From Microvirga lupini (GTDB lineage Bacteria; Pseudomonadota; Alphaproteobacteria; Rhizobiales; Beijerinckiaceae), in NCBI RefSeq assembly GCF_014191055.1, contig NZ_JACHWB010000008.1:62001-126000 (forward strand): DNA of 64,000 nt. The letters are read 5' to 3'. Position 1 is the first letter of the stretch, and each line of letters starts with the position of its first letter. The notes beneath the pieces are model-generated. The model did no database searches, was not told where the DNA came from, and saw only the letters and a program-made list of their open reading frames with translations. Positions 1 to 64,000 of this stretch are shown here, one piece after another. The translations under genes were made by a program, and so were the position numbers.

Positions 1-873
1 TTCACCTGATCGTGGCATATAGGCGCCTGACACCAGCGCGGCCAGAGCCGCCGCGCCGCCGGGCTCGGAGGCGATGCGGTAGTCGCGCCAGAGCAGCCTT
101 TGCGCATCGCGGATGGCCGCGTCCGCGACGAGCGCCACGTGATCGACGCTCTTGCGGCAGACCTCGTAGACCAGATCGCCGGTGTTCTTGGCGCCGAGCG
201 AATCGGCCGCCACCGAATCGATCTCCACATCCACCGGGCCGCCGGCTTGAAGCGCTGCATGGAGCGCCCGCGAGCCTTCCGGCTCCACGCCCACCACCTT
301 CACGCGACCGGTCCACCAGCTCGCCACGCCGCTGATGAGGCCACCGCCGCCCACAGCCACGAGCACTGTGTCGAGGGCAGGAGCATCCTGCTCCCATTCC
401 AGCGCTGCCGTGCCCTGGCCGATCATAGTGCTTTCCGCCGCAAAGGGATGAATGCGCAGGGCACCCGATTCGGCCACGTATTGGTCGCAGGCTTCCTGGG
501 CGTCCGCATAGCGCGCGCCGCCGATCACCACCTCGGCCCCGTGCGAGCGGATGACCGCGATCTTGGCGGGGCTCGAGATCTCCGGCACGAAGATGCGCGC
601 CTTCACGCCAAGCTGGCTCGCCGCATAAGCGACCGCCGCGCCGTGGTTGCCGCCGGAGGCCGCCGCCACCCCGGCGGACGGCACCTCCTGCGACAGGAGG
701 GCGTTGAAGGCGCCGCGCGTCTTGAACGAGCCGGCATGCTGCAGGAACTCGAGCTTCAGGCTCACCGGCCCGTCATGGCCGAAGGCGCTGTCCTGGTTCA
801 GGACCGGCGTGCGGCGCACGTGCGGGGCGATGCGGGCATGGGCGGCTTCGATCTCGGCACGAGTGATGGTCAT
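1..873 (-). CDS. Threonine/serine dehydratase family, 3' end outside window
   Basis: Reading frame of 291 codons on the minus strand, open to the window edge, so the C-terminus and stop lie outside. It starts MTITRAEIEAAHARI and contains the PLP-lysine motif GSFKTRGA near residue 50, an SGGNHGAA loop near residue 75 and the glycine-rich phosphate loop VGGGGLISG near residue 175. These are the marks of fold-type II PLP enzymes of the threonine/serine dehydratase group, which deaminate Thr or Ser to a 2-oxo acid and ammonia in the cytoplasm. Family members run about 310-330 residues, so only about 20-40 are missing. The ATG overlaps the TGA of the upstream DUF429 gene (ATGA), implying translational coupling. 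Substrate (Thr, Ser, or hydroxyaspartate) cannot be decided from this sequence. Confidence 0.9.
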   Translation of the reverse strand, partial: MTITRAEIEAAHARIAPHVRRTPVLNQDSAFGHDGPVSLKLEFLQHAGSFKTRGAFNALLSQEVPSAGVAAASGGNHGAAVAYAASQLGVKARIFVPEISSPAKIAVIRSHGAEVVIGGARYADAQEACDQYVAESGALRIHPFAAESTMIGQGTAALEWEQDAPALDTVLVAVGGGGLISGVASWWTGRVKVVGVEPEGSRALHAALQAGGPVDVEIDSVAADSLGAKNTGDLVYEVCRKSVDHVALVADAAIRDAQRLLWRDYRIASEPGGAAALAALVSGAYMPRSGE

Positions 874-1610
874 GATCTGCGGAGCGTCCAGATGGCGACC
901 GGCAGGCCGTGGACGTCGCGGCCGGGCGGGTCGGGAAAGGGTTGTCCTCCACCTCTCGCGATATCGAGCGCCACGGTCAACCCCGCCAGAGCATCGAGCA
1001 GGTCGTCCGCAGCCGCACCGCGGGGAGGAGGTGCGTGGATCAGATGATCGGGCAGGAGGCCGGATTGCTTGAGAAGTCCGCGCCGCAGGGCCATGCCCGG
1101 TCCATAGGGCACGCCCTTGACCTTCTTCGGCTGATCGAGCGCCTTAGCATTGTTCAGGGCCCAGAAGGCGAGTTCCGGATGCACCTCGTACACCCGCGTC
1201 ACCAGATCCGGCCGGGCGCGCAGCAGGGCATCGATCTCGCGGATCTTGGGGAAGATCGCAAAGCCCTGGCGCGAGACTTTTCGCGATGGCTCGGATGTGG
1301 CGGCCGCGATTGTGCAGGCCTCTCCATAGTCCTCGGCCTCCACGGCGCGGCGCGAGGGAATGGCGAAGACGGAGGATTGCCGCTGACCGAGGAGGGGACG
1401 AATCAGCTGCTCCGGCAGCCTGCCTGAGCCTTGCGTGCGCTCCGGCAGGCCGATGGGCATGTCAACGGCGATCACCTCGGGCTTTTCGGGCGCGTCGGCG
1501 ATGGCAGCAAGGGTGGGCACCGTCACGATGCGGTACGCCTGCGGCTCGTCCACCCGCATGAGCACCGCGATCCAGCCGGCCCTGCAGCCATCGACGCCTG
1601 CCACCCACAT
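870..1610 (-). CDS. DUF429 family protein
   Basis: 246 residues beginning MWVAGVDGCRAGW. The DG(C/S)xxGW start, the VIAVDMPIGLP segment near residue 50 and the later YEVHPELAFW and DDLLDALA segments match the DUF429 family, a predicted RNase H-like fold with conserved acidic residues and no settled function. The ATG at 1610 is preferred over a GTG 15 nt upstream because GGAGGTGAGAGG precedes it at ribosome-binding distance. It is the first gene of a two-gene unit with the dehydratase that overlaps its stop codon by four bases. Confidence 0.85.
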   Translation of the reverse strand: MWVAGVDGCRAGWIAVLMRVDEPQAYRIVTVPTLAAIADAPEKPEVIAVDMPIGLPERTQGSGRLPEQLIRPLLGQRQSSVFAIPSRRAVEAEDYGEACTIAAATSEPSRKVSRQGFAIFPKIREIDALLRARPDLVTRVYEVHPELAFWALNNAKALDQPKKVKGVPYGPGMALRRGLLKQSGLLPDHLIHAPPPRGAAADDLLDALAGLTVALDIARGGGQPFPDPPGRDVHGLPVAIWTLRRS

Positions 1611-1670
1611 TCCTCTCACCTCCACCTGTCGCCGCTGGGCTCGTTCCGGAGATTCCTGTCTTTACGCACT

Positions 1671-1778
1671 CTCACCTCATCCTGAGGAGGCGCGCAGCGC
1701 CGTCTCGAAGGAGCCTCCAGAGAGCACAGGAACCTCCTTCGAGACGCAGCCTCAAGGCTGCTCCTCAGGATCAGGGTG
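1671..1778. repeat. Dispersed palindromic repeat, family A, copy 1
   Basis: An imperfect palindrome begins CCTCATCCTGAGGAG and closes CTCCTCAGGATCAGG, with internal arms GTCTCGAAGGAG and CTCCTTCGAGAC. A second copy lies at 59811-59920. It fills most of the 247-base gap between two divergent genes and carries no ORF. Such elements are common in Hyphomicrobiales; here they could fold into a cruciform or RNA hairpin. Confidence 0.85.
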
Positions 1779-1857
1779 GAGCCAAACAGGCCGGGAATGA
1801 CACTGTTCTTCGAATGGGACCACGATTAAAACCGATCCGCATCGTGAGGAAGATTCC

Positions 1858-2742
1858 ATGACCACCATTCGCCCGCGCCGTTCCGCGCTCTACATGCCGG
1901 GCTCCCATGCACGCGCCATCGAGAAGGCCAAGACGCTCGCCGCCGACGTGGTGATCTTCGACCTCGAGGACGCGGTGGCGCCGGACGTGAAGGCTGAGGC
2001 GCGCGAGCGGGTCTGCACGGCGGTGCGGGCCGGCGGCTATGGGAAGCGGGAACTCGTCATTCGCATCAACGCTCTTGAGACGCCTTGGGGTGAGACGGAT
2101 CTCGCGGCCGCCATTGCGGCGGCGCCCGATGCGATCCTCGTCCCGAAAGTGTCGTCCGCCGAGATGCTCGCGGCGGTAGGGTTGCGCCTGCGCCGCTTAA
2201 GCGCCGCGGAACGCACCCGCGTCTGGGCCATGATCGAGACGCCGCTGGCGATCCTCAATGCGGAGTCAATTGCGAGCGCGGCGCGGGACGTCGACACGCG
2301 GCTCGACTGCCTCGTCATGGGCACGAACGATCTCGCCAAGGACACCCGTGCCCGCCTGCTGCCCGGACGCGCCGCGATGCTGCCCTGGCTCATGACCGCG
2401 CTTGCCGCCGCCCGCGCTCATGGGATCGACATCCTCGACGGGGTCTATAACAGCCTGTCCGATGCGGACGGCTTCCGCGCCGAATGCGAGCAGGGCCGCG
2501 ATGGCGGCTTCGACGGCAAGACGCTGATCCACCCGGATCAGATCGCCGCCGCGAACGAGATCTTCGCGCCGTCGGCTGAGGAGGTCGAGAGTGCGCGTGC
2601 CATCGTGGCGGCCTTCGAGCAGCCGGAGAATGCCGGCAAGGGGGCGATCAATCTGGGCGGCCGCATGGTCGAGCGGCTGCATGCCGAGATGGCCAAGCGC
2701 GTGCTGGCGCTGACGAACGCGATTGCGGGAAAAGCAACCTAA
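1858..2742 (+). CDS. CitE-like CoA-ester lyase (HpcH/HpaI aldolase family)
   Basis: 294 residues. The N-terminal RRSALYMPGSHARAIEKA, the metal-binding stretch VIFDLEDAV near residue 35, the VWAMIETPLAIL strand near residue 125 and the GTNDLAKD segment near residue 155 define the citrate lyase beta / malyl-CoA lyase family. These are Mg-dependent TIM-barrel enzymes that cleave or hydrolyse 3-hydroxyacyl-CoA esters such as malyl-CoA or citramalyl-CoA. A GAGGAAG ribosome-binding site precedes the ATG. It stands alone with no citrate-lyase alpha or gamma subunits, so malyl/citramalyl-CoA chemistry fits better than citrate lyase. The exact substrate is inference. Confidence 0.88.
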   Translation: MTTIRPRRSALYMPGSHARAIEKAKTLAADVVIFDLEDAVAPDVKAEARERVCTAVRAGGYGKRELVIRINALETPWGETDLAAAIAAAPDAILVPKVSSAEMLAAVGLRLRRLSAAERTRVWAMIETPLAILNAESIASAARDVDTRLDCLVMGTNDLAKDTRARLLPGRAAMLPWLMTALAAARAHGIDILDGVYNSLSDADGFRAECEQGRDGGFDGKTLIHPDQIAAANEIFAPSAEEVESARAIVAAFEQPENAGKGAINLGGRMVERLHAEMAKRVLALTNAIAGKAT

Positions 2743-2745
2743 GCG

Positions 2746-2967
2746 TCAATCCCCCAGCGGCCGCGCCTCTTCCGGCAGCATGATCGGGATGCCGTCGCGG
2801 ATCGGATAGGCGAGCTTGGCGCGGCGGCTGATCAGCTCCTGGCGGGCGGCGTCGTATTCCAGCGTTTCCTTGGTCAGCGGGCAGACGAGAAGCTCCAGGA
2901 GCTTGGGGTCGATCCGCGTCGCCTCCACAGGCTGGGGCGTGTCCGGTTGAGGCGTATCGGGTATCAT
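2746..2967 (-). CDS. Trm112 family protein (YcaR/UPF0434-like)
   Basis: 73 residues. The core [19 protein letters not shown]...[18 protein letters not shown] is the small Trm112/YcaR domain, with only one cysteine of the zinc-knuckle positions retained (LLVCP). In other organisms Trm112 proteins activate methyltransferases; the bacterial role is not settled. A Pro-rich 15-residue leader ([11 protein letters not shown]) precedes the domain. It is the last gene of the minus-strand run proX - thioredoxin - LON domain - Trm112, 10 bases after the LON gene, and converges with the CitE-like gene 3 bases away. Confidence 0.88.
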
Positions 2968-2977
2968 GGGACCGTTC

Positions 2978-3649
2978 CTATTGCATAGTCGAATCGGAGC
3001 CGGCGCTGCTGCGGGCGAGCTCGATCTCGGTGAGGGCGATGAGCACTTCCGCGCGCGACTTGAGATCGGGCGCCTCCAGCAGCGCCTGCTTCTCGCGAAT
3101 TCCGAAGGGGCTCATCATGCAGAGCGCATTCACGAGGGCCTCGTTGGGCGCTTCCTCGATGCCGCGCCAATCGACCTTCACATGCACGGCGTCGACGAAG
3201 TTCCGCAGGGCCTTCACCACGCCGGCACGGTTGACTTCCGTCTCGCCGGCGCGGGCCGTGAAGTCGGACGCGAAGGGCTCGAAACTCACGCGGCAGCGGC
3301 GGAAGAGATCGATCGGCGGCAGCTCCTCCTCGATGCGGAACCGCGCGATGCCGATCAGCGTGATGAGATAGCGCCCGTCGCCGGTCTCGGCGAATTGGGT
3401 GATGCGGCCGGCGCAGCCGACCCGGTAGAGCTTCGGCACCGTCGTGCCGGGATCGTTGTCCGCGTCGGGCTGCACCATGCCGATGATGCGGTCGGTCTTG
3501 AGCGCGTCGTCCACCATCGCGAGATAGCGCGGCTCAAAGATGTTGAGCGGCATCTGTCCGCGCGGGAGAAGCAGCGCGCCGGGAAGGGGAAAGACCGGAA
3601 TGACCGACGGGCAATCCTCCGGCCCTCGGTATGCCGCGTTCATTCCCAT
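2978..3649 (-). CDS. LON substrate-binding (N-terminal) domain protein
   Basis: 223 residues consisting only of the Lon N-terminal domain. The signature [26 protein letters not shown] appears near residue 17 as separate recognisable segments ([14 protein letters not shown]), followed by GCAGRI and [11 protein letters not shown]. There is no AAA+ or protease domain, so it is a stand-alone substrate-binding module of unknown client. GGAGATCGG precedes the ATG. It sits between the thioredoxin/TPR gene and the Trm112 gene with short gaps, a neighbourhood often seen in alphaproteobacteria. Confidence 0.9.
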
Positions 3650-3675
3650 TCCGATCTCCCCAAACTAAGGGCGCG

Positions 3676-4572
3676 TCAGGAGAACAGGAGCGAGGAAAGC
3701 CTCCGCCGCCCTGCCAGCGTCATCTCGTCCATCGGGCCCCAGGCCTCGAAGAACTGAACGAGCTGCTTGCGCGCGCCGTCCTCGTTCCAATTGCGGTCGC
3801 GCCGGACGATTTCAAGGAGGTGATCAACAGCTTCTCCGCGCCGCCCGCGGGCGTTCAGCCCGATGGCGAGATCGAAGCGCGCCTGATGATCCATGGGATC
3901 GCCCTCGACCCGGCGCTGCAGGTCCGCGAGGTCGCCGAGCGAGCCCGCCTGCTCGGCGAGTTCGATGGCGGCGCGGGCGCCGGCGATGGCCGGGTCATTG
4001 GCCTTCGCCTGAGGCGCCATGGCGAGGAAGCGCTTGGCGCCCTCCAGATCGCCCACCTCCACATGGAGCTTCACGAGGGCCGCGAGCGCCGTGAGGTTCT
4101 CCGGGTCCTGAGCGAGCACGGCCGAATAGAGCTCGGCCGCTCCTCCGATATCGCCTTCAGCCAGCAGGCGGTCGGCCTCGGCAAGGATCTCCTCTGCGGC
4201 GCTTGGGCCAAGCGGGCCGACGAGGCGTTCGATGAAGCCCTTGATCTGGCTTTCTGGCAGGGCGCCCATGAAACCGTCCACCGGCTGGCCGCGCTGAAAG
4301 GCGAAGACCGCGGGAATCGACTGCACGCCGAGCTGGCCGGCGATCTGCGGATGCTCGTCGATGTTCATCTTCACGAGCTTCACCTTGCCGCCGGCCGCCC
4401 GCACGGCCTTTTCCAGAACCGGCGTCAACTGCTTGCAGGGGCCGCACCAGGGCGCCCAGAAATCCACGAGCACCGGCTGCTGCATGGACTCGGTCAGAAC
4501 GTCCTGGCGGAATGCCGCCGTGGTGGTGTCCTTCACCAGATCGTCGGAGGGGGCGGGGTTGTCGGAGAGCAT
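3676..4572 (-). CDS. Thioredoxin with C-terminal TPR region (CnoX/YbbN-like)
   Basis: 298 residues. The N-terminal thioredoxin domain (about 15-120) has an intact WCGPCKQ active site, Cys43 and Cys46, and the cis-Pro segment VQSIPAVFAF. Residues about 135-298 form TPR-like helices with repeated ALxxLVKLHVEVGDLEGA elements. E. coli CnoX (YbbN), of the same architecture, is a redox-regulated holdase that hands clients to DnaK and GroEL, but has lost a cysteine. Here both redox cysteines are present, so reductase activity is likely retained. Part of the proX - trx - LON - Trm112 run. Confidence 0.93.
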   Translation of the reverse strand: MLSDNPAPSDDLVKDTTTAAFRQDVLTESMQQPVLVDFWAPWCGPCKQLTPVLEKAVRAAGGKVKLVKMNIDEHPQIAGQLGVQSIPAVFAFQRGQPVDGFMGALPESQIKGFIERLVGPLGPSAAEEILAEADRLLAEGDIGGAAELYSAVLAQDPENLTALAALVKLHVEVGDLEGAKRFLAMAPQAKANDPAIAGARAAIELAEQAGSLGDLADLQRRVEGDPMDHQARFDLAIGLNARGRRGEAVDHLLEIVRRDRNWNEDGARKQLVQFFEAWGPMDEMTLAGRRRLSSLLFS

Positions 4573-4614
4573 GCGATCCTCGAATCGAGAGAAGAACCAG
4601 CTTTAGATGGGAGC

Positions 4615-5142
4615 TTAAGCGCTGTCTGGCAATTCCGCCGGTGGCTCCGGCAGGCGCAGGATCAGCGGATCATGTCCCGTGGCGCGCAGAAACGTCACCA
4701 GATCCTCCCGGGACACCCCGGTGGTCATGGAATTGATGAGCGGATGGAAGTTCACCCGCTCGTGTTCCATGAGGTTGGCATCGAGCACCATCGTGACCTT
4801 GCCGTCCGTATCGTTCACCACCGCGAAGGCCGTGACGGAACCGGGCTCCACCCCGAGCAAGGCACGCAGCTGCTCGGCGGAGCCGAAGGACAGACGGCCC
4901 GAGGCGCCGAGGACCTCGTGCATTCGCTTGAGGTCGATCGCCGTATCGTGCTTGGCGGAAATCAGGAAGAAGCGGCCCTTCTTGTCCTTGACGAACAGGT
5001 TCTTGGAATGGGCGCCCGGGATCCGCTCCTTGACGGATGCCGATTCAGCCACCGTGAACACGGGCTCATGCTCCACGGTCTCGGTCTTGATGCCGAGCGA
5101 GGACAGGCGATCCAGGAGTTCCTGCGGGGACAGATGGGCCAA
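4615..5142 (-). CDS. Prolyl-tRNA editing protein (ProX/YbaK family)
   Basis: About 175 residues of the YbaK/aminoacyl-tRNA deacylase fold. The KNLFVKDKK segment carries the catalytic lysine region, followed by FLISAKHD, FGSAEQLRALLGVEPGSVTAFAVVND and the closing MTTGVSREDLVTFLRATGHDP. ProX-type proteins hydrolyse Ala-tRNA(Pro) mischarged by ProRS. I place the start at a TTG (5142) because GGAGG lies eight bases before it; an in-frame TTG 54 nt upstream has no such site. It heads the four-gene minus-strand run. Confidence 0.88.
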   Translation of the reverse strand: MAHLSPQELLDRLSSLGIKTETVEHEPVFTVAESASVKERIPGAHSKNLFVKDKKGRFFLISAKHDTAIDLKRMHEVLGASGRLSFGSAEQLRALLGVEPGSVTAFAVVNDTDGKVTMVLDANLMEHERVNFHPLINSMTTGVSREDLVTFLRATGHDPLILRLPEPPAELPDSA

Positions 5143-5291
5143 GCTTGCAACCTCCGTGTCGGCTCGCCTTCTAGCGACCGGATGAAGCAGGCTCAAGGGT
5201 TAGCTCGAAAAGATCGGCATGCCCCTCTTGCAATGCGCGTCGTTTTGGGGCAAATCACGGGCCTCGCAACGATGCCACGGCATCGCGGAGC

Positions 5292-5366
5292 GCGGGTGTA
5301 GCTCAGGGGTAGAGCACAACCTTGCCAAGGTTGGGGTCGAGGGTTCGAATCCCTTCGCCCGCTCCA
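5292..5366 (+). tRNA. tRNA-Gly (anticodon GCC)
   Basis: A 75-base cloverleaf: acceptor GCGGGTG pairs with CGCCCGC, the D arm is GCTC/GAGC, the anticodon arm CAACC-TTGCCAA-GGTTG presents GCC at 5324-5326, and the T arm is GAGGG-TTCGAAT-CCCTT. The CCA end is encoded. An intrinsic terminator follows about 30 bases downstream. Confidence 0.97.
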
Positions 5367-5397
5367 ATTTCTCTCAGATACTGAGAGATTTACGAAG

Positions 5398-5427
5398 GCC
5401 CGCCATCAGGCGGGCTTTTCGTTTTTT
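5398..5427 (+). terminator. Intrinsic terminator after tRNA-Gly
   Basis: Perfect stem GCCCGCC / GGCGGGC with a 4-base loop, followed by TTTTCGTTTTTT. It lies 32 bases after the tRNA and separates it from the TPP-enzyme gene. Confidence 0.9.
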
Positions 5428-5515
5428 CAGCCTCTCTTCAAGATCCTGTCCGAACCTGGGGCCTCGCTTCGGAAAACCATTGGGCGTATATCTCGGCAAA
5501 ACCGGGAGGGACCCT

Positions 5516-7912
5516 ATGGCTGACGCACGGCACCTGAGCATCTTGAAGGAACTCGAGCGCAAGGTGCTCTGGCTCTCCACCTGGACCATTCATAACGCCA
5601 ATCATCTGCGTCCCAATGAGGACGGGATGAAGATCGGCGGGCACCAGGCTTCCTCCGCGTCCCTCTCGACCATCCTGGCGGCGCTCTACTTCTCGGTGCT
5701 GCGCCCCGAGGACCGGGTGGCGGTGAAGCCCCATGCCAGCCCGATCTACCACGCGATCCAGTATCTCTTCGGCCGACAGACCCGCGAGAAGCTGGAAAAT
5801 TTCCGCGGCTACAAGGGTGCGCAATCCTATCCGTCCCGCACCAAGGACATCGACGACGTCGATTTCTCCACCGGCTCGGTAGGACTGGGCGTCGCCCAGA
5901 CGCTGTTTGCCAGCCTCGTGCAGGATTACGTGAAGGCCCATGGCTGGGCGAAGGACAAGCCGGAAGGCCGCATGATCTCTCTAGTGGGTGATGCGGAGAT
6001 GGATGAGGGCAACATCTTCGAGGCCCTGCTCGAGGGCTGGAAGCACGGCATCCGCAACACGTGGTGGATCATCGACTACAACCGCCAGAGCCTCGACGCG
6101 GTGATTCGCGAGGGCCTGTGGCAGCGCTTCGAGGCGCTCTTCCGCAATTTCGGCTGGGACGTGGTGGTGCTCAAGCACGGCTCCCTGATGCAGGAGGCCT
6201 TCAAGGAGCCCGGCGGCGACAAGCTTCGCGACTGGATCGATTCCTGTCCCAACCAGCTCTATTCCGCCCTGACCTATCAGGGCGGCGCCGCCTGGAGGAA
6301 GCGCCTGCTCGACGATCTCGGCGACCAGGGGCCGGTCACCCGCCTCATCGAGAAACGCTCAGACGAGGAGCTGGCCGAGCTCATGGCCAATCTCGGCGGT
6401 CACGACCTCCCGAGCCTGCTCGACGCCTTCGAGAAGGCGCGCCAGCATGATCGCCCGGTCTGCTTCCTCGCCTACACCATCAAGGGCTTCGGCCTGCCGC
6501 TCGCCGGCCACAAGGACAACCATTCCGGCATGCTGACGCCTTCCCAGATGGAGTCCTGGCAGAAGACGCAACGTGTGCGCCCCGGCCACGAATGGGACAA
6601 GTTCGAAGGGATGAAGACATCCCAGGCGGAGATCGAGCGCTTCCTGAGCGAGGTCCCTTTCATCCAGAAGGGCACCCGCCGTTATGCCGCGCCGCCCGTG
6701 CCGGTGCCCGAAAAGCTAGCCTTCCCGGCCAATCCGGCCATGTCGACCCAGCAGGGTTTCGGCCTCATCCTCAACGAGCTGGCGCGCGCGGACAGCCCGC
6801 TCGCCGCGCGGGTCGTCACCACGGCGCCGGACGTGACCGTCTCGACCAATCTCGGCGCCTGGGTGAACCGGCGTGGGCTCTATGCCCGCGAGAGCCTTGT
6901 CGATACCTTCAAGAAGGAGCGGATTCCCTCCACCTATAACTGGGAATTCTCGCCATCCGGCCAGCATATCGAGCTCGGCATCGCCGAGATGAACCTCTTT
7001 ATCGTGCTCTCGGCCCTCGGCCTGTCTCATTCCCTCTTCGGCGAGCGGATCCTGCCCATCGGCACCCTCTACGACCCGTTCATCTATCGCGGGGCCGACG
7101 CCCTGAACTATGCCTGCTACCAGGATTCCCGCTTCATGATCGTCGCCACGCCCTCCGGCGTGACGTTGGCTCCGGAGGGAGGGGCGCACCAGTCCATCGG
7201 CACGCCGCTGGTCGGCATGGCGCAGGATGGGCTGGCCTCCTTCGAGCCCGCTTTCGTGGACGAACTCGCCGTGATCATGCGATGGGCCTTCGACTACATG
7301 CAGCGCGAAGGCGAAGGTGAGCCGAACGAGAGAACCTGGCTGCGCGACGAGACCGGCGGCTCGGTCTACTTGCGCCTGTCCACCCGCACCCTGGAGCAGC
7401 CGCAGCGCGAGATGACGCCGGAATTGGCCGACGACATCATGGCCGGCGCCTATTGGCTCCGGAAACCCGGCCCGAACGCTCAGGTGGTCGTGGCCTATAC
7501 GGGCGCGGTGGCGCCGGAGGCGATTCAAGCGGTGGGGCTCATGGCCGAGGACCGGCGCGACGTTGGGCTGCTCGCCATCACGTCCGCCGACCGGCTCAAT
7601 GCCGGCTGGACGGCGGCGCACCGCGCCCGCGAGCGCGGCCTTGTTCATGCCCGTTCCCATGTGGAGCGTCTGCTCGCCGACGTGCCGCCCCATTGCGGTC
7701 TGGTGACGGTGATCGACGGCCACCCGGCGACGCTCGCCTGGATGGGCTCGGTCATGGGCCATCGCACCCGCTCGCTAGGCGTGGAGCATTTCGGCCAGAC
7801 CGGGACGGTCAAGGACCTCTACCGCCATTTCGGCATCGACGCCCAGGGCATCATCGCGGCCGCCGAGATGATCGCTCCCGGCCGCCCGATCCGGCATTTG
7901 AAGGCCGTGTGA
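5516..7912 (+). CDS. Transketolase-family TPP enzyme, AceE-like (homodimeric-type E1)
   Basis: 798 residues. The TPP/Mg site is visible as SLVGDAEMDEGN near 156 with IIDYNR near 185, preceded by GGHQASSASL near 41 and FSTGSVGLG near 117. The middle domain carries FSPSGQHIELGIAEMN and the PDH-like PSGVTLAPEGGAHQS. Order and motifs resemble the alpha-only pyruvate dehydrogenase E1 (AceE), but it is about 90 residues shorter, and no E2 or E3 gene is nearby. In rhizobia such proteins are usually named transketolase. A 2-oxoacid decarboxylase or transketolase activity is therefore expected but the substrate is open. The ATG at 5516 is set by a GGGAGGG site; the frame is open further upstream only because it runs through the tRNA. 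Confidence 0.85.
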   Translation: MADARHLSILKELERKVLWLSTWTIHNANHLRPNEDGMKIGGHQASSASLSTILAALYFSVLRPEDRVAVKPHASPIYHAIQYLFGRQTREKLENFRGYKGAQSYPSRTKDIDDVDFSTGSVGLGVAQTLFASLVQDYVKAHGWAKDKPEGRMISLVGDAEMDEGNIFEALLEGWKHGIRNTWWIIDYNRQSLDAVIREGLWQRFEALFRNFGWDVVVLKHGSLMQEAFKEPGGDKLRDWIDSCPNQLYSALTYQGGAAWRKRLLDDLGDQGPVTRLIEKRSDEELAELMANLGGHDLPSLLDAFEKARQHDRPVCFLAYTIKGFGLPLAGHKDNHSGMLTPSQMESWQKTQRVRPGHEWDKFEGMKTSQAEIERFLSEVPFIQKGTRRYAAPPVPVPEKLAFPANPAMSTQQGFGLILNELARADSPLAARVVTTAPDVTVSTNLGAWVNRRGLYARESLVDTFKKERIPSTYNWEFSPSGQHIELGIAEMNLFIVLSALGLSHSLFGERILPIGTLYDPFIYRGADALNYACYQDSRFMIVATPSGVTLAPEGGAHQSIGTPLVGMAQDGLASFEPAFVDELAVIMRWAFDYMQREGEGEPNERTWLRDETGGSVYLRLSTRTLEQPQREMTPELADDIMAGAYWLRKPGPNAQVVVAYTGAVAPEAIQAVGLMAEDRRDVGLLAITSADRLNAGWTAAHRARERGLVHARSHVERLLADVPPHCGLVTVIDGHPATLAWMGSVMGHRTRSLGVEHFGQTGTVKDLYRHFGIDAQGIIAAAEMIAPGRPIRHLKAV

Positions 7913-7924
7913 CCGGCTTCAGCC

Positions 7925-8551
7925 TTAGGTCTGCCCTGTGCGCAGGGCTACCGCTGCAACACCGGCGCCTATCAACAGGCTACCGCCGGTTCGGTTGATC
8001 ACGCGCATGGTCCGGGGGCTCTGCACCATGCCGCGCGCCCGTGAAGCGATGAGCGCGTAGGTGAAGGCGTTCGCAACGGCCAGCGTCAGGAAGGTTGCCG
8101 CGAAGATGCCGACCTGGGGCAGGAGAGGCAGCCCAGGATCGATGAACTGGGGCAGGAACGCCACGAAGAAGGTCAGGCCCTTCGGGTTGAGCGCCGTCAC
8201 GATCCAGGCATGGCCCAGCATCCTGAGAGATGAGGCCGCATCGGCGCGCGGCTTGGCATCGAGGGTGCCGCCGGCCCGCCAGAGCTTGATTCCCAGCCAG
8301 ACGAGATAGGCGGCACCGCACCATTTGAGAATCGTGAACAGAGTGGCCGATGCGGCGAGCACGGCTCCGAGGCCGAGGAGCGACAGGGCCATGGCGGTGA
8401 AATCGCCGAGCGCCACTCCCACGGCCATGGGCAGAGCCGTGCGCCAGCCCTGGCCGAGGGCATAGGATACGACCAACAGGATCGTCGGCCCAGGAATGAC
8501 CAGCAGGATAACGGAGGCCGCCGCGAAGGCGAGCCAAGTCTCGAATGTCAT
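7925..8551 (-). CDS. LysE/RhtB family amino-acid exporter
   Basis: 208 residues of an inner-membrane protein with about six hydrophobic segments. The LysE signature is visible near residue 18 (LLVIPGPTILLVVSYALGQG) and again in ALNPKGLTFFVAFLPQF near 120. Family members export amino acids such as lysine, homoserine or threonine by proton exchange. It converges with the TPP enzyme gene 12 bases away and is divergent from the ABC exporter. The substrate cannot be named. Confidence 0.92.
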   Translation of the reverse strand: MTFETWLAFAAASVILLVIPGPTILLVVSYALGQGWRTALPMAVGVALGDFTAMALSLLGLGAVLAASATLFTILKWCGAAYLVWLGIKLWRAGGTLDAKPRADAASSLRMLGHAWIVTALNPKGLTFFVAFLPQFIDPGLPLLPQVGIFAATFLTLAVANAFTYALIASRARGMVQSPRTMRVINRTGGSLLIGAGVAAVALRTGQT

Positions 8552-8741
8552 GATGGCCTCTTCCTCTCCTAAGATCCTGCCATACAGCCATGGGAAAGGA
8601 TGGATTGTCGAGGGGCCGCAGCGCGCTGCCCGGAGAGCGGCAAAGCATCGCTGAGGCTCTGAAACTATTCCGAAAGATTTGCGGCCGAATGGTTCACATG
8701 CTAACCGCGGGCCTTACCAAATCAGGGGTTTCACAGAGTCC

Positions 8742-10523
8742 ATGGCGTCCAAGAGCATCCTTCGGGGGGATACCCTTCCCTTGATCAGCCGTCTGTGGCG
8801 GGACTGGATGCGTCCGCATCGGAAGACGCTCGCCGTGGTGGTCCTGCTGGTCGCCCTGGTGTCCGGCTCGACCGGCCTCTACCCGGTCCTGATCAAGGCG
8901 GCATTCGACGCTTTCGACGTCAAGGATGCGCAGGCCATCATGCTGGCCCCGCTCTTCGTGATCGCCGTGACCTCCGTGAAGGGCTTTTCGCTGCTGGCGC
9001 TTACCGTTCTGACCAACAAGGTGGTGACCCGGATCGAGGCCGACATGCAGACGGCCCTCTATGGGCACATGATCGATGCCGATATCTCCCAGATCGATCG
9101 CGAGAGCCCGGCGGCCCTCACCCAGCGCTTCACCACGGACTTCTCCTTTATCCGGGAGGCGCTCACCCGCCTCTCTACGGTGTTTCTGCGCGAGTCGACG
9201 ACCCTCATCGCCCTGATCGCCGCCATGCTCTGGATCGATCCGGTCCTGACCATCGTGGCGGCCGTGATCGCGCCCTTCTTCGCATACCCGGTCAGCAAGA
9301 TCGGCCGGAAGCTGCGCCGGGTGGCCGCCTCGACCCAGGAGCAGACCGGCGTCATGGCGAGCCTCATCACCGAGAGCCTTGCCGGCACCCGCATCGCCAA
9401 GACCTATGGGCTCGAGGGCTATCTGAAGGCCAAGGCCGCCAGGACCTTCGACGACGTCCGCGGCCTCAAGATGAAGGCGGCCAATGCCCGCGGACGGATG
9501 GATCCGGTGCTCGAGACGGGCGGCGGCCTCGCCGTGGCGATCGTCCTGATGCTGATCGGTCAGCGCATTCTCTCGGGCGCCAGCTCCGTGGGCGATTTTA
9601 CCGGCTTCGTCAGCGCCCTCGTCATGGCGGCGCATCCGGTCCGGGCGCTCGGCAACCTCAACGCTATCGTCCAGGAGGCCGCGGCCGCCCTGCAGCGCAC
9701 CTTCGACGTGATGGATCAGGCGCCCCGGATCCAGGACAAGCCGGGCGTCGAGCCCCTGCGGCTGACCGGCGGCGAGATCCGGTTTGCGGACCTGTCCTTC
9801 TCCTATGATGGAGAGGCGGCGGCCCTCGACCATGTCGATCTGGTTGCCGAGGCCGGGCAGACGACGGCCCTGGTGGGCCGCTCCGGCTCGGGCAAGTCGA
9901 CGCTCCTGTCCCTCGTGCCGCGCCTGTACGACGCGACGAGAGGCACCGTGCTGATCGACGGGCAGGACGTGCGCGACGTCTCCCTGGCGAGCCTGAGGCA
10001 GGCTGTCGCGGTGGTGAGCCAGGATGTGATCCTCTTCGACGATACGATCCGGGCAAACATCGCCTTCGGACGGCCCGGCGCCTCCGACGAGGAGATCGTG
10101 AACGCCGCCAAGGCGGCGGCGGCCCACGACTTCATCATCCGGATGCCGGAAGGCTACGACACGGTGGTCGGGCCGGGCGGCGGCCGCATGTCGGGCGGTG
10201 AGCGCCAGCGCATCTCGCTCGCCCGCGCCTTCCTGAAGGACGCGCCGATCCTGCTCCTCGACGAGGCGACGAGCGCCCTCGATTCCGAATCGGAGCGGCT
10301 GGTGCAGGATGCCATCCGCAAGCTCATGAAGGGCCGCACCACCCTGGTGATCGCCCACCGCCTCTCGACGGTCCGCAATGCGGAGAAGATCGTCGTGATG
10401 GAAAAGGGCCGGGTTGCGGAAACGGGTACGCACGAGGCTCTCATCGCCAAGGCGGGCGCCTATGCTCGCCTGCACCGCCTGCAGCTGTCCGACGACAGCG
10501 AGCCCAGCCTGGCAATGTCCTAA
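8742..10523 (+). CDS. MsbA-like ABC exporter (fused permease-ATPase)
   Basis: 593 residues: a six-helix transmembrane domain (about 20-330) fused to one nucleotide-binding domain. Walker A is GRSGSGKST, the signature MSGGERQRISLARA, Walker B ILLLDEATSALD, and the switch His is in VIAHRLSTV. Proteins of this type act as homodimers; the closest common role is lipid A-core flipping across the inner membrane (MsbA). The lipid A acylation cluster starts 1 kb downstream, which makes a lipid or LPS substrate a reasonable inference. The start codon ATGGCG at 8742 is preferred over in-frame codons upstream because the homologous part begins there. Confidence 0.9.
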   Translation: MASKSILRGDTLPLISRLWRDWMRPHRKTLAVVVLLVALVSGSTGLYPVLIKAAFDAFDVKDAQAIMLAPLFVIAVTSVKGFSLLALTVLTNKVVTRIEADMQTALYGHMIDADISQIDRESPAALTQRFTTDFSFIREALTRLSTVFLRESTTLIALIAAMLWIDPVLTIVAAVIAPFFAYPVSKIGRKLRRVAASTQEQTGVMASLITESLAGTRIAKTYGLEGYLKAKAARTFDDVRGLKMKAANARGRMDPVLETGGGLAVAIVLMLIGQRILSGASSVGDFTGFVSALVMAAHPVRALGNLNAIVQEAAAALQRTFDVMDQAPRIQDKPGVEPLRLTGGEIRFADLSFSYDGEAAALDHVDLVAEAGQTTALVGRSGSGKSTLLSLVPRLYDATRGTVLIDGQDVRDVSLASLRQAVAVVSQDVILFDDTIRANIAFGRPGASDEEIVNAAKAAAAHDFIIRMPEGYDTVVGPGGGRMSGGERQRISLARAFLKDAPILLLDEATSALDSESERLVQDAIRKLMKGRTTLVIAHRLSTVRNAEKIVVMEKGRVAETGTHEALIAKAGAYARLHRLQLSDDSEPSLAMS

Positions 10524-10538
10524 ACAACCTCCTGCGGC

Positions 10539-11261
10539 CTATTCGCGCCGCAGGATCCTGTCGACGAGCAGATGGGACCAGAAGCCGGGGCGGAAATTGC
10601 GCTCCAGATCGTCCGCGTCGTACTGCGTCTCGATCCAGGTGAGGAACGGGATCCCCTTGGCTTCGCCCTCGCGGCGGTAGAGGTCGAAGAACGCGTCCAG
10701 GATGCCGGTCTTCGAGAACCGGAAATGGCCATAGCGCATGGACAATTGCTGCTGGGCCTCGTCGATGGACTTGCCCTCATAGACGATCAGGTAGAGAGCG
10801 GCCACGAAGCCGGCCCGGTCGGCCCCCGACTTGCAGTGCAGAACCGCCGGGTATTCGATCGTGTCGAAGAAATCCTTGGCACTGAGCAGGGTCTTGCGGT
10901 CCGGGGCGCCCCGGGAACGAACGACGAATTCGACCAGGTTGATGCCGAGGCGGTCGCACATGTCCTTCTGGAGCTGCCACGAGCCGTGCTCCCGGCCGCC
11001 GCGCAGGTTGACGATGGTCCGCACGCCTTCGGCCTTGAGCGCCGCGATCTGATGCGGAGCGGGTTGGGCGGAGCGCCACACTCGCTCGGTGACCCGGTGC
11101 TTGTTCAGGTAGAAGAGGCGAAAGACGCCATGATCGACCAGCAGCATGTTGGTCCAGGCCTGCAGACGGCCGAACGTACCCTCGATCGGCCTATTCCATC
11201 GGGCAATGCGGGCCATGCGTCGCGCGCGGCGGACGGCAGGTCGGCGGAACCTGTTGAGCAC
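10539..11261 (-). CDS. Cysteine-based (dual-specificity/tyrosine) phosphatase
   Basis: 240 residues. The phosphate-binding loop HCKSGADRAG gives the CX5R signature with Cys143 and Arg149, and VWRSAQPAP near residue 62 and GVRTIVNLRG near 79 are typical of DSP-like enzymes. A basic N-terminus is followed by a mildly hydrophobic stretch near residues 38-52, so membrane association is possible. It converges with the MsbA-like gene (15 bases apart) and is divergent from acpXL, 304 bases away. A phospholipid, lipid A or protein substrate are all possible; the position beside lipid A genes hints at an envelope role, which is inference. Confidence 0.88.
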   Translation of the reverse strand: MLNRFRRPAVRRARRMARIARWNRPIEGTFGRLQAWTNMLLVDHGVFRLFYLNKHRVTERVWRSAQPAPHQIAALKAEGVRTIVNLRGGREHGSWQLQKDMCDRLGINLVEFVVRSRGAPDRKTLLSAKDFFDTIEYPAVLHCKSGADRAGFVAALYLIVYEGKSIDEAQQQLSMRYGHFRFSKTGILDAFFDLYRREGEAKGIPFLTWIETQYDADDLERNFRPGFWSHLLVDRILRRE

Positions 11262-11565
11262 GTTGAATCAGCAATCCGTTAAAATGTAAGGTAATTCAGG
11301 TCGAGGTTCAGGGCGGTCCTTATCGACGATGAGTAAGGATTAATCAATCACCCGCTCCTCTGATCATCGCCGCGGGTGAAATTTCCCGAGCTTCACCTTC
11401 AGGGAGCCCACGGGAATGCAACCAATCGGTTGCCGCCCTGCGGCCTGTCGTGTAAGGGGTGCGTTTCGAAACAACCCTCCTTGGCGAAAAGAGCGGCTGG
11501 ATACCGGGCTTCAGGGCTTCCCGGCGCTGTATCGTTGAGACCAATCACTTCAGGAGAGCGGCGTC
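11262..11565. promoter_or_regulatory. Divergent upstream region phosphatase / acpXL
   Basis: 304 bases without a gene between two divergently transcribed genes. It holds one clear inverted repeat, TCACCCGC (11348-11355) and GCGGGTGA (11372-11379), whose 16-base spacer contains the palindrome TGATCA. No U-tract follows, so an operator is likelier than a terminator. I see no confident sigma-70 boxes. Just before acpXL a CAGGAGAGCGGC ribosome-binding site ends about 5 bases from the ATG. Confidence 0.4.
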
Positions 11566-11847
11566 ATGTCGTCCACCTTCGAGACCGTCGCCGGCATCAT
11601 TTCAGAGACCGCCGATATCCCGCGCGAGCAGATCACCCCCGAGAGCCACGCCATCGAGGATCTGGGCATCGACTCGCTCGCCTTCCTCGATATCGCGTTC
11701 GCGATCGACAAGGCCTTCGGGATCAAGCTTCCCCTGGAGCAGTGGACCCAGGAAGTGAACGAGGGCAAGGCTCCGGCCGAGGAGTACTTCGTCCTGAAGA
11801 ACCTCGTGGCGCGCATCGACGCGCTGGTGGCCGCCAAGCAGGCTTAA
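11566..11847 (+). CDS. acpXL: AcpXL, acyl carrier protein for very-long-chain fatty acids
   Basis: 93 residues. The phosphopantetheine site is [14 protein letters not shown] with Ser37, and the sequence around it ([21 protein letters not shown]) is typical of the rhizobial AcpXL rather than the housekeeping ACP. AcpXL carries the C26-C28 hydroxy acyl chain that LpxXL attaches to lipid A. It opens the cluster acpXL-fabZXL-fabF2XL-fabF1XL-ketoreductase-adh2XL-lpxXL, all on the plus strand. A gap of 128 bases separates it from fabZXL. Confidence 0.95.
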
Positions 11848-11975
11848 AAGACAAGACAACTATCCCGGCGGGCCGGCCGATTGAAGCCGGTCCGAAGAGG
11901 CGATCCATCAAGCGCCCCGCCTCATGGATTCTCTTCCCATTGAACTTGCCGGGAGCAAGAGGGTAAGAGAGCCGG

Positions 11976-12437
11976 ATGCGCCTCGAATATTTTGAAATGA
12001 TCGACCGGGTGACGAGCCTCGACCGCGAGACCAAGCGGATCGAGGTGACCTCCGTGGTCCCGCAGGAAAGCCCGGTTTTCGAAGGGCATTTCCCCGGCCA
12101 CCCTCTCGTGCCCGGCGTTCTCCTCACCGAAACCATGGCCCAGGCCTCCGGCTATCTCGTGCTGGGCCTCATGGGCTTCACCCACATGCCGTTCCTCATG
12201 GGAGTCGACAAGGCGCGCTTTCGCACCTTCGTCGGACCGGGTACGGTGCTCACCGTCACGGCGCAGCTGGAGCACGAAGGCTCGGGCTATGCGGTGACGA
12301 AGGCCAGGATCACGGCCGAGGGCAAACCGATCTGCGACGCGGAGCTGCGTTTCCGGATCATGCCCTTTCCTGACGGCATGGACGGTCTGATGCGCGCTCA
12401 AGCCAAGCGCATCGGCCTCCTGGAGGAGAGTGTCTGA
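11976..12437 (+). CDS. fabZXL: FabZ-type 3-hydroxyacyl-ACP dehydratase of the VLCFA cluster
   Basis: 153 residues with the hot-dog dehydratase motif FEGHFPGHPLVPGVLL (catalytic His38) and the catalytic Glu52 in LTETMAQASGY. It should dehydrate 3-hydroxyacyl-AcpXL during chain elongation beyond C18. Its TGA overlaps the ATG of fabF2XL by one base, so the two are translationally coupled. Dedicated copies like this are distinct from the housekeeping fabZ beside lpxA. Confidence 0.94.
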   Translation: MRLEYFEMIDRVTSLDRETKRIEVTSVVPQESPVFEGHFPGHPLVPGVLLTETMAQASGYLVLGLMGFTHMPFLMGVDKARFRTFVGPGTVLTVTAQLEHEGSGYAVTKARITAEGKPICDAELRFRIMPFPDGMDGLMRAQAKRIGLLEESV

Positions 12438-13555
12438 TGCGGGATGTCGTCATTACGGGAGTGGGCCTCGTCTCCTCGGCCGGAGAAGGCCTGGAGGCGC
12501 ATCTGACGGCGCTTGCCGGCGGCGCTCCGAACACGGATGCGACCAGTTTCGAGCCTTTCCCGGTGCACCCGGCGGTAACCCTCGAATGGGACCGGCAGAT
12601 CCCCAAAAAATCCGACCAGCGCCAGATGGAGCCGTGGCAGAAGCTCGGCTGCTATGCGGCTGGCCTCGCCCTCGACGCCGCCGGCGCCAAGGAGGATGCG
12701 GCCTTGAAGAGCCGCATGCAGCTCATCGTCTCGGCCGGCGGCGGCGAGCGCGATTACGCCGTCGACGGGCAGATCCTGACCGGATTGCGGAAGGCCGACA
12801 ATCCCGGCGTCTTCCTCAACGAGCGCCTGATGGGCGACCTGCGCCCGACGCTGTTTCTCGCGCAGCTCTCGAACCTCTTGGCCGGCAACATCTCCATCGT
12901 CCATGGAGTCACGGGCGCCTCCCGCACCTTCATGGGCGAGGAATCGAGTGGCGTCGATGCCATCCGCATCGCCCGCGAGCGCATCGCCTCGGGCCAGGAC
13001 GACATCTTCCTCGTCGGCGGCTCGTACAATGCCGAGCGCCCCGACGTGCTCCTCATCTACGAGATGGGCGGTTTCCTCTGGAAGAAGCCTTACGCGTCCG
13101 TCTGGGAGCGTTCCGCGGAGGGCGGCATGATCCTCGGATCGGGCGGCTGCTTCCTGGTGCTCGAATCCCGCGAGCACGCCGCCGCGCGCGGCGCAAAGCC
13201 CCTTGCGGTGATCGCGGGCGTCGCCTCCGACCGCAGCCGCCGTAAGCCGGGCAGCGTCGAGGGCGCGCTTCATGGCCTTTCGCAGCAGCTTGGAGCCAAG
13301 CCCGATCTGGTGCTGTCCGGCGCCACGGGCATCAAGGGCATCACGGACGAAGAGCAGGCCGCCCTCAAGGACATCGCGCCGGGCGCGGCCGTCCATGCAA
13401 CCGGCGATCTCGTCGGCCACACCATGGAGGCCCAGGCGCCCATCGGCGTCGCCCTGGCCGCGGGCCTGATCGCGGGGGGCAAGGCCGGTGAAGTGCTCGT
13501 CACCTCCATCGGACATTGGCGCGGCGAAGGCGCCATCCGGCTCACCAAGGCTTGA
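12437..13555 (+). CDS. fabF2XL: Ketosynthase-fold protein lacking the catalytic Cys (FabF2XL)
   Basis: 372 residues with the thiolase/ketosynthase fold: MRDVVITGVGLVSSAGEG at the start and VGHTMEAQAPIGVALA near 326. At the nucleophile elbow, HGVTGASRTFMGEESSG, the position of the active-site Cys appears to be Met166, judged by aligning the preceding HGV with the HGV of E. coli FabB. The first catalytic His region (HGTxTxxND in active enzymes) reads GATGIKGITDEE; only the second His (His328) remains. The gene is full length, without frameshift, and is coupled on both sides, so decay is unlikely. By analogy with type II polyketide KS-beta subunits it could be a chain-length-setting partner of FabF1XL. 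That role is inference. Confidence 0.9.
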   Translation: MRDVVITGVGLVSSAGEGLEAHLTALAGGAPNTDATSFEPFPVHPAVTLEWDRQIPKKSDQRQMEPWQKLGCYAAGLALDAAGAKEDAALKSRMQLIVSAGGGERDYAVDGQILTGLRKADNPGVFLNERLMGDLRPTLFLAQLSNLLAGNISIVHGVTGASRTFMGEESSGVDAIRIARERIASGQDDIFLVGGSYNAERPDVLLIYEMGGFLWKKPYASVWERSAEGGMILGSGGCFLVLESREHAAARGAKPLAVIAGVASDRSRRKPGSVEGALHGLSQQLGAKPDLVLSGATGIKGITDEEQAALKDIAPGAAVHATGDLVGHTMEAQAPIGVALAAGLIAGGKAGEVLVTSIGHWRGEGAIRLTKA

Positions 13556-13565
13556 GGAGAAGGCT

Positions 13566-14846
13566 ATGGCGCTTCGCGACACGAAAGGCCGCCCGCTCGT
13601 TGCCGTCACCGGCATGGGCGTGGTCACGTCCCTCGGCCAGGGCAAGGACGACACCTGGGCCGCTCTGACGGCTGGCCAGTCCGGCATTCACCGCATCGAG
13701 CGCTTCCCCACCGAGGGCCTGCGCACCACGATTGCCGGCACCATCGACTCGGTCGATGTGGAGCCCTTCTGCGCCCCCATGCTGTCCGAACGGCTCGCCA
13801 TGCTGGCGGCCGAGGAGGCGGTAGGGCAGTCGGGGCTGGCCTCCAGCGACTTCCCGGGTGCCCTCTTCATCGCCGTGCCGCCGGTCGAGATGGAATGGCC
13901 GCAGCGCGAAGCGCTCGCCAAGGCCTCGGGTCAGGAGGGTGATGTCACCTACAAGGACCTGCTGAAGGCAGCGGCCTCAGGCGAGTTCAAATCCTGGCAC
14001 GACCTGTTCATCTTCGGCACGGTGGCCGACCGGGTCGCCGACCGCTTCGGCACCAGGGGCTCGCCGATCTCGCTCTCGACCGCCTGCTCGTCCGGCGCCA
14101 CGGCGATCCAGCTCGGCGTCGAGGCGATCCGCCGGGGCGAGACGGATGCGGCTTTGTGCATCGGCACCGACGGCTCCGTGAATCCGGAATCGCTGATCCG
14201 CTTCTCCCTGCTGTCGGCGCTCTCGACCCAGAACGAGAACCCCGAGGGCGCGTCAAAGCCCTTCTCCAAGAACCGCGACGGCTTCGTCATGGGCGAGGGC
14301 GGAGCGGCCCTCGTGCTGGAGAACGCGGAATCCGCCAGGGCGCGCGGCGCCAAGATTCTCGGCTACGTGCTCGGCTGCGGCGAGAAAGGCGACGGCTTCC
14401 ACCGCACCCGCTCCTCGCCGGACGGCATGCCGGCCATCACGGCGATCCGCGAAGCCCTGGCCGATGCGGGCCTCGCGCCGGATAACATCGACTATATCAA
14501 CGCCCACGGCACCTCGACGCCGGAGAACGACAAGATGGAGGCCATGAGCTGCACCGCCGTGTTCGGCGAGCGCATGGCGAGCGTTCCGATCTCCTCCAAC
14601 AAGTCGATGATCGGACACACGCTCACCGCCGCCGGCGCGGTCGAGGCGGTGATGTCGCTCATGACCATCGGCACCGGCCGCATCGCGCCGACGATCAACT
14701 ATCAGGTGCCGGATCCGGCGATTCCCCTCGACGTGGTGCCCAACGTCGCCCGCGACGCCAGCGTGTCCTACGTGCTCTCCAATTCCTTCGGCTTCGGCGG
14801 CCAGAACACCTGCCTCGTCTTCGGGGCCGAGCCGAAAGGGGCTTGA
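13566..14846 (+). CDS. fabF1XL: Beta-ketoacyl-ACP synthase II (FabF1XL)
   Basis: 426 residues with the full catalytic triad of elongating ketosynthases: Cys174 in SLSTACSSGATAI, His314 in INAHGTSTPEND and His351 in SMIGHTLTAAGAVEA, plus the C-terminal NSFGFGGQN. It condenses malonyl-ACP with acyl-AcpXL in the cytoplasm. The ATG follows GGAGAAGG, 10 bases after fabF2XL ends. Together with the Cys-lacking neighbour it could form an alpha/beta heterodimer; the sequence shows only adjacency and complementary active sites. Confidence 0.94.
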   Translation: MALRDTKGRPLVAVTGMGVVTSLGQGKDDTWAALTAGQSGIHRIERFPTEGLRTTIAGTIDSVDVEPFCAPMLSERLAMLAAEEAVGQSGLASSDFPGALFIAVPPVEMEWPQREALAKASGQEGDVTYKDLLKAAASGEFKSWHDLFIFGTVADRVADRFGTRGSPISLSTACSSGATAIQLGVEAIRRGETDAALCIGTDGSVNPESLIRFSLLSALSTQNENPEGASKPFSKNRDGFVMGEGGAALVLENAESARARGAKILGYVLGCGEKGDGFHRTRSSPDGMPAITAIREALADAGLAPDNIDYINAHGTSTPENDKMEAMSCTAVFGERMASVPISSNKSMIGHTLTAAGAVEAVMSLMTIGTGRIAPTINYQVPDPAIPLDVVPNVARDASVSYVLSNSFGFGGQNTCLVFGAEPKGA

Positions 14847-14850
14847 GATC

Positions 14851-15597
14851 ATGACACGGGTTCTGGTGACGGGCGGGGGCAAGGGCGTTGGCGCTGCCAT
14901 CGTGCGGGCGCTCGTGGCCGCCGGCCACGACGTCGACTTCACCTACCGCTCATCCGGCGATGCCGCGAAAGCATTGGCCGACGATCTGATGCAGGCCAAT
15001 CCCGCCCGCACCATCAAGGCCCATGAGGTCGATCTCGCCGACAAGGCCGCCCTCGAGGCCTTCTGCGAGATGCTGGAGGGCGATAGCTTCTTCGGGCTCA
15101 TCCACAATGCCGGCCAGCCCTACGATGCGCTCGCCGCCATGATGCAGCAGGACAAGGCCGAAGCCGCCATGCAGGTGAACTTCTGGTCGCTCACCCGCAT
15201 CGCCAAGGCGCTCATGCGCGGCATGATCCGCGCCAAGCAGGGCCGCATCGTCGCCATCGGGTCGGTGGCGGCGCTCCAGGGCAATCCCGGCAATGCGGCC
15301 TATGCGGCCTCGAAAGGCGCGCTGATCTCCTACTGCCGCACGCTCTCGGTCGAGACCGCCAAGCGCGGCGTCACCGTCAACGTGATCGCCCCGGGCTTCA
15401 TCGATACGGACATGATGGCCCCTTACGCGGCCTATCGCGACAACATGGAAAAGCAGATCCCAGCCGGGCGGTTCGCCAAGCCGGAGGAGATTGCGGGCCT
15501 CGCGGCCTTCCTGATGAGCGAGCCCGCCGCCTACATCACCGGCGCGGTGCTGCCCATCGACGGCGGGCTGACGTCCATGCTGGGCGTGCATCGGTAA
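14851..15597 (+). CDS. SDR-family 3-oxoacyl-ACP reductase of the VLCFA cluster
   Basis: 248 residues, classical short-chain dehydrogenase: cofactor loop TGGGKGVGAA near residue 7, HNAG near 83, catalytic Ser in AIGSVAA and YAASKGA (Tyr-x3-Lys) near 150-155, and the closing TGAVLPIDGGL. The sequence fits a FabG-type ketoreductase using NAD(P)H. It starts 4 bases after fabF1XL, so it is part of the same transcript. Its presence supplies the ketoreduction step inside the cluster. As I recall, the six-gene Rhizobium arrangement lacks this gene, so it may mark a lineage variant. Confidence 0.9.
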   Translation: MTRVLVTGGGKGVGAAIVRALVAAGHDVDFTYRSSGDAAKALADDLMQANPARTIKAHEVDLADKAALEAFCEMLEGDSFFGLIHNAGQPYDALAAMMQQDKAEAAMQVNFWSLTRIAKALMRGMIRAKQGRIVAIGSVAALQGNPGNAAYAASKGALISYCRTLSVETAKRGVTVNVIAPGFIDTDMMAPYAAYRDNMEKQIPAGRFAKPEEIAGLAAFLMSEPAAYITGAVLPIDGGLTSMLGVHR

Positions 15598-15603
15598 AAA
15601 CAG

Positions 15604-15704
15604 TGTCTTCCCGGGGCTGCAGAGCAGAACCCGGGATCGCACGACGAGAATAGCGCCTTGCTCTGATGGCGATCCCGGATCGCCTGCGGCGTCCGGGATG
15701 ACGC
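15604..15704. repeat. Dispersed palindromic repeat (CCCGG/CCGGGATGAC type)
   Basis: Starts TCTTCCCGGGGCTGC and ends GTCCGGGATGACGCG, with an internal GGCGATCCCGGATCGCC palindrome. It resembles the family C and D elements elsewhere in the window but is not an obvious copy of either. It lies immediately after the ketoreductase stop codon. Confidence 0.6.
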
Positions 15705-15770
15705 GCGATGTCGGCAGGAAACTTGCCATACGCTCTCGCGCCCTTTAAGCCGCCGCAAACAATTTCTCCG

Positions 15771-15853
15771 CGTCATGGCCGGGCTTGTCCCGGCCATCCA
15801 CGTCTTCCAGCAAGGTTAAGACATGGGTCCCCAGAACAAGTCCGGGGATGACG
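15771..15853. repeat. Dispersed palindromic repeat, family D, copy 1
   Basis: Begins GTCATGGCCGGGCTTGTCCC and ends CAAGTCCGGGGATGAC; the other near-complete copy (60661-60750) has the same ends in the opposite orientation. The element ends about 20 bases before the adh2XL start codon, so it separates the ketoreductase from adh2XL and could affect co-transcription. Confidence 0.8.
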
Positions 15854-15873
15854 ATGAACAGGATCATTCTTTC

Positions 15874-16896
15874 ATGCGCTCCCTCCAGCTCTTCGGCGAC
15901 CGTGACCTTCGCATCACCGAGATCGACGCCCCGTCGCCGCCCGGTCCGGGCGAGGTGCAGGTGCGGGTCAAGGCGCTGGCGCTGAACTTCCTCGATGTCT
16001 GGGGCTTTCGCGGCATGGCGTTCGCCAAGCGAAAGATGCCCCAGGCCGTGGGCGTCGAGGCTTCGGGCGAGATCGCCGCGGTGGGCGAGGGCGTGACCCG
16101 GTTCAAGGCGGGCGACCCAGTCACCATGTACGGGGCCGAGACCTGCGGCCATTGTGCGGCCTGCCGCAAAGGCTGGGACAATCTGTGCGAGAATGTCGCC
16201 GGCATCATGGGCTTCCATATCGACGGCTTCGCCCGCGAGCTGATCAACCGGCCGGAGCGGCTCGTGATCCCGGTCCCCAAGGGCGTCAGCTTCGAGCAGG
16301 CGGCCTGCGCGCCCATCGGCTTCGGCACCGTGCAGCATATGCTGTTCGACAACGCCAAGCTCGAGCCCGGCGAGTCGATCCTGGTCCATGCGGGCGGGTC
16401 CGGCATCGGCACGGCGGCGATCAAGATGGCCAAGGCCATCGGCTGCACGGTCTATACGACCGTGGGCGACGACGAGAAGGGCGAGAAGGCGAAGGCCTTG
16501 GGCGCCGATCACGTGATCAACTACCGCACCGAGCGCTTCGAGGGCGAGGTGCGCAGGCTGACCAAGCGCAAGGGCGTCGACGTGGTGTTCGAGCATGTGG
16601 GCGCGGAAACCTGGAACGGCTCGCTCCTGTGCCTCAAGCGGGGCGGCCGTCTCGTCACCTGCGGGTCGACTTCGGGCGTGTCCGCCACCATGAACCTGAT
16701 GCAGCTCTTCCAGCAGCAATACCGGATTTTTGGGTCCTTCGGCTGCCGGATCGAGAACATCAGCCAGTCCCTGGACAAGATGGCTCAGGGCATGACGCCG
16801 GTGATCGACGCCGTCTTCCCCCTCGACGAGTTCCAACAGGGGCTTGAGCGGCTCGAGGGCAGAAAGGTTTTCGGCAAGGTGATCGTGACGTTCTGA
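15874..16896 (+). CDS. adh2XL: Medium-chain dehydrogenase/reductase of the VLCFA cluster (Adh2XL)
   Basis: 340 residues. The N-terminal GroES-like domain keeps the four-Cys structural zinc lobe (ETCGHCAACRKGWDNLC, near 89-105). The catalytic-zinc Cys expected near residue 40 is missing (ALNFLDVWGFRG), so it resembles quinone-oxidoreductase or enoyl-reductase-type MDRs. The Rossmann loop is HAGGSGIGTAAI near 170. In this cluster a missing step is enoyl-ACP reduction, which such an enzyme could provide; this is inference. The ATG at 15874 is chosen because residues upstream in frame are encoded by a dispersed repeat. Confidence 0.88.
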   Translation: MRSLQLFGDRDLRITEIDAPSPPGPGEVQVRVKALALNFLDVWGFRGMAFAKRKMPQAVGVEASGEIAAVGEGVTRFKAGDPVTMYGAETCGHCAACRKGWDNLCENVAGIMGFHIDGFARELINRPERLVIPVPKGVSFEQAACAPIGFGTVQHMLFDNAKLEPGESILVHAGGSGIGTAAIKMAKAIGCTVYTTVGDDEKGEKAKALGADHVINYRTERFEGEVRRLTKRKGVDVVFEHVGAETWNGSLLCLKRGGRLVTCGSTSGVSATMNLMQLFQQQYRIFGSFGCRIENISQSLDKMAQGMTPVIDAVFPLDEFQQGLERLEGRKVFGKVIVTF

Positions 16897-16954
16897 CCCG
16901 CCATAAGGCCTTTAGAACAATTCGCCGCGACCCCAGATCTTGACGAAACGGGCT

Positions 16955-16986
16955 CCCCGCGAAAAAGACGCGGGGCCTTTTCTTTT
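16955..16986 (+). terminator. Intrinsic terminator between adh2XL and lpxXL
   Basis: Stem CCCCGC / GCGGGG with a nine-base A-rich loop, followed by CCTTTTCTTTT. It ends 44 bases before the lpxXL start codon, so lpxXL needs read-through or its own promoter. Confidence 0.75.
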
Positions 16987-17030
16987 CAGCCGGCCTTTAA
17001 GCCAGCTCCCCATCGCAGGACAGATACCAC

Positions 17031-17990
17031 GTGCAGCAGCCCCACCGTCCCCGCAGCCTTGTCTCGCGCCTCACGGAGACGGTCATGGTCGGCGTCGTGC
17101 GCGGCGTCTTCGGCCTGGCGCGTGCCTTGGGTCCTGAGCGCTCCGGTGCCGTAGGCGCTGCGATCACCCGTACCTTCGGCCCCCTGCTCAAGGCACACAA
17201 GACGGCTCTGAACAACATCCGCGCCGTCTACCCGGAGAAACCGGAAGCCGAGATGAAGGCGCTGGCGCTCGCCGCCTGGGACAATCTCGGCCGAACAGGC
17301 GGTGAATATCCGCATCTCGGGCGCCTGTTCGATTTCGATCCCGACAGCGAGATCCCCGGCCGCACCGAGGTCGATGGGATCGATCACTTCCTTAAGCTTC
17401 GCGACGACGGCAAGCCGGGTCTGATCTTTTCGGCGCACCTCGCCAACTGGGAGCTGCCGGCCATCTGCGCCGCCCGCTTCGGGCTCGACACCACGGCGGT
17501 GTTCCGCGCGCCCAACGACCCGGCCATCGCCCGCGTGCTGCACGAGATCCGCAGCGAGACCATGGGCAATCTGGAAGCGGCCCGGCAGGGTGCGGCCTTT
17601 GCCATGCAGGGGGCGCTCGAGAAGGGTGGGCATCTCGGCATGCTCATCGACCAGCATTTCACCCGCGGGGTGATCGTCAACTTCATGGGCCGCCCGGCCC
17701 TGGTGAACCCGATCCTGGGAAAATTCGCACGCCGGTTCGACTGCCCGGTTCACGGAGTGAGGGTGATCCGTTTGCCGAACCATCGCTTCCGCCTCCAGCT
17801 CACGCCGCCTCTGGAACTGCCTCGCGATCCGGATGGCCAGATCAACGTGCAGGGCGCCATGCAGGCCATGACCTCGGTGGTGGAGGAATGGGTGAAGGAA
17901 TATCCTGAGCAGTGGCTGTGGATGCATCGCCGCTGGCGGGTGCCTGCCAAAGCATCGGACCCAAAAGTGGAATCCACTTTTGGGATCTGA
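17031..17990 (+). CDS. lpxXL: LpxXL, lipid A very-long-chain acyltransferase (LpxL/HtrB family)
   Basis: 319 residues, GTG start. The HX4E catalytic motif of the lysophospholipid/lipid A acyltransferase family is SAHLANWE (His136, Glu141), followed by VFRAPNDP near 163 and LGMLIDQHF near 203. LpxXL transfers the long hydroxy acyl chain from AcpXL to lipid A at the inner membrane. It is the last gene of the cluster. The C-terminal residues after MHRRWRVPAK (ASDPKVESTFGI) and the stop are encoded by a dispersed repeat of family B, so the original end of the protein was probably altered. Confidence 0.93.
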   Translation: MQQPHRPRSLVSRLTETVMVGVVRGVFGLARALGPERSGAVGAAITRTFGPLLKAHKTALNNIRAVYPEKPEAEMKALALAAWDNLGRTGGEYPHLGRLFDFDPDSEIPGRTEVDGIDHFLKLRDDGKPGLIFSAHLANWELPAICAARFGLDTTAVFRAPNDPAIARVLHEIRSETMGNLEAARQGAAFAMQGALEKGGHLGMLIDQHFTRGVIVNFMGRPALVNPILGKFARRFDCPVHGVRVIRLPNHRFRLQLTPPLELPRDPDGQINVQGAMQAMTSVVEEWVKEYPEQWLWMHRRWRVPAKASDPKVESTFGI

Positions 17991-18095
17991 TCCGATGCTC
18001 CGATCGTTGAAATGCGCATCGTCGTGCGCGACCCGAAGGGCCGCATCAGCGAATAACTGGATCCACTTTTTCGCACGATGCGCTGGCGCTCAAGG
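17951..18095. repeat. Dispersed palindromic repeat, family B, copy 1
   Basis: Core hairpin CCCAAAAGTGG / CCACTTTTGGG flanked by GCATCGG and CCGATGC, then a second module ending TTTTTCGCACGATGCGC. Three other copies are at 18880-18929, 28616-28750 and 41917-42030. The first 40 bases lie inside the lpxXL reading frame and encode its last 12 residues and stop. Confidence 0.9.
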
Positions 18096-18142
18096 TAACG
18101 TGAGTTCACCTTGAGGCGGAATTCGTGTTCGATGGCGGCATC

Positions 18143-18880
18143 ATGGTGTTCCGATTGAGATTGACGCTGGCGGCTCTTGGATTGGCCGCGTTCCTGCAGC
18201 CCGCTCTGGCAGAACCACCACGCGCGGTGGTCGAGCTCTTTACGAGCCAGGGCTGCTCCTCCTGCCCGCCGGCGGACGAGCTTCTGGTCGAATATTCCCG
18301 CCAGTCCGATATCGTCGCCCTGTCGCTGCCGGTGAATTACTGGGATTATCTCGGCTGGAAGGATACCCTTGCCCACGTGGCCTTCACCGAGCGCCAGAAG
18401 GCCTATGCCCATTCCCGCAACGACCGGCAGGTCTTCACGCCGCAGATGATCGTCAACGGCAAGAAATCCTCCATCGGGTCCGACCGGGCGCAGATCGAGA
18501 AGGCGATCCAGGTCACCACCAAGGGGCGCAGGACCCTGCCGGTGAACGTCGTCCTGAACGAACAGAACGGCACGGTCTCGATCGCCATCGAGGAGACCCC
18601 GGACACCACACAGCGGGAGGCCGAAATCTGGATCCTGCCGGTGCTGAAATCCCAGACGGTGCCGATCGAACGCGGTGAGAACAAGGGCAAGACGATCACC
18701 TACGCGAATGTGGTGCGCGGCCTGAACCGGGTCGGCGAGTGGCGCGGCGGTTCCGCTCGCTTCCAGGTGCCGCTCGACATGGCCCGCCAGGGCGGCGACA
18801 CCTATGTGGTGCTCCTCCAAGGCACGGACGCGGCCCGGCCCGGTCTTATCCTTGGCGCGGCGAAGGGGCCGGGTCTGTAG
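18143..18880 (+). CDS. DUF1223 periplasmic thioredoxin-fold protein
   Basis: 245 residues. An N-terminal signal peptide (MVFRLRLTLAALGLAAF..ALA) is followed by VELFTSQGCSSCPPADELL, the DUF1223 hallmark with a CSSC dithiol in a thioredoxin-like fold, then NYWDYLGWKD and VFTPQMIVNG. Function of the family is unknown; a periplasmic redox role is plausible. A GTG 18 nt upstream is an alternative start, but the ATG gives a compact signal peptide. The TAG stop is the first base triplet of a family B repeat. Confidence 0.9.
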   Translation: MVFRLRLTLAALGLAAFLQPALAEPPRAVVELFTSQGCSSCPPADELLVEYSRQSDIVALSLPVNYWDYLGWKDTLAHVAFTERQKAYAHSRNDRQVFTPQMIVNGKKSSIGSDRAQIEKAIQVTTKGRRTLPVNVVLNEQNGTVSIAIEETPDTTQREAEIWILPVLKSQTVPIERGENKGKTITYANVVRGLNRVGEWRGGSARFQVPLDMARQGGDTYVVLLQGTDAARPGLILGAAKGPGL

Positions 18881-18929
18881 CATCGGCCCCAAAAGTGGAA
18901 GGCCCTTTTGGGATCCATCCGACGCTCTA
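18880..18929. repeat. Dispersed palindromic repeat, family B, copy 2
   Basis: A 50-base single-module copy: GCATCGGCCCC AAAAGTGG, arm CCCTTTTGGG, closing CCGACGCTCTA. It exactly fills the space between two convergent genes, and the TAG stop codons of both lie at its two ends. Confidence 0.9.
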
Positions 18930-19538
18930 ATCCAGCAGAATGACCTTGTTGGGCAGCTCGTCCACGTCGTCGAGGCGGGGAGGGGCGTGCCGGGCCAGGA
19001 TCGCGCCCGTGCGCCGGAGGGCCTGCTCCAGCCCCTCGATCATCCGGCCGTTGCGGATCGCTGCCGTCAGGTCCGCGACGATGCCGGCCCAGATCCCCGG
19101 ATCGACGCGGTCCGCCACGCCTGTATCGGCCAGAATCTCCGCATGGCGCTCGGCAAGGGCCAGATAGATCAGCACGCCGGTCTTCCCCCGCGTGCGGGTC
19201 ATTCCACGCCGCAGGAACTCGCGCGAGGCCGCCTCATGGGCCTGGTTATGCTTGAGGGAGCGCGGCACCAGGGCAAAGCGCAGCTTCGGCCAGGAGAGGA
19301 CGAGGCTTAAAGTGAGCGCCACCGCGAGCTGGATCAGGAAGATGCGCGAGGTGCCGATGCCGGTCAGCCAGATCAGCGGCCAGGGCGTGACGAGCGCCGC
19401 GAGCATCGCCCAGAGCAGCGGGACGGCGCGGTAGTGCCCGGCCTGCTCGGCGATCACGAGAACGATCTCGCCGGAGGTCTCGTCCTCCACGTCCCCGATC
19501 ACGCCGGCCAGTCGGGCCTGCTCCTTGGCTGAAATCAT
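18927..19538 (-). CDS. TPM-domain membrane protein (second TPM paralogue)
   Basis: 203 residues. The TPM domain is split by two hydrophobic segments near residues 40-85 (PLLWAMLAALVTPWPLIWLTG and IFLIQLAVALTLSLVL). After it come FLRRGMTRTRGKTGVLIYLALAERHAEIL and GLEQALRRTGAIL, the conserved C-terminal half of the YgcG/TPM family. The domain was first described as a chloroplast photosystem II repair phosphatase (TLP18.3); bacterial roles are unclear. Its ATG directly abuts the TAG of the preceding TPM gene, so translation is likely coupled. Confidence 0.85.
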   Translation of the reverse strand: MISAKEQARLAGVIGDVEDETSGEIVLVIAEQAGHYRAVPLLWAMLAALVTPWPLIWLTGIGTSRIFLIQLAVALTLSLVLSWPKLRFALVPRSLKHNQAHEAASREFLRRGMTRTRGKTGVLIYLALAERHAEILADTGVADRVDPGIWAGIVADLTAAIRNGRMIEGLEQALRRTGAILARHAPPRLDDVDELPNKVILLD

Positions 19539-20339
19539 CTACCAGCTCCCCGAAGCGCCACCGCCGCCCGACGAGCCGCCTCCTCCCGAGAAGCCTCCCC
19601 CGCCGGACCATCCTCCACCACCGCCACCCGACCAGCCACCGCCGCCCCACCCGCCGGTGGTGACGATCCACGGACCATGGCGGCCTCGCCGGATCCCCTG
19701 CCTGCGGCCCGCGCCCATCAGGCGCGAGATCAGAAAGAACAGGATCAACAGGATGATAAAGGCGATAACGGGATCGATGGTGGTGGTGTTGTCCTCACGC
19801 ACCTGGGCCCGGCGCTGCCATTCTTCCGCATCGCCCGTGAGGATCGACAGGATGGCATCGGCGCCCGCTTCGATGCCGCCCGCGAAATTGCCCTTCTGGA
19901 ACTGGGGCGCGATGGCCGTGGTGATGATGACCTTCGAAAGGGCGTCGGTGAGGGCGCCCTCAAGCCCGTAGCCCACCTCGATGCGGACTTTCCGCTCCTG
20001 CGGCGCCACCAGGAGCAGGGCGCCGTTGTCCTTGTCCTTCTGGCCGATCTGCCAGTGCCGGAACAGGCGGTTGGCGTAATCCTCGATCTCATACCCCTCC
20101 AGCGAGCGCAGGGTCGCGACCACCACCTGGTCCGTGGTCTTGTCCTCATGCGCCTTGAGCTTCGCCTCCAGCGCCGCCCGCTCTTCGGGCTTCAGGAGGC
20201 CCGCTGCATCGACCACGCGGCCGGTCAGCGGTGGGAAAGTCTGAGCGAGGGCAGGGAGGGAGAAGAGGAGGAGCAGGGCGATGAGGAGCGCCGCCCGGCT
20301 CTCCCTCTCACGCAAGCGGAAAGACAACGCGCCTGACAT
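19539..20339 (-). CDS. TPM-domain exported protein with Gly-rich tail (YgcG-like)
   Basis: 266 residues: signal peptide (LLIALLLLFSLPALAQ), a TPM domain from LTGRVVDAAGLLKPEERAAL through VRIEVGYGLEGALTDALS, a transmembrane segment near 190-205 and a C-terminal Gly/Ser/Trp-rich tail (GGGGWSGGGGGGWSGGGG). This is the usual YgcG architecture. It lies 4 bases after lemA and directly before the second TPM gene; lemA plus TPM genes form a conserved pair of envelope proteins of unknown function. Confidence 0.9.
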   Translation of the reverse strand: MSGALSFRLRERESRAALLIALLLLFSLPALAQTFPPLTGRVVDAAGLLKPEERAALEAKLKAHEDKTTDQVVVATLRSLEGYEIEDYANRLFRHWQIGQKDKDNGALLLVAPQERKVRIEVGYGLEGALTDALSKVIITTAIAPQFQKGNFAGGIEAGADAILSILTGDAEEWQRRAQVREDNTTTIDPVIAFIILLILFFLISRLMGAGRRQGIRRGRHGPWIVTTGGWGGGGWSGGGGGGWSGGGGFSGGGGSSGGGGASGSW

Positions 20340-20343
20340 ACCG

Positions 20344-20949
20344 TCAGAATTTCACTGGCGGCGGGCGGTCCGATCCGGCAGTCGCGGCAAAGGTCTCCAT
20401 GGGCTTGGCTTCGGGGTAGAGAATGCCGGCGATCCAGCGTCCGGGGATCGTGCGCAGCTCCGTGTTGTAGGCCTGCACGGATGAGATGTAGTCGCGCCGG
20501 GCAACGGCGATGCGATTCTCCGTGCCCTCCAGCTGCGACTGCAGGGCCAGGAAGTTGGCGTTGGATTTCAGCTCCGGATAGCGTTCGACGGTGGCGAGCA
20601 GCCGGCCCAGCGCCCCGGAGAGCTGGTTCTGCGCCTCCTGGAACTGACGGAATTTTTCGGGGTCCGTGACGGTGGAGGCATCGACCTGCACCTGCGTGGC
20701 GCGGGCGCGGGCTTCGGTCACCTGGGTCAGCACTTCGCGCTCCTGCTGGGCGAAGCCCTTTACCGTCTCGACGAGGTTGGGAATGAGATCGGCCCGGCGC
20801 TGATACTGGTTCTGTACCTCGCTCCAGGCTGCCTTGGCCTGCTCCTCCAGGGTCGGGACGTTGTTGATGCCGCAGGCCGACAATCCGAACGCCAGGATCA
20901 GGCCCATGAGGCCCAAGCGGATCCGGGCGGCTGAGAGCAATGCGGTCAT
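20344..20949 (-). CDS. lemA: LemA family lipoprotein
   Basis: 201 residues. The N-terminal segment ends in a lipobox-like LSAC near residue 26, suggesting a lipoprotein. The LemA domain is long and helical: NQYQRRADLIPNLVETVKGF, EARARATQVQ, SGALGRLLATVERYPELKSN and FNTEL-type YNTELRTIPGRW. First gene of the lemA-TPM-TPM operon. No biochemical function is established for the family. Confidence 0.94.
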   Translation of the reverse strand: MTALLSAARIRLGLMGLILAFGLSACGINNVPTLEEQAKAAWSEVQNQYQRRADLIPNLVETVKGFAQQEREVLTQVTEARARATQVQVDASTVTDPEKFRQFQEAQNQLSGALGRLLATVERYPELKSNANFLALQSQLEGTENRIAVARRDYISSVQAYNTELRTIPGRWIAGILYPEAKPMETFAATAGSDRPPPVKF

Positions 20950-21096
20950 GTCGGTCCTTTTCGCGATCTTCTGGGTTCTTCTTACCCCACCCGGATCAAC
21001 ACATGGAGCAGGGGCGGCGTTTCAACAAGCGGCTTTGGGGTGGCCGTGCACACCGGATTGAGGCATGATCTTGCCGTTTTCGCCCGGAATCGCCCC

Positions 21097-21735
21097 ATGA
21101 CCTTCCTGCCTGACACAAGCACTCTCCTCGCCTACACGGTGGCGGCGATCCTGCTTTTCATCACGCCGGGTCCCGACATGAGCCTGTTCCTGGCGAAGAC
21201 CATGGCGGGCGGGCGCAAGGCCGGCATGGCCTCGATGCTGGGCGCAACGGCGGGATGCTGCATCCATACCTTGCTCGCGGCGTTGGGGCTTTCGGCCCTC
21301 CTGGCGGCTTCCGTGACCGCTTTCACCGTGCTGAAGATCGTCGGCGCGCTCTACCTGCTCTGGATGGCGTTCGATGCCGTGCGCCACGGTTCGGCTCTGA
21401 ATGTGAAGGAGGAGACCCGGGCGGAGGTCTCGTTCTGGAAGACCTTCTTCATGGGAGTGGGCATCAATCTCACGAACCCCAAGGTGGTGCTGTTCTTCGT
21501 GACCTTCCTGCCGCAATTCGTGGACGCGAGCGATCCGCATGCGGCCGACAAGCTGCTGTTCCTCGGCCTCTACTTCGTCGCGCTGAACACCCCGATGGGC
21601 GCGCTCATGATCCTGGGCGCCGACAAGGTGATCTCGCTCCTGCGCGGCCACCCGAGGTTCATGCGCGGGATCGATTATTCCTTCGCCGGCCTGTTCTCGG
21701 TCTTCGCCGTCAAGATCCTGACGACGGCGCGGTAG
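21097..21735 (+). CDS. LysE/RhtB family amino-acid exporter
   Basis: 212 residues with the LysE signature LLFITPGPDMSLFLAKTMAGG near residue 18-38 split around ITPGPD, and NLTNPKVVLFFVTFLPQFVD near 125. About six membrane segments. It is divergent from lemA. The ATG at 21097 is selected by homology; upstream in-frame residues do not look like the family. Substrate unknown. Its 3' end overlaps the convergent membrane-protein gene by 26 bases. Confidence 0.92.
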   Translation: MTFLPDTSTLLAYTVAAILLFITPGPDMSLFLAKTMAGGRKAGMASMLGATAGCCIHTLLAALGLSALLAASVTAFTVLKIVGALYLLWMAFDAVRHGSALNVKEETRAEVSFWKTFFMGVGINLTNPKVVLFFVTFLPQFVDASDPHAADKLLFLGLYFVALNTPMGALMILGADKVISLLRGHPRFMRGIDYSFAGLFSVFAVKILTTAR

Positions 21736-22204
21736 GCTCGGACCGTCTCGGCTCGCGCCCGCCGATGATCGCCCAATAGACGAAACCGGCGACGGCGCCG
21801 GTAAGCCCCAGCACGAAGCTCACATGCAGCTCCTCTGGGCTGGCGATCCGCGCCTGTCCGCGCAGGATCCACGGCACCGCCGCCGTCAATATGCCGGTGG
21901 CGAGCATGTGCCAGAGAAGGCTGCGCATCCCCAGCACCTCGCTGACGATGGCGACCAGCAGCGGAGGGAAGATCAGCAGCGTGAACATGATCCGGCCGAC
22001 GGCCAGGAACGCGTCCTCCACGATAGGGCCGGGATCCTCGGCCGCAAACACCGCATCGATCAGCGACCAGAAGCCGACGAAGAGCGTGTCGCCGGTCAGC
22101 AGCGCCATCACCGGATCGAACACCGAGGCGACGAGGAAGAACGTGCCGCTCGCACCGACGGCGATGAGGAGCGCGAAGGGAATGAGGATGAGCCAGCGGA
22201 TCAT
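21710..22204 (-). CDS. Hypothetical four-helix membrane protein
   Basis: 164 residues beginning MIRWLILIPFALLIAVG. Four hydrophobic segments are visible (about 3-25, 58-80, 88-108, 125-145), with an acidic loop VFAAEDPGPIVEDAF. I do not recognise the family. It converges with, and overlaps by 26 bases, the LysE-type gene and is divergent from the DUF421 gene, about 110 bases away. The longer frame upstream is antisense to the DUF421 gene and is discarded. Confidence 0.65.
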   Translation of the reverse strand: MIRWLILIPFALLIAVGASGTFFLVASVFDPVMALLTGDTLFVGFWSLIDAVFAAEDPGPIVEDAFLAVGRIMFTLLIFPPLLVAIVSEVLGMRSLLWHMLATGILTAAVPWILRGQARIASPEELHVSFVLGLTGAVAGFVYWAIIGGREPRRSEPTAPSSGS

Positions 22205-22313
22205 GGGCCGTCTATAGCACGAGGCTTTCCGGAAAGCTTTCCCAAGCGTGGCCCGAGAATGGCCGTCTCCGTCCCGAGCCCTAGTTTCCAAGCTGAACCG
22301 CAAGGGAGGGGTC

Positions 22314-22844
22314 ATGGACGTCGATTGGGCCGCCATGTTCGTGCCGGAGCATTCTCTTCTGGAGATCGTCGCCCGGGGCACGATCATGTACATCGTGCTG
22401 TTCACGATCCTGCGTTTCTTCATGAAACGGCAATCGGGCGTCATCGGGATCGCCGATCTGCTCGTCATCGTGCTCATCGCCGATGCGGCCCAGAACGCCA
22501 TGGCGCACGAGTACAAGTCGATTCCCGAAGGCGTGCTCCTCGTTCTCACCATCGTATTCTGGAACTTCGCCATCGACTGGCTCGGCTACCACGTCCCCTT
22601 CATCCAGCGCTTCACCCGTCCGCCGCCGCTGCAGCTGATCAGGGATGGACAGTTTCTGCGCCGGAACATGCGCCAGGAGATGATCACGGTCGAGGAGCTC
22701 ATGAGCCAGCTGCGCCAGCAGGGCATCGACGATCCGTCCGATGTGAAGAAGGCCTTCATCGAAGGCGACGGCCGGATCAGCATCATCCGCCATGACGGCG
22801 GAGAAACGGGCGGAAAGAACGACGACCCGCGCGCGGTGACATGA
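22314..22844 (+). CDS. DUF421 membrane protein (YetF-like)
   Basis: 176 residues. Three N-terminal membrane segments (LEIVARGTIMYIVLFTIL, ADLLVIVLIADAAQNAM, VLLVLTIVFWNFAIDWL) precede the cytoplasmic DUF421 domain, marked by LQLIRDGQFLRRNMRQEMIT and ELMSQLRQQGIDDPSDVKKAFIE as separate segments. GGGAGGGGTC precedes the ATG. DUF421 proteins have no proven biochemical role. The tail beyond RISIIRHD is short and Gly/Asp-rich. Confidence 0.9.
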   Translation: MDVDWAAMFVPEHSLLEIVARGTIMYIVLFTILRFFMKRQSGVIGIADLLVIVLIADAAQNAMAHEYKSIPEGVLLVLTIVFWNFAIDWLGYHVPFIQRFTRPPPLQLIRDGQFLRRNMRQEMITVEELMSQLRQQGIDDPSDVKKAFIEGDGRISIIRHDGGETGGKNDDPRAVT

Positions 22845-22867
22845 AAAGGCCGGCGAATCCGCCGGCC
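22844..22867 (-). terminator. Intrinsic terminator of rlmN
   Basis: Read on the minus strand: perfect stem GGCCGGCG / CGCCGGCC with a 4-base loop, then TTTTC. It lies 14 bases after the rlmN stop and touches the convergent DUF421 stop. Confidence 0.75.
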
Positions 22868-22880
22868 TCATCAGCAGGAG

Positions 22881-24194
22881 TTATTCCCCGATCCCCACCG
22901 CGTAGACGCCCTCGGCGCCGATGCCCTGTTCGGCCATCATGCGGGCGCGGGCCCGCAGCTTCTCGGTCTCGCTCTTGAGCTGGCCGCAGGCGGCCAGGAT
23001 GTCGCGGCCGCGGGGGGTGCGCACGGGCGAGGCATAGCCGGCCCGGAATACGATCTCGGAGAAGCGCTCGATCCGTTCCCAGTCCGAGCACTCGTATTTG
23101 GAGCCGGGCCAGGGATTGAAGGGGATCAGGTTGATCTTCGCCGGAATGCCCTTCAGCAGCTGGACGAGCTTGCGGGCGTCGGCGTCCGAGTCGTTCACAC
23201 CTTTCAGCATCACGTATTCGAAGGTGATGCGGCGCGCGTTCGACAGGCCGGGATAGGCCCGGCAGGCATCGAGCAGCTGCTTGATGTCGTATTTGCGGTT
23301 GATCGGCACCAGCTCGTCGCGCAGCTCGTCGCGCACGGCGTGGAGCGAAATCGCCAGCATGGTGTTGGCCTCGGCCCCGAGGCGCTCCATCTGCGGCACG
23401 ACCCCGGAGGTGGAGACGGTGATGCGCCGGCGCGAGAGGGTCAGGCCCTCGCCGTCCGACATCACGTCGATGGCGGCGACCACATTGTCGGTGTTGTAGA
23501 GCGGCTCGCCCATGCCCATGAACACGATGTTGGACACGAAGCGTCCACCGTCACTGGGAACGAAGGCGCCTTCCGGCGGGGTTGCGCCGGGCCAGTCGCC
23601 GATGGAGTCGCGGGCGACGATGAGCTGAGCCACGATTTCGGCCGAGATCAGGTTGCGCACGAGGCGCTGGGTGCCTGTGTGGCAGAAGGAGCAGGTGAGC
23701 GTGCAGCCGACCTGGCTCGACACGCAGAGCGTGCCGCGGTCGACCTCCGGAATATACACGCACTCGATCTCCGCGCCCTTGTCGAGGGGGCCGGTAGAGG
23801 CCATGCGGATCAGCCACTTGCGGGTACCGTCCTTCGAGACCTGCTCGGAGACCACCTGCGGACGGGCGAGCGTATAGGCGGCTGCCAGCTTCGTGCGCAG
23901 CTCCTTGCCCATATTGGTCATCTCGGCGAAATCCCTGGCGCCGCGGAAATAGATCCAGTGCCAGAGCTGGGCCACACGCATCTTGAGCTCGCGCTCCGGC
24001 ACGCCGATCTGGCTAAGCGAGTCCTTCAGCTGGTCGCGGGTGAGGCCGACGAGCGAGGCGCCGCCGGGGGCAGCTCCCGCCGCGACGGTCAGTTCCGCGG
24101 TCTTTTCGATGAACCCGGCCGCGCGCGCGGCATCGCTCACGGCAACAGGAGCCGCATTGGGGTTGCGCTTGGCGATGTCGAGCACCGTCGCCAT
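22881..24194 (-). CDS. rlmN: Dual-specificity 23S rRNA/tRNA adenine-C2 methyltransferase RlmN
   Basis: 437 residues. The radical-SAM cluster motif CTLTCSFC is present (CxxxCxxC), with [22 protein letters not shown] and the C-terminal catalytic Cys region [12 protein letters not shown]. RlmN methylates A2503 of 23S rRNA and A37 of some tRNAs at C2. It has an Ala-rich N-terminal extension of about 40 residues before the [10 protein letters not shown] segment. Single-gene unit with a terminator behind it. Confidence 0.96.
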
Positions 24195-24263
24195 AGGAGA
24201 TCATGCCTTCGTTGTTGGGAGTTCGGCGGTCTTATAACACGATTGCGCCGGAAAAGTGAGCGT

Positions 24264-24294
24264 CGAAACGCAAAATCCGGGCCTCAGGCCCGGA
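24264..24294 (-). terminator. Intrinsic terminator of the IalB-like gene
   Basis: Read on the minus strand: stem CCGGGCC / GGCCCGG with a 3-base loop, then ATTTTGCGTTT. It lies about 40 bases after the stop of the IalB-like gene. Confidence 0.65.
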
Positions 24295-24334
24295 GATGCT
24301 CATAGAAGGATCGATTTTCAACCGTGCAAGGGCC

Positions 24335-25060
24335 TTACGAGGCACATTCCTTACGGGCGTGCTCCAAGGCCTTGGTGAAGCCGTTGAGGGAATAGCGGTC
24401 GGTCAGGTTCGAGCCGCGGGCCGACTGCGTCTTCACCGTCATGGTGCCGCTCTTCGCCATGGTGGCGATGGCCTGGCCTTCCTCGGCCGGGTTCTTCAAC
24501 CAGGCGTTGGTGGCCTTGGCCACGAGGGCGTAGGACGTGTTACCCACGGAGACTTCGGCTGGGCCGTTCTCCTTAGCCGTGAAGCCGAACTCGAACGCCA
24601 CTTCGTTCTTCACGTTCTCAGCCGGCCGGAAGGAGACGAAGAGATAGGCCGGATCGCGGCTGACGCCCTTGGGCGTCCAGTCCTTCGGGCGGCTCAGCGC
24701 ATAGCAGATCTTCGAGCGGCCGCTCTGGGCCATGTAGACCTCCCAGTCGCCATAGGAGGTGACAAGCGAACCGCCGGGACTTGCGGCCCGGGCCGGCTTG
24801 GCCGCGGTGGCGGCCGCCGCCGCTCCGGCCGCTGCCGCTGCGGCAGGCTTGGCGGGCGTCGACTTGGCCGGTGTCGTTTTGGCGGGAGACGGCTTGGCCG
24901 CGCTGGCTGCCGGCTTGGCGGCAGGCTTAGCCGGAGCAGAACGGGTCGAAGGCTGCGTCGAACGCTGGGCCTGAGCCAGGGCTGCAGGTCCGGTGCCGAT
25001 GACGACGAGGGCGGAAAGGATGCCCGCGGCGATGCCGCGCTGGAAAGATGCAGGAATCAT
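24335..25060 (-). CDS. Invasion-associated locus B (IalB) family secreted protein
   Basis: 241 residues: signal peptide ending near AALAQAQ, then a low-complexity Ala/Pro/Lys-rich stretch (about 35-90), then the IalB domain beginning SYGDWEVYMAQSGRSKICYA and continuing PAYLFVSFRPAENVKNEVAF and NGFTKALEHARKEC. The name comes from a Bartonella protein linked to erythrocyte invasion; in free-living relatives the family is common and its role unknown. Two Cys (in KICYA and KEC) could form a disulfide. An in-frame ATG four codons upstream is an equally possible start. Confidence 0.88.
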   Translation of the reverse strand: MIPASFQRGIAAGILSALVVIGTGPAALAQAQRSTQPSTRSAPAKPAAKPAASAAKPSPAKTTPAKSTPAKPAAAAAAGAAAAATAAKPARAASPGGSLVTSYGDWEVYMAQSGRSKICYALSRPKDWTPKGVSRDPAYLFVSFRPAENVKNEVAFEFGFTAKENGPAEVSVGNTSYALVAKATNAWLKNPAEEGQAIATMAKSGTMTVKTQSARGSNLTDRYSLNGFTKALEHARKECAS

Positions 25061-25189
25061 GGGGCGGACCATAAAGGCGGATGGTTAAGAACTTTTCACC
25101 ATCTCCGTTAGGACGGTGCCGGGACATTGGCGATGCGTCGAAACGTGGCGGTTGCTTCAAGAATGTCTGTTCCGGCTGAACCGCAGCCC

Positions 25190-25215
25190 AATAAAAAGGG
25201 CCGCCTGAGCGACCC
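25190..25215 (-). terminator. Intrinsic terminator downstream of the YkvA-like gene
   Basis: Minus-strand stem GGGTCGC / GCGGCCC (one G-T pair) with loop TCAG, followed by TTTTTATT. It lies 155 bases beyond the YkvA-like stop; the AT-richer stretch between them (25216-25369) holds no ORF that I can support. Confidence 0.6.
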
Positions 25216-25369
25216 GTTCAGTAATCTTCAAAGCTTGTTCGTTTTTGAAATGCCGGAGGAGTTGAAATCACTTTCTTGCTAACGGGAATCACTTATATCG
25301 ACATGCAGTAACATTGCAATAAGTATATATTCTCTTTCGGCTTCGCGGCACAGCACTGTCGCTGAGCTT

Positions 25370-25750
25370 TCACTCCTGCGTCTCGGCCAAGGTCTTTCTC
25401 GCCTTCTCCCTGTGCTCTTCCGTGATTGAGCCGGCGACCTGCGTGATGGCTGCGGCGAGCACGGCGGCATCGTCGGCGAAGCCGATCAGGGGCAGAAGGT
25501 CCGTGATCGCGTCGGTCGGGAATACGAAATACGCGATGGCGCCCAGGAGAATCAGCTTCACGCGGCTGGGGGTCGACGGGTCGGTGGCGCAGTAGAAGGC
25601 GGCCACGAGATCCTCCGCAAAGGGGATCTTGCCCGCGACGTGCTTGAACTTCTGCCAGAAGCGGCGCTTGAGGCCCTCCTCGTCGCGAGTCGCCTGGCGC
25701 ATGGCCTCCATCTCGGCCTTGGAGAAAGGCTTCATGAAGGGTTCGCTCAT
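25370..25750 (-). CDS. YkvA family protein (DUF1232)
   Basis: 126 residues. The DUF1232 core is visible as [40 protein letters not shown] and [15 protein letters not shown]; the DxIPDFLP-like motif (here [10 protein letters not shown]) between two hydrophobic helices is characteristic. A small inner-membrane protein of unknown function. The ATG at 25750 is preferred because AAGGA precedes it at normal distance. Confidence 0.9.
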
Positions 25751-25830
25751 CCGGTCTGTTCCTTCCATGGTCTGCGTTCCCGTTCCGTCGAGGATACCGT
25801 AAGACGTGTCCCGACACAGGGAGAAAAGCG

Positions 25831-26616
25831 ATGAAGCTCGACAAATTGATGGCAGCCGTCGTCACCGGAGGCGCTTCGGGCCTCGGCGAGGCCACGGCCC
25901 GCATGCTTGCTGCCAGCGGCGCGAAGGTGGCCATTCTGGATATGAACGCCGAGCGCGGCGAGCAGGTTGCCAAGGAAATCGGCGCGGTCTTCTGCCGGGC
26001 CGACGTGACGGACGAGGCGTCCATCGATTCGGCGCTGGCTCAGGCCCGGGCCGCGAACGGCATCGAGCGCATCCTCGTCAACTGCGCTGGCATTGCGCCG
26101 GGCAAGCGCACGGTCTCGAAGAAGCGCGAGACCGGCGAGCTGATCCCGCACGATCTCGCGAGCTTCCGCCGCGCCGTCGAGATCAACCTGATCGGCACCT
26201 ATGCGATGATCTCGAAATGCGCCGCCGCGATGGCGGGCCTCGATCCCGTGACGCCGGACGGCGGGCGCGGCGTCATCGTCAACACCTCGTCGGTGGCGGC
26301 TCAGGACGGGCAGATCGGGCAGGCGGCCTATTCCGCCTCCAAGGGCGGCGTGCTGGGCCTGACGCTTCCCGTCGCGCGCGATCTCTCGGGCTTCGGCATC
26401 CGGGTGATGACCATCATGCCGGGCCTGTTCCACACGCCGCTCTTTGAAGGCATTGCCGAGGATTACCGCAAGGCCCTGGAAGCCAACGTGCCGTTCCCGT
26501 CGCGTCTCGGCCGCCCCGAGGAATATGCGAATCTCGTCAAGGCGATCATCGAGAACGACATGCTCAACGGCGAAGGCATCCGCCTCGACGGGGCGCTGCG
26601 CATGCAGCCGAAGTAA
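25831..26616 (+). CDS. Short-chain dehydrogenase (3-hydroxyacyl-CoA dehydrogenase type)
   Basis: 261 residues. Cofactor loop [10 protein letters not shown] near 12, Asp following the second strand (ILDMNAE) suggesting NAD rather than NADP, NCAGIAP near 85, catalytic Ser in NTSSVAA, Tyr-x3-Lys in YSASKGG near 170, and [11 protein letters not shown] near 200. The sequence pattern resembles type II 3-hydroxyacyl-CoA dehydrogenases (HSD17B10-like), which act in fatty-acid or branched-chain amino-acid breakdown. It is divergent from the YkvA gene and has no pathway partner alongside. Confidence 0.88.
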
Positions 26617-26630
26617 GTCAGCATTCATAG

Positions 26631-26654
26631 GCAGGCTGTCGTTGTGACAGCCCG
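26631..26654. terminator. Hairpin between convergent genes, possible terminator
   Basis: Stem GGCTGTC / GACAGCC with a 5-base loop, midway in the 57-base gap between the convergent dehydrogenase and RTX genes. There is no U-tract on either side, so terminator function is tentative. Confidence 0.35.
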
Positions 26655-26673
26655 CCCGCTCCAGCGGTGGTGA

Positions 26674-27612
26674 CTATAGCACGAAGTCAGCATGAGTCAG
26701 GTTGAGGCCCTTGCCGAGCTTCGCCACTTGGATGGCGGCCTGGGCTCCCGTGCCATCGGCATCGAAATAGAGCTTCCCGTTGTCCACATTGTAGAAGATG
26801 CGGGTGTCCGCATCGCGGGCCAGGGCTCCGATGTGAAAAGCCTTTTCGGCCAGGAAGCCACCCTCTTTGGAGCTGCTGAGGCCAGGCCCCAGCAAGCTGA
26901 TCTTGTCCTGCCCTGCCGCGAAGTCAGTGATGGTATCGATGTTGCTGCGGCTCTTCGCCGACTTGAGAGCGAAGGCGAAGGTGTCACTGCCGCTGCCACC
27001 GGTGAGACGATCGTTGCCAAGCCCACCCGTCAGCAGGTCGTCGCCATCGCCGCCGTTGAGCAGGTCGTTGCCGATGCCACCATCCAGCACGTCGTTGCCG
27101 GCCCGGCCCCAGAGCGTATCGCGGCCTGCGTCACCGAAGAAGCTGTTGTCGACATCGTTGCCTTTGAGCGTATCGGCCTTGAGAGTGCCGATCAGGTTCT
27201 CGATCGACACGAAGGTCTTCGTGCCGACGCGCGTGTTCTGAGCGCCGGTGAGGGCGAAGTCCACCCGGGCGCCGCTTCGAGGCATCCACATGACTGTATC
27301 GGTCGACAAAGCGGCCGTATCGATGCCCTCGCCGCCATCGAGCAGGTCGTTGCCAGGACCGCCGATGAGCGTGTCGTTACCGGCGCCTCCATAGAGTTTG
27401 TCGTGACCGTCGGCTCCGCCGCGATTGCCGAGACCGAAGAGAAGGTCGTTGTTTGCGCCGCCATTGATGGTGTCGTCACCGCGGGTTGCAAACAGCACGT
27501 CCTTTCCGTCAGTGCCGTCCATGACGATGCTGAATTTCTCGGGTTCCGGCGGTGTTTGAGTCGGCTTTATCTTCTTGGGTGTGAGGATCGATTTTGCCAT
27601 TGGATTGCTCAT
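26674..27612 (-). CDS. RTX (hemolysin-type Ca-binding repeat) protein
   Basis: 312 residues with no signal peptide. Two blocks of glycine-rich nonapeptides, about residues 40-90 and 155-205, include YGGAGNDTL, GGPGNDLLDGG and GGDGDDLLTGGLGNDRL. These form a calcium-bound parallel beta-roll. The C-terminal region with DTITDFAAGQDKISL is the usual M10/serralysin-type C-terminal segment and carries the type I secretion signal. No hlyB, hlyD or tolC gene is in the window, so export would rely on a distant system. Start chosen at MSNPMAKS, after a weak GAAG site; MAKS four codons later is possible. Confidence 0.9.
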   Translation of the reverse strand: MSNPMAKSILTPKKIKPTQTPPEPEKFSIVMDGTDGKDVLFATRGDDTINGGANNDLLFGLGNRGGADGHDKLYGGAGNDTLIGGPGNDLLDGGEGIDTAALSTDTVMWMPRSGARVDFALTGAQNTRVGTKTFVSIENLIGTLKADTLKGNDVDNSFFGDAGRDTLWGRAGNDVLDGGIGNDLLNGGDGDDLLTGGLGNDRLTGGSGSDTFAFALKSAKSRSNIDTITDFAAGQDKISLLGPGLSSSKEGGFLAEKAFHIGALARDADTRIFYNVDNGKLYFDADGTGAQAAIQVAKLGKGLNLTHADFVL

Positions 27613-27639
27613 AACTTCATAAAGCATTGCATAATTAGC

Positions 27640-27850
27640 AACAAAGTTACATTAAATGATGATAGTGGGATTCAGTCAAGTTGAAATTGCAGAAAATGTT
27701 CTTTAATATTGTAACAACACAGAAAAGAGAGTAAATTTTGGAATATAATCGTATTAATTACTCTCTAAATTTAATTACTCTCTAAATAGAGAGTGAGAAG
27801 CCAAGATATCTCAACAATTCAAGAAAATATTCTATTGATAGAGAGTATGA
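27640..27850. promoter_or_regulatory. AT-rich upstream region with repeated ACTCTCTA / TAGAGAGT motifs
   Basis: A markedly AT-rich stretch upstream of the RTX gene. The octamer-like motif TTACTCTCTAAA occurs at 27757-27768 and 27774-27785, and its reverse complement type AGAGAGT at 27727-27733, 27788-27794 and 27840-27846. The two direct copies are 17 bases apart, and the second adjoins an inverted copy, forming ACTCTCTAAATAGAGAGT. This looks like a cluster of regulator sites or an H-NS-like target, controlling the minus-strand RTX gene. No gene is encoded here. Confidence 0.55.
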
Positions 27851-27870
27851 TCTTTGAGTGACGATAGTCC

Positions 27871-28275
27871 TCAGGCAACCTTGCCCCGATGCTCAGTAAG
27901 GCTCCTGACATCCGAGATGCAGAGCCAGCGCTCGCGGCGCTTGGCACAGGCTTCATAGGTGGGCGTGAACAGGTTCGGCTCGTCGAAGGCGCCGAGCTTG
28001 ATCTCGATCTCGTCGCCCGCATCCCGGTCGAACACCTGCGAGCCGCAGACGGGGCAGAAGCAGCGCTCGGATTCCGGCGTGGCAGACCAAGTCTTCGTTT
28101 CACCCGTGATCGTCACCTGATCGACAGGGTAGATCACGAACCCGTTGAAGGGCGCGCCGCTGATCTTGCGGCAGGTCATGCAATGGCACAGGCCAACGCG
28201 CTTCGGTTCGCCTTGAGTCTGGAACGTCAGCTGGCCGCAGGCGCAGCCGCCCGTCAGGATGCGGGGCTCAGCCAT
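27871..28275 (-). CDS. GFA (CENP-V/GFA) family zinc protein
   Basis: 134 residues. Zinc-binding cysteines are arranged GGCACGQL near 10, CHCMTCRK near 30 and CFCPVCGS near 72, the three Cys sets of the GFA fold first described in glutathione-dependent formaldehyde-activating enzyme. Most single-domain members have no proven activity on S-hydroxymethylglutathione. It is 3 bases downstream of phhB, so the two are probably co-transcribed. Confidence 0.92.
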   Translation of the reverse strand: MAEPRILTGGCACGQLTFQTQGEPKRVGLCHCMTCRKISGAPFNGFVIYPVDQVTITGETKTWSATPESERCFCPVCGSQVFDRDAGDEIEIKLGAFDEPNLFTPTYEACAKRRERWLCISDVRSLTEHRGKVA

Positions 28276-28278
28276 GGC

Positions 28279-28581
28279 CTACCTCTTCGTCAGCCCGGCG
28301 GCCATCTGGTCCATGCGCTGCGCGAGTTCGACATCGCGACGCGTGAGGCCCTTGGCATCATGGGACGCGAGGGTGACCTCGACCCGGTTGTAGGTGTTCG
28401 ACCATTCGGGGTGGTGGTTCATCGCCTCGGCGGCGAGCGCCACGCGGGTCATCCAGCCGAAAGCCGCGCTGAAATCGTCGAAGACATAGCGCTTCGTGAT
28501 CGCGTCGCGGCCTTCGACCATCGCCCAGCCGTCGAGGGCGGGCAGCAGTTCCTGGCGCTCAGAATCGGATAATCGGGGCAT
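28279..28581 (-). CDS. phhB: Pterin-4a-carbinolamine dehydratase
   Basis: 100 residues with the family motif [20 protein letters not shown] (catalytic His-His and a third His replaced region SHDAKGLT) and ALDGW near the N-terminus. The enzyme dehydrates 4a-hydroxytetrahydrobiopterin formed by aromatic amino-acid hydroxylases; no phenylalanine hydroxylase gene is in the window. The ATG at 28581 follows AAGGTGAGA; a GTG four codons upstream lies inside that site. Confidence 0.93.
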
Positions 28582-28615
28582 CGGCGGTCTCACCTTGAGA
28601 AAACATGTCTCCTAA

Positions 28616-28750
28616 AGCATCGAACCCAAAAGTGGATTTGCACTTTTGGGGTCCATCCGATGCTTCCTCCATGAATGAGAGCATCGTTCGGAGCGGAAAA
28701 CCGGGGCCACTTTTCGCTAGCGCGGCCCGCTGGGTCCGCACGATGCTCTA
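28616..28750. repeat. Dispersed palindromic repeat, family B, copy 3
   Basis: Two-module copy. Module one is GCATCG, CCCAAAAGTGG, a 5-base loop, CACTTTTGGGG, CCGATGC. Module two starts GCATCGTTCGGAG and ends GGTCCGCACGATGCTCTA. It fills most of the 202-base gap between phhB and the yeiH-type gene. Confidence 0.9.
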
Positions 28751-28783
28751 GTGATGACGCCGCAACGCACAGTTTCAAGGGCA

Positions 28784-29800
28784 TCACGCGATGCCGAGCA
28801 GCCGGATGAGCCCCAGGCTGATCGCGATCAGCACCAGAAGAGAAAGCGTCACGGCGAGCGTCACCCGCCCGCCGACCTTAGCCAGCACCTTGAGATCCAC
28901 GCCAAGCCCCAGGGCCGCCATCGAGATGATTGTGAGAAGAGTTGCAGTCGGCATCACGACCTGCAGGAGCGCCTCGGGAATGGCACCGAGGGAGCGCAGC
29001 AGTGCGAGGCCTAGGAAGCCGATGATGAACCAAGGCACAAGCCGGCCAAAAGCAAGGCTTGGTTTCGCTCCTTCCGCCTGTCGGCCTACCACGACCGATA
29101 GCGCGATCACCACCGGACCCAGCATCAGCACACGCACGAGCTTCACGAGGGTGCCGAGCTGTGTGCTCACAAGGCCGACCGGCACCGTGGCGGCGAGCAC
29201 CTGCGGCACGGCGTAAACGGTCAAGCCCGCCAGCACGCCGTACTGCGTCATCGACAGGCCGATGAGCGGCACCAGCACGGGCAGGGCGAGCACGACGATC
29301 ACGCCCAGAATGGCCGTGAAGGCGATGGAGGAGGCCACATCCGCAGGTCTCGCGCCGATCACTGGCGCAACCGCCGCAATCGCCGAGTTGCCGCAGATCG
29401 CGTTGCCGCAAGCCACCAGCACCGCCATGCGCTTCGGCAGGCCGAGCACCCGCCCGATGGCATAGCCGGCGCCAAGGGCCAGGACCACCACGACGGCAAT
29501 GCCCAGGATGAGGCCAAGGCCCGCATCGAGCACCGCCTGGAAGCTGATCGAAGCGCCAAGCAGCATCACGGCGATCTCGAGCAGGGTTTTGGCGGAAAAC
29601 CCGATGCCGGGAGCCCAGCGCCTGTCAGGGCTCCATAGGGTTCGAACAATAGTGCCGAGCAGAATCGCGATGACGAGAGCCTCAAGCCAGGGCCGGCCGG
29701 TCCAATGCTCCTCGATCCACTGGAGACCCATGGCGGCGAACGCAATCGCTGCGCAAAGGGCAACGCCCGGCGCCAGTTGCGCGATGCGGTTGGAGATCAT
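28784..29800 (-). CDS. YeiH/UPF0324 family membrane transporter
   Basis: 338 residues, about 10-11 hydrophobic segments. Family marks: LLEIAVMLLGASISFQAVLDAG near 75-95 in pieces, the half-loop CGNAICGNSAIAA near 130 and FTAILGVIVVLALP near 160. Members are annotated as putative sulfate exporters because some are co-regulated with sulfur metabolism, but the substrate is unproven. No LysR-type regulator is adjacent. Confidence 0.92.
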   Translation of the reverse strand: MISNRIAQLAPGVALCAAIAFAAMGLQWIEEHWTGRPWLEALVIAILLGTIVRTLWSPDRRWAPGIGFSAKTLLEIAVMLLGASISFQAVLDAGLGLILGIAVVVVLALGAGYAIGRVLGLPKRMAVLVACGNAICGNSAIAAVAPVIGARPADVASSIAFTAILGVIVVLALPVLVPLIGLSMTQYGVLAGLTVYAVPQVLAATVPVGLVSTQLGTLVKLVRVLMLGPVVIALSVVVGRQAEGAKPSLAFGRLVPWFIIGFLGLALLRSLGAIPEALLQVVMPTATLLTIISMAALGLGVDLKVLAKVGGRVTLAVTLSLLVLIAISLGLIRLLGIA

Positions 29801-29936
29801 GGGATCGGTTCAGTCCTGGTGTCGTGAGAGGGGCTATTCCCAAGACATGACGGATGCAAGTGTGAAAAGCGGCAGTGTCATCCTCAGGACAAGCCGAAGG
29901 CGAGCCCGGAATGACAATGGGGATTCTGGTGCACAC

Positions 29937-30527
29937 TCAAACTGCGAACCCGTCCTCGATCGCGCGCCAGTCCTGCGTCAGCGTGAACGTGCTGCGATCG
30001 ATGACGATGAAGCATCCGCCGCCGGGATGCTGCGGGCGGCTTTCCTGCCCGATCTCGACCTGCTGCAGATGAGCGGTGAGCAGGCAGCCGACGGCGCCGT
30101 GGGAGACGACTACGATGTCACCGGAGGTCTGGTCCTCCCGCAGGATTCTGCCGACGGCGGTCACGATCCGTGTCTGCGCGTCGATGGCGCGCTCCCAGCC
30201 GCGAATGCTCTCGTGCGGCCGCCCGAAGAATTCACGCACCACCGTCCAGAATTCCGGCGGGGCGATGAAGCCCGTGGACGAGCGGTCGTTCTCGCCGAGA
30301 TCGTCGTGCGCTTTGTAGGAAAGTCCGAGCCGCTCGGCCACGATCGCGGCACCATCCGTGGCCTTGCGCTCCGTGCTGGCATGGACGGCCGTGACGTTGC
30401 GGTCTGCGAGCAGATCCACGAACCGCTCCATGCGGGCGCGCCCAATGGCGTTCAGAGGCCATTCGGGGATCGGTTGGCTTGGATCGATGACGACTTCCGG
30501 ATGGGTGATGAAGATAAGAGACGCCAT
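29937..30527 (-). CDS. Histidine phosphatase superfamily protein with variant active site
   Basis: 196 residues. The usual N-terminal RHG motif is replaced by ITHPEV near residue 7, keeping the His but not the Arg or Gly. Later elements remain: STERKATDGA near 55, a DLGENDRSSTGF acid region near 80 and the second His in VVSHGAVG near 145. These fit a subfamily of the phosphoglycerate-mutase-like fold. Start set at MASLIFITHP. Loss of the phosphate-binding Arg raises doubt about normal phosphatase activity. Confidence 0.82.
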   Translation of the reverse strand: MASLIFITHPEVVIDPSQPIPEWPLNAIGRARMERFVDLLADRNVTAVHASTERKATDGAAIVAERLGLSYKAHDDLGENDRSSTGFIAPPEFWTVVREFFGRPHESIRGWERAIDAQTRIVTAVGRILREDQTSGDIVVVSHGAVGCLLTAHLQQVEIGQESRPQHPGGGCFIVIDRSTFTLTQDWRAIEDGFAV

Positions 30528-30565
30528 GAGCAGGCTGTAACAGGCCTGCATCAGGAGATCGAGGC

Positions 30566-31102
30566 CTAGCTTAAGGGATAAGCCGCCTCGATCACGTAGG
30601 GCCCACCGCCCACGGAGGCGCGGGACGAGTAGAGCACGAACCGGTCGGCCGTGAAGGTGAGCCTGGGAAAGTGGCCGCGGGTTGCGATGTAATCCGCCAC
30701 ATCGACAGGTGAGACGTGTTTCAGGCGCGCCAGGGTGATGTGCGGGGTGAACTTGCGCGTCTCAGGGTTCAGGCCGACCTGGCGTAGGAGGCGTTCCTGC
30801 TCCGCCTGCAGCTCGTTCAGCTCGCCGTTGCCGGAGGTTCGGGCGAAAACCGCCCGAGGCTTTCCCCCGCCGAAGCTGTCGAGCCCATCGATAGTGATGG
30901 TGACCGGAGCCCGTTGGCGCCTCTCGCCGAGAATCGACGTGACATCGTCGGCCATGCGCTCATCGATATCGCCGATGAAGCGCAGGGTCAGGTGGTAGTT
31001 CTCAGGGTCGATCCAGCGTGCACCGGGAAGCCCACCGCGAAAGCTCGACAACGCCAAGGCGATCTCGGGCGGAATCTCGATGCCGGTGAACAGGCGTGGC
31101 AT
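30566..31102 (-). CDS. thpR: RNA 2',3'-cyclic phosphodiesterase ThpR
   Basis: 178 residues of the 2H phosphoesterase fold with both HxTx motifs, HLTLRFIG near 37 and HITLARL near 120. The opening MPRLFTGIEIP is typical. ThpR opens 2',3'-cyclic phosphates on RNA to 2'-phosphates. It lies 38 bases upstream, in transcription order, of the histidine phosphatase gene. Confidence 0.93.
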   Translation of the reverse strand: MPRLFTGIEIPPEIALALSSFRGGLPGARWIDPENYHLTLRFIGDIDERMADDVTSILGERRQRAPVTITIDGLDSFGGGKPRAVFARTSGNGELNELQAEQERLLRQVGLNPETRKFTPHITLARLKHVSPVDVADYIATRGHFPRLTFTADRFVLYSSRASVGGGPYVIEAAYPLS

Positions 31103-31170
31103 GCGGCACCTCCCGAGGTTGCTGATGTCGATTCAGACGATTGGTGCGAGGGGTTTGTTCCGGATCCTCA

Positions 31171-31274
31171 GGTGTCATCCCCGGCGGTCCGTAGGACCGG
31201 GAAGGGGATCCACGATCATCCGCAGCGCTATGGATTCCCTTCCCCTCCGCTACGCTCCGGCCGGGAATGACACC
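31171..31274. repeat. Dispersed palindromic repeat, family C, copy 1
   Basis: Ends GGTGTCATCCCCGG and CCGGGAATGACACC; inside are GGGAAGGGGATC and its mate ATTCCCTTCCCCTCCG. Other copies: 47461-47560 and 60541-60640. It ends 9 bases from the stop codon of the aldo/keto reductase. Confidence 0.88.
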
Positions 31275-31283
31275 GGGGTGTCG

Positions 31284-32327
31284 TCACGGACACGGATTGC
31301 AGTGCTCGACGTGGATGGCGTCGATGCGCTTCTCCAGTTCCGGCGTGATCGTGACGTCGATGGAGGCGATGTCCGTCTTCAGCTGCTCCATGGAGGTGGC
31401 GCCGATGATGTTGGACGTCACGAACGCGCGGGAGTTGACGAAGGCCAGTGCCATCTGGGCCGGGTCGAGGCCGAATTCCTTGGCCAGCGCGATGTACTTG
31501 CGGATCGCCGCCTCGGCGGTCGGGTTCTCGTAACGCTGGCCGCGCTCGAACAGGGTCGTGCGTGCGCCGGCCGGGCGTGCGCCGTCGAGATACTTGCCCG
31601 TGAGATAGCCTTGAGCCAACGGCGAATAGGCGAGCAGGCTCACGTTCTCATGCATCGTCACCTCGGCCAGAGCCACCTCATAGGTGCGGTTGAGGAGGTT
31701 GTAGGCGTTCTGAATCGACTGCACCCGCGCCAGTCCCTTGGCGTCCGCGTGCTTGAGGAAGGTCATGGTGCCCCAGGCACTCTCGTTGGAGAGGCCGAAA
31801 TGACGGATCTTTCCTGCCTTCACCAGGTCGGTCATGATCTCGACCGTCTCGGCGATGGGATGGGAGGGGCCGTCCTGATGGCGGAAGATCGTCGGATTCG
31901 AGCCCCAGGGCATGGGCCGGTCGGGCCAGTGGATCTGGTAGAGGTCGATGTAGTCGGTCTGGAGCCGCTTGAGGCTCTTGTTCACCGCCTCCTCGATCTG
32001 CTTGCGCGACAGCTCCGCCTTGGAGCCGTCGTCGCGGAACCAAGTGTTGTCGGACCGCCCCACCACCTTTGAGGCGAGGATCACCTTGTCGCGGGTGCCG
32101 CGGGACTTGAACCAGGAGCCGATGATCCGCTCCGTCGAGCCTTGGGTCTCCGCGCGGGGCGGGATCGAATAGAGCTCGGCGGTGTCGAAGAAGTTGACGC
32201 CCTGGTCGAGGGCATAATCCATCTGCGCGTGACCATCGGTCTCCGTGTTCTGCTGGCCCCAGGTCATCGTGCCAAGGCAGATGAGGCTGACATTGAGGTC
32301 CGTGCGGCCGAGGCGGCGGTATTCCAT
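31284..32327 (-). CDS. Aldo/keto reductase (Tas/YajO type)
   Basis: 347 residues. MEYRRLGRTDLNVS, GVNFFDTAELY (catalytic Asp and Tyr), the catalytic Lys in VILASKVVG, DLYQIHWPD with the active-site His, and the NADPH segment NIIGATSMEQLK near 305. The pattern matches E. coli Tas-like NADPH-dependent reductases, probably acting on aldehydes or ketones. GAGGAG lies 9 bases before the ATG at 32327, and only 3 before the next ATG upstream, so the inner start is chosen. Confidence 0.93.
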   Translation of the reverse strand: MEYRRLGRTDLNVSLICLGTMTWGQQNTETDGHAQMDYALDQGVNFFDTAELYSIPPRAETQGSTERIIGSWFKSRGTRDKVILASKVVGRSDNTWFRDDGSKAELSRKQIEEAVNKSLKRLQTDYIDLYQIHWPDRPMPWGSNPTIFRHQDGPSHPIAETVEIMTDLVKAGKIRHFGLSNESAWGTMTFLKHADAKGLARVQSIQNAYNLLNRTYEVALAEVTMHENVSLLAYSPLAQGYLTGKYLDGARPAGARTTLFERGQRYENPTAEAAIRKYIALAKEFGLDPAQMALAFVNSRAFVTSNIIGATSMEQLKTDIASIDVTITPELEKRIDAIHVEHCNPCP

Positions 32328-32392
32328 AGGCATAAGCTCCTCACGACGGTAATCGCCGCCGCGTTCAGGCAGGAAGGGGGCGCCGACCGGGA

Positions 32393-33055
32393 TCAGCGCT
32401 GGGCAAGACGGGCGAGAAAGCTCTCGACGGTGGGCAGGATGCGCTCGACGATGATCTCTACGCCCTTGGCCGTCGGGTGCAGGCCGTCGGGCAGGTTGAG
32501 GGACCGCTCGCCGGCGACTCCGTCCAGAAAGAACGGGTAGAGCACAAGGTCGTGCTTCTTCGCAATGTCCGGATACACGCTGTCGAACTTCTGCACGTAG
32601 TCCGGCCCGAGATTGCGCGAGGCATACATGCCGGCCAGCATGACTGGGATGTTGCGGCTTTTAAGCTGCTCGACGATGGCTTCCAGGTTTTTGCGGGCGA
32701 GCGCCGGGTCGAGCCCGCGCAGCATGTCATTGGCGCCGAGTTCCAGGATCACCCCATCGGTGCCGTCGGGAACCGACCAATCGAGCCGGTCGAGGCCGCC
32801 GGAGGTGGTATCGCCGGAGACGCCTGCATTGGCGACTTCCACCTTGTACCCCTTGGCCTTGAGCGCCCGCTCCAGCACCACCGGGAAGGCGGCCTCCTGC
32901 GGCAGGCCATAGCCTGCGCTCAGACTGTCGCCCAGGGCCACGAGGCGGATCGGCTGGCTCTGCGCCTGAGTGGCCGGAAGAGGGGCGATCATGGCGGCAA
33001 GCGCCGCCGCACACGCAAAAATGATCGTCATGAATGGGCCGGATTGGCGCTTCAT
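32393..33055 (-). CDS. tesA: TesA-like periplasmic esterase/lysophospholipase (SGNH hydrolase)
   Basis: 220 residues: signal peptide (MKRQSGPFMTIIFACAAALAAM..ATQAQ), then block I GDSLSAGYGL with the nucleophile Ser, NAGVSGDT (block II Gly), LGANDMLRG (block III Asn) and DGLHPTAKG (block V Asp-x2-His). TesA family enzymes hydrolyse acyl-thioesters and lysophospholipids in the periplasm. It is divergent from ybbA-ybbP, the same conserved neighbourhood as tesA-ybbA-ybbP in E. coli, there in the same relation. Confidence 0.93.
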   Translation of the reverse strand: MKRQSGPFMTIIFACAAALAAMIAPLPATQAQSQPIRLVALGDSLSAGYGLPQEAAFPVVLERALKAKGYKVEVANAGVSGDTTSGGLDRLDWSVPDGTDGVILELGANDMLRGLDPALARKNLEAIVEQLKSRNIPVMLAGMYASRNLGPDYVQKFDSVYPDIAKKHDLVLYPFFLDGVAGERSLNLPDGLHPTAKGVEIIVERILPTVESFLARLAQR

Positions 33056-33127
33056 CGATAGGCTTCCCATATCTGCCGGACTAGAACCGGGAAAATTTCA
33101 AGTTTCCAACAGATCGGGTGAACGGGC

Positions 33128-33820
33128 ATGCAGGACAAGGCCATCGCGCTGCACGATGTCGATTTGAGCCTCGGGCGCGGGGCCGCGCGGGTGCATATCC
33201 TCAAGGGCATCTCCCTCGATATCCCCAAAGGCGAGGCGGTGGGGCTCGTCGGTCCTTCAGGCTCGGGCAAGTCGACCCTGCTCATGACCATGGCCGGCCT
33301 TGAGCGCCCCGATTCGGGAAAGGTCGTCGTCGACGGCACCGATTTGTCGGGCCTCGACGAGGATGCGCTGGCGCGGTTCCGGGGCCGGCGCATCGGCATC
33401 GTGTTCCAGTCCTTCCACCTCGTGCCCACCATGACGGCCCTGGAAAACGTGGCGCTGCCCCTGGAGCTTGCCGGGGAGGACGACGCTTTCGAGCGGGCTG
33501 AGGCCGAACTGCAGGCCGTAGGCCTTAGCCATCGTCTCCATCACTATCCGGCGCAGCTCTCGGGTGGCGAACAGCAGCGGGTGGCGATTGCCCGCGCCAT
33601 CGTGCCTAATCCGGCCATCCTCGTGGCCGACGAGCCCACCGGCAACCTCGACGAGAACACGGGCGGGTCCATCGTCGATCTGCTCTTTGCCCTCAAGCGC
33701 GACCGCGGCGCCACCCTGGTTCTGGTGACCCACGATCTCAACCTCGCCCGCCTCTGCGACCGCATGGTGCGCCTGCGCTCTGGCCAGCTGGAGGCCGATG
33801 CCGCCTCCGCCGTGGCGTAA
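33128..33820 (+). CDS. ybbA: ABC transporter ATP-binding protein YbbA (LolD-like)
   Basis: 230 residues: Walker A GPSGSGKST near 43, Q-loop VFQSFHLVPTMTALENV, signature LSGGEQQRVAIARA, Walker B ILVADEPTGNLD and switch VTHD. Belongs to the MacB/LolD class that works with FtsX-type permeases in mechanotransmission or lipid/lipoprotein handling. Followed after 10 bases by the ybbP permease gene. Confidence 0.94.
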   Translation: MQDKAIALHDVDLSLGRGAARVHILKGISLDIPKGEAVGLVGPSGSGKSTLLMTMAGLERPDSGKVVVDGTDLSGLDEDALARFRGRRIGIVFQSFHLVPTMTALENVALPLELAGEDDAFERAEAELQAVGLSHRLHHYPAQLSGGEQQRVAIARAIVPNPAILVADEPTGNLDENTGGSIVDLLFALKRDRGATLVLVTHDLNLARLCDRMVRLRSGQLEADAASAVA

Positions 33821-33830
33821 GGAAAAACCC

Positions 33831-36416
33831 ATGCACGGCACCCTTCCGGCCACGCCGCAGAAGCGCTCTCCGTCGTCCCGCCTGCCGCTCCTGCTGCGCC
33901 TGGCGCTGCGCGAGCTGCGCGCAGGCCTCAAGGGCTTCGGCATCTTCCTCGCCTGCATTGCACTGGGCGTTGCGGCCATTGCCAGCGTCTCGTCCCTGTC
34001 CCGGTCGCTCACGGAGGGCATTTCCCGCGAGGGACGCCGCATTCTCGGCGGCGACATGGCCTTCTCTCTGATCCAGCGCGAAGCGGCCGGACCTGAGCGG
34101 GCGTTCCTTGAATCGAAGGGCCGGGTCAACGTGATTGCCACCATGCGGGCCATGGCGGTGGCGGGCGACAAGGGTTCCGGGCTCGTGGAGATGAAGGCGG
34201 TCGACGCCGGCTATCCCACGGTCGGCGACCTCGAAACCGATCCGCAGCTTCCCCCCGCCGAGCTCTTCGCCGAGCGGGGCGGCGCCTTCGGAGCGGCGGT
34301 GGATCCGGCGCTCCTCGCGCGGCTCGACCTCAAGGTGGGTGACCGGGTGACGGTGGGCGCCGCCAATGTGGAGCTGCGGGCGCGTCTCGTGTCCGAGCCC
34401 GACAAGATCGCCGACGGCATCGGCTTCGGACCGCGTCTCCTGCTCTCGCAGGAAACGCTTGCCGCCACCGGCCTCGTTCAGCCCGGCAGCCTCGTACGCT
34501 GGACCTACCGGCTCACCCTGCCGCCCGAGCAATCGACGGAAGAAGGCCTGAACCGGATCGAGGCCGAGGCCGGCCGCGTCCTGCCGGAGGCCGGCTGGAA
34601 CATCCGCACGCGGCTCAACGCCGATCCGCGCTTTGCCCGCAACATCGAGCGCTTCACCCAATTCCTCACGCTGGTCGGCCTCACAGCTTTGCTCGTGGGC
34701 GGTGTCGGGGTCGCCAATGCGGTGCGCGGCTTCGTCGACCGCAAGCGCGCCTCCATCGCCACCCTCAAGAGCCTCGGTGCTCCCGGCGGTCAGGTGGTGA
34801 TGCTCTACCTGACGCAGGTGATGCTGATCGCCATCGTGGGCATCGGCATCGGCCTCGCCTTCGGGGCGGCCCTGCCGTTCGTGATCACCGGACTGTTCGG
34901 CCATCTCCTGCCGATCCCGATCCAGCCGACGCTGGCCTGGAGCGAGCTCGGCATCGCGCTGCTCTATGGAGCGCTCACCGCGCTGGTCTTTGCCATCGCG
35001 CCCTTAGGGAGAGCCCATGACGTGCCGGTCTCCGGCCTGTTCCGCGACCAGATCGACCCGGAGCGGCGCTGGCCGCGCAAGCGCTATGTGACGGCGCTGG
35101 CGCTGTCCGTCGTGGCGCTCGTGGGCCTGTCGCTGCTGGCGGCGTACGACCGGCGGATTGCCCTGATGTTCGTGGGTGCGGCCGCCGGGTCGTTCCTGCT
35201 TCTGCGGCTCGTTGCCATGGGAATCATGGCACTCGCCCGCCGCCTGCCGCGCCCCCGCAGGACGGCACCGCGGCTCGCGCTCGCCAACATCCACCGGCCC
35301 GGTGCGCTCACGCCCTCCCTGGTGCTGTCGCTGGGGCTCGGGATCACGCTTCTGGTCACGCTGGCGCTCATCGACACCAACCTGACGCGCCAGTTGACGC
35401 AGAGCCTGCCGCAGCGGGCGCCGAGCTTCTTCTTCCTCGATATCCCGAACCAGCAGGCCGATGCCTTCGAGAGCTTCCTGAAGCAGCAGGCGTCCGACGC
35501 CCAGATCGAGCGCGTGCCGATGATGCGCGGTCGTCTCGTGACCCTGGGGGGGCGGCCCGTGGCCGAGATCAAGGCTGGCGAGGACATCGTCTGGGTGCTC
35601 TCGGGGGATCGCGGCATCACCTATGCCAAGGTGCCGCCGGAGGGCTCGAAGATCGTCCAGGGCGAATGGTGGCCGGAGGATTATCGCGGCAAGCCGCTGG
35701 TCTCCTTCGACCGGAAGATCGCCGAAGGCTTGGGCCTCAAGATCGGCGACGAGATCACCGTCAACGTGCTGGGGCGCAACATCAGCGCTACGATCTCCAA
35801 CCTGCGCGAGGTGGAATGGCGTTCCATGGGCATCAACTTCGTCATGGTGTTCTCGCCCAACGCCTTCGCGGGAGCGCCGCACACGCATCTCGCCACCGTC
35901 ACCTTCCCGAACGGCTCCGACGCGGCGCTCGATGCAAGAATCCTGCGCAGCTCCGCCCAGGCCTATCCCATGGTCACGAGCGTGCGGGTGAAGGATGCCC
36001 TGGAGGCCGTCAACGACGTGGTCTCGCAGCTCGTCATGGCGATTCGCGGCGCCAGCTCCATTGCGTTGATCGCAAGCCTTCTGGTGCTCGCAGGCGCGCT
36101 CGCCGCCGGCCACCGGGCGCGGCTCTACGATGCGGTGGTGCTGAAAACCTTAGGCGCCACCCGGACCCGGCTGCTCTCGGCCTATGCGCTCGAATACGGT
36201 CTCTTAGGCGCCGCAACCGCCGTATTCGGCCTGTTGGCAGGATCGCTCGCCGCCTATTTCATCGTCGACCGCGTCATGAACCTAAGCTTTACCTTAGATC
36301 TCTCGGGCGCCATCTTGGCTTCAGCCTTGGCCGTTCTGGTGAGCGTCGGATTAGGGCTGGCGGGAACCTGGCGTATCTTAAGTCAAAAACCGGCCCAGTA
36401 TTTAAGAAATCTTTAA
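33831..36416 (+). CDS. ybbP: ABC transporter permease YbbP (two FtsX domains)
   Basis: 861 residues, about ten membrane segments: one after residue 30, a group of three near 275-400, four further ones near 420-500, and three at the C-terminus near 730-850. Two FtsX domains are recognisable, the first ending VTVGAANVELRARLV-VGGVGVANAVRGFVDRK and the second AALDARILRSSAQAYP-KTLGATRTRLLSAYALEYG. With YbbA it forms a type VII-like ABC complex; a role in lipid or esterase-product handling beside tesA is inferred from context. The last 90 codons are enriched in the rare leucine codon TTA (six). AAGGAAAAACCC precedes the ATG. Confidence 0.93.
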   Translation: MHGTLPATPQKRSPSSRLPLLLRLALRELRAGLKGFGIFLACIALGVAAIASVSSLSRSLTEGISREGRRILGGDMAFSLIQREAAGPERAFLESKGRVNVIATMRAMAVAGDKGSGLVEMKAVDAGYPTVGDLETDPQLPPAELFAERGGAFGAAVDPALLARLDLKVGDRVTVGAANVELRARLVSEPDKIADGIGFGPRLLLSQETLAATGLVQPGSLVRWTYRLTLPPEQSTEEGLNRIEAEAGRVLPEAGWNIRTRLNADPRFARNIERFTQFLTLVGLTALLVGGVGVANAVRGFVDRKRASIATLKSLGAPGGQVVMLYLTQVMLIAIVGIGIGLAFGAALPFVITGLFGHLLPIPIQPTLAWSELGIALLYGALTALVFAIAPLGRAHDVPVSGLFRDQIDPERRWPRKRYVTALALSVVALVGLSLLAAYDRRIALMFVGAAAGSFLLLRLVAMGIMALARRLPRPRRTAPRLALANIHRPGALTPSLVLSLGLGITLLVTLALIDTNLTRQLTQSLPQRAPSFFFLDIPNQQADAFESFLKQQASDAQIERVPMMRGRLVTLGGRPVAEIKAGEDIVWVLSGDRGITYAKVPPEGSKIVQGEWWPEDYRGKPLVSFDRKIAEGLGLKIGDEITVNVLGRNISATISNLREVEWRSMGINFVMVFSPNAFAGAPHTHLATVTFPNGSDAALDARILRSSAQAYPMVTSVRVKDALEAVNDVVSQLVMAIRGASSIALIASLLVLAGALAAGHRARLYDAVVLKTLGATRTRLLSAYALEYGLLGAATAVFGLLAGSLAAYFIVDRVMNLSFTLDLSGAILASALAVLVSVGLGLAGTWRILSQKPAQYLRNL

Positions 36417-36504
36417 GCGGCGCGCAGCCGGTCGCGTTACAAAGGAGCGCGAAAAGCTTGATGAGGAGCAGCATCAACTCTGCTCTTCATTTTTCTTGGT
36501 TCAC

Positions 36505-36565
36505 GAAGATTTGAAGCTTGACCTTGCCCCTTGCGGAAAAGGGGGCGTCCCCTCATATTTTGCAT
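36505..36565 (+). ncRNA. Candidate ybhL leader RNA upstream of the BI-1 gene
   Basis: The segment GAAGATTTGAAGCTTGACC, then a hairpin GCCCC..GGGGGC (about 36525-36546) and the conserved-looking GTCCCCTCATATTTT match what I remember of the alphaproteobacterial ybhL motif (Rfam RF00520), known upstream of Bax-inhibitor-like ybhL genes. It lies about 80 bases before such a gene. The rest of the 229-base leader (36417-36645) shows one more hairpin (AAGGGCTG/CAGCCCTT, 36588-36608) but no gene. Identification is from memory, without a covariance search. Confidence 0.6.
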
Positions 36566-36645
36566 GTCGCCGACAAACGCGGCGGCCAAGGGCTGATTTC
36601 CAGCCCTTCGAGGGAACAACGGGATACCGCGAGGAAAGGACTTCG

Positions 36646-37428
36646 ATGCAACCGTATGAGCAAAACCAAAACGCCTATGGCACCGGCTTTGCCCGGACGG
36701 CGGCTCAGGTCGATCAGGGCCTGCGCGCCTTCATGCTCGGCGTCTACAACAACATGGTCCTGGGCCTTGCCATCTCGGCCCTGGTCGCGCTCGGCATCAA
36801 CATGCTGGCCACCACGAGCGATCCGTCGCAAGCGGTTGCCCGGATGGGTGGTGTCGGCCTAACCCAGTTCGGCGCGACCCTGTATGGCTCGCCCCTGATG
36901 TGGGTCGTGGCGCTGGCGCCTCTGGCCTTTATCTTCTTCTTCTCGTTCCGGATGGACCGGATGACGGCGGCCGCTGCCCGCGGCACCTTCTTCGCCTTTG
37001 CGGCGGTGATGGGTGCTTCGCTGTCGACGCTTCTCATCCGCTACACCGGCGCGAGCGTCGTCCAGGTGTTCTTCATCACGGCCGCGGCCTTCGGCTCGCT
37101 GTCGCTGTGGGGCTACACCACGAACCGCAGCCTGTCCGGCATGGGCTCGTTCCTGATCATGGGCCTCGTCGGCCTGATCCTGGCCTCGATCGTGAACATC
37201 TTCGTCGCGTCGAGCGCCCTGCAGTTCGGCATCTCGGTGATCGGCGTGCTGATCTTCGCGGGCCTCACGGCCTACGACACGCAGAAGCTGAAGGAGATGT
37301 ACCTGTACGGCAACTTCGACTCCGAGGCTGCCGCCAAGGTCTCCGTGTTCGGCGCCCTGACGCTGTACCTGGACTTCATCAACATGTTCCAGTTCCTCCT
37401 GGCTCTCGTGGGCAACCGCAACGAGTAA
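36646..37428 (+). CDS. Bax inhibitor-1/YccA family membrane protein (YbhL)
   Basis: 260 residues with seven hydrophobic segments. Characteristic strings include QGLRAFMLGVYNNMVLGLAI, the TYVF-like end FIxMxxFLL (here DFINMFQFLLALVG) and the AGLTAYDTQKLKEMY segment near 205 containing the conserved acidic residue of BI-1 channels. Bacterial members act as Ca2+ leak channels or modulate membrane proteases (FtsH). AGGAAAGGA precedes the ATG. Expression is probably governed by the ybhL leader. Confidence 0.94.
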   Translation: MQPYEQNQNAYGTGFARTAAQVDQGLRAFMLGVYNNMVLGLAISALVALGINMLATTSDPSQAVARMGGVGLTQFGATLYGSPLMWVVALAPLAFIFFFSFRMDRMTAAAARGTFFAFAAVMGASLSTLLIRYTGASVVQVFFITAAAFGSLSLWGYTTNRSLSGMGSFLIMGLVGLILASIVNIFVASSALQFGISVIGVLIFAGLTAYDTQKLKEMYLYGNFDSEAAAKVSVFGALTLYLDFINMFQFLLALVGNRNE

Positions 37429-37453
37429 GGACGAGCGGATCGTTTGATCACGA

Positions 37454-37486
37454 AGCCCCGGCCGAAAAGCCGGGGCTTTTGTTTTA
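37454..37486 (+). terminator. Intrinsic terminator of the BI-1 gene
   Basis: Perfect 9-bp stem AGCCCCGGC / GCCGGGGCT with a 6-base loop, followed by TTTGTTTT. It lies 26 bases after the stop codon. Confidence 0.9.
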
Positions 37487-37494
37487 GCGGAGCT

Positions 37495-37821
37495 CTAGGA
37501 TCCTGGCGGGCGGTATTTGACCGACTTCGCCTTCCCGAGAGCTGACATCAATTCCTCGACGCTGAGGAGGACTGTCGTCTCGGTGGAACGGAGCGCGCCT
37601 CCTGCTCCGATGGCGAGCACGACCGCCGCCATCGACACGTTGTCCGGTGCCTCCCATAGATTCCAGCCATCGTGTTCGCCGAAGGCGTACCAGAATCCGT
37701 GCAGCTTTCCCCCGACCGACTCGATATACGAGCTCGCCGCCGCGCGTCGGTCCTCGGGGTTCTCGATCAGGCGCGCCCAGGTCTCGGGCGTGTAGCTGAA
37801 GCGTGTGAGATACATGGCCAT
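37495..37821 (-). CDS. GYD domain protein
   Basis: 108 residues. MYLTRFSYTPETWARLIENPEDR at the start, then KLHGFWYAFGEHDGWNLWEAPDNVSMAA: this is the GYD domain, a small ferredoxin-like fold of unknown function. GAGG precedes the ATG by six bases. It converges with the BI-1 gene and lies 41 bases upstream of nothing on its strand; the MFS gene on the same strand ends upstream of its promoter region. Confidence 0.88.
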   Translation of the reverse strand: MAMYLTRFSYTPETWARLIENPEDRRAAASSYIESVGGKLHGFWYAFGEHDGWNLWEAPDNVSMAAVVLAIGAGGALRSTETTVLLSVEELMSALGKAKSVKYRPPGS

Positions 37822-37862
37822 GGCTCACCTCGTCCGTCAGAGTTTGGCCCCAGCAGACGCAG

Positions 37863-39413
37863 TTAACCCTCAAATGAAAGGGGTGGCGAGTCACTTGCAC
37901 AACGATAGCCGAAATAGGCGCTCACCGCCGCCGCAGCGGCGCAGATCAGCGCGACCAAGCCGAACCCGCCGATCATGGCCGTGGCATAGATCTCTCTCAC
38001 GCCATTGGACGGCGACACCGACATTGGCGGCGCGGTGCCGAAGGTCGCCTGCGTGAAGAGATCCGCCATCTCCGGGCTGGCCCAAGAGGCGGCGTACTGG
38101 AATCCCAAAGTGGCGACGACGCCGAGACCGGCGACGGCGATCAGGCCTGCGACGCGGGAGATCGCGTTGTTGATTCCCGAGGCCACGCCGATCCGGTCGT
38201 CGGGCGCGGCATTCATCACCGTGGTCGACAGGGGCGCGACCGTGATGCCCATCCCCAAGCCCATCAGGGCCATGACCGGCACGACTGCGAGCCAGTAGCC
38301 GCCATGGACGACGGCAGGGGCCAGAAGCGCGAAGCTTAAGGAAGTGATGAGCGGCCCAACCGTGAGGAGCATGCGGGTGCCGAACCGGTCGGTCATGACG
38401 CCGCCGAGGCGGGAGAGCACGGCCATGACGAGCGTAAACGGCAGGAACACAGAGCCTGCCCGCGCGGCGGAATAGCCATGGGCTTCGATCAGCACCGTGG
38501 GCAGGAAGAACAACGCCCCGCTGAGCGCGAAGTAGAGCAGCAGGGTCAGCGCATTGACGTTGGCGAAGGCGGGAACGCGGAACAGGTCGAGCGGCATCAT
38601 CGGGGTGGCGCTGTGCCTTTCGTGAAGCACGAAGAGGACGAGGATCACGGCGCCGGTCATCGCCGGCAGGAGAGCGGTGCTCCGCTGAGCATCCCGTTCA
38701 CCAAGCGCCGTCAGCCCATAGGCGAGGAGGCCGAGCCCCAGGACCGCAAGGACAGCGCCGAGCCAGTCCATGGTGGCATCTTCCAGGGTCGGGCTTTCCG
38801 GCACATGCCTCCAGCAGAGCCAGAGCGCCAGCACGGCCACCGGAACGTTGATCCAGAAGATCGCCTGCCATGGGCCGATATCGATCAACCATCCGCCGAG
38901 GATCGGCCCGAGCGCCGCCGCGATGGCGGACGCGGCCGCCCAGGTGCCGATGGCCTTGCCCCGGGCATCCGGCGGGAAATGGGCGCTGATGAGCGCCAAG
39001 GAGCCCGGCACCAGCAGGGCGCCGCTGACACCCTGACAAGCCCGGGCCACGATCAGCATCCCGGCGGACTGCGATAGGCCGCACCACAGGGATGTCAGGC
39101 CGAAGCAGGCGATGCCGATCATGAAGATTCGTCGCAGACCATAGGCATCGCCGGCCGCACCGCCGAGGAGCAGGAAGGCGGACAATGTCAACGCGTAGGC
39201 ATTGGTGACCCATTGCATCTCGGCCAGCGACGCCTGCAGGCTCTCGCGCATCTGCGGGATCGCGACGGTCACAATGGCCCCGTCGGCAAACACCATGCTG
39301 GAGCCGAGGATCGCGCTCCAGACGACATAGTTCTGCGCACGGGATGTGACGGCCGGCTGCATTTCGCCTGGGCTGAGCTGGTTCACCCGCAACCCCTTCT
39401 CATGATGTTTCAT
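37863..39413 (-). CDS. MFS multidrug exporter, DHA2/EmrB type
   Basis: 516 residues and about 14 membrane helices. Motifs: SMVFADGAIVTVAIPQM near 40, QWVTNAYALTLSAFLLLGG, GDAYGLRRIFMIG (loop 2-3), GVSGALLVPGSLALI and the antiporter motif GPILGGWLIDIGPWQAIFWINVP in pieces. This family exports hydrophobic drugs by proton antiport. AGGATTAGC precedes the ATG at 39413. The frame is open further upstream, but that part would overlap the divergent acetyltransferase gene. Confidence 0.92.
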   Translation of the reverse strand: MKHHEKGLRVNQLSPGEMQPAVTSRAQNYVVWSAILGSSMVFADGAIVTVAIPQMRESLQASLAEMQWVTNAYALTLSAFLLLGGAAGDAYGLRRIFMIGIACFGLTSLWCGLSQSAGMLIVARACQGVSGALLVPGSLALISAHFPPDARGKAIGTWAAASAIAAALGPILGGWLIDIGPWQAIFWINVPVAVLALWLCWRHVPESPTLEDATMDWLGAVLAVLGLGLLAYGLTALGERDAQRSTALLPAMTGAVILVLFVLHERHSATPMMPLDLFRVPAFANVNALTLLLYFALSGALFFLPTVLIEAHGYSAARAGSVFLPFTLVMAVLSRLGGVMTDRFGTRMLLTVGPLITSLSFALLAPAVVHGGYWLAVVPVMALMGLGMGITVAPLSTTVMNAAPDDRIGVASGINNAISRVAGLIAVAGLGVVATLGFQYAASWASPEMADLFTQATFGTAPPMSVSPSNGVREIYATAMIGGFGLVALICAAAAAVSAYFGYRCASDSPPLSFEG

Positions 39414-39497
39414 GCTAATCCTGAGGAAGGAATAAAGACAGCCCTGGCGAGCCCGCGCCACTTCCAAGGCAACCTGAAAATGGTCTAGAGAAGGGGC

Positions 39498-40040
39498 ATG
39501 AGCTTCGTCATCCGTCCTTCTCGCGAAACCGATATCACTGCCATCACGGCGATCTATGCCCATGCGGTGACGCATGGCACGGCATCCTTCGAGCTTGATC
39601 CTCCCGCAGACGCCGAGATGACGCGCCGCCGCGATGACATTCTGAAAGGCGGCTATCCCTATCTCGTGGCGGAGCGGGAGGGGGAGCTTCTTGGCTATGC
39701 CTATGCGGGCGCCTACCGCACACGACCTGCCTATCGCTCCACGGTTGAAGACTCGATCTATGTTGCGCCGTCAGCACAGGGCCAGGGCATCGGGCGCGCT
39801 CTCCTCGTGGCGCTGATCGAGCAATGCGAAGCGCTGGATTTCAGGCTCATGGTGGCGGTGATCGGCGATGAGGAGTCGCACGGCTCCATCGGTCTGCACA
39901 GAAGCCTCGGCTTCGAGCCCGCCGGCATTCTCAAGGGCATCGGCTACAAGCACGGACGCTGGCTCTCCACCGTGCTGATGCAGCGCCCGCTCGGACGCGG
40001 AATGGGCGAGCCGCCGACCCGACCTATCCCTGCAAACTAA
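39498..40040 (+). CDS. GNAT N-acetyltransferase, phosphinothricin/methionine-sulfone type
   Basis: 180 residues: IRPSRETDITAITAIYAHAV start, GYAYAGAYRTRPAYRSTVEDSIYV and the acetyl-CoA loop QGQGIGRALL, then HRSLGFEPAGILKGIGYKHGRW. This matches the Pat/Bar/YncA group that acetylates phosphinothricin, methionine sulfone or similar amino-acid analogues. A GAAGGGG site precedes the ATG. Its last codon overlaps the DUF2794 gene by 4 bases (convergent). Confidence 0.92.
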   Translation: MSFVIRPSRETDITAITAIYAHAVTHGTASFELDPPADAEMTRRRDDILKGGYPYLVAEREGELLGYAYAGAYRTRPAYRSTVEDSIYVAPSAQGQGIGRALLVALIEQCEALDFRLMVAVIGDEESHGSIGLHRSLGFEPAGILKGIGYKHGRWLSTVLMQRPLGRGMGEPPTRPIPAN

Positions 40041-40417
40041 TTCGCCACCACCTTGGGCTTGTCGAGCACGCGCAGCACGCGGTCGAGTTCGTGCCCGCGC
40101 TTGAGGATCAGGCCGGTCGAGACGATAACCGAATACGCGCCCTGTTTCTTGGCGAGTTTCGGGTCTTTTTCGATGCGGTAGAGAGGCATTTCCGACGTGC
40201 GGCGGAAGATGGAGAACACGGCCTTGTCCGGCATGAAGTCGATGGCGTAATCGCGCCATTCGCCGGCAGCCACCATGCGGCCGTAGAGGTTGAGAATGGC
40301 CTGCAACTCGGAGCGGTCGAAGGACACCTGTCTCGGCGCGGCGGGGAAGGGCACGATATGGGCCGAGCCCTGGCCCAAGCCGCCGCGCAGCGGCTCTGCG
40401 ATGTCACCTTCGCTCAT
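40037..40417 (-). CDS. DUF2794 family protein
   Basis: 126 residues. After a variable 25-residue N-terminus comes VSFDRSELQAILNLYGRMVA and GEWRDYAIDFMPDKAVFSIFRRTSEMPLYRIEK in adjoining pieces, the DUF2794 domain found almost only in alphaproteobacteria. Function unknown. The start at 40417 is set by GGGAGG 4-9 bases upstream; a longer frame begins nine codons earlier without such a site. Confidence 0.9.
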   Translation of the reverse strand: MSEGDIAEPLRGGLGQGSAHIVPFPAAPRQVSFDRSELQAILNLYGRMVAAGEWRDYAIDFMPDKAVFSIFRRTSEMPLYRIEKDPKLAKKQGAYSVIVSTGLILKRGHELDRVLRVLDKPKVVAN

Positions 40418-40571
40418 GATGCCTCCCATGGCTGTTAACATCACCTGATGATGGGCTGAGGCGGCTAACGGATCAACCCGTCAGGACACAATGAATCACC
40501 GCCTCCTTTGCAAATCTTATTCCTGCCTCATTCGCGCCGAAATGGAGCCGCACTGAACCCCGTAAATACTC

Positions 40572-40700
40572 AAGTTGCCTCGACGGCCCGGCTCATCGAA
40601 TGGCCTGGACACGTCAGCCCCCCAGCCCTCCGGGTCGTTTGGAGAGCCGGGCCACAACAGTCGAGACACAGGGCTGCCTTACGGGGCAGCCTTTTCTTTT
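40572..40700 (+). ncRNA. Candidate structured small RNA with intrinsic terminator
   Basis: A long-range stem pairs CTCGAC (40579-40584) plus GGCCCGGCTC (40585-40594) with GAGCCGGGCC (40644-40653) plus GTCGAG (40660-40665): 16 base pairs with one 6-base bulge (ACAACA). The hairpin encloses about 50 bases containing CCCCCC and CCCTCCGGG. A perfect terminator, GGCTGCC / GGCAGCC then TTTTCTTTT, closes it at 40672-40700. No ORF lies here; both flanking genes run the other way, so the terminator cannot belong to them. The rest of the 466-base gap (40418-40571) shows no gene. Confidence 0.5.
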
Positions 40701-40776
40701 CAAGGGTTTGCGATCTGATGGATCGCGAACCCTTCTTTTCTCGCGAAGCGATTGAGCAAGAGCTCATACTCTTCCA

Positions 40777-40863
40777 CGTTATGGCCGGGCCTGTCCCGGC
40801 TATCCCAATGTGAAGAGCGCTGCGTCTTCCAATTGGGATCACCGGCACAAGGCCGTGATGACG
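40777..40863. repeat. Degenerate dispersed repeat related to family D
   Basis: Starts GTTATGGCCGGGCCTGTCCC, like family D copy 1, and ends GGCCGTGATGACG, but the middle (CCCAATGTGAAGAG..TTCCAATTGGG) has diverged. It adjoins the 3' end of the MDR oxidoreductase gene. Confidence 0.6.
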
Positions 40864-40883
40864 AAAAGCGGATCGGAGGATCC

Positions 40884-41900
40884 TCAGAACCCCGACAGCA
40901 CGATCTTGCCGCGCGTGCGGCCGCTCTCGATGAGCGCGTGCGCCCGCTTGAGGTTGGCCGCGTTGATCGGTCCGATCACATCCGAGAGTGTCGTCCTGAT
41001 CGTTCCTGCATCCACCAGCCGCGAGGCCTCGGTGAGAATCTCGTGCTGGCGTGCCATGTCGGCGGTCTGGAAGGTCGAGCGGGTGAACATGGATTCCCAG
41101 TGGATCGACCCGCTCTTTCCTTTCAAGAGGCTGATGTCGAGGGGCGCCTTCGGGTCGTCGATGAGCGCGAAGCGCCCTTGAGGCGCAATGGCTTTGGCGA
41201 TTTCTGGAAAATGCGTGTCCGTATGGGTGATCGAGAACACGAAGGCCGGTGCGCCGATGCCGAGGGCTTCCACCTGAGCGGCCAGCGGCTGGCTATGATC
41301 GATCACATGATGAGCCCCAAGTTCTTTGGCCCAAGCCTGCGTCTCGGGACGCGAGGCGGTGGCGATCACGGTCAGGTCCGTCAGGTGGCGCGCCAGCTGA
41401 AGGGCCACGGAGCCCACGCCGCCGGCCGCGCCGACGATCAGAAGAGCATGAGCCGCGCCCTTGACCGGGCGCTTCACGTCCAGCCGGTCGAACAGGGTCT
41501 CCCAGGCGGTGAGCGTGGTGAGCGGCAGGGCGGCCGCCTCCTCGAAGCTGAGGGATTGGGGCTTTCTCCCCACCAGCCGCTCGTCGACCACATGGAATTC
41601 CGCATTGGTGCCCTGACGCGTAATCGCCCCGGCATAGAACACCTCGTCGCCCTCCTTGAAGAGGGAGACCTCCGCGCCCACCCCGCGCACGATGCCGGCG
41701 GCATCGAACCCCAGTACCTTCACGCCGCCCGGCTCGGGTTGGGCCCGCATGCGGACCTTGGTGTCCACGGGATTCAAAGACACAGCCTTGATTTCAACGA
41801 GCAGATCGCGCGGGCCCGGCTCGGGCCGGGGCAGCTCGACGTCGATGAGGGAGGCATCCTGGTCGATGGGAAGGGATTGGTGGTAGCCGACGGCACGCAT
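40884..41900 (-). CDS. Zinc-free MDR oxidoreductase (ZADH/quinone oxidoreductase-like)
   Basis: 338 residues. GroES-like N-terminus with SLNPVDTKVRM and GFDAAGIVRGVGAEV, then ALPLTTLTAWETLFDRL and the cofactor loop IVGAAGGVGSVALQLARHL near 155. No zinc-binding Cys pairs are present, as in NADPH:quinone oxidoreductases. It is divergent from an HxlR-type regulator, 205 bases away, the common arrangement for a regulator controlling an oxidoreductase in response to quinones or aldehydes. Confidence 0.92.
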   Translation of the reverse strand: MRAVGYHQSLPIDQDASLIDVELPRPEPGPRDLLVEIKAVSLNPVDTKVRMRAQPEPGGVKVLGFDAAGIVRGVGAEVSLFKEGDEVFYAGAITRQGTNAEFHVVDERLVGRKPQSLSFEEAAALPLTTLTAWETLFDRLDVKRPVKGAAHALLIVGAAGGVGSVALQLARHLTDLTVIATASRPETQAWAKELGAHHVIDHSQPLAAQVEALGIGAPAFVFSITHTDTHFPEIAKAIAPQGRFALIDDPKAPLDISLLKGKSGSIHWESMFTRSTFQTADMARQHEILTEASRLVDAGTIRTTLSDVIGPINAANLKRAHALIESGRTRGKIVLSGF

Positions 41901-41916
41901 GGCTTGTCTCCTGTTC

Positions 41917-42030
41917 GCGCATCGTGCGGAAAAGTGGACCCGGCTTTCCGGTCCACACGATGCGCCTTTTAAAAGCTAAGCATCGAATAGATCCCAAAAG
42001 TGGCCTCCACTTTTGGGTCCGATGCTATAG
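41917..42030. repeat. Dispersed palindromic repeat, family B, copy 4
   Basis: Two-module copy with the modules in the opposite order to copy 3: first GCGCATCGTGCGGAAAAGTGG..CCACACGATGCGC, then GCATCGAATAGAT, CCCAAAAGTGG, CCACTTTTGGG, CCGATGC. It sits inside the divergent promoter region of the oxidoreductase and its HxlR regulator. Confidence 0.9.
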
Positions 42031-42043
42031 AACCATAGTTGAG

Positions 42044-42090
42044 CATAGTGTCTGAGGGCGCAAGAACGCACAAAAACAGCCCATAGTGTC
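42044..42090. promoter_or_regulatory. Candidate operator: direct repeats CATAGTGTC
   Basis: CATAGTGTC occurs at 42044-42052 and 42082-42090, 38 bases apart start to start, just upstream of the HxlR gene; a partial copy CATAGTT is at 42034. Position between the regulator and its divergent oxidoreductase makes these candidate HxlR-type binding sites. Confidence 0.4.
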
Positions 42091-42105
42091 AAAAAGGATA
42101 CCGTA

Positions 42106-42456
42106 ATGCCAAAGGTGTCTTCGAAGGTTCCGGGGGTCCAGGGATGCGCTGTCGAGCGCACGCTCAGCCTCATCGACGGCAAGTGGAAGATCGTCGTGCT
42201 GTACAAGCTCCTGCGCGGAACGCTTCGCTTCAACGAGCTGCGCCGGCTCATCCCCAACGTTACGCAGCGCATGCTCACGCACCAGCTGCGCGAGCTCGAG
42301 GCCGACGGGCTCATCGTCCGCAGGGTCTATGCCCAGGTTCCGCCGAGAGTCGAATATTCCCTGTCGGCCCGCGGCCGGAGTCTTGAACCGGTGCTCATGG
42401 CCATGAAGCAATGGGGTGATACGAATCTTTCGTCTCAAGGTGCTCAGGCAGCCTAA
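42106..42456 (+). CDS. HxlR family transcriptional regulator
   Basis: 116 residues of the HxlR winged helix: GCAVERTLSLIDGKWKIVVL, LRGTLRFNELRRLIPNVTQRML, HQLRELEADGLIVRRVY and PRVEYSLSARG. The single Cys14 near the N-terminus is at the position used for thiol-based redox or quinone sensing in QorR/HypR-type members. It most likely represses the divergent oxidoreductase gene. Confidence 0.93.
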   Translation: MPKVSSKVPGVQGCAVERTLSLIDGKWKIVVLYKLLRGTLRFNELRRLIPNVTQRMLTHQLRELEADGLIVRRVYAQVPPRVEYSLSARGRSLEPVLMAMKQWGDTNLSSQGAQAA

Positions 42457-42573
42457 AGTGTGCGCGCGCGGCAAGAACTTAACCCTACACGGCGCACCTT
42501 CGCAGGCTGTCCTTGCGCCGCCTGCCGCTCTGTGGCAACGCTCCCGCAACAACGACAATCAGAGGATACGCGC

Positions 42574-45500
42574 ATGAAGCTGGATACACCGACCAGCGGA
42601 AGCGAGTTGACGGCCGAAGCCGTCGCCGTGCTGGAAGCCGGGCACAAGGCCACCCCTCCCACCTTTGTGCGCGACCTCTATGGGCGGGTGCCGTCCGAGG
42701 ATCTTGCCTTCTACTCGCCCAAGTCCTTGGCTGACCTTGCGGCGGAAGCCTTCGAGCATCTCAAAGCCTCCCGCACTGCCGAGGGCGCGGATGTCCGCCT
42801 CCTCGACGTGGAGGTCGAGCGCGACGGCCGGCGCCAGGACGTGACGGTGCTGGAGATCGTCAACGAGAACATGCCGTTCCTGCTGGATTCGACCCTGGCC
42901 GAGATCGTCGACCAGGGTTACGATCCGCTGCTCGTGGCCCATCCGATCCTGGCCGTGGAGCGCGACGCGAGCGGTGCCCTGGTCCGCCTTGTGGGCGAGG
43001 CCACGGCGGCCCTGCGGCTTGGCGTGAAGCGCGAGAGCTTCATCCATATTCACCTGCCCCGCATCGACGATGCCGACACCCGCACACGGCTGATCGAGGC
43101 CATGCGGCGGGTCCACAGTGACGTGTCCCTGGCCGTGCACGACTGGCCGGGCATGCGCGCCCGGGTCACCGAGATCGTGCACAATTACCGCCTCAACCCG
43201 CCGCCGCTGCCGGACGACGAGGTGAAGGAGGCCATCGCCTTCCTCGACTGGATCGCACGGGACAACTTCACCTTCTTAGGGTTGCGCGAATACCGCCTGC
43301 CGTCCGGCGATACCGCGGCCGATCCGGTGGAAGGATCGGGACTGGGCCTCCTGCGCGACCCGAACGTGCGCGTGCTGCGCCGCGGGAGCGAGCTCGTCGC
43401 GATGACGCCGGAAATCCGCGCCTTCCTGGCGCGTCCCCAGGCGCTCATCATCACCAAGGCGAATGTGAAGTCCCGCGTCCACCGCCGGGCGCATCTCGAC
43501 TACATCGGCATCAAGCTTTTCGACGGCAACGGCCATCTGCAGGGGGAGCTGCGCATCGTCGGCCTGTTCACCGCGAGCGCCTACACCAACACCACCGGCG
43601 AGGTGCCGTATCTGCGCCACAAGGTGGCGAAGGTCACGTCTCGTGCGGGCTTCGATCCAGCGAGCTATGCGGGCCGCGCGCTTCTCAACGTGCTCGAGAA
43701 TTATCCGCGCGACGAGCTGTTCCAGATCGACGAGGACACGCTCTACCACTTCGCCATCGACATCATGAATCTGTCGGAGCGCCCTAGAGTGCGCGTGCTG
43801 GCGCGGGCCGACGAGTTCGACCGCTTCGTGTCGGTGCTCGTGTTCGTGCCCAAGGACCGTTACGACACGCAGGCGCGCCTGCGTATCGGACAGTTCCTCG
43901 CCGGCATTTATGAGGGACGCGTCTCCGCATCCTATCCGTCCTATCCGGAAGGCCCGCTCGCGCGCACCCACTACATCATCGGGCGCGATGAAGGGCACAC
44001 CCCGCAGGTCACCCGCGAGACTCTGGAAAAGGGCATCTCGGCCATCGTGCGCACCTGGAGCGATGCGCTGCGCGACGCGCTCGACGCCTCTGTCGGCGGC
44101 GCAAAGGCGCGCGCGCTTGCATCCCGCTATGGCGAGGCCTTCAGCGCTGCATACCGCGAGGCCTTCGGGGCCGAGCAGGTGATCCAGGACATCAGCCTGC
44201 TGGAGCAGCTCTCGGAGGCGCGCCCCCGCGCCGTCGATCTCTACCGCCGCGAGGGCGATCCCGAGACCCGCGTGAACCTGAAGGTGTTCTCGCTCAACCA
44301 GTCGATGCCGCTGTCGGACCGCGTGCCTCTCCTGGAAAATCTCGGCTTCCGCGTGGTGAACGAGCGAACCTATCGCGTGGCCTTCACGAGTGCGGACCGG
44401 GTGTGGCTCCACGACATGACCCTGGAGCGCGCCGCAGGCGGTACGATTGAGATCGACGAGATCCAGGCGCTCATCGAGGCGGCGCTGCTTGCGCTGTTCC
44501 GTGGCTTGGCCGAGTCCGACGGCTTCAATCGTCTCGTGCTCGAAGCCGGTCTCGGCTGGCGCGACGTTGCCATGATCCGGGCCTTCGGGCGCTACCTGCG
44601 CCAGATTCAGGTCACCTACGCGCAGGATTACATCGCCGAAACGCTGGCGCGCCACGGCGCGATCGTGGCCGATCTCGTCAAACTCTTCTATGCCCGCTTC
44701 GACCCACGGCACGAGAAGGGCCGCGAGGCCGCCGAGGCTTCCATCCGCGAGCGGATCGAGGAACAGCTGAAGCAGGTCACCAGCCTCGACGACGACCGGA
44801 TCCTGCGCCGTTTCATCAACCTAATCGACGCCGCGACCCGCACCAACTTCTTCCAGCTCGAAGACAACGGCCTGCCGCGCCAGACCATCGCGTTCAAGTT
44901 CGAATGCGCCAAGGTGGAAGGGCTGCCGCTGCCCCGGCCTCTCTATGAGATCTTCGTCTATTCGCCCCGCGTGGAAGGCGTGCATCTGCGCTTCGGCAAG
45001 GTGGCGCGCGGAGGGCTTCGCTGGTCCGACCGGCCGCAGGATTTCCGCACCGAGGTGTTGGGCCTCGTGAAGGCGCAGCAGGTCAAGAACGCCGTCATCG
45101 TGCCGGTGGGCGCCAAGGGCGGCTTCGTACCCAAACACCTGCCGCCCGCAAGCGACCGGCAGGCTTGGCTCGCCGAGGGCACCGAGAGCTACCGCATCTT
45201 CGTGCGCACCATGCTCCAGCTCACCGACAACATCGTGGGCGATCATATCGTCCCGCCGCCGGATACGGTACGCCACGACGGCGACGATCCCTACCTCGTG
45301 GTCGCGGCCGACAAGGGCACAGCCACCTTCTCGGACACGGCGAACGCGCTCTCCATCGAAAAGGGCCACTGGCTCGGCGATGCCTTCGCGTCCGGCGGCA
45401 GCCAGGGCTACGACCACAAGAAGATGGGCATCACGGCCCGCGGCGCCTGGGAGGCGGTGAAGCGCCACTTCCGCGAGATCGACATCGACATCCAGACCAC

Positions 45501-47397
45501 CCCGGTCACCGTGGCGGGCGTGGGCGACATGTCCGGCGACGTGTTCGGCAACGGCATGCTGCTGTCGCGCGCCCTCAAGCTCGTGGCGGCCTTCGACCAC
45601 CGCGACATCTTTCTCGATCCGAACCCGGATCCGGAAAGCTCGTTTAACGAGCGCGAGCGCCTGTTCAATCTGCCCCGCTCCAGCTGGCAGGATTACGACA
45701 AGGCGCTGATCTCGGCGGGCGGCGGCGTGTTCTCGCGCAGCGCGAAATCGATCCCGCTGTCGGATGAGATGCGCGCTCTGCTCGACCTCGACAAGCCGCA
45801 GGCAACGCCGGCCGAGGTGATGAACGCCATCCTGAAAGCCCGTGTCGACCTGCTCTGGTTCGGCGGCATCGGAACCTATATCCGCGCCTCGACCGAGACC
45901 GACGAGCAGGTGGGCGACCGCGCCAACGATCCGATCCGGATCACCGGGCCGGACGTGCGCGCCAAGGTGATCGGCGAGGGCGCCAATCTGGGCATGACCC
46001 AGCGCGGGCGCATCGAGGCGGCCCAGAAGGGCGTGCGCCTCAATACGGATGCCATCGACAACTCGGCGGGCGTGAACACCTCCGACGTGGAGGTGAACAT
46101 CAAGATCGCGCTCACCACGCCGGAGCGCGACGGGCGCCTCTCCGAAGATCAGCGCAACGCGCTGCTCGTGGACATGACGGAAGATGTCGCAGCACTCGTG
46201 CTGCGCAACAACTACCTGCAGACCCTGGCGCTCTCGCTCTCCGAGCAGAACGGCCTCGCCGATCTCGGCTTCGCCCGCCGGCTCATGCACATGCTGGAAG
46301 CGGATGGCCGTCTTAACCGCGCCGTGGAATACCTGCCCGACGACTCGACCCTCACGGAACGCGCCCGCCGCGGCGAAGCGCTGACGCGACCGGAGCTCGC
46401 GGTGCTGCTGGCCTATGCCAAACTCTCCCTGCATGACGCGCTGCTGGAAAGCCCGGTGCCGGACGATCCCTATCTCGGCAAGGAGCTCGACCGCTATTTC
46501 CCGGCCGAGATGCGCGAGCGCTTCCCCGATGCCATCGCCAGCCATCGCCTGCGGCGCGAGATCATCGCCACGCAGCTTGCGAATGCCATCATCAACCGGG
46601 GTGGCCCCACCATGGTGGCCCGTCTCGTGGATCAGACCGGCGCGGACGCGCCGACCATCGCGGCGGCTTACGCGGCCACCCGCGACTCCTTCAACCTCAC
46701 CGAGATGAACCTCGCCATCGATGCCCTCGACGGCATCGTGCCGGGCCAGGTGCAGCTGCGCCTCTACGGCGAATTGCAGGATCTGCTCATGAACCGGATC
46801 GTCTGGTTCATCCGCAACGTGGATTTCGCCAACCATTCCCTCGACCAGATCATCGGCACCTACCAGGCTGGAATCGCTGAGGTCGAGCAGAGCCTGCACA
46901 ATGCGCTCTCGCCCGAAGCCAGGGCGGTGTGGGAGGCGCGCACGAAGGCGCTGGTGGACGAGGGCGTTCCCGAGGGGCTGGCGCGGCGCATCGCGTCCCT
47001 GCCCGATCTCGTGGCTGCGCCCGATATCGTGCAGACGGCGCAGAAGACCGGCAAGCCCGTCGCCGACATCGCCTGCACGCACTTCGCGCTCGAGGCCTCC
47101 TTCCGTCTTGGTGCACTCATCGGTGCCGCGCAGGAGATCAGCGTCAGCGATTACTTCGACCGTCTGGCGCTGGACCGCGCCGTCGACAGCATCGCCTATG
47201 CTCACCGCGGCCTGACAGCAGAAGTGGCCTCCCAGGACATGTCGGGCATCGAGGCGGTGCGCGCCTGGAGCGAGAAGCGCGGCCAGGATGTCAACCGCAT
47301 CCGCAGCGCGGTCGACGGCATCGTATCGTCGGGCCTGACCCTGTCCAAGATCACCGTGGCGGCAAGCCTTTTGGGCGATTTGGCGCGCACGACTTAA
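42574..47397 (+). CDS. NAD-specific glutamate dehydrogenase, large (GDH180) type
   Basis: 1607 residues, the length of the giant bacterial NAD-GDH class known from Streptomyces, Pseudomonas (GdhB) and Caulobacter. The N-terminal half carries ACT-like regulatory regions (VLEIVNENMPFLLDSTLAEI near 90). The catalytic part is in the middle: RGGLRWSDRPQDFRTEVLGL, KNAVIVPVGAKGGFVPK with the catalytic Lys, and VAGVGDMSGDVFGNGML for the cofactor domain near 980. It deaminates glutamate to 2-oxoglutarate in amino-acid catabolism. AGAGGATACGC precedes the ATG. Single-gene unit. Confidence 0.96.
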   Translation: MKLDTPTSGSELTAEAVAVLEAGHKATPPTFVRDLYGRVPSEDLAFYSPKSLADLAAEAFEHLKASRTAEGADVRLLDVEVERDGRRQDVTVLEIVNENMPFLLDSTLAEIVDQGYDPLLVAHPILAVERDASGALVRLVGEATAALRLGVKRESFIHIHLPRIDDADTRTRLIEAMRRVHSDVSLAVHDWPGMRARVTEIVHNYRLNPPPLPDDEVKEAIAFLDWIARDNFTFLGLREYRLPSGDTAADPVEGSGLGLLRDPNVRVLRRGSELVAMTPEIRAFLARPQALIITKANVKSRVHRRAHLDYIGIKLFDGNGHLQGELRIVGLFTASAYTNTTGEVPYLRHKVAKVTSRAGFDPASYAGRALLNVLENYPRDELFQIDEDTLYHFAIDIMNLSERPRVRVLARADEFDRFVSVLVFVPKDRYDTQARLRIGQFLAGIYEGRVSASYPSYPEGPLARTHYIIGRDEGHTPQVTRETLEKGISAIVRTWSDALRDALDASVGGAKARALASRYGEAFSAAYREAFGAEQVIQDISLLEQLSEARPRAVDLYRREGDPETRVNLKVFSLNQSMPLSDRVPLLENLGFRVVNERTYRVAFTSADRVWLHDMTLERAAGGTIEIDEIQALIEAALLALFRGLAESDGFNRLVLEAGLGWRDVAMIRAFGRYLRQIQVTYAQDYIAETLARHGAIVADLVKLFYARFDPRHEKGREAAEASIRERIEEQLKQVTSLDDDRILRRFINLIDAATRTNFFQLEDNGLPRQTIAFKFECAKVEGLPLPRPLYEIFVYSPRVEGVHLRFGKVARGGLRWSDRPQDFRTEVLGLVKAQQVKNAVIVPVGAKGGFVPKHLPPASDRQAWLAEGTESYRIFVRTMLQLTDNIVGDHIVPPPDTVRHDGDDPYLVVAADKGTATFSDTANALSIEKGHWLGDAFASGGSQGYDHKKMGITARGAWEAVKRHFREIDIDIQTTPVTVAGVGDMSGDVFGNGMLLSRALKLVAAFDHRDIFLDPNPDPESSFNERERLFNLPRSSWQDYDKALISAGGGVFSRSAKSIPLSDEMRALLDLDKPQATPAEVMNAILKARVDLLWFGGIGTYIRASTETDEQVGDRANDPIRITGPDVRAKVIGEGANLGMTQRGRIEAAQKGVRLNTDAIDNSAGVNTSDVEVNIKIALTTPERDGRLSEDQRNALLVDMTEDVAALVLRNNYLQTLALSLSEQNGLADLGFARRLMHMLEADGRLNRAVEYLPDDSTLTERARRGEALTRPELAVLLAYAKLSLHDALLESPVPDDPYLGKELDRYFPAEMRERFPDAIASHRLRREIIATQLANAIINRGGPTMVARLVDQTGADAPTIAAAYAATRDSFNLTEMNLAIDALDGIVPGQVQLRLYGELQDLLMNRIVWFIRNVDFANHSLDQIIGTYQAGIAEVEQSLHNALSPEARAVWEARTKALVDEGVPEGLARRIASLPDLVAAPDIVQTAQKTGKPVADIACTHFALEASFRLGALIGAAQEISVSDYFDRLALDRAVDSIAYAHRGLTAEVASQDMSGIEAVRAWSEKRGQDVNRIRSAVDGIVSSGLTLSKITVAASLLGDLARTT

Positions 47398-47427
47398 AAC
47401 GGTCTGCTCGAGACGCATTAAGCTCTC

Positions 47428-47445
47428 CTCCCCCTTGCGGGGGAG
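47428..47445. repeat. Short palindrome CTCCCCC-TTGC-GGGGGAG
   Basis: 7-bp perfect stem with a 4-base loop, 31 bases after the glutamate dehydrogenase stop; no U-tract. A related palindrome, TCCCTCC / GGAGGGA, is at 49403-49423. It may aid termination, but looks like another dispersed element. Confidence 0.5.
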
Positions 47446-47460
47446 AGGCAGAGAGGCGCA

Positions 47461-47560
47461 GGTGTCATCCCCGGCGGCCGTAGGCCTGGAAGAGGATCCG
47501 CGACTGGGTGCAGCGATATGGATTCCCTTCCCATTCGCTGCGCTCCGGCCGGGAATGACA
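47461..47560. repeat. Dispersed palindromic repeat, family C, copy 2
   Basis: Begins GGTGTCATCCCCGG and ends CCGGCCGGGAATGACA, with the mates AGAGGATCCGCG and GGATTCCCTTCCCATTCG inside. It contains an ATG (47555) in frame with the following MFS gene. Confidence 0.88.
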
Positions 47561-47590
47561 GAGAAGCATCGAAGTGGGAAGCAAAGCCCC

Positions 47591-48970
47591 GTGAGAGACA
47601 CCGACACCCTCGCGCCCTCACGGCAGGCTTCGCGTCCCGCGATCCTGGGCTGGCTCCTGTTCGACTGGGCCTGCCAGCCCTTCTTCACGCTGGTCACCAC
47701 CTTCGTGTTCGCACCCTATTTCGCGTCGGCGCTGGCCTCCGATCCGGTGACCGGCCAAAGCCTCTGGGGCTATGCGACGGCGGCGGCGGGCCTCGTGCTC
47801 GCCATCCTGTCGCCGGTGCTCGGCTCCATTGCCGATGCCACCGGACCGAAGAAGCCGTGGATCGCATCCTGCGGCCTCGTGCTGATCCTTGCCTCCTTCG
47901 CGCTGTGGTATGCCGCGCCCGGGCAATCCTATGCCATTCCCATTGCGCTCGTCGGCTTCGCCTTCGGCACGGTGGCCGTGGAAGTGGCTGCGGTGTTCAA
48001 CAACGCCATGATTCCGCATCTCGTGCCGCCGGAGCGCTACGGCCGCCTCTCCGGCACCGGATGGGCCATGGGTTATCTGGGCGGGCTCGTGTCGCTCGTG
48101 ATCGTGCTGGGCTTTCTGGCCGCCGATCCTGTGTCGATGAAGACCGTGTTCGGCCTGGGCCCGCTCTTTGGCCTCGATCCATCGACGCGCGAAGGCGACC
48201 GCATCACCGGACCGTTCTCGGCTTTGTGGTTTCTTCTCTTCGTGCTGCCGCTGTTTCTGTTCACGCCGGATGTTCCCCGCTCGGGCATGAGCCTGAAGAA
48301 TGCCGCGCAAAACGGGTTCTCGCAGGTGAAAAGCACCATCGCGGATGCGCGGCGGCACCCGAGCGTCGGGCGCTTTCTCCTCGCCAACATGGTCTATCAG
48401 GATGCGCTCGTGGCGCTCTTCGCCTTCGGGGGCATCTACGGGGCCGGCGTGTTCGGCTGGCAGGCGATCGAACTCGGTCTCTTCGGCATCATGCTCACGA
48501 TCACCGGCACCATCGGGGCACTGATCGGCGGGCGGCTCGACGACCGCCTGGGCGCCAAGCCCGTGATCCTCGGCGCGATCGTCATCCTGGCGTTTGTCTG
48601 CGTGGGCGTTCTGTCGCTGGGGCGCGAGCACATCTTCTTCGGGGTGCCGACCGCGCCGCCCGCACCGGATGACGGCCTCTACGGCTCCGCGCCGGAAAAG
48701 GTGTTCGTGCTGCTCGGCCTCGTGATCGGCTCCGTGGCGGGGCCGCTCCAGGCCTCGTCCCGCAGCCTGCTCGCGCGTCTCGTTCCGGCGCAGGAGGCGG
48801 GCCGCTATTTCGGCCTGCTGGCGCTTTCAGGCAAGGTCACGTCGTTCCTGGCACCCTTGGCCGTTGCCGTCGCCACGGCGGTCTTTCAGACGCAAGGAGC
48901 AGGACCGGCGGTGCTGATCCTGTTCCTGATCGTCGGATTCTGGCTGTTGAGCGGGGTGAAGCGGGTGTGA
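47591..48970 (+). CDS. MFS transporter, UMF1 (Atg22-like) family
   Basis: 459 residues and about 12 membrane helices. ILGWLLFDWACQPFFTLVTTF near residue 17 is the UMF1 family start; then ILSPVLGSIADATGPKKPW, FNNAMIPHLVPPERYGRLSGTGWAMGYLGG and VAGPLQASSRSLLARLVP in pieces. Eukaryotic Atg22 exports amino acids from vacuoles; bacterial substrates are unknown. The GTG start is chosen because GGAAG precedes it and the upstream in-frame ATG lies in a dispersed repeat. Confidence 0.9.
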   Translation: MRDTDTLAPSRQASRPAILGWLLFDWACQPFFTLVTTFVFAPYFASALASDPVTGQSLWGYATAAAGLVLAILSPVLGSIADATGPKKPWIASCGLVLILASFALWYAAPGQSYAIPIALVGFAFGTVAVEVAAVFNNAMIPHLVPPERYGRLSGTGWAMGYLGGLVSLVIVLGFLAADPVSMKTVFGLGPLFGLDPSTREGDRITGPFSALWFLLFVLPLFLFTPDVPRSGMSLKNAAQNGFSQVKSTIADARRHPSVGRFLLANMVYQDALVALFAFGGIYGAGVFGWQAIELGLFGIMLTITGTIGALIGGRLDDRLGAKPVILGAIVILAFVCVGVLSLGREHIFFGVPTAPPAPDDGLYGSAPEKVFVLLGLVIGSVAGPLQASSRSLLARLVPAQEAGRYFGLLALSGKVTSFLAPLAVAVATAVFQTQGAGPAVLILFLIVGFWLLSGVKRV

Positions 48971-48977
48971 GCGCTGC

Positions 48978-49298
48978 TCACTCCAGCGCCACCGCCGTGC
49001 CGCTGACCGAGACCATCATCATGCCTTCGTTCTTGCCGAGCGCGCCGTAGTCCAAATGAACGCCCACGATGGCGTGCGCGCCGAGGCGCTGGGCTTCCTC
49101 GATCATCTCCTGCAGGGCGGTGTCGCGCCCGTCGCGCAGCACGCGCTCATAGGACCCCGCACGCCCGCCGACCACGTCACGGATCGAGGCGAAGAAGTCG
49201 CGGAACACATTGGCGCCGAGGATCGCCTCGCCCGAGACGATGCCGCGATAGGACGCGATGCGGCGGCCTTCGATGGTCGGCGTGGTGGTGATGATCAT
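48978..49298 (-). CDS. YbjQ/UPF0145 family protein
   Basis: 106 residues. [44 protein letters not shown] spans the first half, with the closing [12 protein letters not shown] and SGTAVAL. This is the YbjQ fold, a homopentameric small protein once called a heavy-metal-binding domain; function is not proven. It converges with the UMF1 gene 7 bases away. Confidence 0.94.
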
Positions 49299-49401
49299 GG
49301 GCTTCTCCTTCTGCTCCGCTTCATATGGGGAGCAATGGGAGATCCGTCATCCCGGACGAAGCGCAGCAAGATTCGGGAACGGGTGCAGAATGGGGCGCCG
49401 T

Positions 49402-49424
49402 TTCCCTCCCCCCTGCGGAGGGAA
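49402..49424. repeat. Short palindrome TCCCTCC-GGAGGGA downstream of purH
   Basis: A 7-bp stem with a 7-base loop, 14 bases beyond the purH stop. The remainder of the 139-base gap contains a fragment (GTCATCCCGGACGAAGCG) resembling the ends of the dispersed repeat families. Confidence 0.45.
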
Positions 49425-49437
49425 GAAGAGTCGAGGC

Positions 49438-51030
49438 TCAGTGCCTGAAATGCCGGTGTCCCGTGAACACCATGGCGAGCCCCGCCTCGTCGGCGGCTTT
49501 GATCACCTCGTCGTCGCGCATGGAGCCGCCGGGCTGGATCACCGCGGTGGCGCCGGCCTCGGCTGCGGCGAGCAGGCCGTCCGCGAAGGGGAAGAAGGCG
49601 TCGGAGGCCACCACCGAGCCCTTGGCGAGGGTCTCCGGCAGGTTGGCGGCCTTCGCGGCTTCCGCGGCTTTCCAGGCGGCGATGCGGGAGGAATCGACGC
49701 GGCTCATCTGGCCGGCGCCGATGCCCACCGTGGCGAGATCCTTCGCATAGACGATGGCGTTCGACTTCACGTGCTTGGCGACCCGGAAGGCGAAGCGCAG
49801 GTCGGCGAGTTCCTGCTCCGTGGGCGCACGCTTCGTCACCACCTTCAGGTCCATGGCATCGACCACCGCGTTGTCCCGGTTCTGCGCCAGGAAGCCGCCG
49901 GCCACTGTGCGCAGGGTCAGGCCCGGTGCGCGCGGATCGGGCAGGGAGCCCGCAAGCAGCAGGCGCAGGTTCTTCTTGGCGGCCACGATTGCGATGGCTT
50001 CCTCGCTCGCGTCAGGCGCGATGATCACCTCGGTGAAGATCTCGGTGATGGCCTTGGCGGCCTCCGCATCGAGCGTCCGGTTCATGGCCACGATCCCGCC
50101 AAAGGCGGAGACCGGATCGCAGCGCAGGGCCTTCTCGTAGGCCTCGCGCAGGCTTGCGCCTTCCGCCACGCCGCAGGGGTTGGCGTGCTTGACGATCACA
50201 ATGGCGGCGGAGCGCTCAGGGTTGAACTCCGCTACGGCCTCATAGGCCGCGTCCGTGTCGTTGATGTTATTGTAGGAGAGCTGCTTGCCCTGCACCTGGC
50301 GCGCGGTGGCCACGCCCGGGCGGTTCTCCGGCGTGCGGTAGAAGGCGGCGGACTGGTGCGGGTTCTCGCCGTAGCGCATCACCTCGGCAATCGAGCCGCC
50401 GAGCGCCCGGAACGGCGGGGTGGCGTCACCAAGCTCATTGGCAAACCAGTTAGAAATCGCGGCATCGTAGGCGGCCGTGCGGGAATAGGCTTTCTGGGCC
50501 AGGCGACGGCGCAGGGTGAGGGTCACCGAGCCGTCGTATTGCTTGAGATCGTCGAGGACGGCCGCGTAATCGGCGCCGTCCACCACCACGGCCACGTCGC
50601 CGTGGTTCTTGGCCGCCGCGCGGATCATCGCCGGGCCGCCGATGTCGATGTTCTCGATGCAGTCGTCATAGGGCTTGCCGGCCGCGACCGTCGCCTCGAA
50701 CGGGTAGAGGTTCACCACCAGCAGGTCGATGGCCTGGATGCCGTGGGCCAGCATCGCCGCCTGATGCTCCGGGTTGGAGCGGATCGCCAGCAGGCCGCCA
50801 TGAACCGCCGGGTGCAGCGTCTTCACGCGCCCGTCCATCATCTCGGGGAAGCCCGTGAGCTCGCTCACGTCCTTCACGGGCAGGCCCGCCTCGCTCAGGG
50901 TCCTATGCGTGCCGCCGGTGGAGACCAGCTCGATGCCGCGCTCAACGAGCGCCTGGGCGAAGTCCACGAGACCCGTCTTGTCGGATACGGAAAGCAGAGC
51001 ACGGGACACGCGCTTCAGGTCGCTCGGCAT
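49438..51030 (-). CDS. purH: Bifunctional AICAR transformylase / IMP cyclohydrolase PurH
   Basis: 530 residues. The N-terminal IMP cyclohydrolase (MGS-like) domain has [27 protein letters not shown] and [15 protein letters not shown]. The C-terminal transformylase has [29 protein letters not shown] (catalytic Lys-His) and [13 protein letters not shown]. It catalyses the last two steps of IMP synthesis. GGAG stands 8 bases before the ATG at 51030; a longer upstream frame has no support. Confidence 0.97.
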
Positions 51031-51192
51031 GACGGCCGCTCCATCAAAGGAAAATGATGCGGGCGCGATAGCATGGGAGGCTAAGGATGGGAACCGGGCC
51101 AAGTGGAGTTTCAGGATGCTCCTTTAAGTACAATTCCTGAATAGGGCTACCGGCCCGATACGAGCATGGTACCGCAAGAATGATGGAGTTCC

Positions 51193-51357
51193 ATGACGAT
51201 GGTCAAAGTGATTGAAACGATCTTTCTCGGCCCAGGTGACTTCTGCTGCAACCTCCTGGGAGTTGGCCAGGAGAATAACCGCGACTTGGTTCGGATGCTG
51301 ATCAACTCGTTCTTCTGGATGGCGGTCGGCAGCATCTACATGGCGATTGTGGTCTAG
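51193..51357 (+). CDS. Small protein, 54 residues, one C-terminal membrane helix
   Basis: Starts MTMVKVIETIFLGPGDFCCN and ends SFFWMAVGSIYMAIVV. The last 20 residues are hydrophobic enough for a single membrane span, and a CC pair lies near residue 18. GGAG is 4 bases from the ATG. I do not recognise the family. It is too short for length-filtered gene callers, lies in an otherwise gene-free stretch between purH and the DUF1127 gene, and uses codons in keeping with the genome. Confidence 0.55.
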   Translation: MTMVKVIETIFLGPGDFCCNLLGVGQENNRDLVRMLINSFFWMAVGSIYMAIVV

Positions 51358-51810
51358 CCGAAAACAAGGGTCCCGATCCGGCCTAACCGCTCTGTTGCAA
51401 TGGGTTCATCGACCACTGGTCAGGATTTGGGTCTTCACGCCCACAATCCGGATAATACCCGTGCCGCAAACGATTGAACCTCCCACGTGGGCATAGGGCG
51501 GCAGTTTCGCGGGATCGTTCACAAATCAGCGCCGCCTGTTCCTGGGCCTGCTCCAACTCGAACGTGCGCCAACGTTCAAAGAACTGGCGCTTGCTTCAAA
51601 TCCAAAGTGCTTGGCGGATGATATAACGTCTGCTAGGATTTCTGTCATGATCAAGCGCGCATCCTGGCTTACTCATCAATTCACGTACCTCAAAGGGTGC
51701 GCGGGATGGGTATTGCGCTGATGCGTGCGTGATCATTCCCGAGGACCCTCCCGAGGCGGGTAGGGTCCTGACGTTCTCTGCTCTCCTCATGCCGATTGTG
51801 GAGAGCAAGC
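51358..51810. other. 453-base stretch with no supported gene
   Basis: Nothing on the plus strand has a start and convincing codon pattern. At 51525-51590 the sequence resembles the 3' end of the heparinase-like gene (52463-52530): both read AAATCAG, CCGCCTG, TCCTG and CTCGAA.GTGCGC in order, and the minus strand translates to FERWRTFELEQAQEQAALI against FERLARTFEPNQPQEQAEL. This could be a small gene-end remnant. A hairpin CCCGAGGACCCTCCCGAGGCGGG is at 51738 onward without a U-tract. Confidence 0.35.
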
Positions 51811-52047
51811 ATGAACACCCTTTTCCATACGCCAAGACACAAGCCCCAGCTCCACCCAGCCATTCGTGCCATCAGGATTGTTGTGTCCTGGGTGACGGGA
51901 ATTGCTGCATCGTGGAAGCGATTCACCGAGCGGCGGGCTTTGCAGAGGTGCGAGTATCTCAACGACCACGCACTGCGTGACATCGGCGTGTGGCGCGAGC
52001 CTGAAACCAAGGTCGATGAATGGTGGAAGATGAATCCGCCGCCGTGA
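51811..52047 (+). CDS. DUF1127 (YjiS-like) small protein
   Basis: 78 residues. The C-terminal part RRALQRCEYLNDHALRDIGVWREPE is the DUF1127 domain, an arginine-rich short helix pair with the LxDIGxxR signature (here LRDIGVWR). Alphaproteobacterial members are small RNA-binding or stress-linked proteins affecting RNA turnover and phosphate or carbon responses. GGAGAGCAAGC precedes the ATG. An N-terminal hydrophobic segment (AIRAIRIVVSWVTGIAASW) is short for a membrane helix. Confidence 0.88.
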   Translation: MNTLFHTPRHKPQLHPAIRAIRIVVSWVTGIAASWKRFTERRALQRCEYLNDHALRDIGVWREPETKVDEWWKMNPPP

Positions 52048-52111
52048 GCAATCGGGACTCAGGGGACTGGAGTTCCCCTAAGTCCTAGCCAAACTGGGGT
52101 GGGCGGGCGGA

Positions 52112-52462
52112 TTACCCCGTCACCCACCTGAAGCCTATCCACCCCAGTGCTGGAATACTGACGAGCGCAACCAAACCGCTGCGTCGATCTCGCGAAAAGA
52201 ATGGAGCCAGAGCCGCTATCCCGAGGACAAGCACCGCCGCCCCGCTCGCAATCAGATAATTGGCCTTGCTGCTGTACCCCCAACTTCCTCCCTCCATAGG
52301 ACCCTCAGTCATGCCCCACGGATAGCAATCCGGGCTGCGGTTGGGACTGGAGCAGGCGGTGGCGCTGAGCGCTTGGAGGAAGTCCATCACCAGCAGAACC
52401 AGAAAGGCTCCAAGCAGACCCTGGATCACAAGCTCGATTGCCGTGGGAACCCTGATCCGCAT
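52112..52462 (-). CDS. Small hypothetical membrane protein coupled to the heparinase-like gene
   Basis: 116 residues with two membrane helices (ELVIQGLLGAFLVLLVMDFLQ near 9-29 and YLIASGAAVLVLGIAALAPFF near 69-89) and a periplasmic loop with two Cys (ATACSSPNRSPDCYPWG). The ATG directly abuts the TGA of the heparinase-like gene, so the two are probably co-translated. Family not recognised. Confidence 0.65.
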   Translation of the reverse strand: MRIRVPTAIELVIQGLLGAFLVLLVMDFLQALSATACSSPNRSPDCYPWGMTEGPMEGGSWGYSSKANYLIASGAAVLVLGIAALAPFFSRDRRSGLVALVSIPALGWIGFRWVTG

Positions 52463-54226
52463 TCAAATCAGCTCCGCCTGCTCCTGCGGCTGGTTCGGCT
52501 CGAATGTGCGCGCCAAGCGCTCGAAGCGCCAGCGCACGGATGGGGTTTCGCCGGGGCGGACCGTCAGCACGATCTGCTCCGTGCGGCGCAGGCCGTCGGC
52601 GGTGGCGAGGAACACGCTGTCCTCGACCTCCGCCGCGATGGGAACGGCCGAGAACTGCCAGGCCTCGCGGTTGGGCAGCACCAGCATCACCACGCGGCCG
52701 CCCTGCGCGACGCTCGCCTTGATGCCGGGCGCGAGATGGAAGCGGATGATGGCTTGGGCGCTGCCGGAATGACCGGTTTGGCCGCCCTCGCTCCAGAAGT
52801 TGTCCTCGCCTTCGAGCACGTTGCCCTTGGGCGCGAGCTGCCAGCGCCGCTCGTGGGTGAGGCCGAAGCGCGCCTTGTAGCCGTCGTGGCTGGCGGCGAG
52901 AAGCTGCGCGTGCTCGCGCTCGCTGCGCTCCGCAATCACCCGCTCCGGCCCGCGGAGGACAACCGGGCCGATGCGGCGCAGAAGCCAGGCGGACATGCGG
53001 CGCTGGAGCCAGCCGCCCTTCTTGTCGACGATCTGGCACGACGAGACATCGTTGATCGAGGCGGTGGAATGCGCCGCCGTCGAGCGCGACGCCTGGATGA
53101 TCGGATCGGCGGCGATCTGCGGCATGCCGCAATTGACCACGATGCGCTGCGCGGCGCTGGAGAACTCGAACGACAGGCAGCCGGCGGCCGCTTCCTGCGA
53201 CAGGGACCGCGGCGGCGGCGCGCCCACATCGGCAATGAGCAGCGTGCGTCCGGCCTCCAGGCGCTCGTAGCCGGAATGGGGCGCGTGGTGGATCGGCTGG
53301 CTGCGCATGTCGTCATAGGTGAGCAGCGTCGCGAGATGATCGGCGGCCGTCACGCCCATGCCGTTGAAATGCGACAGCGTGCCGTCACCATGCCGGAACA
53401 GGCGCACCATGGGCAGCATGCGGTCGACCGAGTGCAGCAGCGCCTCGGGCGTGTCGACCTCGCGGCTGGCGAACATCTGGCGCAGAGGCAGAAGATCGAA
53501 CAGCAGCTCGACGACGATGCGCGGGTTGCGGCTCGCATGCCCGCCATCGGCCAGGATCTGCCGGTCGAGCTCGCGGGCAAGCAGGCGGCTCGCGCGGCGC
53601 AAGGAGCGGTCGAGGCCTTCGCAGCACAGGCCCGCATAGCAGAGCGCAATCGCCGCCATGAGCTGCTGGTAGGGCAGGGCGCCGGCGCGGACCTGACGCT
53701 CCAGGATGCGCACATGCTGCCCGATGATTTTCAGGAAGCGCTGGTAGAAGGCGTGGTCGGCCCCTTCCAGGATCAGCGGCGACTGGCTGATGAAGGACAT
53801 GAGCCGGCGCGCCGTGATTTCGGTGCTGCAGGCAATCCGCCTGTCGCCGAGCTTGGATGTGACGAACTCGTCCACCAGCGAGCGGGCATTGGCCTGGGCG
53901 AGCGCGGTGCCGGCGGCGCGCAGGTGGCGCAGCCAGCCGAAGCCGTAGAGCGCCTCGCCCCAGGCGCGGCTCGGCGGCGTGAACGCGAAGGGCGAGCGCC
54001 CGCCCGTGGTGATGGCGCGACCCGAGAAGGCGAAGAAGCCGGAATAGATGTCGGTCGCGACCGTGGGATCGGCGGTGCGCAGGTCCTGCGGGGCGAAGAG
54101 CAGCCGCGTGGGCACGGGCGCGCTGGAGAGCCGGGACAGGCTCCAGACCATGCTTTCACGCGTGGCACGGCCTGCCTCACGAAGGCAAAGCCTGTACAGA
54201 CGCCAGCGATCCGGCCCGAAATCCAC
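52463..54226 (-). CDS. Heparinase II/III-like family protein
   Basis: 587 residues. The N-terminal alpha-toroid shows DIYSGFFAFSGRAITTGGRSPF, WLRHLRAAGTALAQANAR and RNPRIVVELLFDLLPLRQMF. The C-terminal beta-sandwich carries HHAPHSGYERLEAGRTLLIADVGAPP, SFEFSSAAQRIVVNCG and HDGYKARFGLTHERRWQL as separate segments. Such alphaproteobacterial proteins resemble polysaccharide lyases (PL families of the heparinase II/III superfamily) and may act on acidic or cell-envelope polysaccharide; none has a signal peptide here. GTG start selected because GAGGAG lies 8 bases upstream. Confidence 0.85.
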   Translation of the reverse strand: MDFGPDRWRLYRLCLREAGRATRESMVWSLSRLSSAPVPTRLLFAPQDLRTADPTVATDIYSGFFAFSGRAITTGGRSPFAFTPPSRAWGEALYGFGWLRHLRAAGTALAQANARSLVDEFVTSKLGDRRIACSTEITARRLMSFISQSPLILEGADHAFYQRFLKIIGQHVRILERQVRAGALPYQQLMAAIALCYAGLCCEGLDRSLRRASRLLARELDRQILADGGHASRNPRIVVELLFDLLPLRQMFASREVDTPEALLHSVDRMLPMVRLFRHGDGTLSHFNGMGVTAADHLATLLTYDDMRSQPIHHAPHSGYERLEAGRTLLIADVGAPPPRSLSQEAAAGCLSFEFSSAAQRIVVNCGMPQIAADPIIQASRSTAAHSTASINDVSSCQIVDKKGGWLQRRMSAWLLRRIGPVVLRGPERVIAERSEREHAQLLAASHDGYKARFGLTHERRWQLAPKGNVLEGEDNFWSEGGQTGHSGSAQAIIRFHLAPGIKASVAQGGRVVMLVLPNREAWQFSAVPIAAEVEDSVFLATADGLRRTEQIVLTVRPGETPSVRWRFERLARTFEPNQPQEQAELI

Positions 54227-54317
54227 CCGTGGCGCTCCTCTTGTTTGCTTAAATCTCAGCCAACTTAGGTGAGGAGTTCCTGCTGACCGGTTAACAACCG
54301 GTAAGGGACGATTCACT

Positions 54318-54417
54318 ATGGTCACGGTCCTTTGTGCACAAACCGTGCGACAAAGAATCCGTCGAGGATGGTCACGGTCCTTTGTGCACAAACCGTGCGA
54401 CAAAGAATCCGTCGAGG
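54318..54417. repeat. Perfect 50-bp tandem duplication at the rsmB 3' end
   Basis: Two identical 50-base units, 54318-54367 and 54368-54417, begin ATGGTCACGGTCC and end GAATCCGTCGAGG. The second unit encodes the last 14 residues and stop of RsmB (LDGFFVARFVHKGP); the first is the extra copy beyond the stop. The unit length is not a multiple of three. Confidence 0.97.
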
Positions 54418-55685
54418 CCGGAGCGGTCGTGCTCTGCAAGAACCTGCTGGCTCGGCAGGGTCCGTAGGTCCCCCTCCGGGGTGATGCATTCGCTCCAGCC
54501 GCCGATTTCGTCCGGCGTGACGGGCACGCGGGTGAACGCCGGATGACGCGCCAGGAATTCGGCAGCCTGCCTCTCGCCTTCCTCGGCTTCGAGCGAGCAG
54601 GTGCAATAGACGAGCCGTCCGCCGGGCTTGAGGAGGCCTGCCGCCTTGTCGAGGAGACGGCTCTGGAGGCCTGACAGCTTGCGGATGTCCTCCGCGGCTT
54701 TCGTCCAGGCCACGTCCGGGTGACGGCGGATGGTGCCGGTGGCCGAGCAGGGGGCATCGAGCAGGATGGCGTCGAAGGGCCCGGCCTCGAGCTTTTCCGC
54801 ATCGATGGCACGGGTCTCGGCCCTCAGGTTCAGGCGGGCGAGGTTTTCCTCCAGGCGCTGAAGCCGCTTGGCCGAGCGGTCGACGGCGAGGACCTCGGCG
54901 CCGGCGGCGGCCAGCTGGGCGGTCTTGCCGCCGGGCGCGGCGCAGAGATCCGCGATGTGCTCGCCGGGTTTTGCCTGAAGCAGGCGGGCCGGCAGGGCGG
55001 CGGCGGCATCCTGCACCCACCATTCACCGGCCTCGAAGCCGGGCAGCTCGCGGATGGCGGTGCGCTCCTTGAGGCGGATGCTGCCGGTGGGCAGGAGAAC
55101 GCCGCCCAAGCGCTCGGCCCAGGCTTCGGGGTTGTCCTTGACGGTCAGGTCGACCGACGCCATGGCGCGATGCGCCTCGGCAATCCTCGTCGCCCGCTCC
55201 TCGCCGTATTGCCCGATCCAGCGTTCCTCCAGCCAGGTGGGCGTGTCGAGCCAGGGGTCGCTCTCAGAAAGAATCGCTTCGCGCTCGCGGGCGACCCGGC
55301 GCAGGACGGCGTTGATGAAGCCGCCCGCGTGATGGAGCTTGGGGTCGCTTTGCGCCAGCTCAACGGCACTGTCGACGGCGGCATGGTCGGGCACATCGAG
55401 AAACAGGATCTGCGCCGCCCCGGTGGCGAGCAGATGCATCAGGCGCTCGTCCTTGGGCGGCTTGTTGAGCCGCTTCCTCAAGGCGTGTCCGAGGGTGCCA
55501 AGGCGCCGGAAGGTCACGATGGCGATGGCACGCGCCAGCGCCTCGTCGCGGGCGGAGAGGTTTTCCGCGCGGGCGAGTTCCTCCATCACGTCGTCGAGGG
55601 GCACGCGCCGCTTCAGGGTCTCGGTCACGGCCATCCAGGCAAGGCGGCGGGGCCCGAGGCCCGTTTGTTCGTCCGACTGACTCAA
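54372..55685 (-). CDS. rsmB: 16S rRNA (cytosine-967-C5)-methyltransferase RsmB (Fmu/Sun)
   Basis: 437 residues. N-terminal NusB-like RNA-binding domain (ARLAWMAVTETLKR-type start, INAVLRRVARE near 120) and a Rossmann methyltransferase domain with ADLCAAPGGKTAQL (SAM site), motif IV LLDAPCSATGT and motif VI YCTCSLEAEEG holding the two catalytic Cys. It methylates C967 of 16S rRNA. The stop lies in a tandem duplication. It is followed on the transcript by no further gene; htpX precedes it by 3 bases, so both are likely co-transcribed. Confidence 0.95.
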   Translation of the reverse strand: MSQSDEQTGLGPRRLAWMAVTETLKRRVPLDDVMEELARAENLSARDEALARAIAIVTFRRLGTLGHALRKRLNKPPKDERLMHLLATGAAQILFLDVPDHAAVDSAVELAQSDPKLHHAGGFINAVLRRVAREREAILSESDPWLDTPTWLEERWIGQYGEERATRIAEAHRAMASVDLTVKDNPEAWAERLGGVLLPTGSIRLKERTAIRELPGFEAGEWWVQDAAAALPARLLQAKPGEHIADLCAAPGGKTAQLAAAGAEVLAVDRSAKRLQRLEENLARLNLRAETRAIDAEKLEAGPFDAILLDAPCSATGTIRRHPDVAWTKAAEDIRKLSGLQSRLLDKAAGLLKPGGRLVYCTCSLEAEEGERQAAEFLARHPAFTRVPVTPDEIGGWSECITPEGDLRTLPSQQVLAEHDRSGLDGFFVARFVHKGP

Positions 55686-55688
55686 AAT

Positions 55689-56624
55689 CTATCCCCAAGG
55701 CCCGCGGCGGGTGCCGGTCGAGCCGCCCATAGAGCCCCAGGGGCTCGCTGAACTCTGCTGAAAGAAGCCGCTTTGCGGCGTGGAGCCCATCTCCTGCGCC
55801 AAAGCGTGGAGCGCGGCAATCCGGTTTTCCGTCGCGGGATGGGTGGAGAACAGGTTGTCCACGCCCTGGCCCGAGAGCGGGTTGATGATGAAGAGCGGGG
55901 CGGTGGCGGGCCGGCGCTCCGCATCGGGGTTGGGAATCTGCGCCACGCCGCCGGCGATGCGGGCGAGCGCCGAGGCGAGTGAGAGCGGCTGACCGCAGAT
56001 CTGCGCGCCCATCCGGTCGGCGTCGTATTCGCGCGAGCGGCTGATCGCCATCTGGATAATCATGGCGGCGAGCGGCGCCAGAAGCGCGGTGCCGATCATC
56101 ACGATGGGGTTCGGCCGGTTCTCGCCGCGCCCGCCGAACAGAAAGCCGAACTGGGCCAATGTCGCGATGGCACCGGCAATGGTGGCGCTGACCGTCATGA
56201 TCAGCGTGTCGCGGTTCTTGATATGGGCGAGCTCGTGCGCCATCACGCCCGCCACCTCGTCATGAGAGAGCATGTGGAGAAGGCCCGTGGTGGCGGCCAC
56301 CGCGGCGTTCTCCGGATTGCGCCCGGTGGCGAAGGCATTGGGCTGCGGATTGTCGATCAGATAGACCCGCGGCATCGGCAGGTTTGCGCGCTGCGCGAGA
56401 TCGCGCACCATATGGACGAGCTCGGGCGCCGTGCGCTCGTCCACCTCGACGGCATGATGGGCGGCGAGCGCCAGCCGGTCCGAGTTCCAGTAGGCGAAGA
56501 GGTTGGTGGCCAAGCCTAGACCTAACGCAATCATCATGCCGGTGCCGCCACCCAGGAAATAGCCGACGACGCCGAACAGGGCCATGAGGCCAGCGAGCAG
56601 CATTCCGGTCTTGACGGTGTTCAT
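55689..56624 (-). CDS. htpX: Membrane zinc metalloprotease HtpX
   Basis: 311 residues. Two N-terminal membrane helices, the zinc motif [10 protein letters not shown] (HExxH) near 133, two further helices near 150 and 180, and the third zinc ligand in [13 protein letters not shown]. HtpX degrades misfolded inner-membrane proteins with FtsH. The C-terminal 40 residues are Gly/Ser-rich ([15 protein letters not shown]). GGAG lies 7 bases before the ATG at 56624. Upstream of rsmB by 3 bases. Confidence 0.96.
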
Positions 56625-56728
56625 CGGGGTCTCCACCTCGTGGTCAACACGAAATCTTCCTTCGATCCCTATGTGGGAATGGTCCAGCTCCCTCCCAAGA
56701 GGAGGGTGATTCTGGCATAAGGCATTTC

Positions 56729-56959
56729 ATGAGCACGAACGACAACACCTCCCCAGATCGTCCCATCGAAGGCGCTGCCCCCGGCAAGGCCCTCTCCCCC
56801 GCCGCCCAAAGGGCTCTCGAAGAAGCGGCCCAGCGCCGCCTCGAGATCGATGCCCGCGCGGCCGAGATCGCCAAGCAGAAAGAACTCCAGGGCCGCGGCG
56901 GCCTGGAGCCCGTCCGCTACGAGGATTGGGAAGTGAAGGGCTTGGCGAGCGACTTTTAG
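56729..56959 (+). CDS. DUF1674 protein (SDHAF4-like)
   Basis: 76 residues. A variable, charged N-terminus ends in RGGLEPVRYEDWEVKGLASDF, the DUF1674 signature shared with the mitochondrial succinate-dehydrogenase assembly factor SDHAF4. A role in flavoprotein SdhA assembly is inferred from that homology. Divergent from htpX, 104 bases away. Confidence 0.93.
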   Translation: MSTNDNTSPDRPIEGAAPGKALSPAAQRALEEAAQRRLEIDARAAEIAKQKELQGRGGLEPVRYEDWEVKGLASDF

Positions 56960-56977
56960 AATATTTTTCGGGTCTCA

Positions 56978-57004
56978 TGTCACATCCGGCATCACCGTCT
57001 CGTC
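56978..57004 (+). promoter_or_regulatory. Predicted ECF41-type promoter
   Basis: TGTCACA at 56978-56984 and CGTC at 57001-57004 are separated by exactly 16 bases, the promoter signature I know for ECF41 sigma factors. It lies about 40 bases before the AhpD-like gene that is co-transcribed with the ECF41 factor, so the sigma factor probably drives its own operon. Confidence 0.75.
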
Positions 57005-57042
57005 TTAGCATCGTCAGCAACACGACAATGAGGACCAAGACG

Positions 57043-57504
57043 ATGAAAGCCCGGTTGATTCCCTTCCAAGTCGCTCCCGGCTCCTTGAAGCCGATGATCG
57101 AGCTCGAAAAGACCCTCAAGAACAGCGGTCTGGAGCACAGCCTGCTGGAGCTGGTGAAAACCCGCGCCTCGCAGATCAACGGCTGCGCCTATTGCATCCA
57201 CATGCACACCAAGGATGCCCGCGCCAGCGGCGAGACCGAAGAGCGGCTCTACCTTCTCAGCGCCTGGCGCGAATCGCCGCTCTACAGCGACCGCGAGCGG
57301 GCGGCGCTCGCCTGGACCGAAGCCCTGACGCTCGTGGCCGAGACCCATGCTCCCGATGAGGATTACGCGGAACTTAAGCGGCACTTCACCCCTGAAGAGC
57401 AGGTCAACCTGACCCTGATGATCGGCGCGATCAACACCTGGAACCGGCTGGCCATCGGCTTCCGGTCCATCCATCCGGTCGAGGCCAGCCGTGCGGTCGC
57501 CTGA
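57043..57504 (+). CDS. AhpD-like carboxymuconolactone decarboxylase family protein
   Basis: 153 residues. LLELVKTRASQINGCAYCIHMHTKDAR carries the CxxCxxxH motif of AhpD-type peroxidase-like proteins (Cys51, Cys54 and His58 approximately), and ERAALAWTEALTLV follows. ECF41 sigma factors are typically paired with a protein of this family, and the sigma gene follows with a 14-base overlap. GAGGA precedes the chosen ATG by 8 bases. It is likely the main target of the sigma factor; the physiological substrate is unknown. Confidence 0.92.
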   Translation: MKARLIPFQVAPGSLKPMIELEKTLKNSGLEHSLLELVKTRASQINGCAYCIHMHTKDARASGETEERLYLLSAWRESPLYSDRERAALAWTEALTLVAETHAPDEDYAELKRHFTPEEQVNLTLMIGAINTWNRLAIGFRSIHPVEASRAVA

Positions 57505-58369
57505 CGGCGATGCCGCGGACCGGTTCCAGCCCCTCAGGCCGGGGCTGGTCCGCCTCGCCTACCGCATGCTCGGCTCCGTCGCGGAGGCCGAGGATGTGGT
57601 GCAGGAGGCCTATATCCGCTGGCACCAGACGGACCGCTCGGCCGTCCGCGAGCCGGGCGCCTTCCTGTCGAAGACCGTCACGCGCCTGTGCCTCGACATC
57701 CTGAAATCGGCCAGGGTGAAGCGCGAGACCTATATTGGCCCCTGGCTGCCCGAGCCGGTTCTGGACATGGACCAGGAGGAGGGCAGGGCCGAGGACCTGT
57801 CACTGACGCTGATGATGGCGCTGGAACGGCTGTCGCCCCTGGAGCGCGCGGCCTTTCTGCTGCACGACGTGTTCGGGCTCGGTTTCGACGAAATTGCTGC
57901 GACCCTCGACCGGGATCCCGCCGCCTGCCGCCAGCTTGCGGCGCGCGCCCGCAGGAACGTGCGGGCCGAGCGGCCTCGCTATGCCATCGACCGGGAGGAG
58001 GGCGAGCGCATGAGCGATGCGTTCTTCGCCGCCTCGCGCGGCGGCGACCTGACGGCTTTGCGCAATCTCCTGGCGGAGAACGTCGTGGCTCAGACGGATG
58101 GCGGTGGCATCAGGAATGCGGCCCTCAATCCGCTCTTCGGCTTCCGCAGGGTCGCCGGCCTGTTTCTGGGCGTGGCGCGCAAGAGCGGGGGCCAGCTGCC
58201 GCCTGTTCTATACAAGGGCCTGATCAACGGGTTGCCCGGCTTCGTCACTCTCGAACAGGACGGCATGGTCCAGACCACGAGCCTCGACATCGAGGATGGC
58301 CGCATCGTCGGCGTCTATATCGTGCGCAATCCCGAAAAGCTCCGGCACCTGGCCGATCTGACGGACTGA
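57491..58369 (+). CDS. ECF41-family RNA polymerase sigma factor (SigJ-like)
   Basis: 292 residues, GTG start. Sigma region 2 (LVRLAYRMLGSVAEAEDVVQEAYIRW in parts) and region 4 (LSPLERAAFLLHDVFGLGFDEIA) are followed by a SnoaL-like C-terminal domain. All three ECF41 marks are present: WLPEP in the linker near residue 86, TDGGG near 200 and NPEKL near the end. The C-terminal domain modulates sigma activity in place of an anti-sigma factor. Co-transcribed with the AhpD-like gene. Confidence 0.94.
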   Translation: MRSPDGDAADRFQPLRPGLVRLAYRMLGSVAEAEDVVQEAYIRWHQTDRSAVREPGAFLSKTVTRLCLDILKSARVKRETYIGPWLPEPVLDMDQEEGRAEDLSLTLMMALERLSPLERAAFLLHDVFGLGFDEIAATLDRDPAACRQLAARARRNVRAERPRYAIDREEGERMSDAFFAASRGGDLTALRNLLAENVVAQTDGGGIRNAALNPLFGFRRVAGLFLGVARKSGGQLPPVLYKGLINGLPGFVTLEQDGMVQTTSLDIEDGRIVGVYIVRNPEKLRHLADLTD

Positions 58370-58495
58370 AAAGAGCCGCAAGGAGCGCCCAGCCCCTCCG
58401 TTCAGAGAGGGAAAACATCCACGTCATATGGATGCCGCGACGTTGCGGAACGGCATCGCCGGTTCTAGCCTGCTGCTGACGCAGGGAAGGGCAGC

Positions 58496-59806
58496 ATGGG
58501 CGGGACGGCACGGCTGGAGCTTTTTCGGGAGCTGTTGAGCGACGCGCATCGCGCGCTCGACCTGCAGTTCGGCTTTGAGTTGTGGGACGGCTCGATGATC
58601 CCGGCGGACCTGCCGTCCTACGCTATGCGCCTCGTGATCCGGCGCGAGAGCGTGATCGCGGCCCTTCTGCGCCGGCCCAACCTCGACACGATGCTCAACG
58701 CCTATGTGGCCGGCCTGCTCGACCTGAAGAACGGCACCATCTTCGACCTCGCCGACCAGCGCCCGCAGAAAGTCGGGCGTCGGCTGAAAGCGGTGAGCAA
58801 GGCCAAGGCCCTGAGGGCCGCCTATCATTTCCTGCGCGCCCCCGCCGACATGCCGCGCCCGCTGGCCCGCGTGGCGAAGAACCCCGATGCCCGCGACGGC
58901 AAGCCGTCCACGAACAAGGCCAACGTTGCCTATCATTACGACGTATCGAACGAGTTCTATCAACTCTTCCTCGACCCAGAGATGGTCTATACCTGCGCCT
59001 ACTTCCAGCCGGACTGGCACGACGATATCGCCCGGGCGCAACGCGACAAGCTCGACATGATCTGCTGCAAGCTGCGGCTGAAGCCGGGTGAGCGCCTGCT
59101 CGACATCGGCTGCGGCTGGGGCGCCCTCATCTGCCATGCCGCGCAGCACTACGGCGTGAAGGCGACAGGCGTGACGCTGGCAGAAGAACAGGCGAAGCTC
59201 GCCCGCGAGAAGATCGCGGGGCTCGGGTTGCAAGACCGCGTCGAGGTGCTGCTGCAAGATTTCACCCAAATTGAGGGAGAGTTCGACAAGATCTCCTCCA
59301 TCGGCATGTTCGAGCAGGTAGGGATCGCCAATTACCCGTCCTATTTCAGCGCCGTGCATCGCCTGCTGCGCCCGCGGGGCCTGTATCTCCACCACACCAT
59401 CGCGCGCCGCGCCAAGAAGAGCGAGCGGGCGTTCCGCAAGCTCAAGCCGGAATACAAGGCGCTCACCCGCTACATCTTCCCCGGCGGCGAACTCGATCAT
59501 CTCGGCATGTCGGTCTCCAACCTGGAACGCTACGGCTTCGAGGTGCACGACGTGGAGGCCTGGCGCGAGCATTACCAGCGGACGACGAGACTCTGGTGGG
59601 AGAATCTCAACGCCCGCCGCAAGGAGGCGGAAACTCTGGTCGGGCCGGAGAAAACGCGCATGTGGCTGCTCTACCTCGCGGGCTGCTCGCTCGCCTTCGA
59701 GCGCGGGGCGGTGGGCGTGAACCAGACGCTTGCCTCCAAACGCACCCGCGGGGCATCAGGCCTGCCGCCGACGCGGGCGGATTTGTATGAGCCGCATTCA
59801 TCATAA
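58496..59806 (+). CDS. cfa: Cyclopropane-fatty-acyl-phospholipid synthase (Cfa family)
   Basis: 436 residues. The SAM site LLDIGCGWGALICHAAQHYG is near 200, preceded by NVAYHYDVSNEFYQLFLDPEMVYTCAYF in parts, and followed by SIGMFEQVGIANYPSYF and YIFPGGELDHL. The enzyme adds a methylene bridge to unsaturated phospholipid acyl chains. It lies 126 bases after the sigma gene, so it could be part of the same regulon, but I see no ECF41-type promoter in that gap. Confidence 0.93.
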   Translation: MGGTARLELFRELLSDAHRALDLQFGFELWDGSMIPADLPSYAMRLVIRRESVIAALLRRPNLDTMLNAYVAGLLDLKNGTIFDLADQRPQKVGRRLKAVSKAKALRAAYHFLRAPADMPRPLARVAKNPDARDGKPSTNKANVAYHYDVSNEFYQLFLDPEMVYTCAYFQPDWHDDIARAQRDKLDMICCKLRLKPGERLLDIGCGWGALICHAAQHYGVKATGVTLAEEQAKLAREKIAGLGLQDRVEVLLQDFTQIEGEFDKISSIGMFEQVGIANYPSYFSAVHRLLRPRGLYLHHTIARRAKKSERAFRKLKPEYKALTRYIFPGGELDHLGMSVSNLERYGFEVHDVEAWREHYQRTTRLWWENLNARRKEAETLVGPEKTRMWLLYLAGCSLAFERGAVGVNQTLASKRTRGASGLPPTRADLYEPHSS

Positions 59807-59810
59807 AACT

Positions 59811-59920
59811 CTCACCTCATCCTGAGGAGCCGCTGCAAGCGGCGTCTCGAAGGAGGCTCCAGTGCTCTCTGGAAGCTCCTTCGAGACGGATTGCTCACGC
59901 AATCCTCCTCAGGATGAGGT
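59811..59920. repeat. Dispersed palindromic repeat, family A, copy 2
   Basis: CTCACCTCATCCTGAGGAG at one end and CTCCTCAGGATGAGG at the other, with GTCTCGAAGGAG and CTCCTTCGAGAC inside: the same layout as copy 1 at 1671-1778. It separates the convergent cfa and L,D-transpeptidase genes. Confidence 0.9.
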
Positions 59921-59961
59921 CGCGATGGTGAAAGGACGACGCCTCGAACAGTCTTCTCGGT

Positions 59962-60456
59962 TTACGGCACCACCACCACCCGCGTGCCCACGTTCACCTG
60001 ATCGTAGAGATCCACGATATCCTCGTTGAGCATGCGGATGCAGCCGTAGGACGCGTAGGTGCCGATGGAGGCAGGGCGGTTGGTGCCGTGGATGGCGTAT
60101 TCATCGAGGTTGAGGGTCAGCGCCCGTGCGCCCATGGGATTGTTCGGCGCGCCGCCGGGGATCACGTCGGGCAGGCGCGGGTTGTCGCGCTTCACCTCCG
60201 CAGGCGGCGACCAGGCTGGGCGCACATACTTGCCGTCGATCCGCGCCTCGCCGAACCATTGCTTGCCGGGCTTGCCCACGGCCACCCGGTAGCGAAGGGC
60301 CGTGCCGTCGCCGCGCACGTAATAAAGCCGCCGCTCACCCGTCTTGATCACGATGGTGCCGGGCGACACGCCGGCCTGGAACGGCACGACCTCGCGGGCG
60401 GATGCTGCTGTGGTGATGGCGATGCCGATGATGGCGGTGGCGGCCAGGATGCGCAT
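59962..60456 (-). CDS. L,D-transpeptidase (ErfK/YbiS/YcfS/YnhG family)
   Basis: 164 residues with a signal peptide (MRILAATAIIGIAITTAASA) and a single YkuD domain: IVIKTGERRLYYV, YAIHGTNRPASIG and the catalytic SYGCIRML (His, Ser, Cys, Arg). It cross-links peptidoglycan meso-DAP to meso-DAP or anchors proteins in the periplasm. No LysM or other accessory domain is present. Confidence 0.94.
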   Translation of the reverse strand: MRILAATAIIGIAITTAASAREVVPFQAGVSPGTIVIKTGERRLYYVRGDGTALRYRVAVGKPGKQWFGEARIDGKYVRPAWSPPAEVKRDNPRLPDVIPGGAPNNPMGARALTLNLDEYAIHGTNRPASIGTYASYGCIRMLNEDIVDLYDQVNVGTRVVVVP

Positions 60457-60540
60457 GTCTCGAACCCTCCTGCGGAAAACAGTGAAGGTGAGACGCGAGA
60501 GATAAGGCTACGGTTCCTAGGATGGCGAAAACATCATCGC

Positions 60541-60640
60541 TGTCATCCCCGGCGAGCGTAGCGAGGGAAGGGGATACACTTCTACGCTCAGCGCTATGGA
60601 TTCCCTTCCCCTCCGCTGCGCTCCGGCCGGGAATGACACC
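60541..60640. repeat. Dispersed palindromic repeat, family C, copy 3
   Basis: TGTCATCCCCGG at one end and CCGGGAATGACACC at the other, mates GGGAAGGGGATAC and GGATTCCCTTCCCC inside. It occupies, together with the adjacent family D copy, nearly the whole 325-base gap (60457-60781) between the transpeptidase and acs. Confidence 0.9.
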
Positions 60641-60660
60641 TCTCGTCCTGACACTCTCTC

Positions 60661-60750
60661 ACGTCATCCCTGGGCTTGTTCCGGGGATCCATGTCTTGCA
60701 ACGCTGCTGTTCTCAAGACGTGGATGGCCGGGACGAGCCCGGCCATGACG
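60661..60750. repeat. Dispersed palindromic repeat, family D, copy 2
   Basis: ACGTCATCCCTGGGCTTG at one end and CGAGCCCGGCCATGACG at the other; inverted relative to copy 1 at 15771-15853, with the CCATGTCTTG / CAAGACGTGG internal arms retained. Confidence 0.85.
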
Positions 60751-60781
60751 AGGAGTTTTGGAATGAGGTTTTAGGTCTTAA

Positions 60782-62740
<1,959 letters not shown>

Positions 62741-62919
62741 GGCGCTTCTCCCAGACGCTTGCGGGATAAATTTAGCGCTAGATGTACGGAAAGAGCCAGG
62801 GGTGGGGCAAGCGGGGCCGGGATCGGACTTTGGTCGCTGGTCATTTTGGGGAAGGGATGGATTGCAGGATAAAGAATGTTACATGTTATAAACAAACATG
62901 CATTTTGAGTTTGAGCACG

Positions 62920-63558
62920 ATGGAAGACCTATTCTCGGTTAAGCTCACCGAAACCGAAGTAGCGCGAGCGAAATCGGCGAGTAGAAAATTCGCTCTGCTT
63001 GCGCTTCTGATGTTCTGCGCAGTTCCGGTGTCTTTTTTCATTTCGCTGGTCTTGAGAGGGAAGGTAAGCAGCTTCAACCCAATCGTTGACGCTTATCTTA
63101 TGCCGGCGCTTTACAATCTTAATCCGAATTTATGGCGTTTCATCAATTATGGCTTTACGACAAATTTGCGCTATGGCGCCGAGTATTTGCTGATCGGATG
63201 GAGTGCATCCGTCCTGATTGGCGCCGTCACGGCCTTCGTAGCTGTGTCTGTGGTTCGGAAAATCGACTTGGGCTACTTCATCTTCAATTCGCAGGAGCAA
63301 AAGCGCCGGCTCATCCACGGATTAGGATACGAGTTCCTGATATTGCTCTTTTGTTTGGGACTCGCGGCCTTTTGCCTATTCATCACGCACGAAGGAGATT
63401 TTGTCGCTCACTATCGACGCAATGGCAGAAAATGGGAGCTTATTTATGTCTGGATCCCAATTGCATACCCGATAGTTGTTTTGTTTTTACTGATATCAGC
63501 AATCCAAATGAAGAAAATGTACCTTCTAGTAAGGCAGCGTTTAAAGCGAAATTACTAG
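62920..63558 (+). CDS. Hypothetical membrane protein, four predicted helices
   Basis: 212 residues. Hydrophobic segments: FALLALLMFCAVPVSFFISL, LLIGWSASVLIGAVTAFVA, EFLILLFCLGLAAFCLFI and VWIPIAYPIVVLFLLISAI. The base composition is visibly AT-richer than the neighbours and uses codons such as TTA, ATA and AAA freely, which suggests recent acquisition. I do not recognise the family. The ATG gives MEDLFSVKL; no clear ribosome-binding site is seen. The 179-base gap before it contains no other feature. Confidence 0.65.
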   Translation: MEDLFSVKLTETEVARAKSASRKFALLALLMFCAVPVSFFISLVLRGKVSSFNPIVDAYLMPALYNLNPNLWRFINYGFTTNLRYGAEYLLIGWSASVLIGAVTAFVAVSVVRKIDLGYFIFNSQEQKRRLIHGLGYEFLILLFCLGLAAFCLFITHEGDFVAHYRRNGRKWELIYVWIPIAYPIVVLFLLISAIQMKKMYLLVRQRLKRNY

Positions 63559-63586
63559 ATATCTAGGTTGTCCTTCGGATGATGAC

Positions 63587-64000
63587 TTAGAGCCCGCCCA
63601 TCCGGCACACGATGGCCCATTCCTCGTCCGTCACCGGCTGCACCGACAGGCGGGAATTGTTGACCAGAATCATCTTCTCGAGCCCGGGCTCCTTCTTGAT
63701 GTCGTCGAGGGTCACAGGCTTCGGAAAAGCCTTCACGGCCTTGATGTCCACCATGCCGAACTTGCCGGTCTCGTCCGTGTGGTCGGGGTAGTATTCGCGG
63801 GTCACCTCGACGATGCCGACCACAGCCTTGCCTTCGTTCGAGTGATAGAAGAATCCCTGCTCGCCCACCTTCATGGCCATCAGGTTCTGCTTGGCGACAT
63901 GGTTGCGCACGCCGTTCCAGTGGGTGCCTTTCGCGCCTTCCGCGACCTGCTGGTCCCAGGACCAGACGGAGGGTTCGGACTTGTAGAGCCAGTGGGCCAT
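63587..64000 (-). CDS. EVE domain protein
   Basis: 137 residues, complete; its ATG is the last three bases of the window. MAHWLYKSEPSVWSWD, HWNGVRNHVAKQNL, EQGFFYHSNEGKAVVGIVEV and NNSRLSVQPVTDEEW define the EVE (PUA-like) domain. Such proteins, like human THYN1, are thought to bind modified bases in DNA or RNA, and stand-alone bacterial members are often found near defence or RNA-modification genes; no such gene is adjacent here. Confidence 0.95.
   Translation of the reverse strand: MAHWLYKSEPSVWSWDQQVAEGAKGTHWNGVRNHVAKQNLMAMKVGEQGFFYHSNEGKAVVGIVEVTREYYPDHTDETGKFGMVDIKAVKAFPKPVTLDDIKKEPGLEKMILVNNSRLSVQPVTDEEWAIVCRMGGL

Follow-up and report, generated by a model that had tools for sequence, protein, structure and literature searches.

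A possible ketosynthase:pseudo-ketosynthase elongase for the very-long-chain acyl group of lipid A in Microvirga lupini

The 64,000-nucleotide stretch of Microvirga lupini DNA analysed here (the window) contains the known gene cluster for the very-long-chain acyl group of lipid A, extending from acpXL to lpxXL (Table 1). Two adjacent open reading frames of this cluster, separated by 10 bases, encode the ketosynthase (KS) fold proteins FabF2XL and FabF1XL, exactly where a sequence-only reading of the DNA had placed them, and the start of fabF2XL shares one base with the stop of fabZXL. FabZ models scored below their own cut-offs against the fabZXL product. FabF2XL belongs to the family that NCBI defines as FabF2XL-type beta-ketoacyl-ACP synthase (NF005084/PRK06519), and among Pfam domains it matched the N-terminal domain PF00109, with PF02801 unmatched at E 0.001.

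Table 1. Genes of the lipid A acyl cluster and residues of interest within the window.
Feature	Coordinates	Strand	Description
acpXL	11566..11847	+	dedicated acyl carrier protein, 93 aa; NF005079 171.4 bits (cut-off 83)
fabZXL	11976..12437	+	3-hydroxyacyl-ACP dehydratase, from sequence; PF07977 74 bits
fabF2XL	12437..13555	+	predicted pseudo-ketosynthase, 372 aa; NF005084 543.5 bits (cut-off 320)
FabF2XL GGGERD, residues 101-106	12737..12754	+	precedes a 12-residue insertion relative to FabF/CLF
FabF2XL RPTLFLAQLSNLLAGN, residues 136-151	12842..12889	+	approximately FabF 131-146, near the dimer interface
FabF2XL Glu168-Glu169	12938..12943	+	Glu169 at the nucleophile Cys position
FabF2XL Ala296	13322..13324	+	replaces the HGT histidine
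FabF2XL His328	13418..13420	+	second catalytic histidine, kept
fabF1XL	13566..14846	+	intact ketosynthase, 426 aa; NF005076 755.4 bits (cut-off 629)
FabF1XL Cys174	14085..14087	+	nucleophile; Cys in 109/109 FabF1XL
FabG-like SDR reductase	14851..15597	+	PF13561; TIGR01830 204.8 bits, below its cut-off of 297.75
adh2XL	15874..16896	+	zinc-binding dehydrogenase/enoyl-reductase-like; PF00107, PF08240
lpxXL	17031..17990	+	lipid A very-long-chain acyltransferase; NF005120 434.7 bits (cut-off 273)

One claim of the sequence-only reading was that FabF2XL lacks the nucleophilic Cys of ketosynthases and carries Met in its place. The absence of the Cys is evident, as the only two cysteines of the protein, Cys72 and Cys238, both lie away from that site, and a Cys aligned there was looked for and not found. 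However, the residue at the site is Glu169 rather than Met, Met166 being located three residues earlier. In a HMMER search of FabF2XL against sequences of solved structures, which returned 69 distinct matching sequences, the Cys aligned with the second Glu of FMGEESSG in the five alignments printed. Glu169 likewise stands opposite Cys in a MAFFT alignment with FabF, FabB, KS-alpha and chain length factor (CLF) sequences and in profile alignments with FabF, FabF1XL, CLF and KS-alpha, and Met is thus ruled out by all of the alignments inspected. The HGTxT motif is lost as well, as had been noticed, with GATGIKGITDEE at that site.

These losses are shared throughout the 112 FabF2XL sequences compared, which comprise the window's protein, confirmed relatives (the best 80 of 589, and to that extent biased toward close kin) and 31 chosen loci from 30 genomes picked among 62 positive genomes. 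In this sample, best 80 of 589 included, Glu168 and Glu169 are present in 112/112, as are R105, D106 and D110, with E104 in 111. The HGT histidine site holds A in 105 sequences, S in three, T in three and a gap in one, the histidine being missing from 111/111 with a letter at the site, while the second histidine, His328, on which the sequence-only reading was silent, is retained in 103 of the 111 with a residue there. In place of the Lys, 111/111 have G, A, S, Q or T (G or A in 104). Thus, of the Cys-His-His triad and Lys of an active elongating ketosynthase, the second His alone remains. Within the same sample, best 80 of 589 relatives included, 67 positions reach at least 97% identity; dN/dS is 0.06-0.21 for FabF2XL (11 comparisons) and 0.07-0.16 for FabF1XL. 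The invariance of Glu168 and Glu169 together with the low dN/dS suggests that the change of residues in FabF2XL reflects more than chance. From these patterns we conclude that FabF2XL is, by prediction, a catalytically dead pseudo-ketosynthase with a residue pattern of its own.

The catalytic residues of FabF1XL are all present, in agreement with the sequence-only reading (C174, H314, K346 and H351), and together with F408 they are found in 109/109 FabF1XL sequences, namely the window's protein, 96 from the 111 other FabF2XL loci and 12 from Methylobacterium genomes. Its model keeps the whole KS fold, the first 42 Foldseek matches of the model are all FabF, and of the proteins compared it most resembles FabF by both HMMER and Foldseek. 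When examining the distribution of the two families, we found them in the identical 49 of 199 genomes of the order. Among 15 genomes of the class with FabF2XL above cut-off, 14 also encode FabF1XL (E up to 1e-130), and in the remaining genome FabF2XL is cut off by the contig end. Like a CLF, FabF2XL is typically encoded next to an intact KS: both genes are carried on the same strand at 96 of 111 loci, best 80 of 589 relatives included, and lie within 100 bp of each other at 85. Twelve Methylobacterium genomes lack fabF1XL at the fabF2XL locus, and all 12 encode it elsewhere. A short FabF2XL reading frame in another genome, considered as a natural truncation, is a frame break instead, the matching sequence continuing in another frame.

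The AF2 model of FabF2XL (pLDDT 88.7, pTM 0.89) has a KS fold without the nucleophile Cys, as do CLFs. Its first Foldseek match is the actinorhodin CLF (1tqy_B, 3.8e-23), by a small margin over 6kxd_A, a chain named ketosynthase (4.4e-23), and FabF (1.4e-22), and its highest profile score is also with CLF. The residue pattern of CLFs, in which Gln replaces Cys, Lys is kept and Arg replaces the second His, is absent from FabF2XL. In the tree, built with neither ApeC nor one CLF-like fragment, FabF2XL forms its own clade (support 100/100), which in the best tree adjoins FabF with a weak support of 32/57; groupings of FabF2XL with CLF (p 0.42) and with FabF1XL (p 0.26) are both not rejected. Descent from actinomycete CLFs is therefore compatible with the tree, and so are other placements. 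Model confidence is low at residues 101-110 and 136-145, which might have pointed to an absent partner; this argument was set aside because the alignments are shallow and the FabF1XL model likewise has low confidence at 214-240.

The most conserved stretch of FabF2XL, in the sample with the best 80 of 589 relatives, is residues 136-151, whose equivalent presumably lines the partner's acyl pocket in FabF dimers. Dimer-interface regions are described for one FabF in the accessible portion of PMC5206705. At the equivalent of FabF 132-145, a stretch picked after the conservation profile had been seen and at which FabF1XL and KS-alpha have letters in only 10 of 14 columns, the entropy percentile (low meaning conserved) is 1 for FabF2XL, 75 for FabF1XL, 1 for FabF, 7 for CLF and 42 for KS-alpha, and FabF2XL is below FabF1XL in 100/100 subsamples of 12 pairs. 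On aligned residues, the asymmetry appears to resemble that between CLF and KS-alpha, for which the control is only 12 chosen pairs (11 Streptomyces and one Kitasatospora) of low power. Sites in the C-terminal half of FabF2XL are poorly conserved; their counterparts in CLF are conserved.

Segment lengths were compared using 25 of 30 FabF control loci, five having been removed by a motif filter, and one FabF2XL fragment was excluded here and from the percentiles. The FabF 101-131 span is 43 residues in 106/111 FabF2XL, 31 in 25/25 FabF and 12/12 CLF, and 41 in KS-alpha. Gating loop 2 is 14-15 residues in 111/111 FabF2XL, 14-18 in the 11 CLFs printed of the 12 compared, and 21 in FabF, KS-alpha and FabF1XL. 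The FabF 132-164 span is 33 residues in FabF (25/25), CLF (12/12) and FabF2XL (111/111) and 29 in FabF1XL (109/109) and KS-alpha (12/12), a four-residue shortening that is also seen when the FabF profile is aligned with that of either of the latter two. Suggestive as it is, this shared shortening was set aside: the HMMER gap falls earlier in FabF1XL, and the CLF-FabF1XL profile alignment has one residue there. A clade uniting FabF1XL with KS-alpha is neither supported nor rejected by the tree test (p 0.43).

The sequence-only reading had likened the two proteins to a KS-alpha/KS-beta pair. One-sided catalytic loss, co-occurrence and asymmetric conservation indirectly favor this comparison, but FabF2XL is not established as a CLF family member, because it has Glu rather than Gln, its Lys/His pattern is the opposite one and the tree is ambiguous. 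FabF2XL probably works like a CLF, in a non-catalytic role with its own residue pattern. The actinorhodin KS-CLF (PDB 1tqy), an obligate heterodimer according to the available text of PMC12664062, likewise consists of an intact KS and a Cys-less KS-fold partner, though with Glu-Gln where FabF2XL has Glu-Glu and with a polyketide rather than a lipid A acyl chain as the product. Like FabF2XL, related CLFs from Streptomyces have a shortened loop 2 and show the asymmetry at 132-145. However, the CLFs compared have Gln for Cys (His in the Kitasatospora sequence; DH for EQ in one), still carry the Lys and replace the second His by Arg, unlike FabF2XL with its Glu, its mostly G/A at the Lys site and its retained His, and they lack the 12-residue insertion. 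In the Gram negative, fatty acid synthase-like aryl polyene pathway, the partner ApeC helps its KS, ApeO, to line the cavity, as the accessible text of PMC8358021 describes; in a MAFFT alignment Escherichia coli ApeC also has no Cys at the nucleophile site, but it is about half the size, with one thiolase fold, while FabF2XL is full length, and the sequences are not closely alike. The ishigamide KS-CLF Iga11-Iga12 belongs to a similarly highly reducing type II system and contributes the second structural match, 6kxd_A, although that chain is probably the active partner and the product is a short polyene of secondary metabolism. For cispentacin AmcF-AmcG, the consulted part of PMC10698177 describes a pseudo-KS partner whose solubility depends on its KS and which does not act as a length factor; this pair differs in performing one elongation plus cyclization, its "cyclization factor" having no known KS motifs. 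FabF (KAS II) has the same fold, but as a homodimer uses one intact protein in both roles, unlike FabF1XL/FabF2XL. In Agrobacterium fabrum and Bradyrhizobium, the fabF2XL gene bears this name too and lies in the same cluster.

According to the available text of PMC11901934, Agrobacterium fabF2XL::Gm produces lipid A without the very-long-chain acid, and fabF2XL alone restores it partly. The loss of the whole acyl chain, rather than an altered length, fits an obligate subunit. The insertion is possibly polar, and complementation was partial. In the same source, a complemented adhl strain shifts its minor acid from 30:0 to 26:0, and chain length is therefore affected by other genes. The available text of PMC5613085 states that fabF2XL mutants were not obtained. 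Within what was available of both papers, FabF2XL is named 3-oxoacyl-ACP synthase II or fatty acid elongation protein, and a text search of the two for "heterodimer" and "catalytic cysteine" found neither term.

Several other explanations of FabF2XL were weighed. It is conceivable, if unlikely, that FabF2XL is not a FabF1XL subunit and has acquired another catalysis, such as hydrolysis, editing or acyl transfer, around a cluster of invariant residues (Glu168, Glu169, Glu331, Arg105 and Asp106) together with His328. Such strict invariance of charged residues at or near the former active site, with the His in 103/111, could indicate a new activity. Yet that His is lost in 8/111, the C-terminal half is weakly conserved, FabF2XL copies of two genomes, from a second cluster in one genus, agree at 82% in the first 215 residues and 42% in the C-terminal part, and FabF2XL occurs in the same 49/199 genomes as FabF1XL. 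We give somewhat less credence to a FabF1XL homodimer, with FabF2XL situated elsewhere in a larger complex as a scaffold or for AcpXL docking; the intact KS fold of FabF1XL would allow it, but its equivalent of the pocket-lining stretch is variable (75th percentile) when that of homodimeric FabF is at the 1st.

A KSQ-type malonyl-ACP decarboxylase has Gln for Cys and keeps both His, which act in decarboxylation. Despite the chemical nearness of Glu to the Gln of KSQ domains, a role of this kind in priming the pathway is highly improbable and was rejected, as FabF2XL has Glu in 112/112, no first His in 111/111 and a replaced Lys in 111/111; moreover, a long acyl-ACP would be the likelier primer for a C26-C30 elongase. 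Still harder to credit is that FabF2XL is a functionless, decaying remnant of a tandem duplication: its catalytic positions are indeed gone except the second His, but the low dN/dS, the 67 highly conserved positions and the chain loss upon the Agrobacterium disruption, as far as the available text of PMC11901934 goes, contradict decay.

We therefore favor, with a probability of roughly 0.7, the view that FabF2XL is a ketosynthase without catalytic activity, retained as a partner that FabF1XL requires in a heterodimeric elongase, as its residues, distribution and conservation suggest. In such a heterodimer, FabF1XL, through Cys174, His314, Lys346 and His351, would condense malonyl units onto the AcpXL-bound acyl chain, and the far wall of its acyl tunnel would be formed by the invariant segment 136-151 of FabF2XL and its extended 101-119 region. 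The 12-residue extension would then be placed near the tunnel end. Each round of elongation would be completed by the FabG-like reductase together with FabZXL and Adh2XL; the acyltransferase LpxXL would attach the C26-C30 chain to lipid A. Physical association, tunnel lining and enzyme order are all what we infer. Chain-length control by FabF2XL is plausible, and that it does limit the length is offered tentatively.

In the available literature, both "FabF" genes of the very-long-chain lipid A cluster are called synthases or elongation proteins. If one of them encodes a dead partner, the requirement for two genes would be explained, and the elongase would be a single heterodimer that could be purified and its structure solved. 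Pseudo-ketosynthase partners would then extend beyond secondary metabolism to a membrane-lipid pathway. It is possible, although we hold it at less than even odds, that a primary lipid A pathway of Alphaproteobacteria employs a type II polyketide synthase-style KS:pseudo-KS heterodimer as its very-long-chain elongase, whose dead Glu-Glu subunit, as the wall, both accommodates and limits the C26-C30 chain.

From its residues, FabF2XL is evidently a pseudo-ketosynthase. The ketosynthase fold is retained (PF00109, 73 bits; NF005084, 543.5 bits), with no match to PF02801 at an E value of 0.001. The sequence-only reading had proposed that the protein is Cys-less with Met in place of the nucleophile; the former holds, as Glu169 occupies that position in every alignment inspected, but the latter does not, since the Cys aligns with this second Glu of FMGEESSG and Met166 lies three residues before it. 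The same result was obtained in five HMMER alignments to solved ketosynthases and in MAFFT and profile alignments to FabF, FabF1XL, and the two subunits of type II polyketide synthases, namely the intact ketosynthase (KS-alpha) and its Cys-less partner, the chain length factor (CLF). Among 112 FabF2XL sequences, Glu168, Glu169, Arg105, Asp106 and Asp110 are invariant (each 112/112), Met166 and Glu104 are each found in 111, and Glu364 and Glu331 in 111/111 and 110/111 of the sequences with letters there. The reported deviation at HGT was similarly upheld, with its His replaced by Ala in 105, Ser in 3, Thr in 3 and a gap in 1 of the 112, while the second His is present in 103/111. FabF1XL is catalytically intact, as anticipated: C174, H314, K346 and H351, as well as F408, occur in 109/109 sequences. 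Compared with 11 relatives labelled Microvirga, dN/dS was 0.07-0.16 for fabF1XL and 0.06-0.21 for fabF2XL, so the latter encodes a maintained protein and no relic. Among the best 80 of 589 relatives, the FabF2XL proteins from Microvirga arabica and M. soli are 94-95% identical to it, so the window probably comes from a Microvirga.

Both genes belong to the named acpXL-lpxXL cluster, which directs very-long-chain acylation of lipid A. The fabF2XL start overlaps the fabZXL stop by 1 base and, as previously noted, fabF1XL starts 10 bases past the fabF2XL stop. The fabG-like gene was matched in 70/110 related loci and is absent from the six ORFs described for Agrobacterium fabrum (PMC11901934).

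Acyl cluster of the window, in gene order, and an upstream transporter gene
Feature	Position	Strand	Remark
MsbA-like lipid A export ABC transporter	8742-10520	+	TIGR02203, 512 bits, below the cut-off of 602; upstream of the acyl cluster
acpXL		+	
fabZXL		+	
fabF2XL	12437-13555	+	372 aa
fabF1XL	13566-14846	+	426 aa
fabG-like SDR	14851-15597	+	
adh2XL		+	
lpxXL		+	

The two proteins are also rarely found apart. In the order (199 genomes), FabF2XL (E <=1e-60) and FabF1XL (E <=1e-130) occur in the same 49. In the class (289 genomes), FabF2XL exceeded its cut-off in 15, 14 of which encode FabF1XL at E <=1e-130 (8 above the FabF1XL family cut-off); in the fifteenth, G191 (630 contigs), no FabF1XL was detected at E <=1e-130 and FabF2XL is broken off by a contig end. 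Across the phylum (397 genomes), FabF2XL was found in 44, all inside the class. Both genes lie on the same strand at 96/111 related loci, with a median gap of 12 bp and 85 within 100 bp; in a MAG labelled Asaia bogorensis, the gap is ~0.9 kb (L105:7664-8577) versus this median. FabF1XL was not seen at 15/111 loci. Twelve of these, labelled Methylobacterium (L059, L062, L063, L064, L065, L068, L069, L071, L085, L091, L100, L106), carry acpXL-fabZXL-fabF2XL with no fabF1XL within 2.1 to 6.5 kb downstream, and the gene is located elsewhere in the genome in 12/12. The other three (L131 of G327, L151 of G191, L081) lie at contig ends, and G327 has two fabF1XL genes. Three genomes of one genus encode a second acp-fabZ-F2-F1-fabG-adh cluster (L185, L186, L187), in which the C-terminal half of FabF2XL diverges or shortens: the G297 and G367 copies share 82% identity over the first 215 residues and 42% in the C-part, versus 93% and 86% for the main copies, and the G337 copy is broken by a frame change.

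FabF residues 133-134 presumably face the acyl pocket of the partner subunit. As described in PMC5206705, the FabF homodimer interface comprises residues about 140-180 plus neighbouring helices and contacts partner loops about 260-270 and 398-402. The most conserved ten-residue blocks of FabF2XL (own numbering) are 131-170 (0.86-0.97) and 101-110 (0.90). FabF1XL blocks 121-150 (own numbering) score 0.47, 0.59 and 0.63 and contain its lowest block; further low blocks are 61-70 (0.58) and 71-80 (0.63), and its C terminus is low as well (0.50). In 100/100 subsamples of 12 pairs, FabF2XL was more conserved than FabF1XL at 132-145 (FabF numbering), and the reverse was true at 333-346, also in 100/100. 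Such an asymmetry is predicted of a FabF1XL:FabF2XL dimer, because the conserved FabF2XL segment would line the live acyl pocket of FabF1XL, while the equivalent FabF1XL segment would face the dead pocket of FabF2XL. The parallel with CLF is incomplete: unlike FabF2XL, CLF conserves its C-half sites, a comparison made with only 12 CLF/KS-alpha pairs.

Entropy percentiles (low, conserved) of FabF-numbered regions, ranked against all stretches of equal length; regions were picked after the block-conservation profile was known
Region	FabF	CLF	KS-alpha	FabF1XL	FabF2XL
132-145	1	7	42	75	1
146-160	42	42	70	40	5
161-182 (elbow)	5	5	27	1	18
300-308	3	17	4	20	39
333-346 (Lys/His)	8	6	1	1	63
394-405	4	2	3	3	23

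The proposed KS-alpha/KS-beta-like pairing was only partly sustained: the Cys-less partner, co-occurrence and asymmetry favor it, but FabF2XL as a CLF family member fails on residue pattern. The FabF2XL model (pLDDT 88.7, pTM 0.89) matched actinorhodin CLF first in Foldseek (3.8e-23), followed by 6kxd_A, an ishigamide KS/CLF entry with its chain named ketosynthase (4.4e-23), and FabF (1.4e-22), the lead of CLF being small; actinorhodin KS ranked 43. For the FabF1XL model, the first 42 matches were all FabF. FabF2XL profile scores were 174 for CLF, 166 for FabF, 143 for FabF1XL and 141 for KS-alpha. In a 45-row tree, FabF2XL forms one clade (100/100; branch length 2.05), placed beside FabF with weak support (32/57), and neither FabF2XL+CLF (p 0.42) nor FabF2XL+FabF1XL (p 0.26) was rejected. 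Gating loop 2 (loops defined as in PMC7138838) has 14-15 residues instead of 21 in 111/111 FabF2XL and is likewise shortened in CLF (14-18 residues in the 11 listed of 12 CLFs), while GFGG of loop 1 is replaced in FabF2XL. A 12-residue insertion behind GGGERD of FabF2XL is missing from FabF and CLF, although KS-alpha is also 10 residues longer at this site. This region also contains the gatekeeper residues of actinorhodin CLF. In residues 99-150 of FabF1XL, the pocket loop typical of FabF, GSGIGG, is missing and a different stretch, AVPPVEMEWPQR, is present, with P106, E108 and W111 invariant in 30 aligned rows; the FabF1XL tunnel is probably unusual as well.

An A. fabrum fabF2XL insertion yields lipid A without the very-long-chain acid, which fabF2XL alone partly restores, the insertion being possibly polar because fabF2XL-fabF1XL-adhlA2XL-lpxXL form one unit (PMC11901934). 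The minor acid of the complemented adhl strain was 26:0 rather than the longer 30:0 (PMC11901934); therefore, length is not one gene's doing alone. Neither fabF1XL nor fabF2XL mutants were obtained in Bradyrhizobium ORS278 (PMC5613085), and the gene is listed as a beta-ketoacyl-ACP synthase in PMC7663294. KS/CLF is described as an obligate dimer containing an 'inactive' KS (PMC12664062). No statement of FabF2XL as a Cys-less or CLF-like partner was found in searches of open-access literature, judged mainly from result listings.

Most likely (probability roughly 0.7), FabF1XL and FabF2XL together form an elongase in which FabF2XL is the obligate, non-catalytic subunit. It probably acts in a CLF-like manner, and putative chain-length control by FabF2XL, a tentative proposal, is the natural next hypothesis. 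For the pairing itself, the chief new evidence is the asymmetric conservation of the two sequences.
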